DNA of 64,000 nt, taken from positions 1 to 64,000 of the forward strand of contig JAIETR010000034.1 of assembly GCA_019745075.1 (NCBI GenBank), given 5' to 3'. Below the pieces are notes generated by a model. It was not told the origin of the DNA, did no database searches, and saw nothing but the letters and a program-made list of their open reading frames with translations. The stretch is from Qipengyuania sp. GTDB lineage: Bacteria; Pseudomonadota; Alphaproteobacteria; Sphingomonadales; Sphingomonadaceae. Below, one piece after another: positions 1-64,000 of the stretch (position 1 is the first letter of the stretch; each line of letters begins with the position of its first letter). A program made the position numbers and the translations under genes.

Positions 1-995
1 CGGGCGCGCTTCAAATAGAAACCGATGTCGTATTCGTCGGTCATGCCGATGCCGCCGTGGAGCTGGATGCCTTCGTTGCTGACCTTGTGCAGCACGCGGT
101 TCGCCTCGGCCTTGGCGAGCGCGGCGGCGCGGGCGACGCCGAAGCCGCCATCGAGCGCCTGAAGCCCGGCTTCGACGGCGCTGCGCGTCATCGCCAGATC
201 GCCGAACAGATCGGCCATGCGGTGCTGGAGCGCCTGGAAGCTCGCCAGCACCTGGTTGAACTGGACGCGCTGCTTCAGATAATCGAGCGTCACGTCGAAT
301 ACCTGCTGCGCCATGCCGAGCATCTCGCAGGCCGCGAGGATGCGCGCGCGGTCGAGCACGTCGCCTGTCAGGCCATCGCCGCCGCCCGTCAGCTTCTCTG
401 TGGGAGCACCGTCGAAGCAAACTTCGGCATGGGCGCGCTGGTCGGTCAACTTGCGCGGCGAGAGCGTCACGCCCTCGCCCCTCTCGACGAGATATAGCCC
501 CTCCGCCGCCGCGACCACGAACAGGTCCGCGCTCTGCGCCTCCGCTACAAAGGCCTTGCAACCGGAGAGCTTGCCGCCCGCAACGCTGGTGCCGATCGTC
601 GCGGGATCGTGGCGCGGCCCTTCATCCACCGCGAGCGTGGCGATCGCTTCGCCGCTGGCGATCTTCGGCAGCCACTTCGCCTTCTGCTCCTCGGACCCGC
701 CGAGCATGATCGCGCTCGCCGCCAGTGTGCTCGCGACCAACGGGCTCGCGGTCAGCGTCTTGCCCAGTTCCTCGACCACCAGCCCCATCGAGAGCCAGCC
801 GAAGTCCGAGCCGCCATGCGCTTCGGGAATGACCACCCCGGTCCAGCCCATGCCCGCCATCGCCCGCCAGGCGGCGCGGTCGAAATCGCCGCCGCTGTCG
901 CGCAGCTTGCGGAAGGCCGCGACCGGACTTTCGTTCGCCGCCCACTCGCGCGCCATGTCGCGCAGCATTTCCTGTTCTTCGCTGAGGACTGCCAT
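1..995 (-). CDS. acyl-CoA dehydrogenase (3' part cut by window edge)
   Basis: Minus-strand translation from the ATG at 995 gives MAVLSEEQEMLRDMAREWAANES...MLGMAQQVFDVTLDYLKQRVQFNQVLASFQALQHRMADL...LHGGIGMTDEYDIGFYLKRA, ACAD C-terminal motifs. Confidence 0.88.
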   Translation of the reverse strand, partial: MAVLSEEQEMLRDMAREWAANESPVAAFRKLRDSGGDFDRAAWRAMAGMGWTGVVIPEAHGGSDFGWLSMGLVVEELGKTLTASPLVASTLAASAIMLGGSEEQKAKWLPKIASGEAIATLAVDEGPRHDPATIGTSVAGGKLSGCKAFVAEAQSADLFVVAAAEGLYLVERGEGVTLSPRKLTDQRAHAEVCFDGAPTEKLTGGGDGLTGDVLDRARILAACEMLGMAQQVFDVTLDYLKQRVQFNQVLASFQALQHRMADLFGDLAMTRSAVEAGLQALDGGFGVARAAALAKAEANRVLHKVSNEGIQLHGGIGMTDEYDIGFYLKRA

Positions 996-1006
996 CTCGC
1001 GCGCTC

Positions 1007-2218
1007 CTACTGATGATCCAACATGCCGAGCACGCGCTTGGCGACGATGTTGTTCTGGATTTCGGTCGAGCCGCCGTAGATCGTGGTCGCCTTGCCGAAC
1101 AGCCAGCCGCGCACCGCTTCGAGCTCGGGGCCTTCGAACCCGTCGCCCTCCCAGCCGAGCCCCTGCAAGCCCTTGATTTCGATCAAGAGCTCGCTGCGCT
1201 CCTGCCCGAGCCTGGTGCCGAGCTTCTTGAGCACCGAGCCGATCTCGGACACCCCGCCCGCGGCCTTGCTCTCCTCCATCGCGCGGCGCGCGGTGAGGAG
1301 GAAGCTCGACCAGCGGATTTCGAAATCGGCGATGCGGTCGCGCAGCACCTTGTCGGCGAGCGCGCCGCCATCATCCAGTTCGCAATGCTTCTTGGCGACA
1401 TCGGAAAGGCTCGCCCCCATCAGCCGCGCCAGACTGCCGCCGCCCGAGAGATTGGTGCGCTCGTGCTGGAGCAGGCGCTTGCCGATGGTCCAGCCTTGCC
1501 CCTCCTCGCCGACGAGATTGGCCTTGGGCACCTTCACATCGGTGAAGAAGGTCTCGCAGAACGGGCTCGCGCCGCTGATCATGCGGATCGGCCGCACCTC
1601 GACCCCGGGGCTGTCCATGTCGATCAGCAGGAAGCTGATGCCCTTGTGCTTGTCGCTGCGGTCGGTGCGCACGATGGCGAAGCACTTGTCGGCCCATTGC
1701 CCGCCGCTGGTCCAGGTCTTCTGGCCGTTGACGAGGTAGTGGTCGCCCCTGTCCTCGGCGGTCGTTTGCAAATTGGCGAGGTCGCTGCCCGCGTTGGGTT
1801 CCGAATAACCCTGGCACCAGCGGATTTCGCCGCGGCAGATCGGCGGGATGTGCTCGGCCTTCTGCGCCTCGCTGCCGTACTCGAGCAGCGTGGGACCGAA
1901 CATCATCACTCCCATGCCGCCGATCGGGTTGAACGCGCCGATTTTGGCCATTTCCTCCTCGAGGATGCGCGCCTGCTTCCTGGTCAGCCCGCCGCCGCCG
2001 TATTCCCTGGGCCAGGTCGGGGTGCCCCAGCCGCGCGAACCCATCGCCTCGCGCCAGCGCTTCTGCGCCGGGCTCTCGTCGGTCGGTCCCTCCACGCTGG
2101 CGAGCAGATTGGCCTTGCCCTCGAGCTCGGGCGGGAAGTGCTCGGCGAGGAAGCCGCGCGCCTCTTCGCGGAAAGCAGCATCGGCATCCGCCGCCTGCGG
2201 TTCTGCCAGAGTGGCCAT
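1007..2218 (-). CDS. acyl-CoA dehydrogenase
   Basis: ORF 1007..2245 (start probably MATLAEPQ at 2218); CQGYSEPNAGSDLANLQT, DHYLVNGQKTWTSGG, IYGGSTEIQNNIVAKRVLG. Confidence 0.9.
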   Translation of the reverse strand: MATLAEPQAADADAAFREEARGFLAEHFPPELEGKANLLASVEGPTDESPAQKRWREAMGSRGWGTPTWPREYGGGGLTRKQARILEEEMAKIGAFNPIGGMGVMMFGPTLLEYGSEAQKAEHIPPICRGEIRWCQGYSEPNAGSDLANLQTTAEDRGDHYLVNGQKTWTSGGQWADKCFAIVRTDRSDKHKGISFLLIDMDSPGVEVRPIRMISGASPFCETFFTDVKVPKANLVGEEGQGWTIGKRLLQHERTNLSGGGSLARLMGASLSDVAKKHCELDDGGALADKVLRDRIADFEIRWSSFLLTARRAMEESKAAGGVSEIGSVLKKLGTRLGQERSELLIEIKGLQGLGWEGDGFEGPELEAVRGWLFGKATTIYGGSTEIQNNIVAKRVLGMLDHQ

Positions 2219-2296
2219 CGCTCTCTCCCTCGTTTCGATTCGCAACCGTTTTACCGCGCGGATCGAGCGATGACACCCTCCACGCTTTCTGGCGAC

Positions 2297-4345
2297 CTAC
2301 TTGCCGGGTTGCAGCCGCACCGCCGCACCGCCGCCGGGCGCGAGCCACAGTGTCAGCGTGTCGCCCTTGCGCACGGTCCTGCTGTCGTAGGCGATCCGGT
2401 GGCGCGCCTCGGTCTCGTAGGTCGCGCCCTCGCCGTCCTTCCAGATCGTCGCGCGATAGCTCTTGCCCGGATCGAGGAAATCGAACGTCACCGTGACCTC
2501 GCGCGCGGTCGCGTCGTTGATGCCGCCCACATACCAGTCGGCGGAATTGCGATCCTTGCGCGCGAAAATCGCGTAATCGCCGACCTCGCCGGCGACCAGC
2601 TTGCTTTCGGCCCAGTCCGCGGGGACCGCCTTGACGAACTCCAGCTCGCGGGGATGCGCGGCCAGGCTTTCGATGAAATCCGCCGCCATCTGAATCGGCG
2701 AATAGATCGCGAGATAGAGGCCGAGCTGCTTGGCCACCGTGCTCGCCATCGGCACGCCATTGCCGCCGGTCACGCTCAGCACGCCGGGGGTGTAGTCCAT
2801 CGGGCCCGACAGCATGCGGGTATAGACCAGCGTGGGCTCGTGATCGGGCGGATTGTTGAACGGCGCCCAGGCGTTGTATTCCTGCCCGCGCGCGCCCTCG
2901 CGGGCGACCCAGTTGGGATAGGTGCGCCTGAGGCCGGTGTCCTTGACCGGCTCGTGCGGATTGACCGCCACCTTGTTCTTCGCCGCTTCCTCGACAACGC
3001 GCAGGTGGTGCTGGACCTGGCGCTGGCCGTCGTGCCAGGCCATCGCCTGACCCGCGCAGGGATCGGCGATGTCGGCGTTGCAGCTGATGATCCCGCCGGC
3101 GTCGGCGACATAGCCGGTCTTGACCACATCGATACCGAGGTCGCCGTAGAGCTTCATCGCCTCGGCGAGCTGGCGTTCGTAAACCTCGATATTCCCGCCG
3201 GTCTCGTGGTGGCCGATCAGATGGACGCGTTTCTTCTTCGCGTAGGCGGCGAGCTCTTGCAGGTCCCAGTCGGGATAGGGCCTGGTGAAGCTGTAGTCGC
3301 GGCCATTGCCGAACCATTGCCCGTCCCAGCCATGGTTCCAGCCTTCGACCAGCACGCCGCGGAAGCCGTGCTTCGCCGCGAAATCGATGTATTCCTTGGT
3401 CCGCGCGGTCGTTGCGCCGTGCTGGGGGCCCTGGGCCCAGCTCCACTTGCCGCTGATCATGCCCCACCAGATGCCGATGTATTTGGCGGGCTTGAACCAG
3501 CCGACGTCGCCCAGCTTGTTGGGCTCGTTGAGATTGAGCTCGAGGTCGTTCTCGACCAGCCCGGCGGCATCGGGCGCGATGCGAATCGCGCGCCAGGGCG
3601 TGACGAAGGCGCCCTTGCGCACCACCTTGGCGGCGCCGCCTGTGCCGGGCGAGAGATGCGCGCGGAAGCGCTGCCCGGTCAGCCGCTGGAGCCACATCGC
3701 CGAATAGTCGACCAGCGCCGCTTCGTGGAACGAGAGATGCGTGCCGTCGGCCGTCCTGATCGTCATCGGCGTATGCGCCATCGAGACCGCATCGATCGGG
3801 GTGTGTTGATAGAGCTGTTCGTAGCGGTTCCAGTCGCCGGCCTGGATCCACCAGGCGGCGCCCCGCGGCGCGATGGTGAACTCGGTCAGCTCCTCGGCGA
3901 TATGCGTTTCGGGCTTGCCGGCGCGGTGGGGGAACTCGCTGCGGAAGCCCAGGCCATTGTCGAACACGCGGAAGCGCACGGTGAACCGGCGCGGCGCAGC
4001 CCCACCCAACCCGGCCGCCTCGGCGAAGGTCACTGCCAGCTCGTTGTGCTTGTCCGTGACCCAGCGACGCTCGCCCCAGGGCTGCTCCCAGCGGCTGTCG
4101 GCGCTGGCGCGCGTCTCGCTCTCGATCGCCAGATTGCGCCGCAGCGGGTCCTCGTCGGCGAAGGTGAAGGCGATCTGGCTGCGCGCGATCAGCGGCTTGC
4201 CGGCCAGCGCGACCTCGTAGACCGGGATGCCCTCGCCGTCGGTTTCGACCGTGACCACGATCTTGCCGTCGGGCGAGGCGACCGTGGCGGCGGCCAGCGG
4301 CGAGGCCGCGCTCAGCAGCGCGGCGACCAGCAGAGCGCGCCTCAC
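2297..4345 (-). CDS. glycoside hydrolase family 97 (alpha-glucosidase/SusB-like), secreted
   Basis: Signal-like VRRALLVAALLSAASPLAAA; GH97 motifs (NLNEPNKLGDVGWFKPAKYIGIWWGM, GVLVEGWNHGWDG, HLIGHHETGGNIEVYE); GTG start overlaps the upstream stop by 4 nt. Confidence 0.85.
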   Translation of the reverse strand: MRRALLVAALLSAASPLAAATVASPDGKIVVTVETDGEGIPVYEVALAGKPLIARSQIAFTFADEDPLRRNLAIESETRASADSRWEQPWGERRWVTDKHNELAVTFAEAAGLGGAAPRRFTVRFRVFDNGLGFRSEFPHRAGKPETHIAEELTEFTIAPRGAAWWIQAGDWNRYEQLYQHTPIDAVSMAHTPMTIRTADGTHLSFHEAALVDYSAMWLQRLTGQRFRAHLSPGTGGAAKVVRKGAFVTPWRAIRIAPDAAGLVENDLELNLNEPNKLGDVGWFKPAKYIGIWWGMISGKWSWAQGPQHGATTARTKEYIDFAAKHGFRGVLVEGWNHGWDGQWFGNGRDYSFTRPYPDWDLQELAAYAKKKRVHLIGHHETGGNIEVYERQLAEAMKLYGDLGIDVVKTGYVADAGGIISCNADIADPCAGQAMAWHDGQRQVQHHLRVVEEAAKNKVAVNPHEPVKDTGLRRTYPNWVAREGARGQEYNAWAPFNNPPDHEPTLVYTRMLSGPMDYTPGVLSVTGGNGVPMASTVAKQLGLYLAIYSPIQMAADFIESLAAHPRELEFVKAVPADWAESKLVAGEVGDYAIFARKDRNSADWYVGGINDATAREVTVTFDFLDPGKSYRATIWKDGEGATYETEARHRIAYDSRTVRKGDTLTLWLAPGGGAAVRLQPGK

Positions 4346-5961
4346 AGCCGCACCATCAGCGCGGCGAAGGCGGGCAGCTCCCGCGGCCCCGCGCCATTGA
4401 TCGCGGCGAGCACCTCGCCCGCGCCCTGTCCCTCGGTCAACATTGCGCGCTCCTCGCCAAAATTCGCCAACAGCCTGATTTGCTCGCCATCCGCCGCGCG
4501 CTCGAGCACCAGCACGTCGCCCGCCGCTCTGCATATGCTCACCGCACCGTGATGGAGCGCCGGATGCGCCTTGCGCAGCGCCAGCATGGCGCGGGTATGA
4601 TGCAGCAGCGAGGCCGGATCGCCCTCCTGCCGGTCGACCGCGCGCGCCGCGTTCTCCGCGCCCACCGGCAGCCAGGGGTCGAGCGAGCCGAAACCGGCAT
4701 CGGCCGCGTCGGCCAGCCACGGCATCGGGGTGCGCGCGCCGTCGCGGCTCAGCGTTAGCGGCCAGTTGGCGATCGCCTCGGGATCGCGCAGCATTTCGAA
4801 GGGGATCTCGACCTGCGTCAGCCCCAGCTCCTCGCCCTGCCACAGGATGATGTTGCCGCGCAGCGCCACCAGCAGCAGCATCTTGAGGCGCGCGAAGGCC
4901 TCGCGGTGCTCCGGCTTGCACCAGCGGCTGAGCGCGCGCGGGGCGTCGTGGTTCTCGAACGCCCAGCTCGGCCAGCCGACGCCCTCCTGGTCCGGCCATT
5001 CGGCGAGCGCCGCGCGGACCGTGTCCGGCCGCAGCGCATCGGCATAGAGGAAGTTGAAGCCATAGGCGGAGTTGAGATGCTCCTCGCCGGCGGTGAAAGC
5101 CTTCATTTCGCGCTCGGCGTCCTCGCCGCCGACCTCGGCGACGGTGAAGATGCCGTCGTAGCGGTCGGTCAGCGCGCGGATGCGGGCGACGAAGCGCGGA
5201 ATGGCGGGATGGCTCTGGTTGTAGATGCGCTGCTGGAAGTCGAACGGCCGGCTGCGCGGCTTGCCGCTGGGCGGCGCGGGCGGATTGTCGCGCAGCCGGG
5301 GATCGTGCATCGCGAAATTGAGCGCGTCGATGCGAAAGCCATCGACCCCGCGCTCGAGCCAGAACCGCGCCACCCCCAGCAGCGCTTCCTGAACCTCCGG
5401 GTTGTGGCCATTGAGCTGCGGCTGGCTGGCGAGGAAGTTGTGCAGATAATACTGCCCGCGCCGGGCGTCCCAGGTCCACGCGGGGCCTCCGAACACCGAC
5501 TGCCAGTTCGACGGCGGCGACCCGTCGGGCTTGGCGTCCGCCCAGACATACCAGTCGGCTTTCGGATTGATGCGGTCGCGGCGGCTTTCCTCGAACCAGG
5601 CATGCCGGTCCGAGGTGTGCGAATAGACCTGGTCGATCAGCACCTTGAGGCCGAGCGAATGCGAGCGGGCGACCAGGAGGTCGAAATCCGCCAGCGTCCC
5701 GAAGATCGGATCGACGTCGCAGTAATCGGCGACGTCGTAGCCGAAATCCTTCATCGGGCTGGTGAAGAACGGACTGATCCAGATCGCATCGACGCCCAGC
5801 GAGGCGACATGATCGAGCCGCTGGGCGATCCCCGGCAGATCGCCGATCCCGTCGCCATTCGAATCCATGAAGCTGCGCGGATAGATCTGATAGATCGCGG
5901 CGCCCTTCCACCACGGGCGCGCGGCGGCGTCGGCGGCAACGAGGGTCTGCATGCGGTTCAT
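4342..5961 (-). CDS. alpha-glucosidase, GH13
   Basis: WWKGAAIYQIYPRSFMDSNGDGIGDLPGI, VDGFRIDALNFAMHD, TVAEVGG, FENHDAPR. Confidence 0.92.
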   Translation of the reverse strand: MNRMQTLVAADAAARPWWKGAAIYQIYPRSFMDSNGDGIGDLPGIAQRLDHVASLGVDAIWISPFFTSPMKDFGYDVADYCDVDPIFGTLADFDLLVARSHSLGLKVLIDQVYSHTSDRHAWFEESRRDRINPKADWYVWADAKPDGSPPSNWQSVFGGPAWTWDARRGQYYLHNFLASQPQLNGHNPEVQEALLGVARFWLERGVDGFRIDALNFAMHDPRLRDNPPAPPSGKPRSRPFDFQQRIYNQSHPAIPRFVARIRALTDRYDGIFTVAEVGGEDAEREMKAFTAGEEHLNSAYGFNFLYADALRPDTVRAALAEWPDQEGVGWPSWAFENHDAPRALSRWCKPEHREAFARLKMLLLVALRGNIILWQGEELGLTQVEIPFEMLRDPEAIANWPLTLSRDGARTPMPWLADAADAGFGSLDPWLPVGAENAARAVDRQEGDPASLLHHTRAMLALRKAHPALHHGAVSICRAAGDVLVLERAADGEQIRLLANFGEERAMLTEGQGAGEVLAAINGAGPRELPAFAALMVRL

Positions 5962-7769
5962 CGCGCGGGCTTCTCCACCCGGCAGACCGCATAGCCGAAG
6001 GCGGGCAATTCGAAGCGCGCGCTGCCCGGCGCGGTCACCGCGGCGGGGCAGGCGCCGGCGAGCGCGGTGAAGCCGCGGGCGTCATACCCTAGCGCGATAT
6101 TCCCGCCGCGCGGCGCGGGTGAGGTGTTGAAGGCGATCAGAACCTCCTCGCCGCTCGCCGCGTCATGGCGGGTGACGGCGAACAATCCCTCGGTCTGCTC
6201 GTAGTGCCGCACGGTCTGCCGCCCCTTGCGCAGCGCCGGGTGCGCCGCGCGCAGCTTCGCCAGGCCGGCGATGGCGGCGTAGAGCGGATGCGCGGGGTCG
6301 AAATTGTCCTGCGCGGTGGTCCGGTCGGTGCCGATCAAACGGATCGCGTTGTAGACCGCGGTCTTGCTCGGAAACATGTCCTCGCGCGCGAGCTGGTCGC
6401 CACCCGCGCCGACGAAGCCCTGCTCGTCGCCGTAGTAGATCACCGGCGCGCCGCGCAGCGTCATCAGCATGGCATGCGCGAGCAGTGTGCGCTGGAGCAG
6501 CTCGTCCTGGCCGATGCCGGGGCGGTCTTGCTTCACGAGCCAGGCGAAGCGGCCCATGTCGTGATTGCCGAGGAAGGTCGGCAGGTTGAGCGCCGCGTCC
6601 TCGCCGCCCTCGTAGAGCACGTCGCCGTCGAACATCTGCGCCAGCACCACCGTGCCCTTGCCGCGCCCCAGCACCTCGCGCACCGAGGCCTGGAAGGCGA
6701 AGTCGAGCACCTGCGGCAGTTTGTCGCGGCGGGTGTATTCGGCGATATAGCCATTTTGGGGCACGTCCTTGAACACCTCGCCGAACATGGCGAAGTTGGG
6801 GATGCCCTTGGCCCTGGCGCGTTCGAGCATGGCGGGCACGAAGACCCGCCAGAAGCCGGGATCGACATGACGCGCGGTGTCGATGCGGAAACCATCGATG
6901 CCGAAATCGTCGATCCAGGCGCCGTAGATGTCGATCATTCCCTGGCGCACGCGCGGATGCTCGGTGAACAGATCGTCGAGCCCGGAGAAATCGCCGAAGC
7001 GGCTGTCCTCGCCGGTGAAGCTCGAATTGCCGCGGTTGTGGTAGTAGATCGGATCGTTGAGCCAGGCCGGAACCTTCACGGCCTTCTCGGCCTCGGGCAC
7101 CGTGGGCCGATAGGCGTAATCGGGGTCGATCAGCTTGGCGAAGTTCGCTTGCGAGCTGTCCTCGTCGCCCATGAAGCCGGGATTGATCGCCGGGCCATCC
7201 GCCTTCCCCCGCGTCGAATAGGGATAGTCGCCCTTGCTGCGGTATTCGTAATTGGTCGCATCGCCATCGGCATAGCGGATCACGTCGGCGGTGTGGTTGG
7301 CGATGATGTCCATATAGACCTTCATCCCCAGGCCGTGCGCGGCATCGACGAAGGCCCTGAACTCGGCGCGGGTGCCGAAATGCGCGTCGGGCCGGGTGAA
7401 GTCGGTGACCCAATAGCCGTGATAGCCGGCGCTCTCGTCGCCGCTGGGGCCCTGGACCGGCTTGTTCTGGAAGATCGGCGCGAACCAGATCGCGGTGATG
7501 CCGAGGTTCTTGAGGTAGGGCAGCCTGTCGCGCAGTCCCTTGAGATCGCCGCCGTGAAAGAAGCCCTTGGCCGCGGGGTCGAAGCCGGTCTTAAGCCGGT
7601 CGCCCCTGAGGCCCCCGCGGTCGTTCGCCGGGTCGCCATTGGCGAAACGGTCGGGGAGGACGAAATAGACCACCTCCTCGCTGGGCGCGCGCTGGCGGTA
7701 GTCGGCCTGCCGGGCGAGTGCGGGCGCGACCATGAGCGCGGCGGCGAGCGTTGCGGCGATGAACTTCAT
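5958..7769 (-). CDS. secreted alpha-amylase family protein, GH13
   Basis: MKFIAATLAAALMVAPALA signal peptide; EEVVYFVLPDRFANGDPAND, DGFRIDTARHVD, GEVFKD, LGNHDMGRF. Confidence 0.92.
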   Translation of the reverse strand: MKFIAATLAAALMVAPALARQADYRQRAPSEEVVYFVLPDRFANGDPANDRGGLRGDRLKTGFDPAAKGFFHGGDLKGLRDRLPYLKNLGITAIWFAPIFQNKPVQGPSGDESAGYHGYWVTDFTRPDAHFGTRAEFRAFVDAAHGLGMKVYMDIIANHTADVIRYADGDATNYEYRSKGDYPYSTRGKADGPAINPGFMGDEDSSQANFAKLIDPDYAYRPTVPEAEKAVKVPAWLNDPIYYHNRGNSSFTGEDSRFGDFSGLDDLFTEHPRVRQGMIDIYGAWIDDFGIDGFRIDTARHVDPGFWRVFVPAMLERARAKGIPNFAMFGEVFKDVPQNGYIAEYTRRDKLPQVLDFAFQASVREVLGRGKGTVVLAQMFDGDVLYEGGEDAALNLPTFLGNHDMGRFAWLVKQDRPGIGQDELLQRTLLAHAMLMTLRGAPVIYYGDEQGFVGAGGDQLAREDMFPSKTAVYNAIRLIGTDRTTAQDNFDPAHPLYAAIAGLAKLRAAHPALRKGRQTVRHYEQTEGLFAVTRHDAASGEEVLIAFNTSPAPRGGNIALGYDARGFTALAGACPAAVTAPGSARFELPAFGYAVCRVEKPAR

Positions 7770-9313
7770 ACCGAGGCTCCTGCCGGCGCACCGGCGGGTT
7801 GCGCGGCGCAGCTCGCCGCGATGAAATCGGCGTGGCTGGGCAGCCGCGCGGCGTTGCTCGCAACGATGTCGCGGATGTCCTGGAGGAATTGGGCCAGCTC
7901 CTCGCGGGTCAACACATCGGCGAGCGGGTGATAGGTCTCGGGCTCGACGTTCTGGCCGGTGAGCACCTGGAACCAGCCCACTTCGACGAACAGCTCCTCC
8001 TGCTCGCGGAACACCCGGCCGGTGGCGCGGAACAGCTCGATCTTGTCGCGCAGGCTGTCCGGAATGCCCATCTCGCGGCAGTGCCGCCAGAAGGGCTCGG
8101 GCCGCTGGTTGGCGTGGTAGTGCAGGATGATGAAGTCGCGGATGCGCTCGTAGTCGTAGGCGGTGCGGCGGTTGTAGGCATCGGTGTTCGCCTTGGCGAA
8201 GCCGCGATCCGGAAAGTGCGAAATCAGCTTGGCGATGCCGTTCTGGATCAGATGGATGCTGGTCGATTCGAGCGGTTCGAGAAAGCCCGAGGAGAGCCCC
8301 AGCGCGACGACATTGGCGTTCCACGCCTTGCGCCGCATGCCGGTGGTGAAGCGCAGCGTGCGAGGCTCGGCGATCGGCTCGCCCTCCACCGTCGCGAGCA
8401 GGAGCGCCCGCGCTTCGTCCTCGCGCATGAACTCGCTGCAGAAAACATGCCCGTTGCCGGTGCGGTGCTGGAGCGGGATGCGCCATTGCCAGCCGGCGGG
8501 ATGGGCGATCGCCTGAGTATAGGGGCGCGGCGCCCCGACATTGCGCGTGGGCACCGCGATGGCGCGGTCGCAGGGCAGCCAGCGCGTCCAGTCCTCGTAA
8601 CCGGTCGCCAGTTCCCGCTCGATCAGCAGGCCGACGAAGCCCGAGCAGTCGAGGAACAGCTCGCCCGCGATTTCCTCGCCCGATTCGAGCGCGACCGACC
8701 GCACGAAGCCGCTTTCCCCGTCGCGCGCCACGCCGGTGATCCGGCCCTCGGTGCGCACCACGCCGTTCGCTTCGGCGATGCCGCGCAGGAACCTGGCATA
8801 GAGCCCGGCGTCTAAGTGGAAGGCGTAGCTGATCCCGTCGAGATCGCTGTTCGGAATGCGCGGCACCCGGCCGAACCGGCCCAGCCGTGCCGCCTGCTGG
8901 TTGAAGGAATAGTCGCCCAGCGGCTCGGCCACGCCCTCGCGGCGGGCGCGCAGCCAGTATTGCCAGAACTCGATCAAATCCAGGCTCTGCCCGATCTGGC
9001 CGAAGCCGTGCATGTAGCTCTGGTCGGGTCTGCCCCAGCCGACGAACTCGATGCCGAGCTTGAAGGTGCCCTGCGTGGCGCGGACGAAGGCGTTCTCGTC
9101 GAAGCCCACGAGGCCGTTGAACAGGCGGATGGCGGGGATCGTCGCCTCCCCCACGCCGACCGTCCCGATCTGGTCGCTTTCGACCAGCCGGATGCGGAGC
9201 CGGTCGCCCATCGTGGCGGACAGCGCCGCGGCGGCCATCCACCCCGCGGTCCCGCCGCCGACGATCACGACATCGCGAATCCGGTCGTCGGTCACATGCC
9301 TGTCCCCTGCCAA
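7766..9313 (-). CDS. tryptophan halogenase-like flavin-dependent protein
   Basis: GGGTAGWMAAAAL FAD motif, GVGEATIP, GTFKLGIEFVGW (catalytic-Lys region), GWQWRIPLQHRTGNGHVF (WxWxIP motif). Confidence 0.9.
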   Translation of the reverse strand: MAGDRHVTDDRIRDVVIVGGGTAGWMAAAALSATMGDRLRIRLVESDQIGTVGVGEATIPAIRLFNGLVGFDENAFVRATQGTFKLGIEFVGWGRPDQSYMHGFGQIGQSLDLIEFWQYWLRARREGVAEPLGDYSFNQQAARLGRFGRVPRIPNSDLDGISYAFHLDAGLYARFLRGIAEANGVVRTEGRITGVARDGESGFVRSVALESGEEIAGELFLDCSGFVGLLIERELATGYEDWTRWLPCDRAIAVPTRNVGAPRPYTQAIAHPAGWQWRIPLQHRTGNGHVFCSEFMREDEARALLLATVEGEPIAEPRTLRFTTGMRRKAWNANVVALGLSSGFLEPLESTSIHLIQNGIAKLISHFPDRGFAKANTDAYNRRTAYDYERIRDFIILHYHANQRPEPFWRHCREMGIPDSLRDKIELFRATGRVFREQEELFVEVGWFQVLTGQNVEPETYHPLADVLTREELAQFLQDIRDIVASNAARLPSHADFIAASCAAQPAGAPAGASV

Positions 9314-9353
9314 TCGGCTGGACGGACCCGGTCGCCCGGGCCCGTCCGAGCGA

Positions 9354-12092
9354 TCAGAACCGGTAGGTCAGACCGGCCATGAAGTTCCGGCCATAGTTCT
9401 GATAGTCGCGAACCTGACGGGGGTCGTTGTTGTAGTAGGTGATGAACGGCTCGTTGGTCAGATTGCTGCCCTGGAGCAGGATACCCAGACCCTCGAGCAT
9501 GCCCGAGTGGAAGGTGTAGCCGATCTGCGCATCGATCACCGTTTCCGCCCGCGCCATCACCCGGTCGCGCGCCAGGCTGAGGCCGGAGACCTCGGCCAGG
9601 AAGTTCGAGCGGTGGCGGGCCGAGACGCGCGCCTGGAACCCGGCCTTCTCGAAATAGACCGTGCCGTTGACGACCCAGCGCGACAGGCCCGGCATCGGAA
9701 TCGGATTGGCCCCGCCCTCGCGCACACTGCTTTGGGTATAGGAGGCGCTGCCGAGAATGCCGAAGCCATCGAGTGTGCTGGCGAAAGTCGCGAAGGGCAG
9801 CGAGAACGAACCTTCCGCGCCATAGACCCGGCCGCCCGGGCCGTTCTTCCACTGCGAAACGATACCGAAATTGTAAGTCGGGGTCACATTGCCCGGCGTC
9901 GCATAGCCGGTGAAGTCGAAGATGTCGCTCTGGCGATAGATCCAGTTATCGACAAACTTGTAGAAGCCGCCGACCGACACATAGGCACCGCGTCCGAAAT
10001 ACTTTTCCACCGCGAGATCGACGGTGTTGGCGAGCAGCGGCCGCAACCTGGAGTTGCCGACCGTGCCCGACCAGGGCGAATTGTTGATACCCGCATTGGG
10101 CACGTTGTTGGCGAGGTTGAAGCCGTAGCCGACGCCCGGATTGAGCTGGTCCATCCGCGCACGCGCCAGCATCCGGGCCGCACCGAAGCGGATGAAGGCT
10201 TCCGGCGCGAATTCGAACGACAGGTTCAGGCTGGGCAGGATGTGGGTGTATTTGTCCCCATCGGCGATCGGGGTCGCCACCGTGCCGGTGCCGGGATTGT
10301 AGGCCGCGAAGCCATCGGCCGACTGGTCGGTATTGACCACCTGCACGCCGGCGTTGCCGCGCACCGCGCCGCTGTTGAAGTTCGCCTGGACGAATCCGGT
10401 CAGCACCTTCTCGTAAACGATATAGCTGTTGGTCTTGCGCCCCGGGGTCCACAGCGATTCATCGGTCAGCGAGTAATTGCCGCCGTTGTAATACCGCCAG
10501 CTGTCGAAGGCGACCATGCCCGGGATGCCGATGAACGCCAGCGATACCGGGTCGAACAGGTAATCGGCCGGCACCCGCGTGTTGGCGGGATAGTTCTTGT
10601 GAGTGAGAACGAAACCCTCGTCGATGAGCTGCTTGCGCCGGTCCGAATAGTTGACGCCCACGGTCACGCTCTCGATGTCGCCGTCGAGCGCCTGGATCGC
10701 CTGGAGACGGATCGACTGCAGCCGGTCGCGGATGCGCGGGCGGTTGACGAAGCCGTCCTGGCAGTTCGGCACCGTCCCGCCGCAGCTGTTCCAGCCCTGC
10801 GGGTCGGTGATGACGAACAGCGTGGGATCGGCGTAGTTCAGGGTGGGTTTGAAGGTGATCACCCCGCCTCCGGCCGGCATCGCGAAGCCGAGCGAGTCGG
10901 TCGCGCCGACACCGCCGCCGCGACCGGTGCCCAGGTAGATTTCCAGGTTCTCTTCGGTCTTGGTCAGCTTGGAATAGCTGAGATCGAGTTCGAGCGTGAG
11001 CGTGTCGGTCGCCTTGAAGGCACCGTTGAAACCGCCCGCGAAAATCTCGGAATCCCGGTTGACCACGTCGTTGCGCATCACCGCCTCGACGCCGTTATAG
11101 CGGCCGCTGGTGACCAGCCCGCCGCTCTCGGTGAAGCCGGGCTGCAACTGCGCGGCCGACCAGAACAGCGGCAGCTCGATGCCGCGCAGCCGCTGCTTGT
11201 CGGCGAACTTCGACCAATAACCGTCGAGCGTCATATGGACGCGATCGCTGGGCTCGAATTCGAGCACGGCCATCACCCCGTCGCGGTTGAGGCGGTTGGA
11301 CTTCACATAGGGCTTGGCCCCGCCGATCACCTTCGTGTCGGCATCGACGTTGGGATAGCCCCAGGCATTCCAGCGCTCTTCCTGCGTGGGCGATTGCATC
11401 CGCGCATAGCCGAGCGCCCAGCCGAGCGTGCCGTCGGCGTTCTGGCCGACATAGGAGATATTGGCGCGATAGCCCTTGTTCGAGATGTCGGGGTTGAGCT
11501 TGCCGAGATCGTTGAGCTCGCCGCGGATGCCGACCACCAGCCGCGTGCCGCTGTAGGACAGCGGTCGCACGGTGCGCATGTCGATGGTGCCGCCCAGCGC
11601 CTGGCCGATCAGCATCGCGTCCGGCGTCTTGTAGACCACCGCGCCGTTGAGCAGCTCGGAAGGATATTGGTCGAGCTCGACGCCGCGGTTGTTGTTGGCG
11701 CTGACCTGTTCGCGGCCATTGAGCAGCGTGGTGGTGAAGTCCGGCGCCAGGCCGCGGATCGAGACGACATTGGCGCGGCCGTCGAGGCGCTGGGTGGCGA
11801 GGCCGGGCAGGCGCGAGAGCGATTCCGCGATCGACAGATCGGGCAGCTTGCCGAGATCCTCGGCGCTGACGACCTCGACGATCGAGGTGTTCTCGCGCTT
11901 CTGGGCGACCGAATTGTCGATCGCCGCGCGGATGCCGGTGACGACGATCGCGTTCTCGTCCTCGCCGGTGGCGGCATTGGCGTCGTCGCCGGTGGTGTCC
12001 TGCGCCATCGCACCCGCCGGGGCGAGGCCGCCGATCAGCGCCAGGGCCAGGGCCGTCGCGCTCACGCCGCTCGGCTGCTTGCGAATTGCCAT
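9354..12092 (-). CDS. TonB-dependent receptor
   Basis: MAIRKQPSGVSATALALALIGGLAPAGAMAQ signal; ENAIVVTGIRAAIDNSVAQKRENTSIVEVVSAEDLGKLPDLSIAESLSRLPG plug; C-terminal YGRNFMAGLTYRF beta-signal. Confidence 0.95.
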   Translation of the reverse strand: MAIRKQPSGVSATALALALIGGLAPAGAMAQDTTGDDANAATGEDENAIVVTGIRAAIDNSVAQKRENTSIVEVVSAEDLGKLPDLSIAESLSRLPGLATQRLDGRANVVSIRGLAPDFTTTLLNGREQVSANNNRGVELDQYPSELLNGAVVYKTPDAMLIGQALGGTIDMRTVRPLSYSGTRLVVGIRGELNDLGKLNPDISNKGYRANISYVGQNADGTLGWALGYARMQSPTQEERWNAWGYPNVDADTKVIGGAKPYVKSNRLNRDGVMAVLEFEPSDRVHMTLDGYWSKFADKQRLRGIELPLFWSAAQLQPGFTESGGLVTSGRYNGVEAVMRNDVVNRDSEIFAGGFNGAFKATDTLTLELDLSYSKLTKTEENLEIYLGTGRGGGVGATDSLGFAMPAGGGVITFKPTLNYADPTLFVITDPQGWNSCGGTVPNCQDGFVNRPRIRDRLQSIRLQAIQALDGDIESVTVGVNYSDRRKQLIDEGFVLTHKNYPANTRVPADYLFDPVSLAFIGIPGMVAFDSWRYYNGGNYSLTDESLWTPGRKTNSYIVYEKVLTGFVQANFNSGAVRGNAGVQVVNTDQSADGFAAYNPGTGTVATPIADGDKYTHILPSLNLSFEFAPEAFIRFGAARMLARARMDQLNPGVGYGFNLANNVPNAGINNSPWSGTVGNSRLRPLLANTVDLAVEKYFGRGAYVSVGGFYKFVDNWIYRQSDIFDFTGYATPGNVTPTYNFGIVSQWKNGPGGRVYGAEGSFSLPFATFASTLDGFGILGSASYTQSSVREGGANPIPMPGLSRWVVNGTVYFEKAGFQARVSARHRSNFLAEVSGLSLARDRVMARAETVIDAQIGYTFHSGMLEGLGILLQGSNLTNEPFITYYNNDPRQVRDYQNYGRNFMAGLTYRF

Positions 12093-12224
12093 CGTGATAA
12101 ATCCCCAAGATGCGACGGGCAGGGGCGCCGGGAAGAGGCCCCGGTCCGATCGTCGCATGGAGGATGGCCGCCACTCGGCCTTCCTTCTCCCGGGACCGGT
12201 GTATCTGTAGGCGGCGGGGGCGCG

Positions 12225-12245
12225 GAAGATTGCATACGTATGTTG
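12225..12245. promoter_or_regulatory. candidate LacI-type operator (CATACGTATG palindrome)
   Basis: 10-bp perfect palindrome CATACGTATG in the divergent TonB-receptor/LacI intergenic region. Confidence 0.4.
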
Positions 12246-12353
12246 GTCAGACTTCCGCCCGCCGGTTGCAAAAATGTAACATCGTTCCCGGCTTCGGCGC
12301 GGGCGATTGCCAAGCCTTCCGCCGCGCCCTAGCCACGGCTCCACGGAGACGAC

Positions 12354-13388
12354 ATGGGCCGGGCACCGAGCGGACGACCGACGAGCTTCGACATCGCCTA
12401 TCTGGCGGGGGTTTCGCAGCCGACCGTCAGCCGCGCGCTGCGGGGCGACAGATCGGTCAGCGTGGCGACGCGCGAGCGCATTCAGCGCATCGCGTCCGAA
12501 CTCAACTACACCGTCGACAAGAACGCCTCCTCGCTGCGCAGCCAGCGCACCAACACCATCGCGCTGCTGTTCTTCGAGGACGGCATCGACGAGAACCTCA
12601 TCAACCCGTTCTTCCTCGCCATGCTCGGCTCGATCACGCGGGCCTGCGCCAACCACGGGCTCGACCTGCTGATCTCCTTCCAGCGCATGGAGGACGACTG
12701 GCACATGCGCTATCACGACGCCAAGCGGGCCGACGGGCTGATCCTGCTCGGCTATGGCGACTATTCGCTCTACTCGGCGCGGATTGCGCAATTGGTGGCG
12801 CAGGGCACGCATTTCGCGCGCTGGGGCTCGATCCGCTCGGATCGCAGCGGCGCCACCGTCGGCTCGGACAATCTCGGCGCCGGGCGGCTGGCGGGCGAGC
12901 ACCTGCTCCAAACGGGCCGGCGGAAGATCGCATTTCTCGGCCATGCCGACGATCACTATCCCGAGTTCAAGCACCGCTACGACGGGCTGTGCGAGGCGCT
13001 GCGGGCGGCGGGAATCGAGCCCGATCCCGCGCTCCAGTTCGACGCGCTCACCCATGAGGACGCCGGCTATCGCGCCGCCAGCGCGCTGATCGCGAGCGGC
13101 GCGCCCTTCGACGCGATCTTCGCCGCCAGCGACCTGATCGCGATCGGGGCGATGCGCGCGCTGGCGGGGGCCGGCCTCCGGATCCCCGGCGACGTCGCGG
13201 TGGTCGGCTTCGACAACATTCCCGCCGCCAGCCTCACCACGCCGCCGCTGACCACGATCCAGCAGGACATCGCGGGGGCGGGGGAGCGGCTGGTCGAGAC
13301 CGTGCTGGCGCAGATCGAGGGTCGCGACCCGCCCGAACCACGCCTGCCCACGCGGCTGATCGTGCGCGGAAGCACGCGGGTGGATTAA
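12354..13388 (+). CDS. LacI family transcriptional regulator
   Basis: TSFDIAYLAGVSQPTVSRALRGDRSVSVATRERIQRIASELNYTVD HTH; VVGFDNIPAASLTTPPLTTIQQD effector domain. Confidence 0.95.
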   Translation: MGRAPSGRPTSFDIAYLAGVSQPTVSRALRGDRSVSVATRERIQRIASELNYTVDKNASSLRSQRTNTIALLFFEDGIDENLINPFFLAMLGSITRACANHGLDLLISFQRMEDDWHMRYHDAKRADGLILLGYGDYSLYSARIAQLVAQGTHFARWGSIRSDRSGATVGSDNLGAGRLAGEHLLQTGRRKIAFLGHADDHYPEFKHRYDGLCEALRAAGIEPDPALQFDALTHEDAGYRAASALIASGAPFDAIFAASDLIAIGAMRALAGAGLRIPGDVAVVGFDNIPAASLTTPPLTTIQQDIAGAGERLVETVLAQIEGRDPPEPRLPTRLIVRGSTRVD

Positions 13389-13401
13389 CATCCCGTCCGA
13401 A

Positions 13402-13511
13402 ACCCGTTCGTATCGAGCGGAGCACGCAGTCCGTGGTCGAGATAGCCGCGCCGTCGTGCGCGGTGTCTCGACGGTCGCGAGCCTGCGGCTCGCTGCTCGA
13501 CACGAACGGGT
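13402..13511. repeat. large imperfect inverted repeat (REP-like)
   Basis: Outer arms ACCCGTTCGTATCGAGC / GCTCGACACGAACGGGT with an internal palindrome tgtctcgacggtcgcgagcctgcggctcgctgctcgaca. Confidence 0.7.
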
Positions 13512-13620
13512 CTGGTGCGGAGCCCACATTCGTATGCGCCTTGCCGGCGAGGGCGCGGCGTGCGAGCAATCCCGGCTACGACCCGCCTGAGCGGGCGATC
13601 GGGGATTGAGAGGGCTGCCG

Positions 13621-15144
13621 ATGGACACCGCCGCGCCTGCTGGAGCCGCAGAGAAGCCGCGTCAGGGCTGGGCGGGCCTGTGGAACATCGGCTTCGGCTT
13701 CTTCGGCATCCAGATCGGCTTCGCGCTGCAGAATTCGAACATGAGCCGGGTGTTCCAGACGCTGGGCTCGAGCATCGACGATCTGCCCGCGCTATGGGTG
13801 GCGGCGCCGCTGACCGGCCTGATCGTCCAGCCGATCATCGGCCACCTGTCCGACAAGACCTGGAACCGGCTCGGGCGGCGACGGCCCTATTTCCTGACCG
13901 GCGCGCTGTTCTCCGCGCTGGCGCTGCTGCTGATGCCGCTGGCGCCGGGCTTCGCCGCCCCACTGCTGTTCGCCGCGGCGATGCTGTGGGTGCTCGACGC
14001 CAGCCTCAACATCGCGATGGAGCCATTCCGCGCCTTTGTCGGCGACATGCTGCGCACCGACCAGCACGCCGCGGGCTATGCGGTGCAGACCGCCTTCATC
14101 GGCGCGGGCGCGGTGGTGGGCTCGATCTTCCCCTTCCTGCTCGACCGCCTCGGCGTCGCCAATGTCGCGGCGGACGGCGGCATTCCCGATACCGTGAAGT
14201 GGAGCTTCTGGGCGGGAGGCGCGGCGCTGCTGGCGGCGGTGCTGTGGACCATCGTCACGACGCGCGAATACAGCCCCGAGGAGATGGCGCGCTTCGGGGG
14301 CGAGGCGGCGCCCGACACCGCGCAGCCGCTGCGCGCGCTGGCGGCGAAATCCTACGCGTCCAGTGTGGTATGGATAGGCGCCGGGGCGCTGGTCGCGCTC
14401 GCGGTCGGCCCGCTCGCCTTGCAGAAGGAAATCTACCTCCTCGCGGGCCTGCTCGCGCTCTACGGCGTCCTCAGCGCGATTGCGATGGCGATGGCGAAAC
14501 AAGGGCGTGCGGCCAATATGCTCTCCAGCATCGTCGGGGATTTCGCGGGCATGCCGCCGGTGATGAAGCGGCTGGCGCTGGTGCAGTTCTTCAGCTGGTC
14601 GGCGCTGTTCATCATGTGGATCAACACCACGCCGGTGGTAACCCAATATGTCTTCGGCGGCACCGACACCGCCAGCGCCGCCTACAACGAGGGCGCGAGC
14701 TGGGTGAATGTCCTGTTCACCGCTTACAACGGGGTAGCAGCGCTGGCGGCGCTGGCGCTGCTGCCGTGGCTCTCCCGCAAGGTCGGGCCGGTGACGACGC
14801 ATTCGATCTGCCTGACGCTCGGCGCGATCGGCTTGCTGATGTTCTTCTTCGTGCGCGATGCGAACACGCTGCTGATCGCCGAGGTCGGCATCGGGATCGC
14901 TTGGGCGAGCATCCTGGCGATGCCCTATGCGATCCTCGCCAGCAATCTGCCGCAGGCGAAGCTCGGGATTTTCATGGGGCTGTTCAATATCTTCATTGTC
15001 GTGCCGCAATTGCTGGTGGCGACCGCGATGGGCAGTATCGTGCAGGCCTTCTTCCCCGGCGAGCCGGTGTGGACCATGCTGTTCGCCGCGGCGAGCTGGC
15101 TGATCGCGGCGCTGGCGATGCAGCGGGTCAAGGCGGCGCTGTGA
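13621..15144 (+). CDS. MFS transporter, SLC45/maltose-sucrose symporter type
   Basis: [54 protein letters not shown]. Confidence 0.9.
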
Positions 15145-16022
15145 TCGGCGCGGTCGAGGCGGGGGGCACGAAGTTCGTCCTCGCGCTCGCAAATCATGAC
15201 GGCGCAATTGTCGATCAGACCATCATCGCCACCCGCTCACCAGGTGAAACTTTTTCCGAGATGTATGAATGGTTCGCGGCCGGTGAAGCGCGCCATGGCC
15301 GCATCGGCGCGTTCGGGGTCGGCAGTTTCGGCCCGATCGGGCTCGACCCAACCAAACCCGATTTCGCCAGCTTCACCACCACTCCCAAGCCGGGCTGGTC
15401 GGGTGCGAGTTTCGTGGAGGCGCTGGCGAGCTTCCAGGCGCCCATCAACCTCGAGACCGACGTCAATGCCGCCGCGCTTGGCGAATGGCTGCGGGGCGCG
15501 GGGCGGGGCTGCGGCTCGCTGGCCTACACCACCATCGGCACCGGCATCGGCAGCGGCGTGCTGAAGGATGGCGCGGTGCTGTCGGGCTGGTCGCATTACG
15601 AGAGCGGGCATCTGCTGGTCCGCCGCGATCCGGCGCGCGATCCCTTCGCGGGCGTGTGCCCGTTTCATGGCGACTGCCTCGAAGCGCTCGCCAGCGGCCC
15701 CGCGATCGAGGCGCGCTGGGGGCACGATCTGTCGAGCGCGAGCGGGAAGCAAATCGCGCTCGTCGCCGAATATGCCGCGCAGCTCGCCGCCGCGCTGGTG
15801 CTGCTGCATCGGCCCGAACGGCTGATCTTCGGCGGCGGGGTGATGAAGGCGCCCGGCATGGTCGAGCAGCTTCGCCTTCTCACCCGCGAGAAGCTCGCCG
15901 GCTATATCGCCGAGTGGGACGAGAACCTTACCCGCCGCATCGTCCTGCCCCAATTGGGCGACGATGCCGGCATCACCGGCGCGATCGAGCTCGGCCGCCG
16001 CGCCCTGGAGACCCGAACATGA
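15141..16022 (+). CDS. ROK family kinase (fructokinase-like)
   Basis: [66 protein letters not shown] start overlaps the MFS stop. Confidence 0.9.
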   Translation: MIGAVEAGGTKFVLALANHDGAIVDQTIIATRSPGETFSEMYEWFAAGEARHGRIGAFGVGSFGPIGLDPTKPDFASFTTTPKPGWSGASFVEALASFQAPINLETDVNAAALGEWLRGAGRGCGSLAYTTIGTGIGSGVLKDGAVLSGWSHYESGHLLVRRDPARDPFAGVCPFHGDCLEALASGPAIEARWGHDLSSASGKQIALVAEYAAQLAAALVLLHRPERLIFGGGVMKAPGMVEQLRLLTREKLAGYIAEWDENLTRRIVLPQLGDDAGITGAIELGRRALETRT

Positions 16023-17461
16023 CCACTGGACGCATCCTTGCCGGAATCGCCGCGTTCGCGCTGATCGCCGGCGGCGCCTACGCGATGACCGACGGCCCGA
16101 GCGAGCCCGCCGCCTCGCCCTGGGCGCCGAAAAGCAAGGTCACGCTAGTCCACCCCGAGTGGTCGCGGAACGCCGTGCTCTACCAGATCAACACCCGCCA
16201 GTTCACGCCCGAGGGCACCTTCCGGGCGGCGCAGGCGCAGCTGCCGCGGCTGAAGGCGCTGGGCATCGACATTCTGTGGCTGATGCCGATCCATCCCATC
16301 GGCGAGGAGAACCGCAAGGGCACGCTCGGCAGCCCCTATTCGGTGCGGGACTATTACGCGGTCAATCCCGAATTCGGCACCGAGGCCGAGTTCAAGGCCT
16401 TCGTCGACGCCGCGCACGCGCAGGGCTTCAAGGTCATCCTCGACCTCGTCGCCAATCACACCGCCTGGGACAACGCGCTCGCGAAGCAGCGCCCCGACTG
16501 GTACGAGAAGACCTGGGACGGCAAGTTCCGCCCTACCCCGTGGTGGGACTGGTCCGACATCGTCGACCTCGACTGGTCCAGGCCCGGCGTGCGCGAGCAT
16601 GTCGGCGGGGCGATGGAGAAATGGGTCCGCGACTTCGGTGTCGATGGCTACCGCGCCGATGTCGCCGGCTACATCCCGCTCGATTTCTGGGAGACCATGC
16701 GCGCCCGTCTCGACGCGATCCGCCCGGTGTTCATGCTGGGCGAGGTGCAGCAGACCGCGTACCATTTCGCCGCCTTCGACGCGAGCTACGCATGGGACTG
16801 GCACAATGCCGCCAAGCGGGTGGCCAAGGGCGAGGCCAACCCGACCGCCTTCTACGGCTATTACGCCGAGAACGAGAGCCTGTGGCCGCGCGAGGCCATG
16901 CGCATGACCTATATCGAGAACCACGATTCCAACGCCTGGGAAGGCACGTTGCGCGAGAACTACGGCGCCAATCTCGACGCCATGACCGTGCTCGGCTTTA
17001 CCGGCGAGGGCATCCCGCTGGTGCACAACGGCATGGAAGCCTGCAACATGAAGCGGCTGGAGTTCTTCGAGAAGGATCCGATCGACTGGAGCCAGGGCGA
17101 AAAGTGCGATTACGGCGCGCTGCTCGAGGACCTGATCGCCTTCCGCAAGGCAAACCCCGCGCTCGCCAACGGACAATGGGGCGCGCGGATGGTCAAAGTC
17201 GAGACCGACAGGCCCGAGCAGCTCTTCGCCTGGGTCCGCCAGCAGGACGGCAACAAGGTGGTGGGGCTGTTCAACTTCACCGCCGCGCCGGTCACCGCCA
17301 AGCTCACCGACGGGCTGGCGGCGGGGAGCTACAAGGAGTTCCGCAGCGGCGCGGATGTGCGGATCCGGGCCGGCGGCAATGTGACCGTGCCCGCGAACGG
17401 CTATCGCATCTTGACCACGGCGAGCGTCCCAAGCGCGCCGCCGATTATGGCTCGCGACTAG
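16019..17461 (+). CDS. secreted alpha-amylase, GH13
   Basis: Signal peptide; NAVLYQINTRQFTPEGTF, VDGYRADVAGYIPLDFW, MLGEV, YIENHDSNAWEG. Confidence 0.92.
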   Translation: MTTGRILAGIAAFALIAGGAYAMTDGPSEPAASPWAPKSKVTLVHPEWSRNAVLYQINTRQFTPEGTFRAAQAQLPRLKALGIDILWLMPIHPIGEENRKGTLGSPYSVRDYYAVNPEFGTEAEFKAFVDAAHAQGFKVILDLVANHTAWDNALAKQRPDWYEKTWDGKFRPTPWWDWSDIVDLDWSRPGVREHVGGAMEKWVRDFGVDGYRADVAGYIPLDFWETMRARLDAIRPVFMLGEVQQTAYHFAAFDASYAWDWHNAAKRVAKGEANPTAFYGYYAENESLWPREAMRMTYIENHDSNAWEGTLRENYGANLDAMTVLGFTGEGIPLVHNGMEACNMKRLEFFEKDPIDWSQGEKCDYGALLEDLIAFRKANPALANGQWGARMVKVETDRPEQLFAWVRQQDGNKVVGLFNFTAAPVTAKLTDGLAAGSYKEFRSGADVRIRAGGNVTVPANGYRILTTASVPSAPPIMARD

Positions 17462-17490
17462 GGCCTTACCTGGTAGTCGGCGCCAAGCCG

Positions 17491-17660
17491 GTTTCGCGCA
17501 GAGGGCGCAGAGGTAGAAGAGGACGCAAAGAGGCTGGCGCTCGCCGTGCAGCGGCCTCGCTATTTGCAATACCGTTGCTCGGAGCGGGGCCGCTTCGCGG
17601 CGGAAAGGAAGCAAATCTTTCTCTGCGCTCTCCGCTTTCTCTGCGCCCTCTGCGTGAAAC
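17491..17660. repeat. long inverted repeat of GCAGAG-type units
   Basis: GTTTCGCGCAGAGGGCGCAGAGG... paired with ...CTCTGCGCCCTCTGCGTGAAAC. Confidence 0.75.
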
Positions 17661-17764
17661 AAGCCAGCAGCAGCGCCCCGCGGGCCGCGTGACAAATTTC
17701 TTGCTGCACCGCACAAAGGCGCGGCCTATGGTGCCGTGACAAGACTAGCGGGAGGGGCCGGGAA

Positions 17765-20503
17765 ATGATCGTCGACGAACTGCTCCAGCGCCTGCGCGAA
17801 CTGGCGCGGCGCACGGCCGAGACGCCGCTCTACAATCCGGTGTTCCAGCTCAGCCACGAGATCAGCCGCAAGCTGGAGCAGGGCGATATCGCGCTCGACC
17901 AGATCGAACGCTGGATCGACGAGCTCTACGCCGTCAGCCTGGACAGTCGCGCGGCCCGGCTGGGGCGTTTGCTGGATGACGAGAGCAACCCCAGGCCGGC
18001 GCCCGATTTCGCGGCCTTCCGGGCGCGCTGGGAGCGGCCGGTGCTCCACGCGGTCTTCACCGCGCACCCGACCTTCCTGCTGTCCGAGGGCGAATACGAA
18101 GCCATCGCCCGCCGCGCGCTCGGCCAGAAACAGGCGCAGCCTGCGCATGACGACGCCGAGATTACTCTCCCCTACGAGCACGCCCGTGCGATGGCGGCGA
18201 TCGCCAATGCCCAGGACGCGCGCGACCGCATCGTCGGCGAACTGTGCGAGGAGGCGCGCCGCCGCTGGCCCGGCGACTGGCGCGGCTTCGCGCCCCTGCC
18301 GTTCCGCTTCGCCACCTGGGTCGGCTACGACATGGACGGGCGCACCGACATCGCCTGGCACACCTCGATCGGCTTCCGCCTCGCCGAGAAGGCCGAGCGG
18401 CTGGCGCGCTATGTCGCCGGGCTCGAAGCCATCGACGCGGCGCATCCGCTGCTCGAAACGCTTCGCGCGGGGCTGGTCTATTCTCAGGCGCGCGCCGGTG
18501 AATTCGCCGGCGACCTCGCCGATCCGGCGGCGCTCTCGGAGGCCGCCAACCGCCTGACCGCCGACGACCCGAACAAGCTGCTCTCTCTCGACCCGCTCAT
18601 CGCCGATCTGGAGCGGGAAGCCGGAGAGGCCGCGGACGCGCGCGCCTGCAAGCTCCTGGCGCTTGCCGCCGCGATGCACGCCGACGGGCTCGGCATGGGC
18701 TGGGTGCATTTCCGCGTCAACGCCAAGCAGCTTCACAACGCCTTGCGCCAGCATTTGCCCGAACGCGAAGACCTCGACCTTTCGAGCAAAGGCGCGATCT
18801 CGGCGCTGCGCGAACTCTTGGCGCAAGCCGAACCGCGGCGCGCCAATTTCGCCGCGCTGGCGATCGAAAGCTCGACCGCGATCCGCCAGTTCCTGGCGAT
18901 GGCCCAGATCCTCAAGCACATCGACGGCGACGCGCCGATCCGCATGCTGATCGCCGAATGCGAGCAGCCCGCGACGGTGCTGATCGCGCTTTATTTCGCG
19001 CAGCTTTTCGGCATCGCGGACAAGGTCGATATCTCGCCCCTGTTCGAGACCGAGGAGGCGCTCGAGCACGGCGGACGGCTGCTCGACGCGCTGATGAAGG
19101 AGGACGCCTATCGCGCCTATGCGCGCGCGCGCGGGCGGGTGGCGATCCAGACCGGTTTCTCCGACGCCGGGCGCTTTCTCGGCCAGATTCCGGCGGCGCT
19201 GGCCATCGAGCGGCTACAGGGGCGGCTGGCCGAAGCGATGGCGAAGAACGGCCTCACCGACGTCGCCGCGCTGGTGTTCGATACCCACGGCGAGAGCATG
19301 GGCCGCGGCGCGCATCCGGCGAGCTTTCGCGACCGGCTCGAATGGCCGCTCAGCCCCTGGGCGCGCGGCAAGTTCGCCGCGGCGGGGATCGCGCTCGAGG
19401 CCGAGGCGAGCTTCCAGGGCGGCGACGGCTATGTCTGGTTCGCGACGCCCGAGATCGCCTATCGCACACTGTCGCGGATCGCCGCGCTGCCCCGCGGCGG
19501 GCCGGGAACGAACGACGATCCCTTCTATCGCCGCACCGATCTCAGCCTCGACTTCTACCGCGCGGTCAAGGACGACCAGCGCCGCTATCTCGCCAGCCGC
19601 ACCTATGCCCGCGCGGTCACCGCCTTCGGGCTCGGCCTGGTGCCCGTCACCGGCAGCCGCAAGGCGCGCCGCCAGTCGGACCTGGCCGCCGACCGCGACA
19701 TGAACCTGCGCCAGATCCGCGCCATTCCGCACAACGCCGTGCTCCAGCAACTGGGCTATCCGGTCAATGTCGTCGCCGGGATCGGCAGCGCCGCCGACGG
19801 GCGCTTCGAGGTGGTGGCGGCGCTGCTGACCGAAAGCGCGCGCGGCCGGCAGATCGTGCGGCTGGTGCGCGCCGCCAATGCGCTGGGCTCCATCAAGACC
19901 GTGGCGGCCTTCGGCGAGCTGTTCAACGCCGCCTATTGGGCGAGCCGGCCCTATCGCGGCACCGAGGACCGGATCGCAGGCGCCTGCGAGGCGCTGGCCG
20001 ATCACCTCACCGCCGACGACCGCGCCGGCACCTTCCGCCGTCTGGCCGCGCGGCTGCGGGTCGATGCGCTCAAGCTGCACCGCCTGCTGGCGCTGGTGCC
20101 CGACGACAGCCATCGCAACGGTGTCGGGCCCGCGCGCGAGCACACCCGCCGCGTGATCGGCGTGCTCCAGGCGCTGCGGCTGGCGCTGATGATGCACATG
20201 CTGCTGAAGGCGGTCGCGATCCCCGCCTTCAGCCGCGCCAACGACATCAGCCGCGACGACGTGCTCGAGATGATCTTCAGCCTGCGTGTCGAGGATGCGC
20301 TCGGCCAGCTCCGCCGCGCCTTTCCGACGCATTTTCCGGGACTCGCCGATTTCGCGATGGACGAGGCGGCGGATTATCCGGCGCCGGGCGGGCAGGGCTA
20401 TGCCGGGCTGCACGCGAGCTTCTTCGATCCGATCGAGCGCGCGCATGCGCTGATGCTGCGCGTCTCCGCCGCCATCGCCAACGAGTTCGGAGCCTTCGGG
20501 TAG
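17765..20503 (+). CDS. phosphoenolpyruvate carboxylase-like protein, divergent
   Basis: 912 aa; FTAHPTFLLSEGEYEAI, TGFSDAGRFLGQIPAAL, DTHGESMGRGAHPASFRDR, RQIRAIPHNAVLQQLGYPVN resemble PEPC motifs but with substitutions. Confidence 0.75.
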   Translation: MIVDELLQRLRELARRTAETPLYNPVFQLSHEISRKLEQGDIALDQIERWIDELYAVSLDSRAARLGRLLDDESNPRPAPDFAAFRARWERPVLHAVFTAHPTFLLSEGEYEAIARRALGQKQAQPAHDDAEITLPYEHARAMAAIANAQDARDRIVGELCEEARRRWPGDWRGFAPLPFRFATWVGYDMDGRTDIAWHTSIGFRLAEKAERLARYVAGLEAIDAAHPLLETLRAGLVYSQARAGEFAGDLADPAALSEAANRLTADDPNKLLSLDPLIADLEREAGEAADARACKLLALAAAMHADGLGMGWVHFRVNAKQLHNALRQHLPEREDLDLSSKGAISALRELLAQAEPRRANFAALAIESSTAIRQFLAMAQILKHIDGDAPIRMLIAECEQPATVLIALYFAQLFGIADKVDISPLFETEEALEHGGRLLDALMKEDAYRAYARARGRVAIQTGFSDAGRFLGQIPAALAIERLQGRLAEAMAKNGLTDVAALVFDTHGESMGRGAHPASFRDRLEWPLSPWARGKFAAAGIALEAEASFQGGDGYVWFATPEIAYRTLSRIAALPRGGPGTNDDPFYRRTDLSLDFYRAVKDDQRRYLASRTYARAVTAFGLGLVPVTGSRKARRQSDLAADRDMNLRQIRAIPHNAVLQQLGYPVNVVAGIGSAADGRFEVVAALLTESARGRQIVRLVRAANALGSIKTVAAFGELFNAAYWASRPYRGTEDRIAGACEALADHLTADDRAGTFRRLAARLRVDALKLHRLLALVPDDSHRNGVGPAREHTRRVIGVLQALRLALMMHMLLKAVAIPAFSRANDISRDDVLEMIFSLRVEDALGQLRRAFPTHFPGLADFAMDEAADYPAPGGQGYAGLHASFFDPIERAHALMLRVSAAIANEFGAFG

Positions 20504-20532
20504 CAGGCGAGCGCGCTCAACCTGAGATCGAT

Positions 20533-20561
20533 CGTCACCCCGGGTCAGGCCCGGGGTGACG
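20533..20561. terminator. 12-bp-arm hairpin, terminator or REP-like palindrome
   Basis: CGTCACCCCGGG tcagg CCCGGGGTGACG, intergenic after the PEPC-like gene. Confidence 0.55.
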
Positions 20562-20661
20562 GGAAGGAAGAGAGGAGTGATCGGCCAATCAGTCCCACAT
20601 CGCAACGGGGCTGGCGCGAGGTGCGCGACTGCGATAGCCTTTGCCCGCTGGGAGAGCGCGC

Positions 20662-22164
20662 ATGGCCGAGCCGAAGACCGATTTCGACGTGATGATCGTG
20701 GGCGCGGGGATTTCGGGCATCGGGATGGCCGCGCATATGCGGATGAAGTGCCCCGATCGCAGTTTTGCGATCGTCGAGCGGCGCGAGAACCTCGGCGGCA
20801 CCTGGGATCTGTTCCGCTATCCCGGCATCCGTTCGGACAGCGACATGCACACGCTGGGCTTCGACTTCGAGCCCTGGCGGCACGAGAAGTCGATCGCCGA
20901 CGCGCCCGCGATTCTCGACTACCTCCACCGCATCGTCGACGAGCGCGGCATCCGCGAGCACATCCGGCTCGGCCACCGGGTGCTCCGCGCCGACTTCGAC
21001 AGCGCCAGCGCGCGCTGGCGGGTGGAAGCCGAGACGGGAGAAGGCGAGCGACGGCGCCTGACCGCGAACTGGCTCTACCTCGGCTCGGGCTATTACGATT
21101 ACGACGAGCCCTTCGATCCCGGTTTCGACACCGGCGCATTCGAGGGCCGGGTGATCCATCCGCAGTTCTGGCCAGAGGATCTGGACTACGCAGGCAAGCA
21201 GGTGGTGGTGATCGGCAGCGGCGCGACCGCGGTGACGCTGGTGCCCGCGCTGGCGGCGGAAGCGGGGCACGTCGCCATGCTCCAGCGCACGCCGACCTGG
21301 ATGTTCAGCCGCCCCGCCAAGGATGCGCTGGCCAATTTCCTGCGCCGCTGGCTGCCCGAGGAGCTGGCCTACAAGATCACCCGCTGGAAGAACATCCGCC
21401 TCCAGAACCTCGGCTTCAAGCGCGCGCGCGAAAAGCCGGAGAAGGTGAAGGAGTTCCTCCACAAGCGCATCCGCAAGTCGATGGGACCCGAATACGACCT
21501 CGCCGCCTTCACCCCGCCCTACAACCCGTGGGAGCAGCGGCTGTGCCTGGTGCCCGACGACGACCTCTTCGCCGCGATCAAGGCGGGCAAGGCCGATGTC
21601 GTGACCGGGCGGATCGCGAGCTTCGAGGCGCGGGGCGTGCGGCTCGAGAACGGCACGCTGCTCCCCGCCGACATCGTCGTCACCGCCACCGGGCTGAAGC
21701 TGGCGGTGGCGGGCAAGATCGCGATCGGCGTCGATGGCGAGGCGGTGAACTTCGCGACCCGCTTCTATTACAAGGGCTGCATGTTCTCCAACCTGCCGAA
21801 CCTGGCGGTGGTGTTCGGGTATCTCAACGCCAGCTGGACGCTGCGCGCCGACATCGATGCGGACTATATCTGCCGCGTGCTCAACCACATGAGGGCGAAA
21901 GGCGCCGAAATCGCGGTCCCGGTGCTCGAGCCGGGCCATGCGCTCGAGGAGGACGACATCTTCGACTTCTCGAGCGGCTATATCCAGCGCTCGAAGCACA
22001 TCATGCCCAGGAACGCCGCCCAATACCCCTGGCGGCTCAACCAGGAATATGTGCTCGACGCGAAGCGCATGGCCGCCGATCCGATCGAGGACGGCATCCT
22101 CGCCTTCCGCCCCGCCGCGGCGCGCGCGCGCGGCGATAGCGAGCTGCTCGAGGCGGCGGAGTAG
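20662..22164 (+). CDS. FAD-containing monooxygenase (Baeyer-Villiger/EthA-like)
   Basis: DVMIVGAGISGIGMAAHM, GGTWDLFRYPGIRSDSDMHTLGF, FWPEDLDYAGKQVVVIGSGATAVTL. Confidence 0.9.
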   Translation: MAEPKTDFDVMIVGAGISGIGMAAHMRMKCPDRSFAIVERRENLGGTWDLFRYPGIRSDSDMHTLGFDFEPWRHEKSIADAPAILDYLHRIVDERGIREHIRLGHRVLRADFDSASARWRVEAETGEGERRRLTANWLYLGSGYYDYDEPFDPGFDTGAFEGRVIHPQFWPEDLDYAGKQVVVIGSGATAVTLVPALAAEAGHVAMLQRTPTWMFSRPAKDALANFLRRWLPEELAYKITRWKNIRLQNLGFKRAREKPEKVKEFLHKRIRKSMGPEYDLAAFTPPYNPWEQRLCLVPDDDLFAAIKAGKADVVTGRIASFEARGVRLENGTLLPADIVVTATGLKLAVAGKIAIGVDGEAVNFATRFYYKGCMFSNLPNLAVVFGYLNASWTLRADIDADYICRVLNHMRAKGAEIAVPVLEPGHALEEDDIFDFSSGYIQRSKHIMPRNAAQYPWRLNQEYVLDAKRMAADPIEDGILAFRPAAARARGDSELLEAAE

Positions 22165-22176
22165 GCCGGCCGCGCG

Positions 22177-22941
22177 ATGGGCGAGCGCATCTACACCGCC
22201 GGGCTGGTCGTGATCGGCGACGAGATCCTGTCCGGCCGTACCCACGACAAGAACATCGCCCAGGTCGCGAGCTGGCTCCAGGTGCAGGGTATCCGCCTCG
22301 CCGAGGTGCGGGTGGTGCCCGATGTGGCGGGGCGGATCGTCGCGGCGGTCGAGGCGCTGCGCGCCGAAAACGACTATCTGTTCACCACCGGCGGGATCGG
22401 TCCGACCCACGACGACATCACGGTCGATGCGGTGGCCGAGGCGCTGGGCGTGCGGGTGATCGTTCATCCCGAAGCGCGCGCGATCCTCGAGCGCCATTAC
22501 GCCGATAAGGGCGGGCTCAACGAAGGGCGGCTGCGGATGGCGCGCGCGCCCGAGGGCGCCGAGCTGATCGCCAACCGCATGTCGGGCGCGCCGGGCATCC
22601 GCATCGGCAATCTGTTCCTGATGGCGGGCGTCCCGCACATCGCCGCCGGCATGCTCGACGCGCTGACCGGCACATTGGAGGGCGGCGCGCCGCTCATCAG
22701 CGAGACCCTGGGCGGCTTCATCCCCGAGAGCGAGGTCGCCGGGCTGCTGCGCGAGACCGAAAGGGCGCATCCCGACTGCCAGATCGGCAGCTATCCCTTC
22801 TTCAGGGACGGCCGCGTCGGATCGAACTTCGTCATCCGTTCGACCGATGCGGCCGCCCTCGCCGCCTGCGCCGAAGCGCTCGGCGAGGGCCTCGACGCGG
22901 CGGGCTTCGCCTGGGACGAGGGCGGCGTCGCGCCGAGGTGA
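22177..22941 (+). CDS. competence/damage-inducible protein CinA-like, molybdopterin-binding domain
   Basis: YTAGLVVIGDEILSGRTHDKN, FTTGGIGPTHDDITVDAVAEAL. Confidence 0.9.
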   Translation: MGERIYTAGLVVIGDEILSGRTHDKNIAQVASWLQVQGIRLAEVRVVPDVAGRIVAAVEALRAENDYLFTTGGIGPTHDDITVDAVAEALGVRVIVHPEARAILERHYADKGGLNEGRLRMARAPEGAELIANRMSGAPGIRIGNLFLMAGVPHIAAGMLDALTGTLEGGAPLISETLGGFIPESEVAGLLRETERAHPDCQIGSYPFFRDGRVGSNFVIRSTDAAALAACAEALGEGLDAAGFAWDEGGVAPR

Positions 22942-23015
22942 TCGCCGGACGCGGGTTGGATATTGACCCTTGCGCGCCGCTCCGGCAGATGGCGGCTCCG
23001 GCGCCCAGGCCTTGG

Positions 23016-23089
23016 GCGGGTATGATGTAATGGTAGCCTGTCAGCTTCCCATGCTGAACGCGCGGGTTCGATTCCCGCTACCCGCTCCA
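23016..23089 (+). tRNA. tRNA-Gly(CCC)
   Basis: gcgggta/tacccgc acceptor, TCAGC TTCCCAT GCTGA anticodon arm, GGTTCGATTCCCG T-loop, encoded CCA. Confidence 0.93.
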
Positions 23090-23286
23090 ACAGCCCTTTC
23101 CAAAAGATCCGGGAAATGCTACAAAACCCCCAGAAATGCTAGACTTTTAGTCGAGAGCTTGTCCCGTACCTGCCGACCCTTCTCGCCAAATCTCTCTGAT
23201 TTGGGGGCCATTTTGGGGGCCAAGTGGGATCTCTCAATTCGAGTGGCCCCCATCTGGGGCCACCTGCCTGGAAGATGGTGGGTTTC

Positions 23287-23880
23287 ATGGCGCTCACAGA
23301 CGTTGCGATCCGCAAAGGCCAGGCCGAGGCCAAGGCCTTACAAGATGGGTGTTGCCTTGGGCCTGTTCCTTTTGGTCCAGCCCTCGGGCGGGAAGCTCTG
23401 GCGGTCGAAGTACCGGAACGATGGCAAGGAGAAGAAGCTCGGCATCGGCATCTATCCCGACGTGGGCCTTGGAGAGGCGCGAAGGCGCAGAGACGAAGCC
23501 AGGGAGTTGATAGCCCTCGGCAAAGACCCATCGCACGAGAGGCGGCGCGAGAAGGCCCGCGTGCAGATCGAGGCAGGGAACACCTTTGCCGCCATAGCCA
23601 AGGAGTACTGTGAGAAGCGCAAGCGCGATGGTCAGAAGGCTTGGACCTCCGCCACTGGCACTCGAAGCGAATACCTCCTGTCCTTGCTGAACGGCTCGAT
23701 TGGGCGGCTAGCCATCGCCGAGATCGAACCTGCCGATGTCTTGGCCGCAGTCCGTAGGATCGAAAGCAAGGGTAAGCTCGAAAGCGCGAAGCGGACGCTG
23801 CAACTGGCAGGCTGCGTGTTCCGCTATGCAGTGGCGACGGCGCGGCTCGGGTCCGATCCTACGCGTGACTTGCGACGCAT
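23287..23880 (+). pseudogene. tyrosine integrase (DUF4102/P4 type), frameshifted and C-terminally truncated
   Basis: MALTDVAIRK in one frame, then ARPRPYKMGVALGLFLLVQPSGGKLWRSKYRNDGKEKKLGIGIYPDVGL in another; homology stops at GSDPTRDLR with no catalytic C-terminus. Confidence 0.85.
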
Positions 23881-24078
23881 GGCAATGGTTGCACCATCGG
23901 CCTGGCGATGAGCCCCGAGCAGGCCGACGCCTGGCACAAGGCGGGCACCGAGAACGGCGGCACCGCGGTCGAGGATCCCCCGGGCGTGCGCTCGGGCGGA
24001 ATGGGCGATCTCGACCTCGCCTATCTGCGCGATCCCGACGGCAACAAGCTGTGCGCGCTGCACCGGATGGGCTCGTAA
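23881..24078 (+). pseudogene. C-terminal fragment of VOC/glyoxalase-like protein
   Basis: Open frame GNGCTIGLAMSPEQADAWHKAGTENGGTAVEDPPGVRSGGMGDLDLAYLRDPDGNKLCALHRMGS*; no N-terminal half. Confidence 0.75.
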
Positions 24079-24089
24079 CCGGGCAGGCG

Positions 24090-24613
24090 ATGCGCGGCGA
24101 GGCGGGGCTGCGCGCCGATCTCGCCGCGCTCGGCATCGCGTTCGCGGAGCAGGAGCACCGCGCGGTCTTCACCGTGGCGGAGAGCAGCGCGCTCGACGCC
24201 CGCATCCCAGGCGCGCACAGCAAGAACCTGTTTCTGAAGGACGCGGGCAGCGCGTTCTGGCTGGTGACCGTGCCGGCGGCGGCGCGCGTCGATCTCAAGG
24301 CCCTGCCGCGGGCGATGCTTCGACAGGCTCAGCATGAGCGGAAAATCTGCAAGCGGGTGAGCTTCGCCAAGGCGGAGACATGGAACGTCTGCTCGGCATC
24401 GCACCCGGATCGGTGACGCCGCTGGCGATGATCGACGCCGCACCCGGCAGTGTGACGGTCGTTCTGGACTAGGGGCTGGCCGCTGGCGACCGGGTCAACG
24501 TCCACCCCCTGCGCAACACCGCCACCATCGGGCTCGCGGGGGCCGATATCCTGCGCCTGCTGAGGCATTGGGGCCATGACCCGCTGGTGGCGGCGATCCC
24601 GACAACGATCTGA
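24090..24613 (+). pseudogene. prolyl-tRNA editing protein (ProX/YbaK-like), disrupted
   Basis: VFTVAESSALDARIPGAHSKNLFLKDAGSAFWLVTVPAAARVDLKALP, REP-like insertion, frameshift at KAE, frame-shifted DMERLLGIAPGSVTPLAMIDAAPGSVTVVLD, TAG, GLAAGDRVNVHPLRNTATIGLAGADILRLLRHWGHDPLVAAIP. Confidence 0.85.
24315..24345. repeat. REP-like fragment inside the ProX/YbaK pseudogene
   Basis: atgcttcgacaggctcagcatgagcggaaaa interrupts the conserved protein. Confidence 0.55.
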
Positions 24614-24616
24614 GTT

Positions 24617-24672
24617 CCGTTCGCCTCGAGCGAAGTCGAGACACGCCTCTCGACTTCGCTCGAGGCGAACGG
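24617..24672. repeat. perfect 25-bp inverted repeat, 6-nt loop (REP-like)
   Basis: CCGTTCGCCTCGAGCGAAGTCGAGA cacgcc TCTCGACTTCGCTCGAGGCGAACGG. Confidence 0.9.
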
Positions 24673-24685
24673 ATAGGGACGGTCC

Positions 24686-25525
24686 ATGACCACCGAAACG
24701 CTCAGCGAAACCCGCGCGCACGGCGGCACCCAGGGTGTCTATCGCCACGCCTCCACCGCGACCGGGACCGACATGACCTTGGCGGTCTTCGTCCCCGAGC
24801 ACCGAGCGGGCGCGCAGCTCCCCGTGCTGTGGTATCTCTCGGGCCTCACCTGCACCCACGCCAATGTCATGGAGAAGGGCGAATACCGCGCCGCCTGCGC
24901 CGAACATGGCGTGATCTTCGTCGCCCCCGATACATCGCCACGCGGTGACGATGTGCCCGATTCGGACGGATACGACTTCGGTCAGGGCGCGGGCTTTTAT
25001 GTCGATGCGACGCAGCAGCCCTGGGCCAGGCATTTCCGGATGCGCAGCTATCTCGAGGACGAGCTGCCCTTGGCCGTAGCCGCGCATTTTCCCGCCGACC
25101 TGGCCCGACAGGGAATTACCGGCCACTCGATGGGCGGCCACGGGGCGCTGACAATCGCGCTGCGCAATCCGGGCCGCTTCCGCGCGGTCAGCGCCTTCGC
25201 CCCGATCGTAGCCCCGAGCGAAGTGCCCTGGGGAGAAAAGGCGCTCGGCGGCTATCTCGGCGACGATCGCGCGGCGTGGCGCGAATACGACGCGGTCGCG
25301 CTGATCGAGGACGGTGCACGGCTCCCCGAAGTGCTGGTGGACCAAGGCATGGCCGACCAGTTTCTGGTCGAGCAGCTCCGCCCCCACCGCCTCGCCGAAG
25401 CCTGCAAGGCCGCCGGCATCCCCGCCGACATTCGCCTCCACGAAGGCTACGACCATTCCTATTGTTTCGTCTCGACCTTCATGGCCGAGCATGTCGCCTG
25501 GCACGCGCGGCGGCTGAAGGCCTAA
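24686..25525 (+). CDS. fghA: S-formylglutathione hydrolase
   Basis: LPVLWYLSGLTCTHANVMEKGEYRAACAEHGVIFVAPDTSPRG, GHSMGGHGALTIALRNPG, YDHSYCFVSTFM. Confidence 0.95.
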   Translation: MTTETLSETRAHGGTQGVYRHASTATGTDMTLAVFVPEHRAGAQLPVLWYLSGLTCTHANVMEKGEYRAACAEHGVIFVAPDTSPRGDDVPDSDGYDFGQGAGFYVDATQQPWARHFRMRSYLEDELPLAVAAHFPADLARQGITGHSMGGHGALTIALRNPGRFRAVSAFAPIVAPSEVPWGEKALGGYLGDDRAAWREYDAVALIEDGARLPEVLVDQGMADQFLVEQLRPHRLAEACKAAGIPADIRLHEGYDHSYCFVSTFMAEHVAWHARRLKA

Positions 25526-26112
25526 CGGCTCAACTCGAACAGCGCGAATTCGGCGCGCCAATTGGCGCCGGAGCCTGCCAGTCGCTTGCCGCCGGAAAAG
25601 AACCAGCGGCGGCGGATGGCCACGCCCATCGCGCCCGCCAGCGCCTCGAAATCGGCCACGGTGACGTGGTGGATGTTGCGCGTCTCGTACCAGCTCACCG
25701 GCAGCGCGCGGGTCACCGGCATCCGTCCGCCCCACAGCAGCGCCGCGCGGGTGCGCCAGTGGGCGAAATTGGGAAAGCTGACGAAGGCGGTGCGGCCCAC
25801 GCGCAGCAGCTCGCCGAGGAGCAGATCGGGGCGCTGCGCGGTCTGGAGCGTCTGGCCGAGCACGGCGTAGTCGAAGGCGCCGTCGGGATAGTCGGCGAGG
25901 TCGCGCTCGGCATCGCCCTGCACCACGCTGAGGCCCCGGGCGACACATTCGGCGACCAGCGCGGCGTCGATCTCCATCCCGCGTGCATCGACACGCTTGG
26001 CGTCGCGGAGCGAGCCGAGCAGCGCCCCATCGCCGCAGCCGACGTCGAGCACGCGTGTGTCCGGCGCGATCCGCGCGGCGATCACGGCGAGATCGGGGCG
26101 AAGCGAGCTCAT
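25522..26112 (-). CDS. metW: methionine biosynthesis protein MetW
   Basis: [60 protein letters not shown]; overlaps metX by 4 nt. Confidence 0.95.
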
Positions 26113-27212
26113 CCCAGGAAGCCCGCGACTACCCGATCGAGCGCGGGGACTTCGAGCAGAAAGCTGTCGTGACCGTGCGGGGCCGAGAGCTCGACGAAGC
26201 TGACCGGCGCGCCGGCGGCGTTGAGTGCGTGGACCAGGTGGCGGCTTTCGGCGGTGGGATAGAGCCAGTCGCTGTCGAAGCTCACCACGCAGAAGCGCGC
26301 GCCCGCGCCCGCGAAGGCCTCGGCGAGCAATCCCCCGTGCTCCTCGGCGAGGTCGAAATAGTCCATCGCCCGGGTGATGTAGAGATAGCTGTTGGCGTCG
26401 AAGCGCTTGGTGAAGCCGCTTCCCTGGTGGCGCAGATAACTCTCGACCTGGAAATCGGCGTCGAAGCCGAAGCTCTTGGCGCCGGCGGTGCCATCGGCTT
26501 TGGCCTGGAGGTTGCGCCCGAATTTCTCGGTCAGCCCGTCCTCGGAAAGATAGGTGATGTGCGCCGCCATGCGCGCCACCGCGAGCCCGGCGGCAGGCGC
26601 CGCGCCGGCATAGTATTCGCCGCCGTTCCAGCCCGGATCGGCCATGATCGCCTGCCGCCCGACCTCGTGGAAGGCGATGTTCTGCGCCGAGTGGCGCGCG
26701 GTGGTGGCGATGGCGAGCACGCGCGCGGCGCGGCCCGGCCAGTTGGCGGCGAGACTCAGGGCCTGCATCCCGCCCATCGACCCGCCGACCACGCCATGAA
26801 GCTGCTCGATCCCGAGCGCGTCGAGCAGGGCGATCGCGCCGCGCACCATGTCCCGGATGGTGATGACCGGGAAGCGCATCGCCAGCGGCGCGCCGTTCGG
26901 ACCCGGACTCGCGGGGCCGGTCGAGCCCATGCAACTGCCGATCACATTGGGGCAGATCACGTGGAAACGATCGGTATCGACCGGCTTGCCGGGGCCGACC
27001 ATGCGCTCCCACCAGCCGGGCTTGCCGGTCACCGGATGCGCGCCCGCGACATATTGATCGCCGGTGAGCGCGTGGCAGATCAGGATGGCGTTGGATTTGT
27101 CGGGGGCGAGCTCGCCATAGGTCTCGAAGGCGATCTCCGCGCGCTCGAGCACACCGCCGCCGTCGAGCGGCAGCGGATCGGGCAGGGTCAGCAGATTGTG
27201 CGCCGCGGGCAT
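26109..27212 (-). CDS. metX: homoserine O-acetyltransferase
   Basis: [78 protein letters not shown]. Confidence 0.95.
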
Positions 27213-27275
27213 GGCAGGCGCTTAACCGCTCGTCCGGCGCTTGTCGAAGGGCGGTTTTCGCCTATTGCCCGTGCG

Positions 27276-28376
27276 ATGACCGGCCCCACGCTCAAACCCT
27301 GGATCGAGGCGATTCATGCCTATGTGCCCGGCCCGTCGGAGGCGGCCGACGGCACGCCGCTGGTCAAGCTGGGCTCCAACGAGAATCCCTATGGCTGCAG
27401 CAAGGGGGCGAGCGCGGCCCTGGCGGCGCCGCGCCAGCCGGCGCTCTACCCCGATCCCGACGCCACCGCCCTGCGCGCCGCGCTCGGCGAGAGGCATGGC
27501 ATCGACCCGGAGCGGATCGTCTGCGGCACCGGCTCGGGCGAACTGCTGCATTGTGCCGTGCAGGCCTTCGCCGGGCCGGGCGACGAGGTGCTGTTTTCGC
27601 GCTACTCCTTCTCGCTCTACCCGCTGCTGGCGCGCAAGGTCGGGGCCGAGCCGGTGTTGGCCAAGGATGTCGATTACGGCGCCTCGGTCGATGCGCTGCT
27701 CGGCGCGGTCACGCCGCGCACCCGGGTGGTCCTGCTCGACAATCCCAACAATCCGGTCGGGAGCTGGCTCGATGCGCGCGAGATCGCGCGGCTCCATGCC
27801 GGGCTGCCCGGCGATGCGCTGCTGGTGATCGATCAGGCCTATGCCGAATATCTGGCGCCGGGCCGGGACGATGGCGGGCTCGAACTCGCGGCGCGCCACG
27901 ACAATGTGCTCGTCGCCCGCACCTTCTCCAAGGCCTATGGTCTGGCCGGCGAGCGGGTCGGCTGGGCCACCGGCGCGGCGCCGCTGGTCGATGCGCTCAA
28001 CCGGCTGCGCGGCGCGTTCAACGTCACCGCGAGCGGGCAGGCGGCGGCACTCGCGGCGCTGGGGGATCGGGAGTTCGTGGCTCGCTCGGCGCGCGACAAT
28101 GCGGCGGCGCGGCGTGGCTTCGAGCAGGCCATCGCCGCGCTTGGCAATCGCGGTTTGCGGGCAATCCCCAGCAGCGCGAACTTCGTGCTGGTGCTGTTCG
28201 AAGGCGAGCTGACGGCCGAGGCCGCCTTGGGGGCGCTCGAGCAGGGGGGCTATGCAGTGCGGCATCTGCCGGGGCAGGGGTTGGCGCATGCGCTGCGGAT
28301 CACCGTCGGGACGCGCGCGCGGATGGAGCAAGTTGCAGCGATCCTGGCACAGGCAGCGGCCTGCGTCAGGGGTTGA
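27276..28376 (+). CDS. hisC: histidinol-phosphate aminotransferase
   Basis: [53 protein letters not shown]. Confidence 0.9.
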
Positions 28377-29049
28377 GCGCGTTGATCGCGTCGAGCACGC
28401 GCGCCTCGGCCTCCTCGCGGGGCAGGCCGGGCGGGATCGGTGCGCCGAAGCGGTAGGTGATCGGGCGGCGCGGCTTGAGCGCGGGCTTGTAGCTCGGGCC
28501 GCTATCGACCGCGACCGGCACCACCGGCAGGCCGAGCGCCTTGTAGAGCCCGGCGAACCCGGCCTGCAGCGCGCGCCGCTCGCCGTGCGGGACACGGGTG
28601 CCCTCGGGGAAGATTACCAGCGGACGGCCCGCCGCGGCCGCCGCCCTGGCCTGGCGCATCATCGCCAACAGCGCCTTGGCACCCGCATCGCGGTCGACCG
28701 CGACCAGCCCGTAGGCGCGCGCCGCCGGACCCCATCCGGGGATGCGGAACAGCTCGGCCTTGGTGAAAACCACCGGCAGGTCGAACAGCGTCGGCGCGTC
28801 GATCGCCTCGAAGAAGCTCTCGTGCTTGACCGCGTAGAGCGCGGGTTCGGCGAGCGGGCCCCCGCCCTCGATCACCACGCGCGAACCCAGCAGATGCTCG
28901 ACGCTCCAGCGCTGGAGGCCGCTCCAGGCGTGAACGCAGGCGCGGAAGATGCGCGGGTCGAGGCGGCTGGTCAGGAATGCCGCCAGTGTCACCAGCACCG
29001 AGCCGGCGTAGAATGTCACGTAATAGGCGAGATTGCGCAGCAGTAGCAT
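28366..29049 (-). CDS. plsC: 1-acyl-sn-glycerol-3-phosphate acyltransferase
   Basis: [51 protein letters not shown]. Confidence 0.88.
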
Positions 29050-29057
29050 GGTCTTGG

Positions 29058-29588
29058 TCAGCCCGGCCAGCCCTGCGTGACCAGTGCGGCGAGCAGTTTG
29101 TTGTATTCCAGGAAGAGCTGGCCGAGCTCGGGATCGGAGGGCACGGCATCCTCGATCACCGCCACCGTTTCGGGAATGCTATGGCGCAGTTCGGCCGCGG
29201 CGCGGCGCATGTGCCAGTCGGTGGTGACCAGGCGGACGGTGCGCACATCGTTGCCGATCATCCATTGGGCCGCCTCGCCCGCATTGCTGCGGGTATCCAC
29301 GGCGAGGAAGCCGAGCGTCACGCAACAGCGCATTTCGCGCGCGCGGACATCGAACTGGCGGGAGAATTCGCTCGGCTTCACCTCGGGATCGACTCCCGAA
29401 ACGAACATGCGCCGGGCGTCCCCTTCGCGCAGCACCTCGAGCCCGCGGGCGATCCGGCCCGGGCCGCCTGTCGGCACCAGCACCGCATCGGTCTTCGCAT
29501 GACCGATGGGCCCAGGCAACGTCACCGCGAAAAAAAGGAAGCCCAAAGCGTAGAAGAGCGCCACGAAACCGGCAAGACGGGCAATCAC
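29058..29588 (-). CDS. YdcF family protein
   Basis: TDAVLVPTGGPGRIARGLEVLREGDARRMFVSG, DTRSNAGEAAQWM, VRLVTTDWHMRRAAAEL; GTG start overlaps ftsX. Confidence 0.85.
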   Translation of the reverse strand: MIARLAGFVALFYALGFLFFAVTLPGPIGHAKTDAVLVPTGGPGRIARGLEVLREGDARRMFVSGVDPEVKPSEFSRQFDVRAREMRCCVTLGFLAVDTRSNAGEAAQWMIGNDVRTVRLVTTDWHMRRAAAELRHSIPETVAVIEDAVPSDPELGQLFLEYNKLLAALVTQGWPG

Positions 29589-30517
29589 AGCATCCTCCCC
29601 AACCGCACCATGACCGTGCGCCGCGCGGTGAGGAGCGCCACGCCCACCATGACGACGGGAACCAGCGCGACCCCTAGCCAGTCGAGGGTGGAAAGCGAAC
29701 CGCTTTCGACCACGCCCGATTGCAGCGCCCCGAAGCGCTCGCCCAGCAGAACGAGTACCGCCGCGCCGAGAACCGCTCCGAGGACCGCGCCGAGCGCGGA
29801 GTCGATCAGCACCGAGCGCTGGAAGATGCCCGCGATCTGTGTGTCGTTGCCGCCGAGGTGGTGGACGATCTCGATCGTCTCGCGGTTCGCGTCGAAGGCG
29901 TTGCGCGCCGCGAGCCATACGGCCGCGGCGCTGGCGGCCGTCAACATCGCGATCAACGTCAGCGCGAGCCAGCGCAGCGCGCGGATCGTCTCGAACACCG
30001 GCCCGAGCCAGTCGGCCTGCGGATCGAGCCGCGCGGCCGGGGCGACGCGCGCGAGTTCGGACCGCAGCCGGCTCAGCCTCGCCTCGTCGGCGGGCCCGGC
30101 CAGCGCGACGTCGATCAGGGCGGGCAGCGCCACCGCGTCGGATTGCGCCGCCTCGCCCAGCCACGGCTCGACCAGCCGAGCCAGCTCGTCGCGAGGCACG
30201 GGCCGGACCGAGGCCACCCCGGGCTGCCGCGCCAGGGCTTGCGCCGCGCGCGCGGCCTGCCCATCGCGCGCGGCGGGATCGGCCTCGACGATCTGGACCG
30301 TCAGCCCGCCTTCGAGGCCGGCGCGGGTGCGCTCGGCGAAATTGGCCAGCGCCAGCGCGCCGCCCGCCGCCAGCACGGTCAGCGCGGCCATGATCGCGAT
30401 CACCCACGGCATCGGCCCGCCCAACCGCGTCGCGGGCAACACGCGCGCCGCCCGCGCCCCCGCCAATCCAGCCTGGCCGCGCCCGATCGCGCGCGCGAAG
30501 ACAGAGGGCGCTCTCAT
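29585..30517 (-). CDS. ftsX: cell division ABC transporter permease FtsX-like
   Basis: FtsX-like topology; VSMEI-type region IEIVHHLGGNDTQIAGIFQRSVLIDSALGA; next to ftsE. Confidence 0.88.
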   Translation of the reverse strand: MRAPSVFARAIGRGQAGLAGARAARVLPATRLGGPMPWVIAIMAALTVLAAGGALALANFAERTRAGLEGGLTVQIVEADPAARDGQAARAAQALARQPGVASVRPVPRDELARLVEPWLGEAAQSDAVALPALIDVALAGPADEARLSRLRSELARVAPAARLDPQADWLGPVFETIRALRWLALTLIAMLTAASAAAVWLAARNAFDANRETIEIVHHLGGNDTQIAGIFQRSVLIDSALGAVLGAVLGAAVLVLLGERFGALQSGVVESGSLSTLDWLGVALVPVVMVGVALLTARRTVMVRLGRML

Positions 30518-31245
30518 GCCCGCGCCGGCGCCGGCTCGCGCCGGGGCGGATAGCGCAGCGCGCCGGTCGGGTCCGACATCCGCCCGTTGTCGAGCCGCAT
30601 GATCAGCGAATCGGGCACCTGGCGGAGCAGGTGGACGTCGTGCGTCGCCACCACCACCGTGGTGCCGAGCCGGTTGAGCGCTTCGAACAAGCGCAGCAGC
30701 TTGACCGCCATCTCGGGATCGACGTTGCCGGTGGGCTCGTCGGCGACGAGCAGCTCGGGCCGGGCGATCACCGCGCGGGCGATCGCGACGCGCTGCTGCT
30801 CCCCGCCCGAAAGCGTCGCCGGCCGGGCGTCGGACCGCGCGCCGAGGCCCACCCAGTCGAGCATATCGGCGACCGGCTGGCGCAGCTCGTCCTCGCGCAC
30901 CCCCGACAAGCGCAGCGGCAGGGCGACATTGTCGAAGGCGGACAGATGGCGCACCAGGCGGAAGTCCTGGAACACCACCCCGAGGCGCCGCCGCAGCGCC
31001 GGCAGGCGCGCCCGCGGCAGGGTGATTACATCGCCTCCGAACATCCGGATCGCCCCGCGCGAGGGACGCTGGGCGAGATAGAGCAGCTTGAGCAAGGAAG
31101 TCTTGCCCGCGCCGCTGGCTCCGGTGAGGAAATAGAAGCGCCCGGCATGGAGCGTGAAGGTGAGGTCGCTGAGCACCTCCCCCCCGATCCCATAGCGCAG
31201 GCCGACATTGTCGAAGCGCACGATGTCCTCGCTCCCGGCCATCAT
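30514..31245 (-). CDS. ftsE: cell division ATP-binding protein FtsE
   Basis: FLTGASGAGKTSLLKLLYLAQRPSRG, RRLGVVFQDFRLVRHLSAFDNVALPL, LSGGEQQRVAIARAV, LLVADEPTGNVD. Confidence 0.95.
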   Translation of the reverse strand: MMAGSEDIVRFDNVGLRYGIGGEVLSDLTFTLHAGRFYFLTGASGAGKTSLLKLLYLAQRPSRGAIRMFGGDVITLPRARLPALRRRLGVVFQDFRLVRHLSAFDNVALPLRLSGVREDELRQPVADMLDWVGLGARSDARPATLSGGEQQRVAIARAVIARPELLVADEPTGNVDPEMAVKLLRLFEALNRLGTTVVVATHDVHLLRQVPDSLIMRLDNGRMSDPTGALRYPPRREPAPARA

Positions 31246-31423
31246 CCCGGCCCTGGCTGCGAGGCGGCAAGGTTCGGGTCAAGGTTCGGGGCAGGATTGC
31301 GGGCGCGAAGCATGACCGGGCGGGCTATAGCGGTGCTGCGGTGTGGAAAAAAGCGGCGCGCGGCTTGTGTCGACAGGCCCGGCGCTTGTGGCGATTCGTG
31401 CGCGTGCATAGACTCGCGGCGCA

Positions 31424-32359
31424 ATGATCATCGCCTGCCCCGCATGCGCTACGCGCTATGTCGTGCCCGACAGCGCGATCGGCCCCGAAGGTCGGACGGT
31501 GCGTTGCGCCAAGTGCAAGCACAGCTGGTTCCAGGACGGCCCCGTGCTCGCCGAACCCATCGCCGCCGCTTATGCCGCCTCGGCGCCCGAGGATGAAGGA
31601 TTCGCCGAGGGTCCGCCCCGCCACCCGCCGCCGCCCGTCCGATCCGAACCCGAACGCGGGCCCGCGGAGCGGGACCGGTTAGCGCCCTCGCGAACCGAAG
31701 CGCGGCCGCCCGCCGCCGAAGAAATGGGCGATCCCGAACCGCGCCCGCCGGTTCCCCCGGCGTGGATCGAGGACGACGACACCGAGGACGAACCAGGCGC
31801 GAGCGAGGCGGAGGCGCGCACACCGGGCTTCGATGCTCCCCACGCGCCCGCCGAATGGGCGGCGCGGGCCGAGTCCGAGGCGACCGGTTTCGAAGAGGTT
31901 TCGCAATTCGAGCACGGCCCGCCCTTCCGGCCCCGCCGCAACTGGCTGCGCTGGCTGACGTGGGGCGCGGGCGTGTTCGCGGTGCTCGCGCTGGCGGCCG
32001 TGGCGGCGATGTCGACCCTGGGCGTGCCTACGTGGTTGCCGATCGACAAGCCGCTGTTCGGCGCCGATCCCGGGCTCACCGTCGAGTTTCCGGCCAGCGA
32101 GCAGGAGCGCCGGACACTGCCCAACGGCGCCGAGTTCTTCGGCGCGCGGGTGGTGGTCAGGAACGAGGCGCGCGAGACCAGGCGGGTTCCGCCGCTGCTG
32201 ATCGTGTTGCGCGATGCGCGCGAACGCGTGGTCTATAGCTGGGAGCTGGTCCCCCCGCAGCCTGTGCTCGCCCCGGGGGAGGCGATGACCATCAACGAAG
32301 CCATGACCGATGTGCCCAAATCGGCGGTCTATGCCGACATCGGCTGGGCCCCGCGCTGA
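31424..32359 (+). CDS. MJ0042-type zinc-ribbon domain membrane protein
   Basis: [35 protein letters not shown]; acidic/Pro-rich linker, one TM segment, DUF3426-like C-terminus. Confidence 0.85.
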
Positions 32360-32516
32360 CCTGCTTTTCCACGTTTCCCGGGACTTTCCGAGCGCGCATC
32401 GAGCTCTCCTCGCGGGCCGGCAAAGTGCTTGCGGCCACCAGGGGTGGCTGCTAGGGGCGCGCTCCTACCGGCGCTGGGCAGGCCTGCTTCCCGCGCAACT
32501 CCATGTGCGGTCGTGG

Positions 32517-32593
32517 CGGAATTGGTAGACGCGCAACGTTGAGGTCGTTGTGGGCGCAAGCCCGTGGAAGTTCGAGTCTTCTCGACCGCACCA
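32517..32593 (+). tRNA. tRNA-Leu(GAG)
   Basis: gcggtcg/cgaccgc acceptor, anticodon arm CAACG TTGAGGT CGTTG, GTTCGAGTC T-loop, encoded CCA. Confidence 0.92.
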
Positions 32594-32605
32594 GGTTTCG
32601 TGACT

Positions 32606-32695
32606 CAATTCAGTCCGGGGGACTGAATTGGCCGAAAGCTCGCAAGCGACAGCGCAGCGGTGCAGGCCGGAGAAAATCGTTCGGGGAACGATTTT
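32606..32695. repeat. two short perfect hairpins downstream of tRNA-Leu
   Basis: CAATTCAGTCC ggg GGACTGAATTG (32606-32630) and AAAATCGTTC ggg GAACGATTTT (32673-32695). Confidence 0.75.
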
Positions 32696-32757
32696 CCGCC
32701 AAAACTCCGGAGCGATAGCGAGGGTCCGCCCGCCGATGCCAGGCCGAGCCCCGGGCG

Positions 32758-34640
32758 CTATGCGAAGGCCTTGGCCAGGCTTTCGACGCTCAGCGGCTTG
32801 CGGATGATCGGCACGCGCTTCGCCTTGGCCAGCCGGGCATCGTCGGCGTTGCCCGTCATCAGGGCCGTCCTGGCCCCGGGCGCAAGCTTCCCCATGCGTT
32901 CCAGCGTGGCCAGCCCGTCGAGGCCGGGCATGGCGAAATCGCTGAGAATATAGTCGTAAGCCCTGGGCGTCTTCTCGATCGCGGCGATGGCCTCGTCGCC
33001 GCTGGCGAAGTTCTCGATGATGGCCCCGGCATCGCGGAACTGCTCGGACAGCACCGTGCGCACCGCGTCGTCGTCGTCGATGATCATGAGCCGTTTGTCG
33101 ACCAGCCAATCGAGCGCGGCCTGACCGTCGGAGCGCTCGGCGGATGGCTTGGCCTCGGTCGCCGGCAGGATCAGCTCGATCGAGGTGCCCTCGCCCACGA
33201 TGCTCTCGATGCGCATCTCGCCGCCCGACTGATGCGCGAAGCCGCTGACCATCGACAGGCCCAGCCCGGTGCCCTTGCCCGGCGCCTTGGTGGTGAAGAA
33301 CGGCTCGGTGACCTTGGCCAGCACGTCCTCCGGAATGCCGCTGCCGGTGTCCTTCACGCATATCCGGATCATGGGCGGATCCCTGGACGTGCCCCTCACG
33401 CCCTCGATCGCGACCGCGATTGCGCCGCCTTCGGGCATGGCGTCGCGCGCATTGAGGATCAGGTTCATCAGCGCCAGTTCGAGCTGGCCGCGATCGACGA
33501 AGAGGTTGAGCCCGCCCTTGGGGCAATTCCAGTCGATGGTGACCGTTCCGCCCAGGGCATGGTTGACCAGTCCGGCCACCGAGTCGCACAGCGAGGATGG
33601 ATCGACGCTGTCCGGGGTCAGCTCCTGCTGGCGGCCGAACGCCATCATGCGGCGGACGAGTTCGGTGCCCTGCGTGGCGGCGTGGCGCATCTGGTCGACC
33701 ACCAGCTGTTCGCGCTCGCCGAAGGTCAGGCGGCGCTGCAGGATGCTCAATCCCCCCAGCATCGCGGCGAGCAGATTGTTGAAATCATGCGCGACCCCGC
33801 CGGTCAGCTGGCCCAGGGCGTCGAGCTTGCCGGCGTGGACCAGCCCCGCCTCCAGCTCCTTGCGCTCGGTGATGTCCAGCAGCGAACCGGCCCAGCGCTT
33901 GGGTCCGGCCCCCACGCTGGTCTCGACAAGCTGGTCGAGGATGTGGTGACGGACACCTTGCGGCCCGATCCAGCGATATTCGAAGGTCGCGGTGTCCCCG
34001 CCGCGACCCAATTGCGCGTCGATGCGGGCGCGGTCTTCGGGGTGAATCCATTCCTGCCAATCGCGATCCCCGCGCAGCACGGAGGGCGCTTCCGAGCCGA
34101 GGAAATGGTCGAGGTCGCCGCCTCTGAAGCGGCGGAAGAACTCGCCGTCCTTCTCGGTTACTTCGTAGATCGCCATCGGCAGCGCGCGCAGGATGGACGC
34201 CTGGCGCTTCTCGCTGTCCTCGAGCTGGTGGCGCATGTTGAACAGGTCGACGAACACGCTGACCTTGGATTTGAGCACCATCGGATCGACCGGTTTGAAG
34301 ACATAGTCGACCGCGCCCATCTCGTAGCCGCGCATCAGATGCTCGGTTTCCTTGTTCACCGCCGACAGGAAGATGATCGGAATGCGCGCGGTCTGCTCGC
34401 GCTGGCGGATCAGCGCGGCGGTTTCGTAGCCGTCGAGATCGGGCATGAACACATCGAGCAGGATGACCGCGAATTCGTCGCGCAGCAGTTGCCGCAGGGC
34501 ATCGCGGCCCGAGGGCGAACAGACCACTTCCGCGATCGGTTCGAGCACTTCCGACAAGGCCAGCAGATTGCGCTCGTCGTCATCGACGACGAGCACCTTG
34601 GCCGTGTTCGCGATGTTCGGCAGGCCGAGGTCCATTGCCG

Positions 34641-34644
<4 letters not shown>
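32758..34644 (-). CDS. hybrid histidine kinase (REC-PAS-HisKA-HATPase-REC)
   Basis: [19 protein letters not shown]...[59 protein letters not shown]-terminal [16 protein letters not shown]...[15 protein letters not shown] start (34644) overlaps the upstream stop; an ATG lies at 34635. Confidence 0.92.
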
Positions 34645-39443
<4,799 letters not shown>

Positions 39444-39517
39444 GACCCAGACTCCCTTTGAAGATCATTTTCTTCAAGCCGGCGAGGAGAACAATCCCAC
39501 TTCTCCCCACAGCGGAC

Positions 39518-39542
39518 AACCGCGTAGCCTGCAATAGGTTCC
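39518..39542 (-). promoter_or_regulatory. possible sigma-EcfG-type promoter for the poly-HAMP kinase
   Basis: Minus strand GGAAC-N16-GGTT (consensus GGAAC-N16/17-CGTT), about 75 nt upstream of the kinase start. Confidence 0.3.
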
Positions 39543-39662
39543 GCGGATTCCGGCGTCGAAGCAATTTGTTGCCACGCGCTGTGCGGGGGTTTGCGTTGGC
39601 GGCGGTGTCTGCCTAGAGGCGGGTCCCCCGAACCCCTCGCAGACTGGAGCAGCTTCGTCGGC

Positions 39663-40034
39663 ATGGCTACCGACCGCGACATCGAAAAGTTCATCGGCGA
39701 CAGCTTCTCGTCGGTCTGGGATCTCGAGCTCCTGAGCCAGCTTCTCGACCATCCGGGCCAGGCGACGACGGCGAATGAGCTGGTCGAGCGGATGCGTTCC
39801 AGCGAGCTGATCGTGGAGCGCGGGATCGAAACGCTGGTGGCGGCGGGAATGGTCACCGTGGAGGGAGACGGACGGCTGCGCTTCAGGCCCATCGACGAAA
39901 AGGTGGCGGAATACGCTCGCCGGACACGCGAATTCTATGCGCGATTCCCGGGCAGGGCCCGCCGACTTGTCGTCGCGCGCCACTCGCCGGGGCTCGACGC
40001 CTTCGCCGACGCATTCCGGTTGCGGAAGGATTGA
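39663..40034 (+). CDS. small winged-helix-like hypothetical protein
   Basis: MATDRDIEKFIGDSFSSVWDLELLSQLLDHPGQATTANELVERMRSSELIVERGIETLVAAGMVTVEGDGRLRFRP; wHTH-like pattern; divergent from the kinase. Confidence 0.7.
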   Translation: MATDRDIEKFIGDSFSSVWDLELLSQLLDHPGQATTANELVERMRSSELIVERGIETLVAAGMVTVEGDGRLRFRPIDEKVAEYARRTREFYARFPGRARRLVVARHSPGLDAFADAFRLRKD

Positions 40035-40035
40035 C

Positions 40036-40311
40036 ATGATCGCGACGCTCTCTGGTCTCGTCTACCTCCTGTGCTTCCTCACCGCCGCGCTCTGCGCCGC
40101 GCTGCTGGTGCGGAGATATTTCGCCACTCCGTCGCCGGTGCTGCTGTGGAGCGCGGCCTGCTTCGTGTTCCTGGCGCTGACCAATCTGCTGGTGGTGGTC
40201 GACCGGGTGGTGCTCCCCGAGGTCGATCTGCGTACGGAGCGCCTGGTGCTCACCCTCCTGGCGGTGGCGGTGCTGCTGTTCGGATTCATCTGGGAAGCGG
40301 AGAGGGACTGA
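40036..40311 (+). CDS. small membrane protein, DUF5985-like
   Basis: 91 aa, about 3 TM helices: MIATLSGLVYLLCFLTAALCAALLVRRY...LLVVVDRVVLPEVDLRTERLVLTLLAVAVLLFGFIWEAERD. Confidence 0.75.
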   Translation: MIATLSGLVYLLCFLTAALCAALLVRRYFATPSPVLLWSAACFVFLALTNLLVVVDRVVLPEVDLRTERLVLTLLAVAVLLFGFIWEAERD

Positions 40312-40313
40312 CG

Positions 40314-40574
40314 ATGGACCAGTTTCTGTCCGGCGCGGTGGTGATGGGCTTCGCGGTCGCGAGCCTGCTGTTCCTGTCCTACTGGCGGCGCACCCGGCAA
40401 AGCCTGTTCCTCACCTTCGCGGCGAGCTTCTTCCTGCTCGCGGTCAACTACGCCTGGCTGGCGGCGAGCGATCTGCCGGCGGAAGACCGCAGCCCGCTGT
40501 TCCTCGTCCGGCTGCTCGCCTTCGCGCTCATCATCGTGGCGATCGTGCAGTCGAACCGGGGCAAGCCGCGTTGA
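40314..40574 (+). CDS. small membrane protein, DUF5985-like
   Basis: 86 aa, about 3 TM helices: MDQFLSGAVVMGFAVASLLFLSYWRRTRQSLFLTFAASFFLLAVNYAWL. Confidence 0.75.
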   Translation: MDQFLSGAVVMGFAVASLLFLSYWRRTRQSLFLTFAASFFLLAVNYAWLAASDLPAEDRSPLFLVRLLAFALIIVAIVQSNRGKPR

Positions 40575-40591
40575 CGGGGAGCCGGGGAAGG

Positions 40592-40665
40592 TGGAGCGGG
40601 TAAGGGGAATCGAACCCCTCTAGCTAGCTTGGAAGGCTAGTGCATTACCACTATGCTATACCCGC
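40592..40665 (-). tRNA. tRNA-Gly(TCC)
   Basis: Reverse complement gcgggtatagcatagtggtaatgcactagccttccaagctag...ggttcgattccccttacccgctcca. Confidence 0.93.
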
Positions 40666-40735
40666 GTGTGCCGCCCCTGGCAGGCGGCGCAGATGCCATC
40701 GAACGGCAGGGCGCGTCAATCGCCCTTGTGACGCC

Positions 40736-41272
40736 TCAATGCCCCGCAAACGCCATCAGCGCGTCGGTCCGCACCCCCATCGCCGCGAGCGAAGCGGCCC
40801 CGCCCAGATCGGGCAGATCGATCACGAACACCGCGTGTTCGGCCACCGCGCCGGCGCGGCGCAGCAATTCGGCGGCGGCGCGCGCGGTCCCTCCGGTGGC
40901 GATGAGGTCGTCGACCAGAACGACCCGCTGCCCTGGCTGAACCGCGCCGGGATCGATCTCGAGGCGATCGGCGCCGTATTCGAGGTGATAGTCGATGCCG
41001 AGCGTGGGCACCGGCAGCTTGCCGGGCTTGCGCACCGGCACGAAGCCGACCCCGAGCTCGACAGCCACCGCCGCGCCGAAGATGAAGCCGCGTGCCTCCA
41101 TTCCCGCGACCGCCTCGGCGCCGCTCTCCCGGGCGCGGTCGGCCAGCCAGGCGACGGTGGCCGCCAGGCCCTCGCCGTGGCCGATCAGCGTGGTGATGTC
41201 GCGGAACTGGATGCCCGCAGCCGGAAAATCCGGCACCGTGCGGACCAGCGCCTTGAGCTGCTCGGGGGTCAA
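40736..41272 (-). CDS. apt: adenine phosphoribosyltransferase
   Basis: VRTVPDFPAAGIQFRDITTLIGH, GMEARGFIFGAAVA, VVLVDDLIATGGTARAAAELL. Confidence 0.95.
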   Translation of the reverse strand: MTPEQLKALVRTVPDFPAAGIQFRDITTLIGHGEGLAATVAWLADRARESGAEAVAGMEARGFIFGAAVAVELGVGFVPVRKPGKLPVPTLGIDYHLEYGADRLEIDPGAVQPGQRVVLVDDLIATGGTARAAAELLRRAGAVAEHAVFVIDLPDLGGAASLAAMGVRTDALMAFAGH

Positions 41273-41279
41273 ACCCCGT

Positions 41280-42158
41280 TCAGTTCTTCTTGGGCTTCAC
41301 CGCCGACCAGATCTGCTGCTTCGACAAATAGGCGAGCCCCGTGGCGAACAGCAGGAAGACCATCACCGCCCAGCCGGTCTGACGGCGCTTCACCAGCTGC
41401 GGTTCGGCGGTCCAGGTCAGGAAAGCGGCCACGTCCCTGGCCATCTGCGGGACGGTGGCCCGGGTGCCGTCGTCGAAGGTCACCTGGCCTTCGCTCGTCA
41501 AGGGCGGCGCCATGGCGATGTTGAGATTGGCGTAATAGGGATTGTAGTGGAGCCCCGGGCCCGTCTTTGCGTCGGGGAACTTCGCCACCAGCTCGGCCGG
41601 CTGGCCCCGATACCCCGTCAGCAGCGCGGCGACGTAGTTGGTGCCGTCGTGCCGGGCCTTGGTCATCAGCGAGAGATCGGGCGGAATCGCATTGTTGTTC
41701 GCCGCCCGCGCCGCGATGTCGTTGGGAAAGGGCGAGGGGAAGCGGTCGGTCGGCAGGCCCGGCCGGGTGGTCGTCTCGCCCGTCACCGGGTCGATGCCGG
41801 GCACGACCTTCTTGGCGGCATAGGCCTTGATCTGCGCTTCGGTCAGGCCGAGCGCGGCGAGGTCGCGGAAGGACACGAACTTGAGGCTGTGGCAGGCCGC
41901 GCAGGCCTCGTCATAGACTTTGAGCCCGCGCTGGAGCTGGCGGGTGTCCCATTTCCCGAGCGGACCGTTGAAGCTGAAGTCGCGCTTCTCGGGATATTTG
42001 TGGAATTCGGACTCGGCCATCGGCTCGGTAAACCTGCCGTATTGGCCGAATGTCGCAAACGCCGGACCAACCCCCTTGGCGAGCGCCCACAGCGCCGCGA
42101 GGGCGAACAGCAGCCCGACCACGAAGGCGACGACACGGGGAGTGATCAGTTGGCGCAT
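41280..42158 (-). CDS. petC: cytochrome c1
   Basis: GLKVYDEACAACHSLKFVSFRDLAALGLT (CxxCH); IPPDLSLMTKARHDGTNYVAALLTGY; C-terminal TM anchor. Confidence 0.93.
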   Translation of the reverse strand: MRQLITPRVVAFVVGLLFALAALWALAKGVGPAFATFGQYGRFTEPMAESEFHKYPEKRDFSFNGPLGKWDTRQLQRGLKVYDEACAACHSLKFVSFRDLAALGLTEAQIKAYAAKKVVPGIDPVTGETTTRPGLPTDRFPSPFPNDIAARAANNNAIPPDLSLMTKARHDGTNYVAALLTGYRGQPAELVAKFPDAKTGPGLHYNPYYANLNIAMAPPLTSEGQVTFDDGTRATVPQMARDVAAFLTWTAEPQLVKRRQTGWAVMVFLLFATGLAYLSKQQIWSAVKPKKN

Positions 42159-42192
42159 GGGGTTTGGTCTATCCGTTCTTGTGTCGCTTGCC

Positions 42193-43491
42193 TCAGGCCG
42201 CGACCGGCTCGGCGGCCTCGCCCTTCGCCGCTTCCCTGTCGGACCCGAGCACCGCCGCGGTGATCGAGGTCGGCAGCGGTTCGGGCCGCTCGATCGTGCT
42301 GACGATCGGCAGGATCACGAGGAAATGGAGGAAGTAATAGGCGGTCGCGATCTGGCTGAGCATGATGTAGGGTTCCTCCGCGTGCGCGCCCCCGAGGTAG
42401 AACAGCAGCGCCATGCAGGGGATCAGCCCGAACCAGAAGAACTTGCGGAACAGCGGCCTGTAATGCCCGCTGCGCACCGGGCTGCGGTCGAGCCAGGGCA
42501 GGAAGAACCACACCAGGATCGAGGCGAACATCGCCAGCACGCCCATCAGCTTGGCGGGGACCAGAAAGAAGTCGGCGGTGAAGGCGCGCAGGATCGCGTA
42601 GAAGGGGTAGAAATACCATTCGGGCACGATCAGCGCCGGGGTCGAGAGCGGGTTGGCCTCGATGTAATTGTCCGGATGGCCGAGCAGATTGGGGGAGAAG
42701 AAGGTCAGCAGGCAGAACACCAGCAGCGCCACGCCCAGCCCGAACCCGTCCTTGGCGGTGTAGTAGGGGTGGAACGGCACCGTGTCGCTCTCGCTCTTGA
42801 CCTCGACCCCGGTGGGGTTGGACGAGCCGGGAATATGCAGCGCCCAGATGTGCAGGATGACCACGCCGGCGATCACGAAGGGCAGCAGGAAGTGGAGCGA
42901 GAAGAAGCGGTTGAGCGCGGCGTTGTCGGGCGCGTAGCCGCCCAGCAGCCAGACCTGGATCGGCTCGCCCACCACCGGGATCGCGCCGAACAGCCCGGTG
43001 ATCACCTTGGCCCCCCAGAAGCTCATCTGCCCCCAGGGCAGCACATAGCCCATGAAGGCGGTCGCCATCATCAGCAGGAAGATCACCACGCCGAGCAGCC
43101 AGATCATCTCGCGCGGGGCCTTGTAGGAGCTGTAGAACAGCCCGCGGAAGATGTGGATGTAGACGACGATGAAGAAGAAGCTGGCGCCGTTGGCGTGCAG
43201 ATAGCGCATCATCCAGCCCCAGTTGACGTCGCGCATGATGAACTCGGTCGAGGCGAAGGCGACCTGCGCGTTGGAAGCGTAGTGCATCGCCAGGACGATC
43301 CCGGTCACGATCTGGACCACCAGGAAGAACCCGGCCAGTACGCCGAAATTCCACATATAGCCGAGATTGCGCGGCACCGGATAACCCGCGCCGACGGCGT
43401 TGTAGACCAGCCGCGGCAGCGGCAGCTTCTCGTCGAAGTAGCGCATCAGCCCGTTCGATGGCTGGTACTGCCTGGCCCAGGGAAAACTCAT
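42193..43491 (-). CDS. petB: cytochrome b of the bc1 complex
   Basis: [63 protein letters not shown]. Confidence 0.96.
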
Positions 43492-43511
43492 CGCGTGCCT
43501 GTCCTGTGCTC

Positions 43512-44093
43512 TCAGCCGACCACGATCTTGGTGTCGGAGGTGAATTGATAGTCCGGAACCTCGAGGTTCAACGGCGCGGGGCCTTTGCGGATGCGGCCGG
43601 CGGTATCGTAGTGCGAGCCGTGGCAGGGGCAGAAATAGCCGCCGTAATCACCCTTGGCCTCGCCTTCGGCGGCGCCCAGCGGCACGCAGCCCAGATGCGT
43701 GCACACCCCCATCGTCACCAGCAGGTCGGTGTGCCCGGACTTGGTGCGCTCCTCGAGCGTCTGCGGATCGCGCAGCGAGCCGGTGGGCACGGCGTTTGCC
43801 TGCTGGATTTCGGCCGGAGTGAGACGGCGCACGAACAGCGGCTGCTTGCGGTACACCGCCTTGATCGCCTGGCCGGGCGCGATCGCGGCGACGTCGAGCT
43901 CGGTCGAGCTGTCGGCCAGGACGTCCCGCGAGGGATTCATCTGGCTGATCAGCGGCAGCAGCACCGCGACCCCGCCGACGCCCGCGGCGCTGACCGCGGC
44001 GACATTGATGAAATCGCGGCGCCGGACTCCGTCCGGGCCGCTGGGATTGTCGTGAACGAGCGTGGTATCAGCGGTCGCAGCAGTGTCTGCCAT
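43512..44093 (-). CDS. petA: ubiquinol-cytochrome c reductase Rieske iron-sulfur subunit
   Basis: [32 protein letters not shown] (Tat-like), [36 protein letters not shown]. Confidence 0.96.
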
Positions 44094-44250
44094 CAGCCCT
44101 ATGCCCTGCCTTGCCTAGTCTAGCTGGCCTCCGCCGGCGGAGTGGCCGGGGACGCGAATTCCCTGTTGAGCGCGGGGGTCTGGCGACTCCCCGCCGCGCC
44201 ATTCGCGCAACGCCCGAAAGGCGCGCGGAACCGGCGATTGGGCAGGGCCT

Positions 44251-44970
44251 CTAGCGGCTCCCCCCGGCATTGCCAACCGCGATTTTGGCGCGCTGCCGTT
44301 GCGCGGCGCGCAAGGATCGGATGAGCCCGATGACGCTGGTCTGACGCCCTCCGGTCGGCTCGCCGCGATGGGTGGCGCGGCGGAAGGAGAAGAACCGTTC
44401 GGGCTGGGCGTAGGTGTCTTCGCCGAGATTCTCCACCGAACCGACACCTGCCTCGTGCAGGCGCCACGCGGCGAAGCCGGGGAGGTCGAATTGCCAGCGA
44501 TGGGGAGCGCCGGGCGCGAAGAAGCGGAGCCCCGCGGTGGGAAAGCGGTCGCGCAGCGCGGCATCGACCTCATAGCTCGCCTGCGCGATCGCGGGCCCGA
44601 TCGCCGCCACGATCCGCGCGCGCTCGGCGCCGAGCGCCTCCATCGCGGCGAGCGTGTTCTCGAGTACGCCCCCCAGCGCGCCACGCCAGCCCGCGTGGGC
44701 CGCGCCCACCACCCCGGCCTCCGCGTCGGCGAGCAGAACGGGGGCGCAGTCGGCGGTGACCACGCCGACCAGCAGGCCGGGCCGGTCGGTGACCAGCGCG
44801 TCTCCCTCGGGTGGGGAACCTGCCCAGGGTCCGTCGACGGCCACCACCTCGGCGGAATGGACCTGCTTCGCCAGCACCAGCGGCGCCCCCGGCAGCAAGG
44901 CTCCGAGCGCGGGTTCGGCGCGGGTCGAGAAGCCGTGCGGCATCGCCGCGAGAACGCCGGCGCGCAGCAT
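44251..44970 (-). CDS. pgeF: peptidoglycan editing factor PgeF (multicopper polyphenol oxidase fold)
   Basis: KQVHSAEVVAVDG, VVTADCAPVLLADAEAGVVGAAHAGWRGALGGVLENTLAAM, IGPAIAQASYEVD. Confidence 0.93.
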   Translation of the reverse strand: MLRAGVLAAMPHGFSTRAEPALGALLPGAPLVLAKQVHSAEVVAVDGPWAGSPPEGDALVTDRPGLLVGVVTADCAPVLLADAEAGVVGAAHAGWRGALGGVLENTLAAMEALGAERARIVAAIGPAIAQASYEVDAALRDRFPTAGLRFFAPGAPHRWQFDLPGFAAWRLHEAGVGSVENLGEDTYAQPERFFSFRRATHRGEPTGGRQTSVIGLIRSLRAAQRQRAKIAVGNAGGSR

Positions 44971-47621
44971 CAGCCGAGCGAGCGCGAAACCTGTTCGTAG
45001 GTGTCGCGGCTCAGCTTGGGCGCCGCCGCGATCCGTTCGAGCTCGCCGCGCATCAGGGCGCCGCGGCCCGGCTCGATCCGCCGCCAGCGGCCGAGCGCGG
45101 GGACGAAGCGCGCCGCGGTCTGGGCGTTCACCGGGTCGATCTCGAGGATCAGGTCGGCGATCAGCCGGTAACCTTCGCCGCTGGCGGCGTGGAAACCCTG
45201 CGCGGTGCCGGTGAAGGCCATGTAGAGCGAGCGCGCGCGGTTGGGATTTTTCAGCGTGAAATCGGGATGCCCGGCCAGGGATTTCACATGCGCCAGAACC
45301 TGTGGGTGGAGCGAGCCGGCCTGGAGCGCGAACCATTTGTCGACGACCAGCGCATTGCCCTGGAAACGGGTGTAGAAATCGAGCAGCGCGGCGGTCCGCT
45401 CGGCGCCGGGGAGACCGGTGAGGACCATCAGCGCGCCCTGCCGGTCGGTCATGTTGTCGGCGCTATCGTATTGTTTCCACGCCAGTTCCGCGGCCAACGC
45501 AGGGTCGGACGCGGCGAGGTAGACGAGCGCCAGCGTCCTGACCTTGCGCGCGCCCTTGGCGGCGGCGTCCATGCCGAAGGGCACCGCTGCGGCGCGCGTG
45601 TGCAGCGCCTCGAGCTCATCGTTCAGCGAAGTGCCGATGAAGCGCTTGATCGCCTCCCGAACACCATGAAACACGCCCGGATCGGCGAGCAACACCTGTT
45701 CCATGAGATAGACGAGGCCCGGCAGCAGCATCAGCTCGCCGCGCATCAGGTCGTCGAGCTCGGAATCGGCGAGGATCGCCCCCATTGCTTCGGCGATCGC
45801 AGTCTCGCCCGCGCGGCGGTCGGCATCCGTCTGCCCGCCACCGGCGGCCGCGACCACATGGCCCACCACCAGGTCCTGCATCGCCTCGTAGCGCGCGAAG
45901 GGATCGTCGTCGTGGCGAGCGAGGAAGGCGAGCTCGGCACGGTCGATCGCGCGCTCGATCGCGACCGGCGCGGAAAAGCCGCGGTTGAGCGACAGCGCCG
46001 GCTCGCCCGCCGCCGGGCCGAGCTCGAAACTTGCGCTCGCCTTGTCGAGCACGAGCAGCCGCTCCTCGCCCCGCGCATTGCGGGCGCGGTCGTGGAGCGC
46101 GACGCGCAGCGGGATCGGCATCGGCTGCTTCGCGGGCTGGCCGGGGGTCGCCGGGATTTCCTGCGACAGCTCGAGCCGCGCCGTGCCGCCAGCGTTCACC
46201 AGCTCGGCCTTCACCCGCGGCGTCCCGGCCTGCGAATACCACAGCCGGAACTGCCCGAGGTCGAGCCCGGCCCCGTCCTCGATCGCGGTGACGAAATCCT
46301 CGCAGGTCGCCGCCTCGCCGTCATGGCGGTCGAAATAGAGATCGGTCCCCGCCCGGAAGCGCTCGGGCCCCGCGATGGTGCGCATCATGCGGATCGCCTC
46401 GGCGCCCTTGTTGTAGATCGTGGGGGTGTAGAAATTGCTGATCTCGCGGAAGCTCTCGGGCCGGATCGGATGCGCCAGCGGGCCCGAATCCTCGGGGAAC
46501 TGGACGCTGCGCAGGACGCGGACATCCTCGATCCGCTTGACCGCCGCGCTGCCCATGTCCTGGCTGAACAGCTGGTCGCGCAGCACGGTGAAGCCTTCCT
46601 TGAGGCTCAACTGGAACCAGTCGCGGCAGGTCACGCGGTTGCCCGACCAGTTGTGGAAATACTCGTGGCCGATCACCCCCTCGATGGCGTCGTAATCGCC
46701 GTCGGTCGCGGTCTCCGGGTCGGCGAGGACGTATTTGGTGTTGAAGACGTTGAGGCCCTTGTTCTCCATCGCCCCCATGTTGAAATCGCCGACCGCGACG
46801 ATGTTGAACTCGCCGAGGTCGTATTCGCGCCCGAACGCCGCCTCGTCCCATGCCATCGCCTTCTTGAGCGAGGCCAGGGCGTGCCCGGTGCGGCCGAGAT
46901 CCTCCTCGCGCACCCAGACCGCGAGCTCGACCTCGCGGCCGCTCATGGTGACGAAGCGGTCCCGCCGCGCCACCAGATCGCCCGCGACCAGCGCGAACAA
47001 ATAGCTCGGCTTGGGCCAGGGGTCGCGCCATTCGGCCCAGTGGCAATCGCCTTGCTCTCCGGTTGCAGTGCGGTTGCCGTTCGACAGCAGCACCGGGAAC
47101 CGCGCCTTCGGTCCGGCCATCCGCACGGTGTAGGTGCTGAGCACGTCGGGGCGGTCGGGGAAGAAGGCGATGCGCCGGAAGCCCTCCGCCTCGCACTGGG
47201 TGCAGAGCATTCCGTTCGAGGCGTAGAGCCCCATCAGCTGGCTGTTCCCGGCGGGGCGGAGGCGGGTCACGATAGTCAGCCGGTGCGCTTCGCCCGGGAG
47301 GGTCACGAATAGATCGTCGCCATCCATCGCATGTCCGTCGCAGGGGGCGTCGTCGACGGTGAGCGAGACCAGTTCGAGACCGTCGCCATTGAGGCGCAGC
47401 GTCGGCGACGGCTCGGCCTTCGGATTGCGCCGCACCGCGAATCTGGCGGTGACCACCGTCTCCTCCAGCCCGAGCGCGAAATCGAGGTGGGTCGCGGGCA
47501 CCAGCCAGGGGAACGGCTTATAGTCTTCGCGCCGGATCTCGGGTGGCGCGGCGGGCGCGACGGCGGCGTCGGCCATCTCGGGGTTACCGTCGGGGGTCGA
47601 AGGGGTGCGGGCGATGTCCAT
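44970..47621 (-). CDS. pepN: aminopeptidase N
   Basis: FNMGAMENKGLNVFNTKYVLADPETATDGDYDAIEGVIGHEYFHNWSGNRVTCRDWFQLSLKEGFTVLRDQLF. Confidence 0.97.
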   Translation of the reverse strand: MDIARTPSTPDGNPEMADAAVAPAAPPEIRREDYKPFPWLVPATHLDFALGLEETVVTARFAVRRNPKAEPSPTLRLNGDGLELVSLTVDDAPCDGHAMDGDDLFVTLPGEAHRLTIVTRLRPAGNSQLMGLYASNGMLCTQCEAEGFRRIAFFPDRPDVLSTYTVRMAGPKARFPVLLSNGNRTATGEQGDCHWAEWRDPWPKPSYLFALVAGDLVARRDRFVTMSGREVELAVWVREEDLGRTGHALASLKKAMAWDEAAFGREYDLGEFNIVAVGDFNMGAMENKGLNVFNTKYVLADPETATDGDYDAIEGVIGHEYFHNWSGNRVTCRDWFQLSLKEGFTVLRDQLFSQDMGSAAVKRIEDVRVLRSVQFPEDSGPLAHPIRPESFREISNFYTPTIYNKGAEAIRMMRTIAGPERFRAGTDLYFDRHDGEAATCEDFVTAIEDGAGLDLGQFRLWYSQAGTPRVKAELVNAGGTARLELSQEIPATPGQPAKQPMPIPLRVALHDRARNARGEERLLVLDKASASFELGPAAGEPALSLNRGFSAPVAIERAIDRAELAFLARHDDDPFARYEAMQDLVVGHVVAAAGGGQTDADRRAGETAIAEAMGAILADSELDDLMRGELMLLPGLVYLMEQVLLADPGVFHGVREAIKRFIGTSLNDELEALHTRAAAVPFGMDAAAKGARKVRTLALVYLAASDPALAAELAWKQYDSADNMTDRQGALMVLTGLPGAERTAALLDFYTRFQGNALVVDKWFALQAGSLHPQVLAHVKSLAGHPDFTLKNPNRARSLYMAFTGTAQGFHAASGEGYRLIADLILEIDPVNAQTAARFVPALGRWRRIEPGRGALMRGELERIAAAPKLSRDTYEQVSRSLG

Positions 47622-47764
47622 GCGGCAAGCTCTCTAGGCAAACGGACGCGGCTGTCCACCAACGCCGGTCGGCCCGCAGGGTTCGTCGGTCGAGCCGAAG
47701 CGGCGGCGCGCTTGACCATCGGCGCGGCGCCGCGCAGCGTGGCGGCAAAGCCTGGGGAGGGCCA

Positions 47765-49033
47765 ATGCTGGACATTCTTGCCGCGACGACCGGCGCCGGC
47801 TTCGACGTCGAAGCCGCGACGCGCGCTTATCTCGACACCTTGCAGGGCCCGGCGCGGGCAAAGTCCGACGCCTATTTCGAGGGCGGCTACTGGCTTATCC
47901 TGTGGGGCACGCTGGTGGGCGTGCTAATCGACTGCCTGCTGCTGCGCTCGCGGCTGTCGTCCGCGTTTCGCGCGCTGGGCGAGCGGGTGAGCAGCCGCCC
48001 CTGGATCGTCACCTGGATCACGGCGCTGCTCTACACGCTAGTCGGCTGGGCGCTCGGCCTGGCGTGGACAATCTACACCGGCTTCTGGCGCGAGCGGCAA
48101 TATGGCCTGCTGGACCAGAGCTTCCCTGCCTGGCTGGGCGATACGCTGACAAACCTTGCGATCGACGCAATGATCGTGCCGCTGTTGTTGGTCGCGATCT
48201 ACGCGCTGATTCGGGGCGCGCCGCGCTGGTGGTGGGCGTGGGCAACGGGGGTGGTGGGCCTGTTCCTGCTGATCGGGGTGGTGCTGAGCCCGGTCTTCGT
48301 GAAGCCCTTGTTCAACGATTATACGGAAATGGCCGCGGGGCCGCTGCGGGACAAGATCGAGGCCGTGGCCGCGCGCGAGGGCATCCCGGCCGATCACATC
48401 TATGTCTTCGACCAGTCGAAACAGCACAAGCGTATCTCCGCCAACGTCTCCGGCCTGGGGCCCACGATCCGCATCTCGCTCAACGACAATCTGCTGGAAC
48501 GCACCAGCGAAGCGGAAATCTTGGCCGTGATGGGTCACGAGATGGGGCATTACAAACTGAACCATGTGTGGGTGCTGTTCGGCGGGTTCCTCGTGCTGAC
48601 GGCGCTGGGGCTGTTCGTCACCAGCCGCGCCGCGCCGTGGCTGATCGGCCGCTTCGGGACACGCTGGGGGGTTAGCAATCTCGCCGATCCCGCATCGCTG
48701 CCCGTGCTGGCGATCTGCATGGCGCTGTTCTTCCTCCTCGCCACCCCGCTCACCAACACGCTGATCCGCGTGAACGAGAGCCAGGCGGATGCCTTCGGGC
48801 TCGACGCGGCGCGCGCGCCCGACGGTTTCGCCGCGGTGGCGATGCGCCTGTCCGAATACCGCAAGATCGAGCCCGGCGCGCTCGAGGAGGCGCTGTTCTT
48901 CGATCATCCCAGCGGCGCGACGCGGGTGCGCATGGCGATGGAATGGAAGGCGCGGCAGGTGCCCGGTGCCACGATGGTCGTGCCCGAGCCGGGCTATCTC
49001 GACGATCCCGCGGAGACACCGGCGGCGCGATGA
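47765..49033 (+). CDS. M48 family metallopeptidase (CAAX prenyl protease 1/Ste24-like)
   Basis: VFDQSKQHKRISANVSGLGPTIRISLNDNLL, EILAVMGHEMGHYKLNH, NESQADAFGLD; multi-TM. Confidence 0.93.
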   Translation: MLDILAATTGAGFDVEAATRAYLDTLQGPARAKSDAYFEGGYWLILWGTLVGVLIDCLLLRSRLSSAFRALGERVSSRPWIVTWITALLYTLVGWALGLAWTIYTGFWRERQYGLLDQSFPAWLGDTLTNLAIDAMIVPLLLVAIYALIRGAPRWWWAWATGVVGLFLLIGVVLSPVFVKPLFNDYTEMAAGPLRDKIEAVAAREGIPADHIYVFDQSKQHKRISANVSGLGPTIRISLNDNLLERTSEAEILAVMGHEMGHYKLNHVWVLFGGFLVLTALGLFVTSRAAPWLIGRFGTRWGVSNLADPASLPVLAICMALFFLLATPLTNTLIRVNESQADAFGLDAARAPDGFAAVAMRLSEYRKIEPGALEEALFFDHPSGATRVRMAMEWKARQVPGATMVVPEPGYLDDPAETPAAR

Positions 49034-49818
49034 GCCGGCTGCTGGTCTTCGGCCTCGGCTATGCGGCGAGCGCGATCGCCGCGCGGCTGCGAAGCAAGGG
49101 CTGGACGATCCACGCGACCGGTCGCGCAGGCGATCTCGACTTCGGGGATGAGCCGCCGGTGCGCGACGCGCTGGCCTGGGCCAGCCATGTGCTGTCCTCG
49201 GTCCCGCCCGGCGAGGAGAGCGATCCGGTGCTCGCGCGCTACGGCGATGGGCTGGGCGGCCGATGGCTCGGCTATCTGTCATCGACCGGCGTCTATGGCG
49301 ATACCGGCGGGGCCTGGGTGGACGAAAGCGCGCCGGTCGGAAGAGGGCGAAGGAGCGCGCGCACCGAGGCCGACGCGCGCTGGCTGGCGCTGGGCGCGCG
49401 GGTGTTCCGGCTGCCAGGCATTTACGGCCCGGGCCGCTCGCCGATCGACCGGGTGCGTGGGGGCAAGGCGCATCGCATCGATCTGCCCGAGGACCGACCG
49501 GGCCAGGTGTTCAGCCGGGTGCATGTCGCGGATATCGCGGGCGGCGTGGCGGCCGCGATCGCGGCCGATGTGGCGCCGGGGGCTTACAATCTCGGCGACG
49601 ACGAGCCCGCGAGCCAGAACGCGGTGGTCGAACACGCCTGCCGCCTGCTCGGCGCGCCCCCGCCGCCGCTGCAGCCGCTCGACGAAGCCAACCTCAGCCC
49701 GATGGCGCGCGGCTTCTACGCCGAGACCCGCCGCGTCGCCAACGGCAAGCTCAAACGCGCCGCCGGCTGGGCGCCGTTTTTTCCGAGCTACCGCGAGGGG
49801 CTTGCCTCGCTCCTGTAG
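49030..49818 (+). CDS. NAD-dependent epimerase/SDR family protein
   Basis: LLVFGLGYAASAIAARL, YLSSTGVYGDTGG, RLPGIYGPGRSP. Confidence 0.88.
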   Translation: MSRLLVFGLGYAASAIAARLRSKGWTIHATGRAGDLDFGDEPPVRDALAWASHVLSSVPPGEESDPVLARYGDGLGGRWLGYLSSTGVYGDTGGAWVDESAPVGRGRRSARTEADARWLALGARVFRLPGIYGPGRSPIDRVRGGKAHRIDLPEDRPGQVFSRVHVADIAGGVAAAIAADVAPGAYNLGDDEPASQNAVVEHACRLLGAPPPPLQPLDEANLSPMARGFYAETRRVANGKLKRAAGWAPFFPSYREGLASLL

Positions 49819-49826
49819 AATTGCCC

Positions 49827-50000
49827 GCGGAGAGCGCGGAGAGGAGCTGCGGCAAAGCCGTCAAGACAATCAGACGCTCGCAAAGGCGCGAAGGCGCAAA
49901 GGGGTGGAGCGACATCTTCGCGCCTTTGCGTCTTTGCGAGCGCAAAAGGCACGCCGGCTTCGCCGCGCTTTCTCTGCGTTCTCTGCGTCTCTGCGCGAAC
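49827..50000. repeat. nested inverted repeat of GCGGAGA- and CGCAAAGG-type units
   Basis: Outer gcggagagcgcggagagg / ctctgcgttctctgcgtctctgcgcg; inner cgctcgcaaaggcgcgaaggcgcaaag / cttcgcgcctttgcgtctttgcgagcg. Confidence 0.8.
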
Positions 50001-50034
50001 CAAAAAACTTGACATCAGAAACCAAATGGGTTAT

Positions 50035-51045
50035 CTAACCATCTTGCTCTTTGACATCGTGATTCGGATTTTTCGGCGGCTCGCCAGTGGCTCCGGCGCC
50101 GCCCGGCGCGCTCTTGGCGCGCAGCGCGATCAGCATGCCCGCCATGCCGAGCACCGCGCCGGCGGCGGCGAGCGTGCTCCAGGCGTAGCCTTCGATCAGC
50201 GTCGAGATCAGCATCGCGATCACCACCACCAGCACCCCGTTATAGGCCGCGCGGCCCGGGCCGATGGCGCGCACGATGCCGTAATAGAGCGGGAAGGTGA
50301 CCACCGATCCCGCCAGCGCCAGCCAGGCGGCGCCGCCCCAGAACATGGCGCCGCCCGGCGCCACCGGCGGCCCGGCGGTCGCCCAGGCCAGCGCCGCGTC
50401 GAACGCCGTGCCGTAGAGCATCGCCCAGGCGAGCAGACTGGCGAGCGGCAGCGCGCGGCCGGTCTCGTTCGCCTGGATGACATTGGCGATCGAGGCCGAC
50501 AGGATGCCGCCCACCGTCAGCGCCACGCCCAACGCGACATTGCCGCCCACCGGCGCGGCGCGCGCCTCCTCGACCAGCAGCAGCGCCACGCCCGCGATCG
50601 CCACCGCGCTCCCGGCCATGAAGCGCGGCGTGATGCGCTGGCCCAGCAGCGCGCGGGCAAACAGCGCGTTGGGCACCATCAGCAGCGCGAACATCACCGC
50701 CACGATGCCGCTGGTGAGGTGTTCCTCCGCCCGATAGACGAAGTTGAAATTGCCGCAGAACTGGAACAGCCCGAGCGCCAGCGCGAGGGTGTGGCCGGCG
50801 CGCCCGAGCAGCAGCGGTTTGCCCGTCGCCAGCGCCAGCGCGAACATCGCCGGGGTGGCGAGCGCGAAGCGGTAGGCGACCGACCAGCTCGGTGGCGCCT
50901 CACCGATCTGGCCGGTGATGACATACCAGGTCGAGCCCCAGATCAGCGCCACCACCAGGAACGGCGCCGCGATGCGCAGCCGCAGCAGCGCGTGCGGCGG
51001 CGGCTTGGCCTGGGCTGGGGCCGCTGCGGGCGCCGGGTTCTTCAC
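50035..51045 (-). CDS. DMT (EamA) family transporter
   Basis: FLVVALIWGSTWYVITGQIGEAPPSWSVAYRFALATPAMFALAL; about 10 TM helices, EamA repeats. Confidence 0.9.
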   Translation of the reverse strand: MKNPAPAAAPAQAKPPPHALLRLRIAAPFLVVALIWGSTWYVITGQIGEAPPSWSVAYRFALATPAMFALALATGKPLLLGRAGHTLALALGLFQFCGNFNFVYRAEEHLTSGIVAVMFALLMVPNALFARALLGQRITPRFMAGSAVAIAGVALLLVEEARAAPVGGNVALGVALTVGGILSASIANVIQANETGRALPLASLLAWAMLYGTAFDAALAWATAGPPVAPGGAMFWGGAAWLALAGSVVTFPLYYGIVRAIGPGRAAYNGVLVVVIAMLISTLIEGYAWSTLAAAGAVLGMAGMLIALRAKSAPGGAGATGEPPKNPNHDVKEQDG

Positions 51046-52055
51046 AGCCCGCCGATCGCCGCGGCCAGCGCGCGCGCGTCCTCCTCGCGCGTGTTCCAGG
51101 CGGTCACGAACCGCGCCGCGTCCGCGCCCCAGTCGTAGAAGCCGAAGCCCTGCGCCCGCAGCGAATCGCGCTCGCTGCCATTGACCAGCACGAACAGTTC
51201 GTTGGCCTCGACCGGGTGCACCAGCCGCTCGCCGCAGGCTCGCGCGATCTCGGCCGCGGCGGCGTTGGCGGCGCGCGCATTGGCGAGCCACAACCCGCTC
51301 TCGAGCAGCGCGATGATCTGGGCGGCGAGAAAGCGGCCCTTGGACTGGAGATGGCCTGCGCGCTTGCGGCGGTATTTGGCGAGGTCCGCCGCGGCTTCCG
51401 AAAAGAACACCAGCGCGTCGGCCCCCATGCCGCCGTTCTTGATGCAGCCGAAGCTCAGCGCGTCTATCTCACCGCAGGCATCGGCCGGAGCGCAGCCCAG
51501 ATACGCGACCGCGTTGGCGAAGCGCGCGCCATCGACATGGATGCCGAAGTGGCGGCCACGCGCGTGGTCCACCAGCGCCGCGATTTCCGCCGGGGTATAG
51601 ACCAACCCGTACTCGCTCGCCTGCGTGATCGAGAGGGCGTGCGGCTGGATTTGATGGGTGTCGTCGCGGATCGGCGCGACCACCCGCTCAACCGCTTCCG
51701 GCGTCAGTTTGGCACCCTTTCCTTCGGCCAGCATCAGCTTGGCGCCGTGGGTGAAAAACCCGGGCGCGCCGCATTCGTCGACCTCGATATGCGCCTCGCG
51801 GTGGCACACCACCCCGCCGTGGGGCGGGACCAGGGTGGCGAGCGCGAGGCAGTTGGCGGCGGTGCCAGTCACGGTCCACAACCCCCACGCCGGACGACCG
51901 AACAGGTCGGTGAACCGTTCGTCCAGTTGCCGCGACAGCGCATCGTTATCGTAGGGCGCGTCGGCCTCGTCGGCGGCGCGCATCGCCTCCCACACCCTGG
52001 GATGCACGGGGGCGGCGTTGTCGGAGAGGAAGGCTTTCTCGATAGCGGGGCTCAT
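51042..52055 (-). CDS. low-specificity L-threonine aldolase-like
   Basis: FLSDNAAPVHPRVWEAM, YDNDALSRQLDERFTDLFGRPAWGLWTVTGTAANCLAL, HVDGARFANAVAYLG, FGCIKNGGMGADALVFF. Confidence 0.93.
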   Translation of the reverse strand: MSPAIEKAFLSDNAAPVHPRVWEAMRAADEADAPYDNDALSRQLDERFTDLFGRPAWGLWTVTGTAANCLALATLVPPHGGVVCHREAHIEVDECGAPGFFTHGAKLMLAEGKGAKLTPEAVERVVAPIRDDTHQIQPHALSITQASEYGLVYTPAEIAALVDHARGRHFGIHVDGARFANAVAYLGCAPADACGEIDALSFGCIKNGGMGADALVFFSEAAADLAKYRRKRAGHLQSKGRFLAAQIIALLESGLWLANARAANAAAAEIARACGERLVHPVEANELFVLVNGSERDSLRAQGFGFYDWGADAARFVTAWNTREEDARALAAAIGGL

Positions 52056-52099
52056 CGGGGAACGCCTCTAGGCGCTCGCGTTGTCTTCGCAAGAAGGAG

Positions 52100-52414
52100 A
52101 TGTCCGCGATGGTCCGCGAGCAGCCCGCAGTGACGATCACCCACGAGGATGGCGGCGATCGCGGGCGCTATGTCGCCGAGGTTGCGGGGAGCGAGCACAC
52201 CGGCCACCTCGACTGGGAAGCGCGCGGCGGGGGCGTGCGGGTCGCCACCCACACCATCGTCCCGCCGCCGATCGGCGGACGCGGCGTGGCCGCCAGGCTG
52301 GTCGCGGCGCTGGTCGCGGATGCGCGCACGCAGGGGTTCAAGATCGACCCGCGCTGCTTCTATGTCGAGACGCTGTTCAGGCGGAACAAGGACTGGGCGG
52401 ACTTGCGGGCGTAG
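52100..52414 (+). CDS. GNAT-like N-acetyltransferase (YjdJ type)
   Basis: RYVAEVAGSEHTGHLDWEARGGGVRVATHTIVPPPIGGRGVAARLVAALVADARTQGFKIDPRCFYVETLFRRNKDW. Confidence 0.85.
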   Translation: MSAMVREQPAVTITHEDGGDRGRYVAEVAGSEHTGHLDWEARGGGVRVATHTIVPPPIGGRGVAARLVAALVADARTQGFKIDPRCFYVETLFRRNKDWADLRA

Positions 52415-52548
52415 CGCGGCGGAACGGGAGACGGAGGGATAGGCCCGCGGCCATGTCCGGCGCCGAAGCGCCTCCGATCCCGAACCAGGAGTCCGTCCAC
52501 CTCTCCGGCTGCCCCATCTCCATCCGGCTCTGACGAGCCGGTCGGGTA

Positions 52549-52562
52549 TGGCGGAGACGGAG
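52549..52562. repeat. att direct repeat, left copy (distal to tRNA-Ser)
   Basis: tggcggagacggag, identical to the tRNA-Ser 3' end at 61306-61319. Confidence 0.75.
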
Positions 52563-52669
52563 TCTGCCTAACCACTGCCCGGACACGTCCGTATCTGTCC
52601 ACGAAGTCCCTATAAAACCTCACTTTTCTCTGTGATCGCCGTGCAAGCCGTCCGCACGTGTTCGATTGC

Positions 52670-52713
52670 GTTCCCATAAAAACGCGCTATTATCGGGGAA
52701 CGGTTATGGGAAC
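52670..52713. repeat. inverted GTTCCCATAA...TTATGGGAAC pair upstream of int
   Basis: GTTCCCATAA (52670-52679) and TTATGGGAAC (52704-52713); third copy at 61253-61262. Confidence 0.65.
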
Positions 52714-52722
52714 GGAGCCGAC

Positions 52723-53967
52723 ATGCCAAGGAAGCTGAGCAATGCATTGACCCCGCTGACGGTGAAGAACGCCAGGCCGGGACGCCACGCGGACGGGGCG
52801 GGGCTGCATTTGCTGGTGAAGTCGAGCGGCGCGCGCTCATGGGTTTATCGCTTCATGGTGAATGGCAAGTCGCGGGACATTGGCCTTGGCGCGGCTGGGC
52901 AAGGCGCGCTGTCCCTTGCCGACGCGCGCGACGAAGCGGCGGCGCTACGCCTGAAGGTCAAGGCGGGCATCGATCCGCTGGAGCAACGGGACCGGGAGGC
53001 CGCTCAGGCGCTGGCATCGGCTCAGGCTGCGAAGGTTGCGGGCAAGACCTTCCGGGAGGTGGCGACGGCTTACATCGCCGCGAACGAGGATAGCTGGCGC
53101 AACGCCAAACACCGCCAGCAATGGGGCAACACGCTCGCCGCCTATGTCTATCCCGTCATCGGCGACTTGCCAATTGCCGAGGTCGATACCCCGCACGTGC
53201 TTTCGATCCTGGAGCCGATCTGGAAGGGCAAGCCCGAAACCGCCAGCCGCGTTCGCGGAAGGATCGAAACCGTGCTCGATAGCGCCAAGGCGCGCGGCTA
53301 TCGGCAGGGGGAGAACCCGGCGCGCTGGCGCGGGCACTTGGCGCAAATCCTGCCAGCTCGCACCCGCCTGTCGCGCGGCCATCACAGGGCGCTCGCCTAT
53401 GAGGATGTTCCAGCGTTCGTTGGCGCACTCCGCGCGCGCGAGGCCGTGGCCGCGCTAGCGCTGGAGTTTGCGATCCTTACCGCTGCCCGCTCTGGCGAAG
53501 TGATCGGCGCGCGCTGGAGCGAGGTCGATTTGGCCAAGGCCACCTGGACCGTGCCCGCCGAGCGCATGAAGGCGGCAAAGGAACATCGGGTGCCGCTGTC
53601 CCCGCGCGCGGTGGCGATCCTTGAAAGCCTGAAACCGCTGGGCAGTGATTGGCTGTTTCCCGGCGCGGCTGGCGGCAAGCTGTCCGGCATGGCGATGGCC
53701 ATGCTCATGCGCCGCATGAAGGTTGACGCCACCGTGCACGGCTTCCGTTCCGGCTTCCGCGATTGGGCAGCGGAATGCACCGGCTATGCCCATGAGGTGG
53801 CGGAAATGGCGCTGGCGCACGCAATCGAAAACAAGGTGGAGCGGGCCTACCGGCGCGGCGACCTGTTCGACAAGCGGCGGCGGCTCATGGACGATTGGGC
53901 AGCCTATTGCGCCAGCGACGGCGCGGCTGGGGCGACGGTAACGCCAATCCGTGGAGCGGCGGCATGA
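52723..53967 (+). CDS. int: tyrosine-type site-specific integrase (DUF4102/P4 family)
   Basis: LTPLTVKNARPGRHADGAGLHLLVKSSGARSWVYRF, LEFAILTAARSGEVIGARWSEVDL, VHGFRSGFRDWAAECTGYAHEVAEMALAH, KVERAYRRGDLFDKRRRLMDDW. Confidence 0.95.
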   Translation: MPRKLSNALTPLTVKNARPGRHADGAGLHLLVKSSGARSWVYRFMVNGKSRDIGLGAAGQGALSLADARDEAAALRLKVKAGIDPLEQRDREAAQALASAQAAKVAGKTFREVATAYIAANEDSWRNAKHRQQWGNTLAAYVYPVIGDLPIAEVDTPHVLSILEPIWKGKPETASRVRGRIETVLDSAKARGYRQGENPARWRGHLAQILPARTRLSRGHHRALAYEDVPAFVGALRAREAVAALALEFAILTAARSGEVIGARWSEVDLAKATWTVPAERMKAAKEHRVPLSPRAVAILESLKPLGSDWLFPGAAGGKLSGMAMAMLMRRMKVDATVHGFRSGFRDWAAECTGYAHEVAEMALAHAIENKVERAYRRGDLFDKRRRLMDDWAAYCASDGAAGATVTPIRGAAA

Positions 53968-54305
53968 GCTACTCGGGAGCGTGGGAGCGGCGCGCTCAGG
54001 AAGCCGCCAAGCCGCATATCGCCAAGGTGGCGAGAGCACGGCGCTCGCTCGCCCGCCTAGACCCGGCGGCGCTGGAGGCGGTGGCGGAAGCCGCAATCGG
54101 CTTGCTGGACGAAGCGAGCGACCCGGACGCGGATCATTGCCTTGCTGGAGATGACGGCTGCGGCGCGTTCTTTGGCGGCGAACATCGCGGCTGGCATTGG
54201 GGTAGCCAATGGGAGAGCGAGGCGGACATCGGCCACGCTCCCGAATATGCGACCGATCAGCGCGAGATAATGGGCCGGTGGGGAGTGGCTTTCCGTGTCG
54301 ATTGA
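53964..54305 (+). CDS. hypothetical element protein
   Basis: MSYSGAWERRAQEAAKPHIAKVARARRSLARLDPAALEAVAEAAIGLLDE...; 4-nt overlap with int. Confidence 0.7.
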   Translation: MSYSGAWERRAQEAAKPHIAKVARARRSLARLDPAALEAVAEAAIGLLDEASDPDADHCLAGDDGCGAFFGGEHRGWHWGSQWESEADIGHAPEYATDQREIMGRWGVAFRVD

Positions 54306-54612
54306 ACCCGCCAGCGAGTCGGCTGGCATCCTGCCATTCGCGCTCAGCGACCGTTGGATCGTCACTGTCGAAAGCCAACGGCGCATCGTGAAGGTGCGCC
54401 ATCGCACCCGCTGGTATGCTGTCGCGCGGCGCAAGGGCCATGAGGATCGGCGGCATTGGTGCGCCAGCCGCGCGGATGCCCTCGGCATCGCCGAAATGAT
54501 GCGGGAAGGCTTCCGAGAGGCGGCCGAACTGGAGCGTTTCACCGCCGCGTATCACCGCGCAAGCGACTGGCAGCGCGCGGTTCACCAGTGGCTTGATTCA
54601 GTCGAACAATGA
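54295..54612 (+). CDS. hypothetical element protein
   Basis: GTG/ATG-start ORF SIEPASESAGILPFALSDRWIVTVESQRRIVKVRHRTRWYAVARRKGHEDRRHW; overlaps the previous ORF by 11 nt. Confidence 0.6.
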   Translation: MSIEPASESAGILPFALSDRWIVTVESQRRIVKVRHRTRWYAVARRKGHEDRRHWCASRADALGIAEMMREGFREAAELERFTAAYHRASDWQRAVHQWLDSVEQ

Positions 54613-54627
54613 TTCGCCGCCGTCGCA

Positions 54628-55500
54628 TTGGAAACTGGCGAGCGAGGGCTTAAACCGGGAGCGGGGATAGGCTGGCCAGCCGACAAGCGCGCATCCCACG
54701 CGCTTCCCCGCTTCATCCTGGGAGCCGCTAGGGAGGCGGATTTGGCAGAGCGCAAGAACACCGGGATAGCTGTTCCCGACGCCAAGCGGCTGAACGATTG
54801 CTATCACGAACTGAGCGAAGCGATTGCCGCGCCCCCAGCCGACAAGCCGCTAATGCCCCCTGAGGCGCAATTCGTGACGCTATCCCATGCGCTCACCTGG
54901 ATCGCTTTCGGCGTTTCGATGGACAGCGATCAGCTCCATGAAGTGCTGACATTGGACCGCTATGGCGAACGCGATCCGCAAGAGGCGGTCAAGGCGGCGG
55001 TGGCCCAACTTGTCGATCTTGGGCGCGGCGGGCGCATTGCGATGGAGGGCAAATATCGGGAAAGCCATCGGGACGAAACGCGCACGTTGCTGACAGCCCC
55101 AATCGAGCCGACCAATTTCGCTAACTATCGCCAATTCAACTACTTGGAGGACTCGCTTTGTCTTGGGACGGGCTTATTTTGGGAAAGTGATGGCTCGGAT
55201 TCCATCATCAACGAAAAGGGGTATTCCGCGTTTATTGAAATTGGCGTGAGCCGTGCGGACCTGTTGCGCGAGTTTCCGCCCAAGGGCGGGGGGATTGTCC
55301 CTGCCAATCGCCAGCTCGATCATGCGGAAATAACCGGCAAGGCAGCCGCGATGCTCAGAGAGCAACCGGGTTTGTCCAAAGGCTCTGCGGCGGCGTCGAT
55401 TAGGGCGGAACTCCCGCCCAATCCAAAGACAGGAAAGCCACGCGATCAGCGCGGCCTAGAGAGGATCATTGGGCATCTCTGGGAGGGGAAAGTCATATAA
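54628..55500 (+). CDS. hypothetical element protein (start uncertain)
   Basis: 290-aa ORF, unfamiliar sequence with AKAAAMLREQPGLSKGSAAASIRAELPPNPKTGKPRDQRGLERIIGHLW-like C-terminus. Confidence 0.65.
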   Translation: METGERGLKPGAGIGWPADKRASHALPRFILGAAREADLAERKNTGIAVPDAKRLNDCYHELSEAIAAPPADKPLMPPEAQFVTLSHALTWIAFGVSMDSDQLHEVLTLDRYGERDPQEAVKAAVAQLVDLGRGGRIAMEGKYRESHRDETRTLLTAPIEPTNFANYRQFNYLEDSLCLGTGLFWESDGSDSIINEKGYSAFIEIGVSRADLLREFPPKGGGIVPANRQLDHAEITGKAAAMLREQPGLSKGSAAASIRAELPPNPKTGKPRDQRGLERIIGHLWEGKVI

Positions 55501-55607
55501 TCCCCCAAGGCGTCCGCATTCCCCCGATTCAACGCCGGACGGAGCCGGTCTAATTGGTTGCCCCCCGAACGCAGGTATCCCGCCAGCGTTACGTTGGAGC
55601 AACCCGA

Positions 55608-55796
55608 ATGCAAACCGTAACCAACGATCCTCCCAAGATCGCCTACAGCATAAAGGAAGCCTGCCGGGCGTCCAGCCTGGGGCGGACCACGCTCTACGCG
55701 CACATCGCCGCAAATCGCCTGAGGGCCGTCCGCATCGGCGGGCGCACCGTCATTCCGGCGGACAGCCTTCACGCTTTGATCGCCGGGGAGGCATGA
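55608..55796 (+). CDS. AlpA/excisionase-like HTH protein
   Basis: IAYSIKEACRASSLGRTTLYAHIAANRLRAVRIGGRTVIPADSLHALI. Confidence 0.85.
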   Translation: MQTVTNDPPKIAYSIKEACRASSLGRTTLYAHIAANRLRAVRIGGRTVIPADSLHALIAGEA

Positions 55797-55977
55797 GCCA
55801 TGCCCCAGATATGCGAAACCCGCGCGGATGAGGCGCGGGCGTCGCGGAATAGCTGTGGCGGCTGGTTCCGCGATCCCCTTACCCCTCCCGCGTCACCCCC
55901 GCAAGCGATCCCGCCGCTGATTGCGCTCCACCTTGGCGAGCGGTTTCTAGCGCGGTTGACAGAGGGAGGCGCTGGCC

Positions 55978-56289
55978 ATGGCTGATCGTTATCCCGACAA
56001 TCCCGGCGCGAAGGGGCCGGACGGCACGAGCCAGGATGCAGCCGAGGCCATCGCCCCGAATGTCTCGCACCTTCGCCGCCTCGCCATGCGCTCTCTGGCC
56101 AGGCTTGGGCAGGCAACCCCGCTGGAGGCCATCGCCGTCGCTGGCGTGACGCGGGAATCGCTCCAGCCGCGCTTTTCGGAGCTGCGCGCAATGGGCCTGA
56201 TCGAAGCGACCGGCGCGCGGCGGCGCAATCCAAGCGGCAAGAGCGCGTCCGTGCTCAGGCTTACCGACAAGGGGAGGGCCGCGCTGTGA
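55978..56289 (+). CDS. small winged-helix-like element protein
   Basis: MRSLARLGQATPLEAIAVAGVTRESLQPRFSELRAMGLIEATGARRRNPSGKSASVLRLTDKGRAAL. Confidence 0.7.
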   Translation: MADRYPDNPGAKGPDGTSQDAAEAIAPNVSHLRRLAMRSLARLGQATPLEAIAVAGVTRESLQPRFSELRAMGLIEATGARRRNPSGKSASVLRLTDKGRAAL

Positions 56290-57227
56290 TCGTCGATATT
56301 CACGCCATCGCGCGGCGCTACGGCGGCAAGGTATGCAAGGGCAACGCGCTGATCCCGACGCCGGGCCATTCCAGCCGGGACCGGGGCACGGCGATCAAGG
56401 CCAGCGCGCTCGCTCCCGATGGCTGCCTTGTCGCCTGCTATAACGGCACGAATGCCGACGCACTGGCGGTGAAGGACATGCTGCGCGCGGACGGCTTCCT
56501 TCCGCACGATCCGCACACATCGCACACATCGCACGCGCGCGAGCTGACAGCAGCGGAGCGGCTTTCGATCCGGCAAGCCGAGCTGGCGCGCAAGCGCGAG
56601 CGGCTGGCAGCCGAGGAAGCGGCGGCACGGTGCGCGGCGGACCTGTGGCGCAACGCCGGCCGCGCCGATCCCGCGCATTCCTACCTTGTGGTCAAAGCGT
56701 TGGAGCCGTTTGGCATTCGCCAGGCCGGGCGTGATTTGCTGGTGCCCATGATCGATACCGGCTTTCGCCTATGGAACGTCCAGCGCATTCGGCCCGATGG
56801 CTTCAAGCTGTTCGTCAGGGATGCCCGCACGGCTGGCCTGTTCTGGCCCCATGGCGTGCACCTGATCGATGGCAGGCCATCGGCTGGCCCGCTGGTGATC
56901 GGGGAAGGCTTCGCAACCATGGCCGCGATCCATTCGGCAACCGGCTATGGCGTTGCCGCTGCCATGTCCGCGCGCAACCTGGAGCCGGTGGCGCGGGCGA
57001 TGCGAAAGCTGTTCCCGGCGCGCGAGCTGATCCTTGCGGCGGACGACGATTGCCACCTGCCCGACAATCTGGGCCTTGATGCCGCCAGGAAAGCCGCTCA
57101 GGCCGTTGGCGGGCTTGTCGCCATGCCGAGGCCGGAAACGCGCGTGGCGGACTGCGGAGCCGATTTTGCGGACATTCCGCGCGGCGACGTGGCGGGGCGG
57201 GTTGCCGCTGCCCGGTTGGAGGTATGA
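56286..57227 (+). CDS. toprim domain protein (primase-like)
   Basis: YGGKVCKGNALIPTPGHSSRDRG, GPLVIGEGFATMAAIHSATGYGVAAAMSARNLEPVARAMRKLFPARELILAADDD. Confidence 0.88.
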   Translation: MIVDIHAIARRYGGKVCKGNALIPTPGHSSRDRGTAIKASALAPDGCLVACYNGTNADALAVKDMLRADGFLPHDPHTSHTSHARELTAAERLSIRQAELARKRERLAAEEAAARCAADLWRNAGRADPAHSYLVVKALEPFGIRQAGRDLLVPMIDTGFRLWNVQRIRPDGFKLFVRDARTAGLFWPHGVHLIDGRPSAGPLVIGEGFATMAAIHSATGYGVAAAMSARNLEPVARAMRKLFPARELILAADDDCHLPDNLGLDAARKAAQAVGGLVAMPRPETRVADCGADFADIPRGDVAGRVAAARLEV

Positions 57228-58516
57228 CAATGGCCGCAACCGCGACCCAGCCGCTCGATTTTGCCACGCTCCAGCCGGACGAAGCGGCGGCGCGCATCCA
57301 TCGGCATTCCGCTTTACGCGCCACCCCCTACCGCTGGCCCGATCCGGCATCGCTGCCACGGCGGCAATGGCTCATGGGCCATTGGCTTTTGCACGGGGAG
57401 GTGACGGCGATCATCGGGCCGGGCGGCACGGGCAAGAGCACGATCGGCAACGCGATTGCGCTCAGCCTCGCCTCTGGCCAGCCGCTCTTGGGCAAGCCGC
57501 TGCATCGCGGGCCGCAAGCCGTGTGGATATTCAACCTGGAGGACGGCACCGACGAACTGGAGCGGCAATTGTCCGCTGCTTGCGCCTTCCATGGCATCGG
57601 CCCCGGCGATTGCGGGGACCGGCTCCACCTCGATAGCGGGCTTGTCCAGCCGCTGTGCACCGCAAGCGAGGACCGCGACGGCTTCACGTTGGCTGAGGAA
57701 GTCTTTGCCCAGCTCGCCGCCACGATCCGCGAACGGCGTATTGCAACCGTGATCGTCGATCCCTTCGTGTCCAGCCATGCGGTGCGCGAAAGCTCGAATG
57801 AGGCAATCGACGCCATCGCCAAGCGGTGGAAGCGGCTGGCTCAGGAAACCGGCTGCGCGGTGGTGCTGGTGCACCACACCCCCAAGCTGAGGGGCCGGGA
57901 GGCGACGGCTGAGGATGGACGCGGCGCGGTGGCGCTGCGCGACGCTGCCCGCGTCGTGCTCCCGCTCAATGCCATGGGCGACAAAGAAGCCGAGGAACTT
58001 GGCATTGCCGATCCGGCGCTACGGCGTTCTTTGGTGCGGATCGACACCGGCAAAGCCAATCGCGCACCTCCCGACGCCGCCACGTGGATCAAGCTGGAAA
58101 GCCAAAGCCTCGACAATGGCGACGGACTGGAGCCTGCCGATTTTGTCGGCGTGGCCACGCTTTGGGAAAAGCCGGACGTGTTTCACGGGCTGACGAGCTG
58201 GCACCTCTACATGGTCCAGCAAGGGCTGGCGGCTGGCGACTGGCGCGAAAGCGTCCAGGCCAGGGATTGGGTTGGCCACCTTGTCGCCAGCGTGGCGGGC
58301 CTGTCCGCCGAAACCGATAAGGGGCGGATCAAAGCGATCCTGCGGACGTGGCGAAGGACTGGCGCGCTGGCGGTGGAACACCGCACGATCAATGGCCGCG
58401 ACGTGCCTTTCGTGATCGTCGGCAAGCCGGTTGACCCCAGCGAGATAGGCACCCGTCCGCACCTTCAAACGTGTGGTGCGGAAGGTGTGGAACGTGCGGG
58501 CGCGGACCCGCGATGA
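57224..58516 (+). CDS. AAA ATPase, RepA/DnaB-like helicase
   Basis: GEVTAIIGPGGTGKSTIGNAIALSLASGQPLLG Walker A; TVIVDPFVSSHAV Walker B; CAVVLVHHTPKLRGREATAEDGRGAVALRDAARVVLPL. Confidence 0.9.
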   Translation: MTMAATATQPLDFATLQPDEAAARIHRHSALRATPYRWPDPASLPRRQWLMGHWLLHGEVTAIIGPGGTGKSTIGNAIALSLASGQPLLGKPLHRGPQAVWIFNLEDGTDELERQLSAACAFHGIGPGDCGDRLHLDSGLVQPLCTASEDRDGFTLAEEVFAQLAATIRERRIATVIVDPFVSSHAVRESSNEAIDAIAKRWKRLAQETGCAVVLVHHTPKLRGREATAEDGRGAVALRDAARVVLPLNAMGDKEAEELGIADPALRRSLVRIDTGKANRAPPDAATWIKLESQSLDNGDGLEPADFVGVATLWEKPDVFHGLTSWHLYMVQQGLAAGDWRESVQARDWVGHLVASVAGLSAETDKGRIKAILRTWRRTGALAVEHRTINGRDVPFVIVGKPVDPSEIGTRPHLQTCGAEGVERAGADPR

Positions 58517-58612
58517 TCCCCAACCGCACCACCCGCACCCCTCTTTAGGGGGTGTGGTGGTGGTGTGGTGCGGGTGCAGGTTAGTGAGGATCAAAAACAA
58601 GGTGCGGGTGAA

Positions 58613-59314
58613 ATGAGCGAGACAAGCAAGGCGAAGCGCAAGGGATCGGCGGGCAAGGCTAAGGCTGGCGAACCTGCCAAGGCAAGTTTGAGCGTGGAGA
58701 CCCAGCCGGGCAAATCGGAGCAACGCAATCTGGCGGAGATCGCATTGGAGCCTGCCGCCCATGCAATGGCGACGGCGAGGCTTTTCAACGCCGGAAGTTT
58801 CGGCAGCAAGATCGAGGTGACCGAAACCTATGGCGTGCTGCGCGACGAAATTAAGGCGGTGACCGATGGCGATCTGTCGCACCAGCGCGCTCTTTTGGCG
58901 GGGCAGGCCATCGCCCTCAATACGATCTTTACCGAGCTGGCGCGCCGGGCAGGCGCCAACATGGGAGAGTATCTTGGCGCGATGGAAAGCTACATGCGGC
59001 TGGCGCTTAAGGCTCAGGCACAAAGCCGCGCGACTATCGAGGCGTTGGAGCGGCTGGCCAACGGGCACGTGCAGACTGTGAAACACGTCCACGTCAATGA
59101 AGGCGGGCAGGCCGTCATTGCCGAGACCGTCCACACCGGGGGGCAAGCAAATGGAAAAATCGCCGATCAATCCCATGGAGCCACAACCGGCCCGGTTGGC
59201 ATCGGCCCCGCGTTGCTTGGCGCGGACCCGTGCGGGAGCGGAGTGCCAATCGCCAGCGGTGAAGGGGCGGAAGCGGTGCAGAATGCACGGCGGGACGAAT
59301 CCCGGCGCGCCTAA
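58613..59314 (+). CDS. hypothetical element protein
   Basis: MSETSKAKRKGSAGKAKAGEPAKASLSVE...QSRATIEALERLANGHVQTVKHVHVNEGGQAVIAETVHTGGQ; 3' end overlaps the HGG ORF in another frame. Confidence 0.7.
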   Translation: MSETSKAKRKGSAGKAKAGEPAKASLSVETQPGKSEQRNLAEIALEPAAHAMATARLFNAGSFGSKIEVTETYGVLRDEIKAVTDGDLSHQRALLAGQAIALNTIFTELARRAGANMGEYLGAMESYMRLALKAQAQSRATIEALERLANGHVQTVKHVHVNEGGQAVIAETVHTGGQANGKIADQSHGATTGPVGIGPALLGADPCGSGVPIASGEGAEAVQNARRDESRRA

Positions 59315-59414
59315 GGGCAATCGCAACGCGTGGAAACATGGCGGGCGCTCAGCCGAGGCGCTGGCAGCGGCTCGATACTTGAAAGCGATTGCGCGGCTGG
59401 TGCGAGAAAGCTGA
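59151..59414 (+). CDS. HGG-motif small protein (Cys/His-rich)
   Basis: CLARTRAGAECQSPAVKGRKRCRMHGGTNPGAPKGNRNAWKHGGRSAEALA. Confidence 0.75.
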   Translation: MEKSPINPMEPQPARLASAPRCLARTRAGAECQSPAVKGRKRCRMHGGTNPGAPKGNRNAWKHGGRSAEALAAARYLKAIARLVRES

Positions 59415-59479
59415 CTAAGGGAGGCTGTTTGTCAGTTGCGAGGTGCTGCGATAAGAACTTGTGCCGAGGGGGATTGCGG

Positions 59480-59911
59480 ATGTGGGGTGAACTTTTCCGC
59501 GACGGCCAGCCGGTCGAGATCGCGCAAATTCTGTTGCTGCTAGTCGGAATGGGATTCGTCGTCTTGACGCCATTCGTTTGGGTGTGCGGCAGAATCCTCG
59601 CATTGAAGGAACAACCGGATAGGCGGGCGCTCTGGACCGTCGCAGCTTCCTATGCTGGTGCCGCTTTGATTTTCATTTTTGGCAGCGGCGGATTCATCTC
59701 GCCTTGGCTCGCGCCCTTCATTCCCTTGCCAGGCGCGCTAGCGATCTATTTTTGGCTGCGGCACAGCTATCGCAAAGCATGGATTGACGACGAAATGGTG
59801 CCGGACTGCATGAGGCTGGAAAACAGTGACTGGCGCATCGGCATTGGGGTTGTGGTGGGAGCGATCATAGCCGCTGCCATTAAGGTCGCGGTTATTCGCG
59901 GCCCTCTGTGA
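59480..59911 (+). CDS. small membrane protein, hypothetical
   Basis: MWGELFRDGQPVEIAQILLLLVGMGFVVLTPFVWVCGRILALKEQ...; about 4 TM segments. Confidence 0.6.
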   Translation: MWGELFRDGQPVEIAQILLLLVGMGFVVLTPFVWVCGRILALKEQPDRRALWTVAASYAGAALIFIFGSGGFISPWLAPFIPLPGALAIYFWLRHSYRKAWIDDEMVPDCMRLENSDWRIGIGVVVGAIIAAAIKVAVIRGPL

Positions 59912-60177
59912 ACGGTGTGACCGAGACCCGAAACTGATTTGCGCCAAGCGCGCGGAAACCCGCCCTTTCAATCGATCCCGAATTGCCAGTCAGATTTGAT
60001 TGAGAAGCTGCCACCTCTCGAAAGGCGCAGCTTTCCGCCATTTCCAGCCGCGATCCGTCGCGTTCGGTGTGTGCCTGTTCCTAGCTTCCAAATGTCGCCT
60101 GGCTTGCCGTTCTGATTTAGATCGCGGCATATGGGCCAAATATCCGGTGGGATGCGACGAAGCGAAACAAGCCGTTA

Positions 60178-60206
60178 TTGATTTGTTGGGAAACGGTGGA
60201 TATATA
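60178..60206 (+). promoter_or_regulatory. sigma70-like promoter upstream of hairpin RNA/abi
   Basis: TTGATT (60178-60183), 17 nt, TATATA (60201-60206). Confidence 0.55.
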
Positions 60207-60211
60207 GCGCG

Positions 60212-60268
60212 CAACAAAGCCCGCCACGCCTCTCAACGATGCGCACCATGGCGGGCTACTTTGTTTTT
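60212..60268 (+). ncRNA. predicted short hairpin ncRNA with U-tract upstream of the abi gene
   Basis: ACAAAG-CCCGCCA (60214-60226) pairs TGGCGGG-(cta)-CTTTGT (60249-60264), then TTTT; starts about 8 nt after the -10-like box. Confidence 0.55.
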
Positions 60269-60291
60269 GGGCTTGGCTCGCGCATAAGTGA

Positions 60292-61209
60292 ATGATGCGC
60301 CATTTCAATAAGCCATCCAAGTCAATTCCCGACCAAATCGCCCTGCTCCAAGAGCGCGGGATGGTGATCGAGAATGCGCAGCAAGCAACCTGGGCGCTCA
60401 GCCATATCAGCTACTATCGGCTGCGGGCTTACTGGCTCTACTACGAAGCCGAACCCGAATCCGGCAATCATATATTCAAGGAAGGCACGACGCTCGAAGC
60501 GGTGCTTTCCCTCTATGAATTTGATCGCCGTCTCCGGCTGCTGCTTATGGACGCGTTGGAGCGAATAGAGGTCGCGGCGCGTGGTGCATGGGCGCACCAG
60601 ATGGCAATGGTCTATGGACCACACGGTTACCTCAATGCGGCGCTATATCCACGCACCGATCGCTTTCAGGCCAACCTTACGCAGCTACAGTCCGAATTTG
60701 ATCGCTCGCATGACGTGTTCGTCGATCATTACAAGCGCACTTACAACAATCCTCCATTGCCGCCTGTCTGGATGGCAGCCGAATTTATGTCTTTCGGTCT
60801 GCTGTCCAAATTCTTCTCGGCTTTGGGAGGACGTGCTGACCGCAAGGCAATCGCGCGCAAAGCTGGCTTTGATGACCGAGTTTTCCAGGGCTTTATGCAT
60901 CACCTTGCGACGGTGCGAAACATTTGCGCGCACCATAGCCGCCTCTGGAACCGGCGCTTTACCGTCACCTTCCCAATCGCACAAAATCCGGCTGGCATTG
61001 CAGATACGATTGTCCCTGAGGCCGACCGCAAGCTCTACAACACGCTCTCAATGCTGTTGCACTCGATGGGAACCATATCTCCTGAATCCGACTGGCCACG
61101 CCGCCTGACGTGTTTGATCGCGGAAAATCCGACGGGCGATTTTGCCGCAATGGGCTTCCCTGATGATTGGCGGCAGCGTCCTCTATGGGCGCACCTCTGT
61201 TCTGATTAA
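60292..61209 (+). CDS. Abi family protein (Abi_2, AbiD/AbiF-like HEPN-type abortive infection protein)
   Basis: HFNKPSKSIPDQIALLQERGMVI, ALSHISYYRLRAYWLYYE, LYEFDRRLRLLLMDALERIEVAARGAWAHQMA, WMAAEFMSFGLLSKFFSAL, VRNICAHHSRLWNRRF (R-x4-H-like). Confidence 0.92.
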   Translation: MMRHFNKPSKSIPDQIALLQERGMVIENAQQATWALSHISYYRLRAYWLYYEAEPESGNHIFKEGTTLEAVLSLYEFDRRLRLLLMDALERIEVAARGAWAHQMAMVYGPHGYLNAALYPRTDRFQANLTQLQSEFDRSHDVFVDHYKRTYNNPPLPPVWMAAEFMSFGLLSKFFSALGGRADRKAIARKAGFDDRVFQGFMHHLATVRNICAHHSRLWNRRFTVTFPIAQNPAGIADTIVPEADRKLYNTLSMLLHSMGTISPESDWPRRLTCLIAENPTGDFAAMGFPDDWRQRPLWAHLCSD

Positions 61210-61305
61210 GCCACCGGCGTTCGCATCAAGCGCCAACGCTATCGGGGAGCGATTATGGGAACCAGATCACCAAAGGCAGAAAATGCCAATGTTTTCAGGC
61301 AAAGG

Positions 61306-61396
61306 TGGCGGAGACGGAGGGATTCGAACCCTCGGTACCCGGATAGGGTACGGTTCCTTAGCAGGGAACTGGTTTCAGCCACTCACCCACGTCTCC
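61306..61396 (-). tRNA. tRNA-Ser(GCT)
   Basis: Reverse complement ggagacgtgggtgagtggctgaaaccagttccctgctaaggaac...gggttcgaatccctccgtctccgcca; 91 nt incl. CCA; anticodon loop CTGCTAA. Confidence 0.94.
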
Positions 61397-61600
61397 GGCT
61401 GGCGGCTCCTTCTCGGAGCGCGGGCCTATAGACGGGGGATTTTACCGCTTCAAGGGGCCTCGCGGGGGACATTTCGGGGAGCGGCAGCGGACTCGCCTCG
61501 CCGCAAATCCGATTCGGTTCATCGCGCACTCATTGCCGGGCGATCAAACCGCGCGCTCTATCGCCACCAGACTTCGCCGCCCTCGGGAGGGGCCGAACCG

Positions 61601-62353
61601 ATGACCATCCCACTATCACGCCTGTTCGCGCCGCTCGCCGCGGCGCTTGCTGTCTGCGGTGTCGCCGCCGCTCCGCTCGCCGCGCAGGTCCAGACGGTCG
61701 ATCCCGACAGCGCCTACAACGCGCCGATCGACGGCGATCTCGAGCAGCCCGCCCCCGCGCCGCCGGAGGCCGCGCCGCGGGATGTTCCGCCGCGGGAAGT
61801 CGCGCCGGCACCCGCCGAAACCGTCGCCGCGCCCGGCGCGCCGGTGCCCGCTGCCGCGGCCGACACCACCCAGACCTATCGCGAGGACGACCTCATCGGC
61901 GCCGCCGAGGGCGTCTTCGGCAAGGGCGCCAAGGGCGTCGCCGAGATGATCCGCAAGACCCTCAAGGATCAGGGCCAGCCCAACGCCTATATCGTCGGCC
62001 GCGAGGCGGGCGGGGCCTTCGTCGTCGGGCTGCGCTACGGCTCGGGCACGCTGCACCACAAGGTCGAAGGGCAGAAGCCGGTCTACTGGACCGGGCCCTC
62101 GGTCGGCTTCGACGCCGGCGCGAGCGCGGGCAGCACCTTCGTGCTTGTCTACAATCTTTACGACACCGAAGACCTTTACAAGCGCTTTCCGGCAGGCGAA
62201 GGGCAGGCCTACGCCATCGGCGGACTCAACGCGAGCTACATGCGCTGGGGCGACGTGGTGCTGATCCCGATCCGCGTGGGCGCCGGCCTGCGTCTCGGAG
62301 TCAACGCCGGATACATGAAGTTTTCGAAGAAACAGAACTGGTTACCGTTCTGA
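61601..62353 (+). CDS. DUF1134 family exported protein
   Basis: Signal peptide; QPNAYIVGREAGGAFVVGLRYGSGTLHHKVEGQKPVYWTGPSVGFDAGASAGSTFVLVYNLYDTEDLYKRFPAGEGQAYAIGG. Confidence 0.9.
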   Translation: MTIPLSRLFAPLAAALAVCGVAAAPLAAQVQTVDPDSAYNAPIDGDLEQPAPAPPEAAPRDVPPREVAPAPAETVAAPGAPVPAAAADTTQTYREDDLIGAAEGVFGKGAKGVAEMIRKTLKDQGQPNAYIVGREAGGAFVVGLRYGSGTLHHKVEGQKPVYWTGPSVGFDAGASAGSTFVLVYNLYDTEDLYKRFPAGEGQAYAIGGLNASYMRWGDVVLIPIRVGAGLRLGVNAGYMKFSKKQNWLPF

Positions 62354-62474
62354 AAGTGAAAGCCAGCCCTTCGGGTCGATAACAATAACCTGAGGTCTGG
62401 CTGGGGCCGCGGCGGAATTCCCCCCAACCGATTCCGGTTGCGGCCCCACCCCTCTCGCGGCAAGGGGCGCGGCG

Positions 62475-63656
62475 ATGCTCGAGACACTCGCCCCCCAGCC
62501 CGCCGACGCGCTGCTCGCGCTCATCAAAGCCCACGATTCGGATCCCCGCGCGGACAAGATCGACCTCGGCGTGGGCGTCTATCGCACCGACAGCGGGGCG
62601 ACGCCGGTGTTCGCCGCGATCAAGGCGGCGGAACGCCGGCTGGTCGATAGCCAGGACAGCAAGGCCTATCTCGGGCCCGAGGGCGACATTGGCTTCGTCG
62701 CCGCGCTGATGCCGTGGATTTTCGGCAGCGATAGCGAGGCGGCCGGCCGCATCCAGGGCATGCAGACGCCGGGCGGCACCGGCGCGGTGCGGCTGGCGGC
62801 GGCGCTGGCCGCGCGCGGCGGCGCGAAGCGGGTGCACATGGGGGTGCCGAGCTGGCCCAACCACAAGCAGATCTTCGACGATCTCGGGCTCGAAACCGCG
62901 CCCTTCGATCACGCCACGCCCGATGGCGCGGCGAACCTCGATGCCGTGCTGGCGGCGATCCGCTCGGCGGGCGCGCGCGACGGGGTGCTGCTGCACGGCT
63001 GCTGCCACAATCCCACCGGCATCGACTACACCCCCGCGCAATGGCGGGCGATCGCCGCCGCGCTGGCCGCGAGCCCGGCGCTGCCGATCCTCGACCTCGC
63101 CTATCACGGCCTCGGGAGCGGGATGGAGGAGGATGCCGCGGGGATGCGCGGCGTACTCGCGGCGGTTCCGCAGGCGTTGGTGGCCTATAGCTGCGACAAG
63201 AACTTCGGGCTCTATCGCGACCGCGTCGGCGCGCTCTATTTCATGGCCGCCGAGCCCGGCCAGCTCGATACCATCGCCTCGAACGCCAACGCGCTCGCCC
63301 GTGCGGCCTGGTCGATGCCGCCCGATCACGGCGCGGCGGCGGTGCGGCTGGTGCTGGAAGACGCCGAACTGACCGCGCAATGGCAGGACGAACTCACCGG
63401 CATGCGCGCACGGATGCGCGGCGTGCGCGAACGGCTGGCGGCGGCGGACAAGGCCGTGCCCGGCCTGAACCTCGCCGCGATCGGCCAGGGCCACGGGCTG
63501 TTCGCCATGCTGCCGCTGGGCAAGGACCGGATCGAGGCGCTGCGGCGCGACCACGGCGCCTATATGGCGGGCTCGGGCCGGATCAATGTCGCCGGGCTGA
63601 CCGAGGCGAACACGCCGCGGTTCATCGCCGCGCTCGCCGAGGTGACCGGGGGCTGA
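62475..63656 (+). CDS. aromatic amino acid aminotransferase
   Basis: DKIDLGVGVYRTDSGATPVFAAIKAAE, LGPEGDIGF, MQTPGGTGAVRLAAAL, HGCCHNPTGIDYTPAQW, YSCDKNFGLYRDRVGALY. Confidence 0.93.
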   Translation: MLETLAPQPADALLALIKAHDSDPRADKIDLGVGVYRTDSGATPVFAAIKAAERRLVDSQDSKAYLGPEGDIGFVAALMPWIFGSDSEAAGRIQGMQTPGGTGAVRLAAALAARGGAKRVHMGVPSWPNHKQIFDDLGLETAPFDHATPDGAANLDAVLAAIRSAGARDGVLLHGCCHNPTGIDYTPAQWRAIAAALAASPALPILDLAYHGLGSGMEEDAAGMRGVLAAVPQALVAYSCDKNFGLYRDRVGALYFMAAEPGQLDTIASNANALARAAWSMPPDHGAAAVRLVLEDAELTAQWQDELTGMRARMRGVRERLAAADKAVPGLNLAAIGQGHGLFAMLPLGKDRIEALRRDHGAYMAGSGRINVAGLTEANTPRFIAALAEVTGG

Positions 63657-64000
63657 TGGACCGGCAGCCCACGCTCGAGGACGAGCGGCTGTTACTACGT
63701 CCGCTGCGGCCGGACGACTGGGGCGCGCTGTGGACCATCGCGTCGGACCGCGAGCTGTGGGCCGTCCATCCGGCCAACGACCGCTGGCGGGAGCCGGTGT
63801 TTCGCGAATTCTTCGCCGATGCGCTGGCGCAGGGCGGCGCGCTCGCGGCGATCGAAAAGAGCACCGGAAGGGTGATCGGCTCGTCGCGGTTCCAGGAATA
63901 TGAGCCGGCGAACGCATCGGGGCATGGCGGCTCGGTCGAGATCGGCTGGACCTTCCTGGCGCGCGATCACTGGGGCGGCGGCTACAACGCCGAGATGAAG
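63656..64000 (+). CDS. GNAT family N-acetyltransferase (cut by window edge)
   Basis: MDRQPTLEDERLLLRPLRPDDWGALWTIASDRELWAVHP...SVEIGWTFLARDHWGGGYNAEMK. Confidence 0.9.
   Translation, partial: MDRQPTLEDERLLLRPLRPDDWGALWTIASDRELWAVHPANDRWREPVFREFFADALAQGGALAAIEKSTGRVIGSSRFQEYEPANASGHGGSVEIGWTFLARDHWGGGYNAEMK

What the first reader, a model, noticed from the sequence alone, without database searches (positions are those of the whole stretch)
60178..61209. Abi_2 (AbiD/AbiF-like) defence gene with an embedded promoter and a terminator-like hairpin RNA immediately upstream
Seen: about 380 bp of non-coding, less GC-rich DNA precedes the Abi gene. It contains TTGATT-N17-TATATA, and about 8 nt later ACAAAGCCCGCCA...TGGCGGGCTACTTTGTTTTT, a 13-bp-arm hairpin (3-nt bulge) with a U-tract, ending about 25 nt before the abi ORF. 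This looks like a self-contained transcription unit of about 55 nt rather than an mRNA leader. Established: Abi_2/AbiF proteins are HEPN-related toxins, and an abiF RNA motif (structured RNA next to abi genes) has been described; from memory, recent work links AbiF proteins with ncRNA antitoxins to Cas13 origins. Inference: the hairpin is a cognate ncRNA antitoxin/guide or an attenuator of the toxin in a sphingomonad satellite element.
Basis: partly seen in the sequence, partly recalled or inferred. Interest (0 to 1): 0.82.

Follow-up and report, generated by a model that had tools for sequence, protein, structure and literature searches.

The report
AbiF toxin with its RNA antitoxin
A small mobile DNA element in a sphingomonad-type bacterium carries a known kind of anti-phage toxin gene (AbiF, a relative of Cas13's cutting domain) preceded by a separate 57-letter RNA that almost certainly keeps the toxin off; the pair is a new example of a recently described system, and solitary copies of the RNA in related genomes raise a testable counter-toxin idea.

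Summary
The hairpin is Rfam's abiF RNA (RF03085; 50.0 bits against a cut-off of 37) and the gene downstream is an AbiF-type Abi_2 protein. Its AlphaFold model matches PbAbiF bound to its ncRNA (PDB 8vz6) at TM 0.87. Six close relatives give a sharp footprint: the -35 and -10 blocks and 57 of 58 RNA bases are invariant, while the 5-nt discriminator is not. Across Pseudomonadota, one cyanobacterium and a Prevotellaceae bacterium all ten base pairs covary. A lineage-appropriate promoter precedes the RNA in nearly all homologues, including the Bacteroidota TAnnTTTG box.

The best reading is an RNA antitoxin/toxin pair (AbiF-AbiFr, type III-like). The RNA's own stem is also the terminator that limits abi read-through. 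This mechanism is already published for PbAbiF and C. difficile RCd22/AbiF.

Additional findings: (i) Rfam's model reaches its cut-off at only 4 of 17 AbiF loci in this bacterial family that have the hairpin; (ii) four of 301 family genomes carry the RNA unit with no adjacent abi gene; (iii) the pair is cargo at the tRNA-Ser end of an 8.8-kb integrase/AlpA/primase element (52549-61319). New member of a known kind.

The parts
60178..60183 (+). -35 element TTGATT, inside the invariant block GTTATTGATTTGTTGG (60174-60189)
   Evidence: invariant in six relatives; 17-nt spacer; sequence homology with L001 (G043) starts essentially here
60201..60206 (+). -10 element TATATA
   Evidence: 60200-60205 invariant in six relatives; the following 5 nt vary freely
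60212..60269 (+). abiF RNA transcription unit (AbiFr-type ncRNA), about 57 nt, predicted start at C60212-A60214, end in the T-run
   Evidence: 57 of 58 positions invariant in six relatives; own covariance model 67.8 bits; ends are inferred, not mapped
60220..60256 (+). Rfam abiF motif RF03085
   Evidence: 50.0 bits, gathering 37
60260..60268 (+). T-run of the intrinsic terminator formed by the abiF stem itself
   Evidence: a T-rich tract follows the stem in nearly all homologues
60292..61209 (+). abiF toxin gene (Abi_2); conserved start 60295; HEPN motif RNICAH = R209-H214 counted from 60292
   Evidence: PF07751 E 6.8e-55, PADLOC AbiD 2.1e-69, PDB 8vz6 E 8.5e-52, AlphaFold TM 0.87/0.89 to 8vz6, R/N/H/H invariant in 35 homologues
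52549..61319 (.). putative integrated element carrying the pair as its terminal cargo (8.8 kb)
   Evidence: 14-bp direct repeat TGGCGGAGACGGAG at both ends, integrase 52666-53967, tRNA-Ser 61306-61396(-); a related element lies at the same tRNA in G043; no empty site shown

Best explanation
This is an AbiF-AbiFr toxin-antitoxin pair. A promoter at 60178-60206 makes a short RNA (about 60212-60269) whose closing stem doubles as an intrinsic terminator. Most transcripts stop there, giving a large excess of free antitoxin RNA; occasional read-through makes the abiF mRNA, since there is no room for a second promoter in the ~25 nt before the start codon. The AbiF dimer binds one RNA per monomer, which blocks its HEPN ribonuclease site. 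When the RNA supply fails (transcription shut-off during phage infection, or loss of the element), free AbiF cleaves RNA and arrests the cell. This protects the population and/or stabilises the element. Shown here: RNA family, covariation, promoter/terminator conservation, toxin family and fold, element context. Inferred from published AbiF systems: RNA binding, inhibition, RNase toxicity, release on infection.
For: Rfam abiF over its cut-off. All 10 pairs show two-sided changes in 26 diverse sequences, 95% of cells paired, 0 of 500 shuffles as high, slid controls 34-54%. Anchored by loop sequence alone, 40 of 44 loci have a full 6-bp partner for their own 5' arm, against 8.6% for foreign arms. 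Footprint: RNA 57/58, promoter 25/33, discriminator 0/5, upstream 7/50 invariant. Sigma-70 score 8.16 against 6.28 shuffled in 43 loci; TAnnTTTG at 9-11 nt before the stem in all 7 Bacteroidota loci. The hairpin plus T-run lies 10-67 nt before the abi start in 48 of 52 loci at a score that 7% of shuffles reach. The protein matches PbAbiF solved with its ncRNA, and the conserved HEPN R and H are the pair whose mutation kills AbiFCd toxicity (PMC12373285). RNA without abi occurs (G132, G163, G035, G248), the asymmetry expected of a harmless antitoxin.
Against: No expression, binding or toxicity data for this locus. A single motif copy, whereas canonical type III antitoxins and RCd22 have repeats (PMC12373285), although PbAbiF binds one RNA per monomer (PMC12737573). 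A generic promoter scan at 9 of 12 matches found none. Two of 19 full-length family Abi_2 genes (L021, L022) lack a recognisable hairpin, so not every Abi_2 gene uses this RNA. Most loci entered the alignment through a finder that required a paired stem (the loop-anchored test addresses this).
Confidence: 0.87

Rival explanations
1. Cis attenuator only: the hairpin is a leader terminator that limits abi transcription (perhaps relieved in infection), with no direct action on the protein.
For: Terminator sits between the only recognisable promoter and abi in nearly every homologue. RCd22 does reduce abiF transcription (PMC12373285). AbiD1 has a regulated structured leader (PMC12373285, citing Bidnenko).
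Against: A bare terminator needs no conserved loop. Here loop and inner stem (GCCTC...GCGCACC) are among the most conserved parts, and the same RNA binds the protein in PbAbiF and AbiFCd. Solitary RNA units persist without the gene.
Confidence: 0.08
2. Guide-like or crRNA-like RNA that directs AbiF to target transcripts, as in Cas13.
For: AbiF HEPN domains are related to Cas13 (PMC12165695, PMC12737573); a weak CRISPR-DR28 similarity of the stem, 21.4 bits against a cut-off of 35.
Against: No spacer, no array. The transcript ends right after the stem. The motif is invariant across six species; the variable part in distant homologues is a self-paired inner hairpin.
Confidence: 0.02
3. A decayed or non-functional remnant on a mobile element.
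For: Mobile context; many islands decay.
Against: Intact 305-aa ORF with invariant catalytic residues; near-perfect RNA conservation among relatives with 82-93% protein identity.
Confidence: 0.03

Closest known systems
PbAbiF-AbiFr (Prevotellaceae; PDB 8vz6; Zilberzwige-Tal et al., as described in PMC12737573 and PMC12373285)
   Same: Same protein fold (TM 0.87, about 33% identity), single motif copy; the Prevotellaceae relative L051 has the same RNA before its gene
   Different: Alphaproteobacterial, sigma-70-type promoter instead of TAnnTTTG, extended terminator stem with a 3-nt bulge, different bulge sequence (CACCAU)
RCd22-AbiFCd of C. difficile prophage phi027 (PMC12373285)
   Same: abiF motif RNA upstream of an Abi_2 toxin, shared promoter, terminator read-through, R-x4-H residues
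   Different: RCd22 has two motifs and a separate terminator hairpin (132 nt); here one motif whose stem is itself the terminator (~57 nt)
ToxIN/TenpIN/CptIN type III toxin-antitoxin systems
   Same: RNA antitoxin upstream, terminator limits toxin expression
   Different: Unrelated toxin fold and RNA (pseudoknot repeats); no tandem repeats here
Cas13 (type VI CRISPR)
   Same: Related HEPN ribonuclease domain by published work
   Different: No array, no spacer, single HEPN protein that dimerises

Membership tests
abiF RNA (Rfam RF03085) | Covariance model score above the gathering cut-off | tested here: met
   50.0 against 37 bits
abiF RNA (Rfam RF03085) | Outer and inner stems supported by compensatory changes | tested here: met
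   10 of 10 pairs with two-sided change; loop-anchored 40 of 44 against 8.6%
abiF RNA (Rfam RF03085) | Located next to an abiF/Abi_2 gene | tested here: met
   60220-60256 followed by PF07751 at 60292; 14 of 18 RNA-positive genomes also have a full Abi_2 gene, hypergeometric P 8e-17 (model partly trained on these)
AbiF (Abi_2, AbiD/F group) | Abi_2 domain and fold of PbAbiF | tested here: met
   PF07751 E 6.8e-55; TM 0.87/0.89 to 8vz6
AbiF (Abi_2, AbiD/F group) | HEPN R-x4-H motif | tested here: met
   RNICAH, R, N and H invariant in 35 homologues
AbiF (Abi_2, AbiD/F group) | Ribonuclease toxicity or phage resistance | not testable with these tools
   needs expression experiments
Type III toxin-antitoxin (functional class) | RNA neutralises the toxin by direct binding | not testable with these tools
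   shown for AbiFCd (PMC12373285) and reported for PbAbiF (PMC12737573), not for this locus
Type III toxin-antitoxin (ToxIN/TenpIN/CptIN families) | Tandem antitoxin repeats upstream of the toxin | tested here: not met
   one motif only; not filed under these families
CRISPR-Cas13 (type VI) | Repeat-spacer array / guide segment | tested here: not met
   single stem-loop, no spacer; DR28 similarity below cut-off

The most novel reading that the evidence does not exclude
Solitary abiF RNAs (promoter, motif and terminator kept, no abi gene) in related genomes act as stand-alone antitoxins that disarm AbiF carried by competing elements or phages: RNA mimicry like the phage pseudo-ToxI described for PhiTE (PMC3475682), here spread on cellular mobile elements. 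G035, G248, G132 and G163 carry such units; a lytic cyanophage was also reported with an abiF RNA (PMC9964418).
Probability: 0.22. Interest if true: 0.65.

Novelty: new member of a known kind. Interest (0 to 1): 0.42.

Why it matters
It adds a compact, single-motif alphaproteobacterial AbiF-RNA pair with sharply footprinted ends. Here the antitoxin stem is itself the terminator, a good minimal construct for testing how RNA release triggers a Cas13-ancestor ribonuclease. It shows that Rfam's abiF model misses most relatives of this RNA in its own bacterial family, and that the promoter-RNA-terminator layout is kept across phyla with lineage-specific promoters. The orphan RNAs make the question of abiF-based counter-defence directly testable.

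Tried and rejected
Guide/crRNA reading: rejected, no spacer or array. A start-codon-sequestering second hairpin (GCGCAU 60281-60286 with AUGCGC 60295-60300, kept with G-U in relatives): sequence pairing is conserved in six relatives, but folding is not exceptional (window z -0.94; mean z -1.31 over 46 loci, strong only in some), so not claimed. My first loop-anchored pairing test used a poor 3' anchor and was uninformative; replaced. A second MAFFT run (A2) split the 3' arms and was not used; in A1 the orphan L005 row is off by one column, which counts against the result. The viral-contig scan gave no relative. An empty attachment site was sought in the genus: the tRNA-Ser and right flank are present without abi in G1041, but the left flank did not match there, so no clean empty site.

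Full report
What is there. Rfam identifies 60220-60256 as the abiF RNA, RF03085, at 50.0 bits (cut-off 37). The hairpin is therefore a member of an already described RNA family.

The gene. PF07751 Abi_2, E 6.8e-55; PADLOC AbiD; best and only strong PDB match 8vz6, PbAbiF bound to its ncRNA (E 8.5e-52). A 27-sequence AlphaFold model (pLDDT 94.8) superposes on 8vz6 with TM 0.87/0.89. The HEPN R-x4-H (RNICAH) is invariant in 35 aligned homologues except for its middle residues. In C. difficile the matching R202 and H207 are needed for toxicity (PMC12373285).

The RNA is real and independently transcribed by comparative evidence. In six relatives (protein identity 82-93%) the blocks GTTATTGATTTGTTGG, ATATAT and the whole RNA 60212-60269 (57 of 58) are invariant, while the five discriminator bases vary completely and the upstream 50 nt keep 7. 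In 26 diverse sequences every one of ten pairs changes on both sides somewhere, 95% of cells pair, no shuffle reaches the values, and sliding the partner drops pairing to 34-54%. Because most loci were found by a pairing-based search, I repeated the test anchoring on the loop alone: 40 of 44 own arms find a full partner, 8.6% of foreign arms do. Promoter-like sites precede the RNA at a fixed distance: sigma-70 score 8.16 against 6.28 in shuffles over 43 loci, and the Bacteroidota box TAnnTTTG in 7 of 7 Bacteroidota loci.

How wide the RNA is. In 301 genomes of the same family, 19 have a full-length Abi_2 gene. Seventeen of these have the hairpin plus T-run before the gene; RF03085 reaches its cut-off in only four, because the inner hairpin varies in length. 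A model built here (R1) finds 18 genomes at E below 1e-4, 14 of them with a full Abi_2 gene (hypergeometric P 8e-17; the model was partly trained on these loci).

Orphan RNAs. G132, G163, G035 and G248 carry the RNA unit with no abi gene beside it. G132 and G163 have no Abi_2 at all; G035 and G248 have broken Abi_2 fragments elsewhere. In G035 the start codon and first codons survive and the rest of the gene is gone; in G248 the match ends just after the terminator. Beyond the family, G938 has one before a HigA-like gene and a type I restriction gene, and G830 one between hsdM- and hsdS-like genes (gene names read from translations). Toxin loss with antitoxin retention is the expected order for a toxin-antitoxin pair. 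Whether the solitary RNAs do anything is untested.

The element. The pair is the last cargo before tRNA-Ser(GCT) 61306-61396(-). A 14-bp repeat of the tRNA end lies at 52549, 104 bp before a tyrosine integrase, followed by an int-alpA RNA, AlpA-like HTH, primase and AAA_25 genes. G043 has a related element (integrase 82%, AlpA, primase, abi 90%) at the same tRNA; G177 has the abi pair at the same tRNA with no detectable match to the other element genes in the stretch fetched. The AbiF pair is thus a conserved terminal cargo of tRNA-Ser elements. No empty site was demonstrated.

Mechanism. By direct homology to two characterised systems, AbiFCd/RCd22 (toxic protein, RNA neutralises by binding, read-through of a terminator; PMC12373285) and PbAbiF/AbiFr (HEPN RNase dimer, one RNA per monomer; PMC12737573), I read this as an RNA antitoxin/HEPN toxin pair, probability about 0.87. 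Here the antitoxin's own closing stem is the terminator, so termination and antitoxin production are the same event. The attenuator idea is a compatible second role; the guide idea is rejected.

Novelty. The kind is known (abiF RNA described in Rfam; mechanism published in 2025). New here are the instance, the exact footprint, the cross-phylum promoter conservation, the under-reach of the Rfam model and the orphan RNAs. Overall: new member of a known kind.

Noticed in passing
L106 (G035), L111 (G248), L005/L088 (G132), L006/L089 (G163); also L071 (G938), L072 (G830): Orphan abiF RNA units without an adjacent AbiF gene, several beside restriction, helicase or integrase genes.
   Followed up: partly
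window 54660-54725: int-alpA RNA (RF02996, 43.0 bits), shortly downstream of the integrase and overlapping the start of ORF 54628-55500.
   Followed up: no
window 52427-52440 and 52549-52562: Two different 14-bp matches to the tRNA-Ser 3' end (61310-61323 and 61306-61319) lie 122 bp apart left of the integrase, possibly traces of an earlier insertion.
   Followed up: no
window 60278-60300: Conserved TCGCGCATA whose GCGCAU can pair with AUGCGC at the start codon, kept with G-U changes in relatives; folding not exceptional.
   Followed up: partly
L015, L016, L018, L044: Very stable second hairpin (z -4.7 to -8.7) between the abiF RNA terminator and the abi start codon in a subgroup of AbiF loci.
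   Followed up: no
L058, L059, L060, L064: Plasmid AbiF genes sit in restriction/helicase clusters, with hsdS-like, GIY-YIG and DEAD/DEAH genes or HsdR as neighbours.
   Followed up: no
window 59097-59414: Small ORF with a weak match to phage terminase small subunits (PHROG E 3.8e-5), a hint of a phage-satellite character of the element.
   Followed up: no
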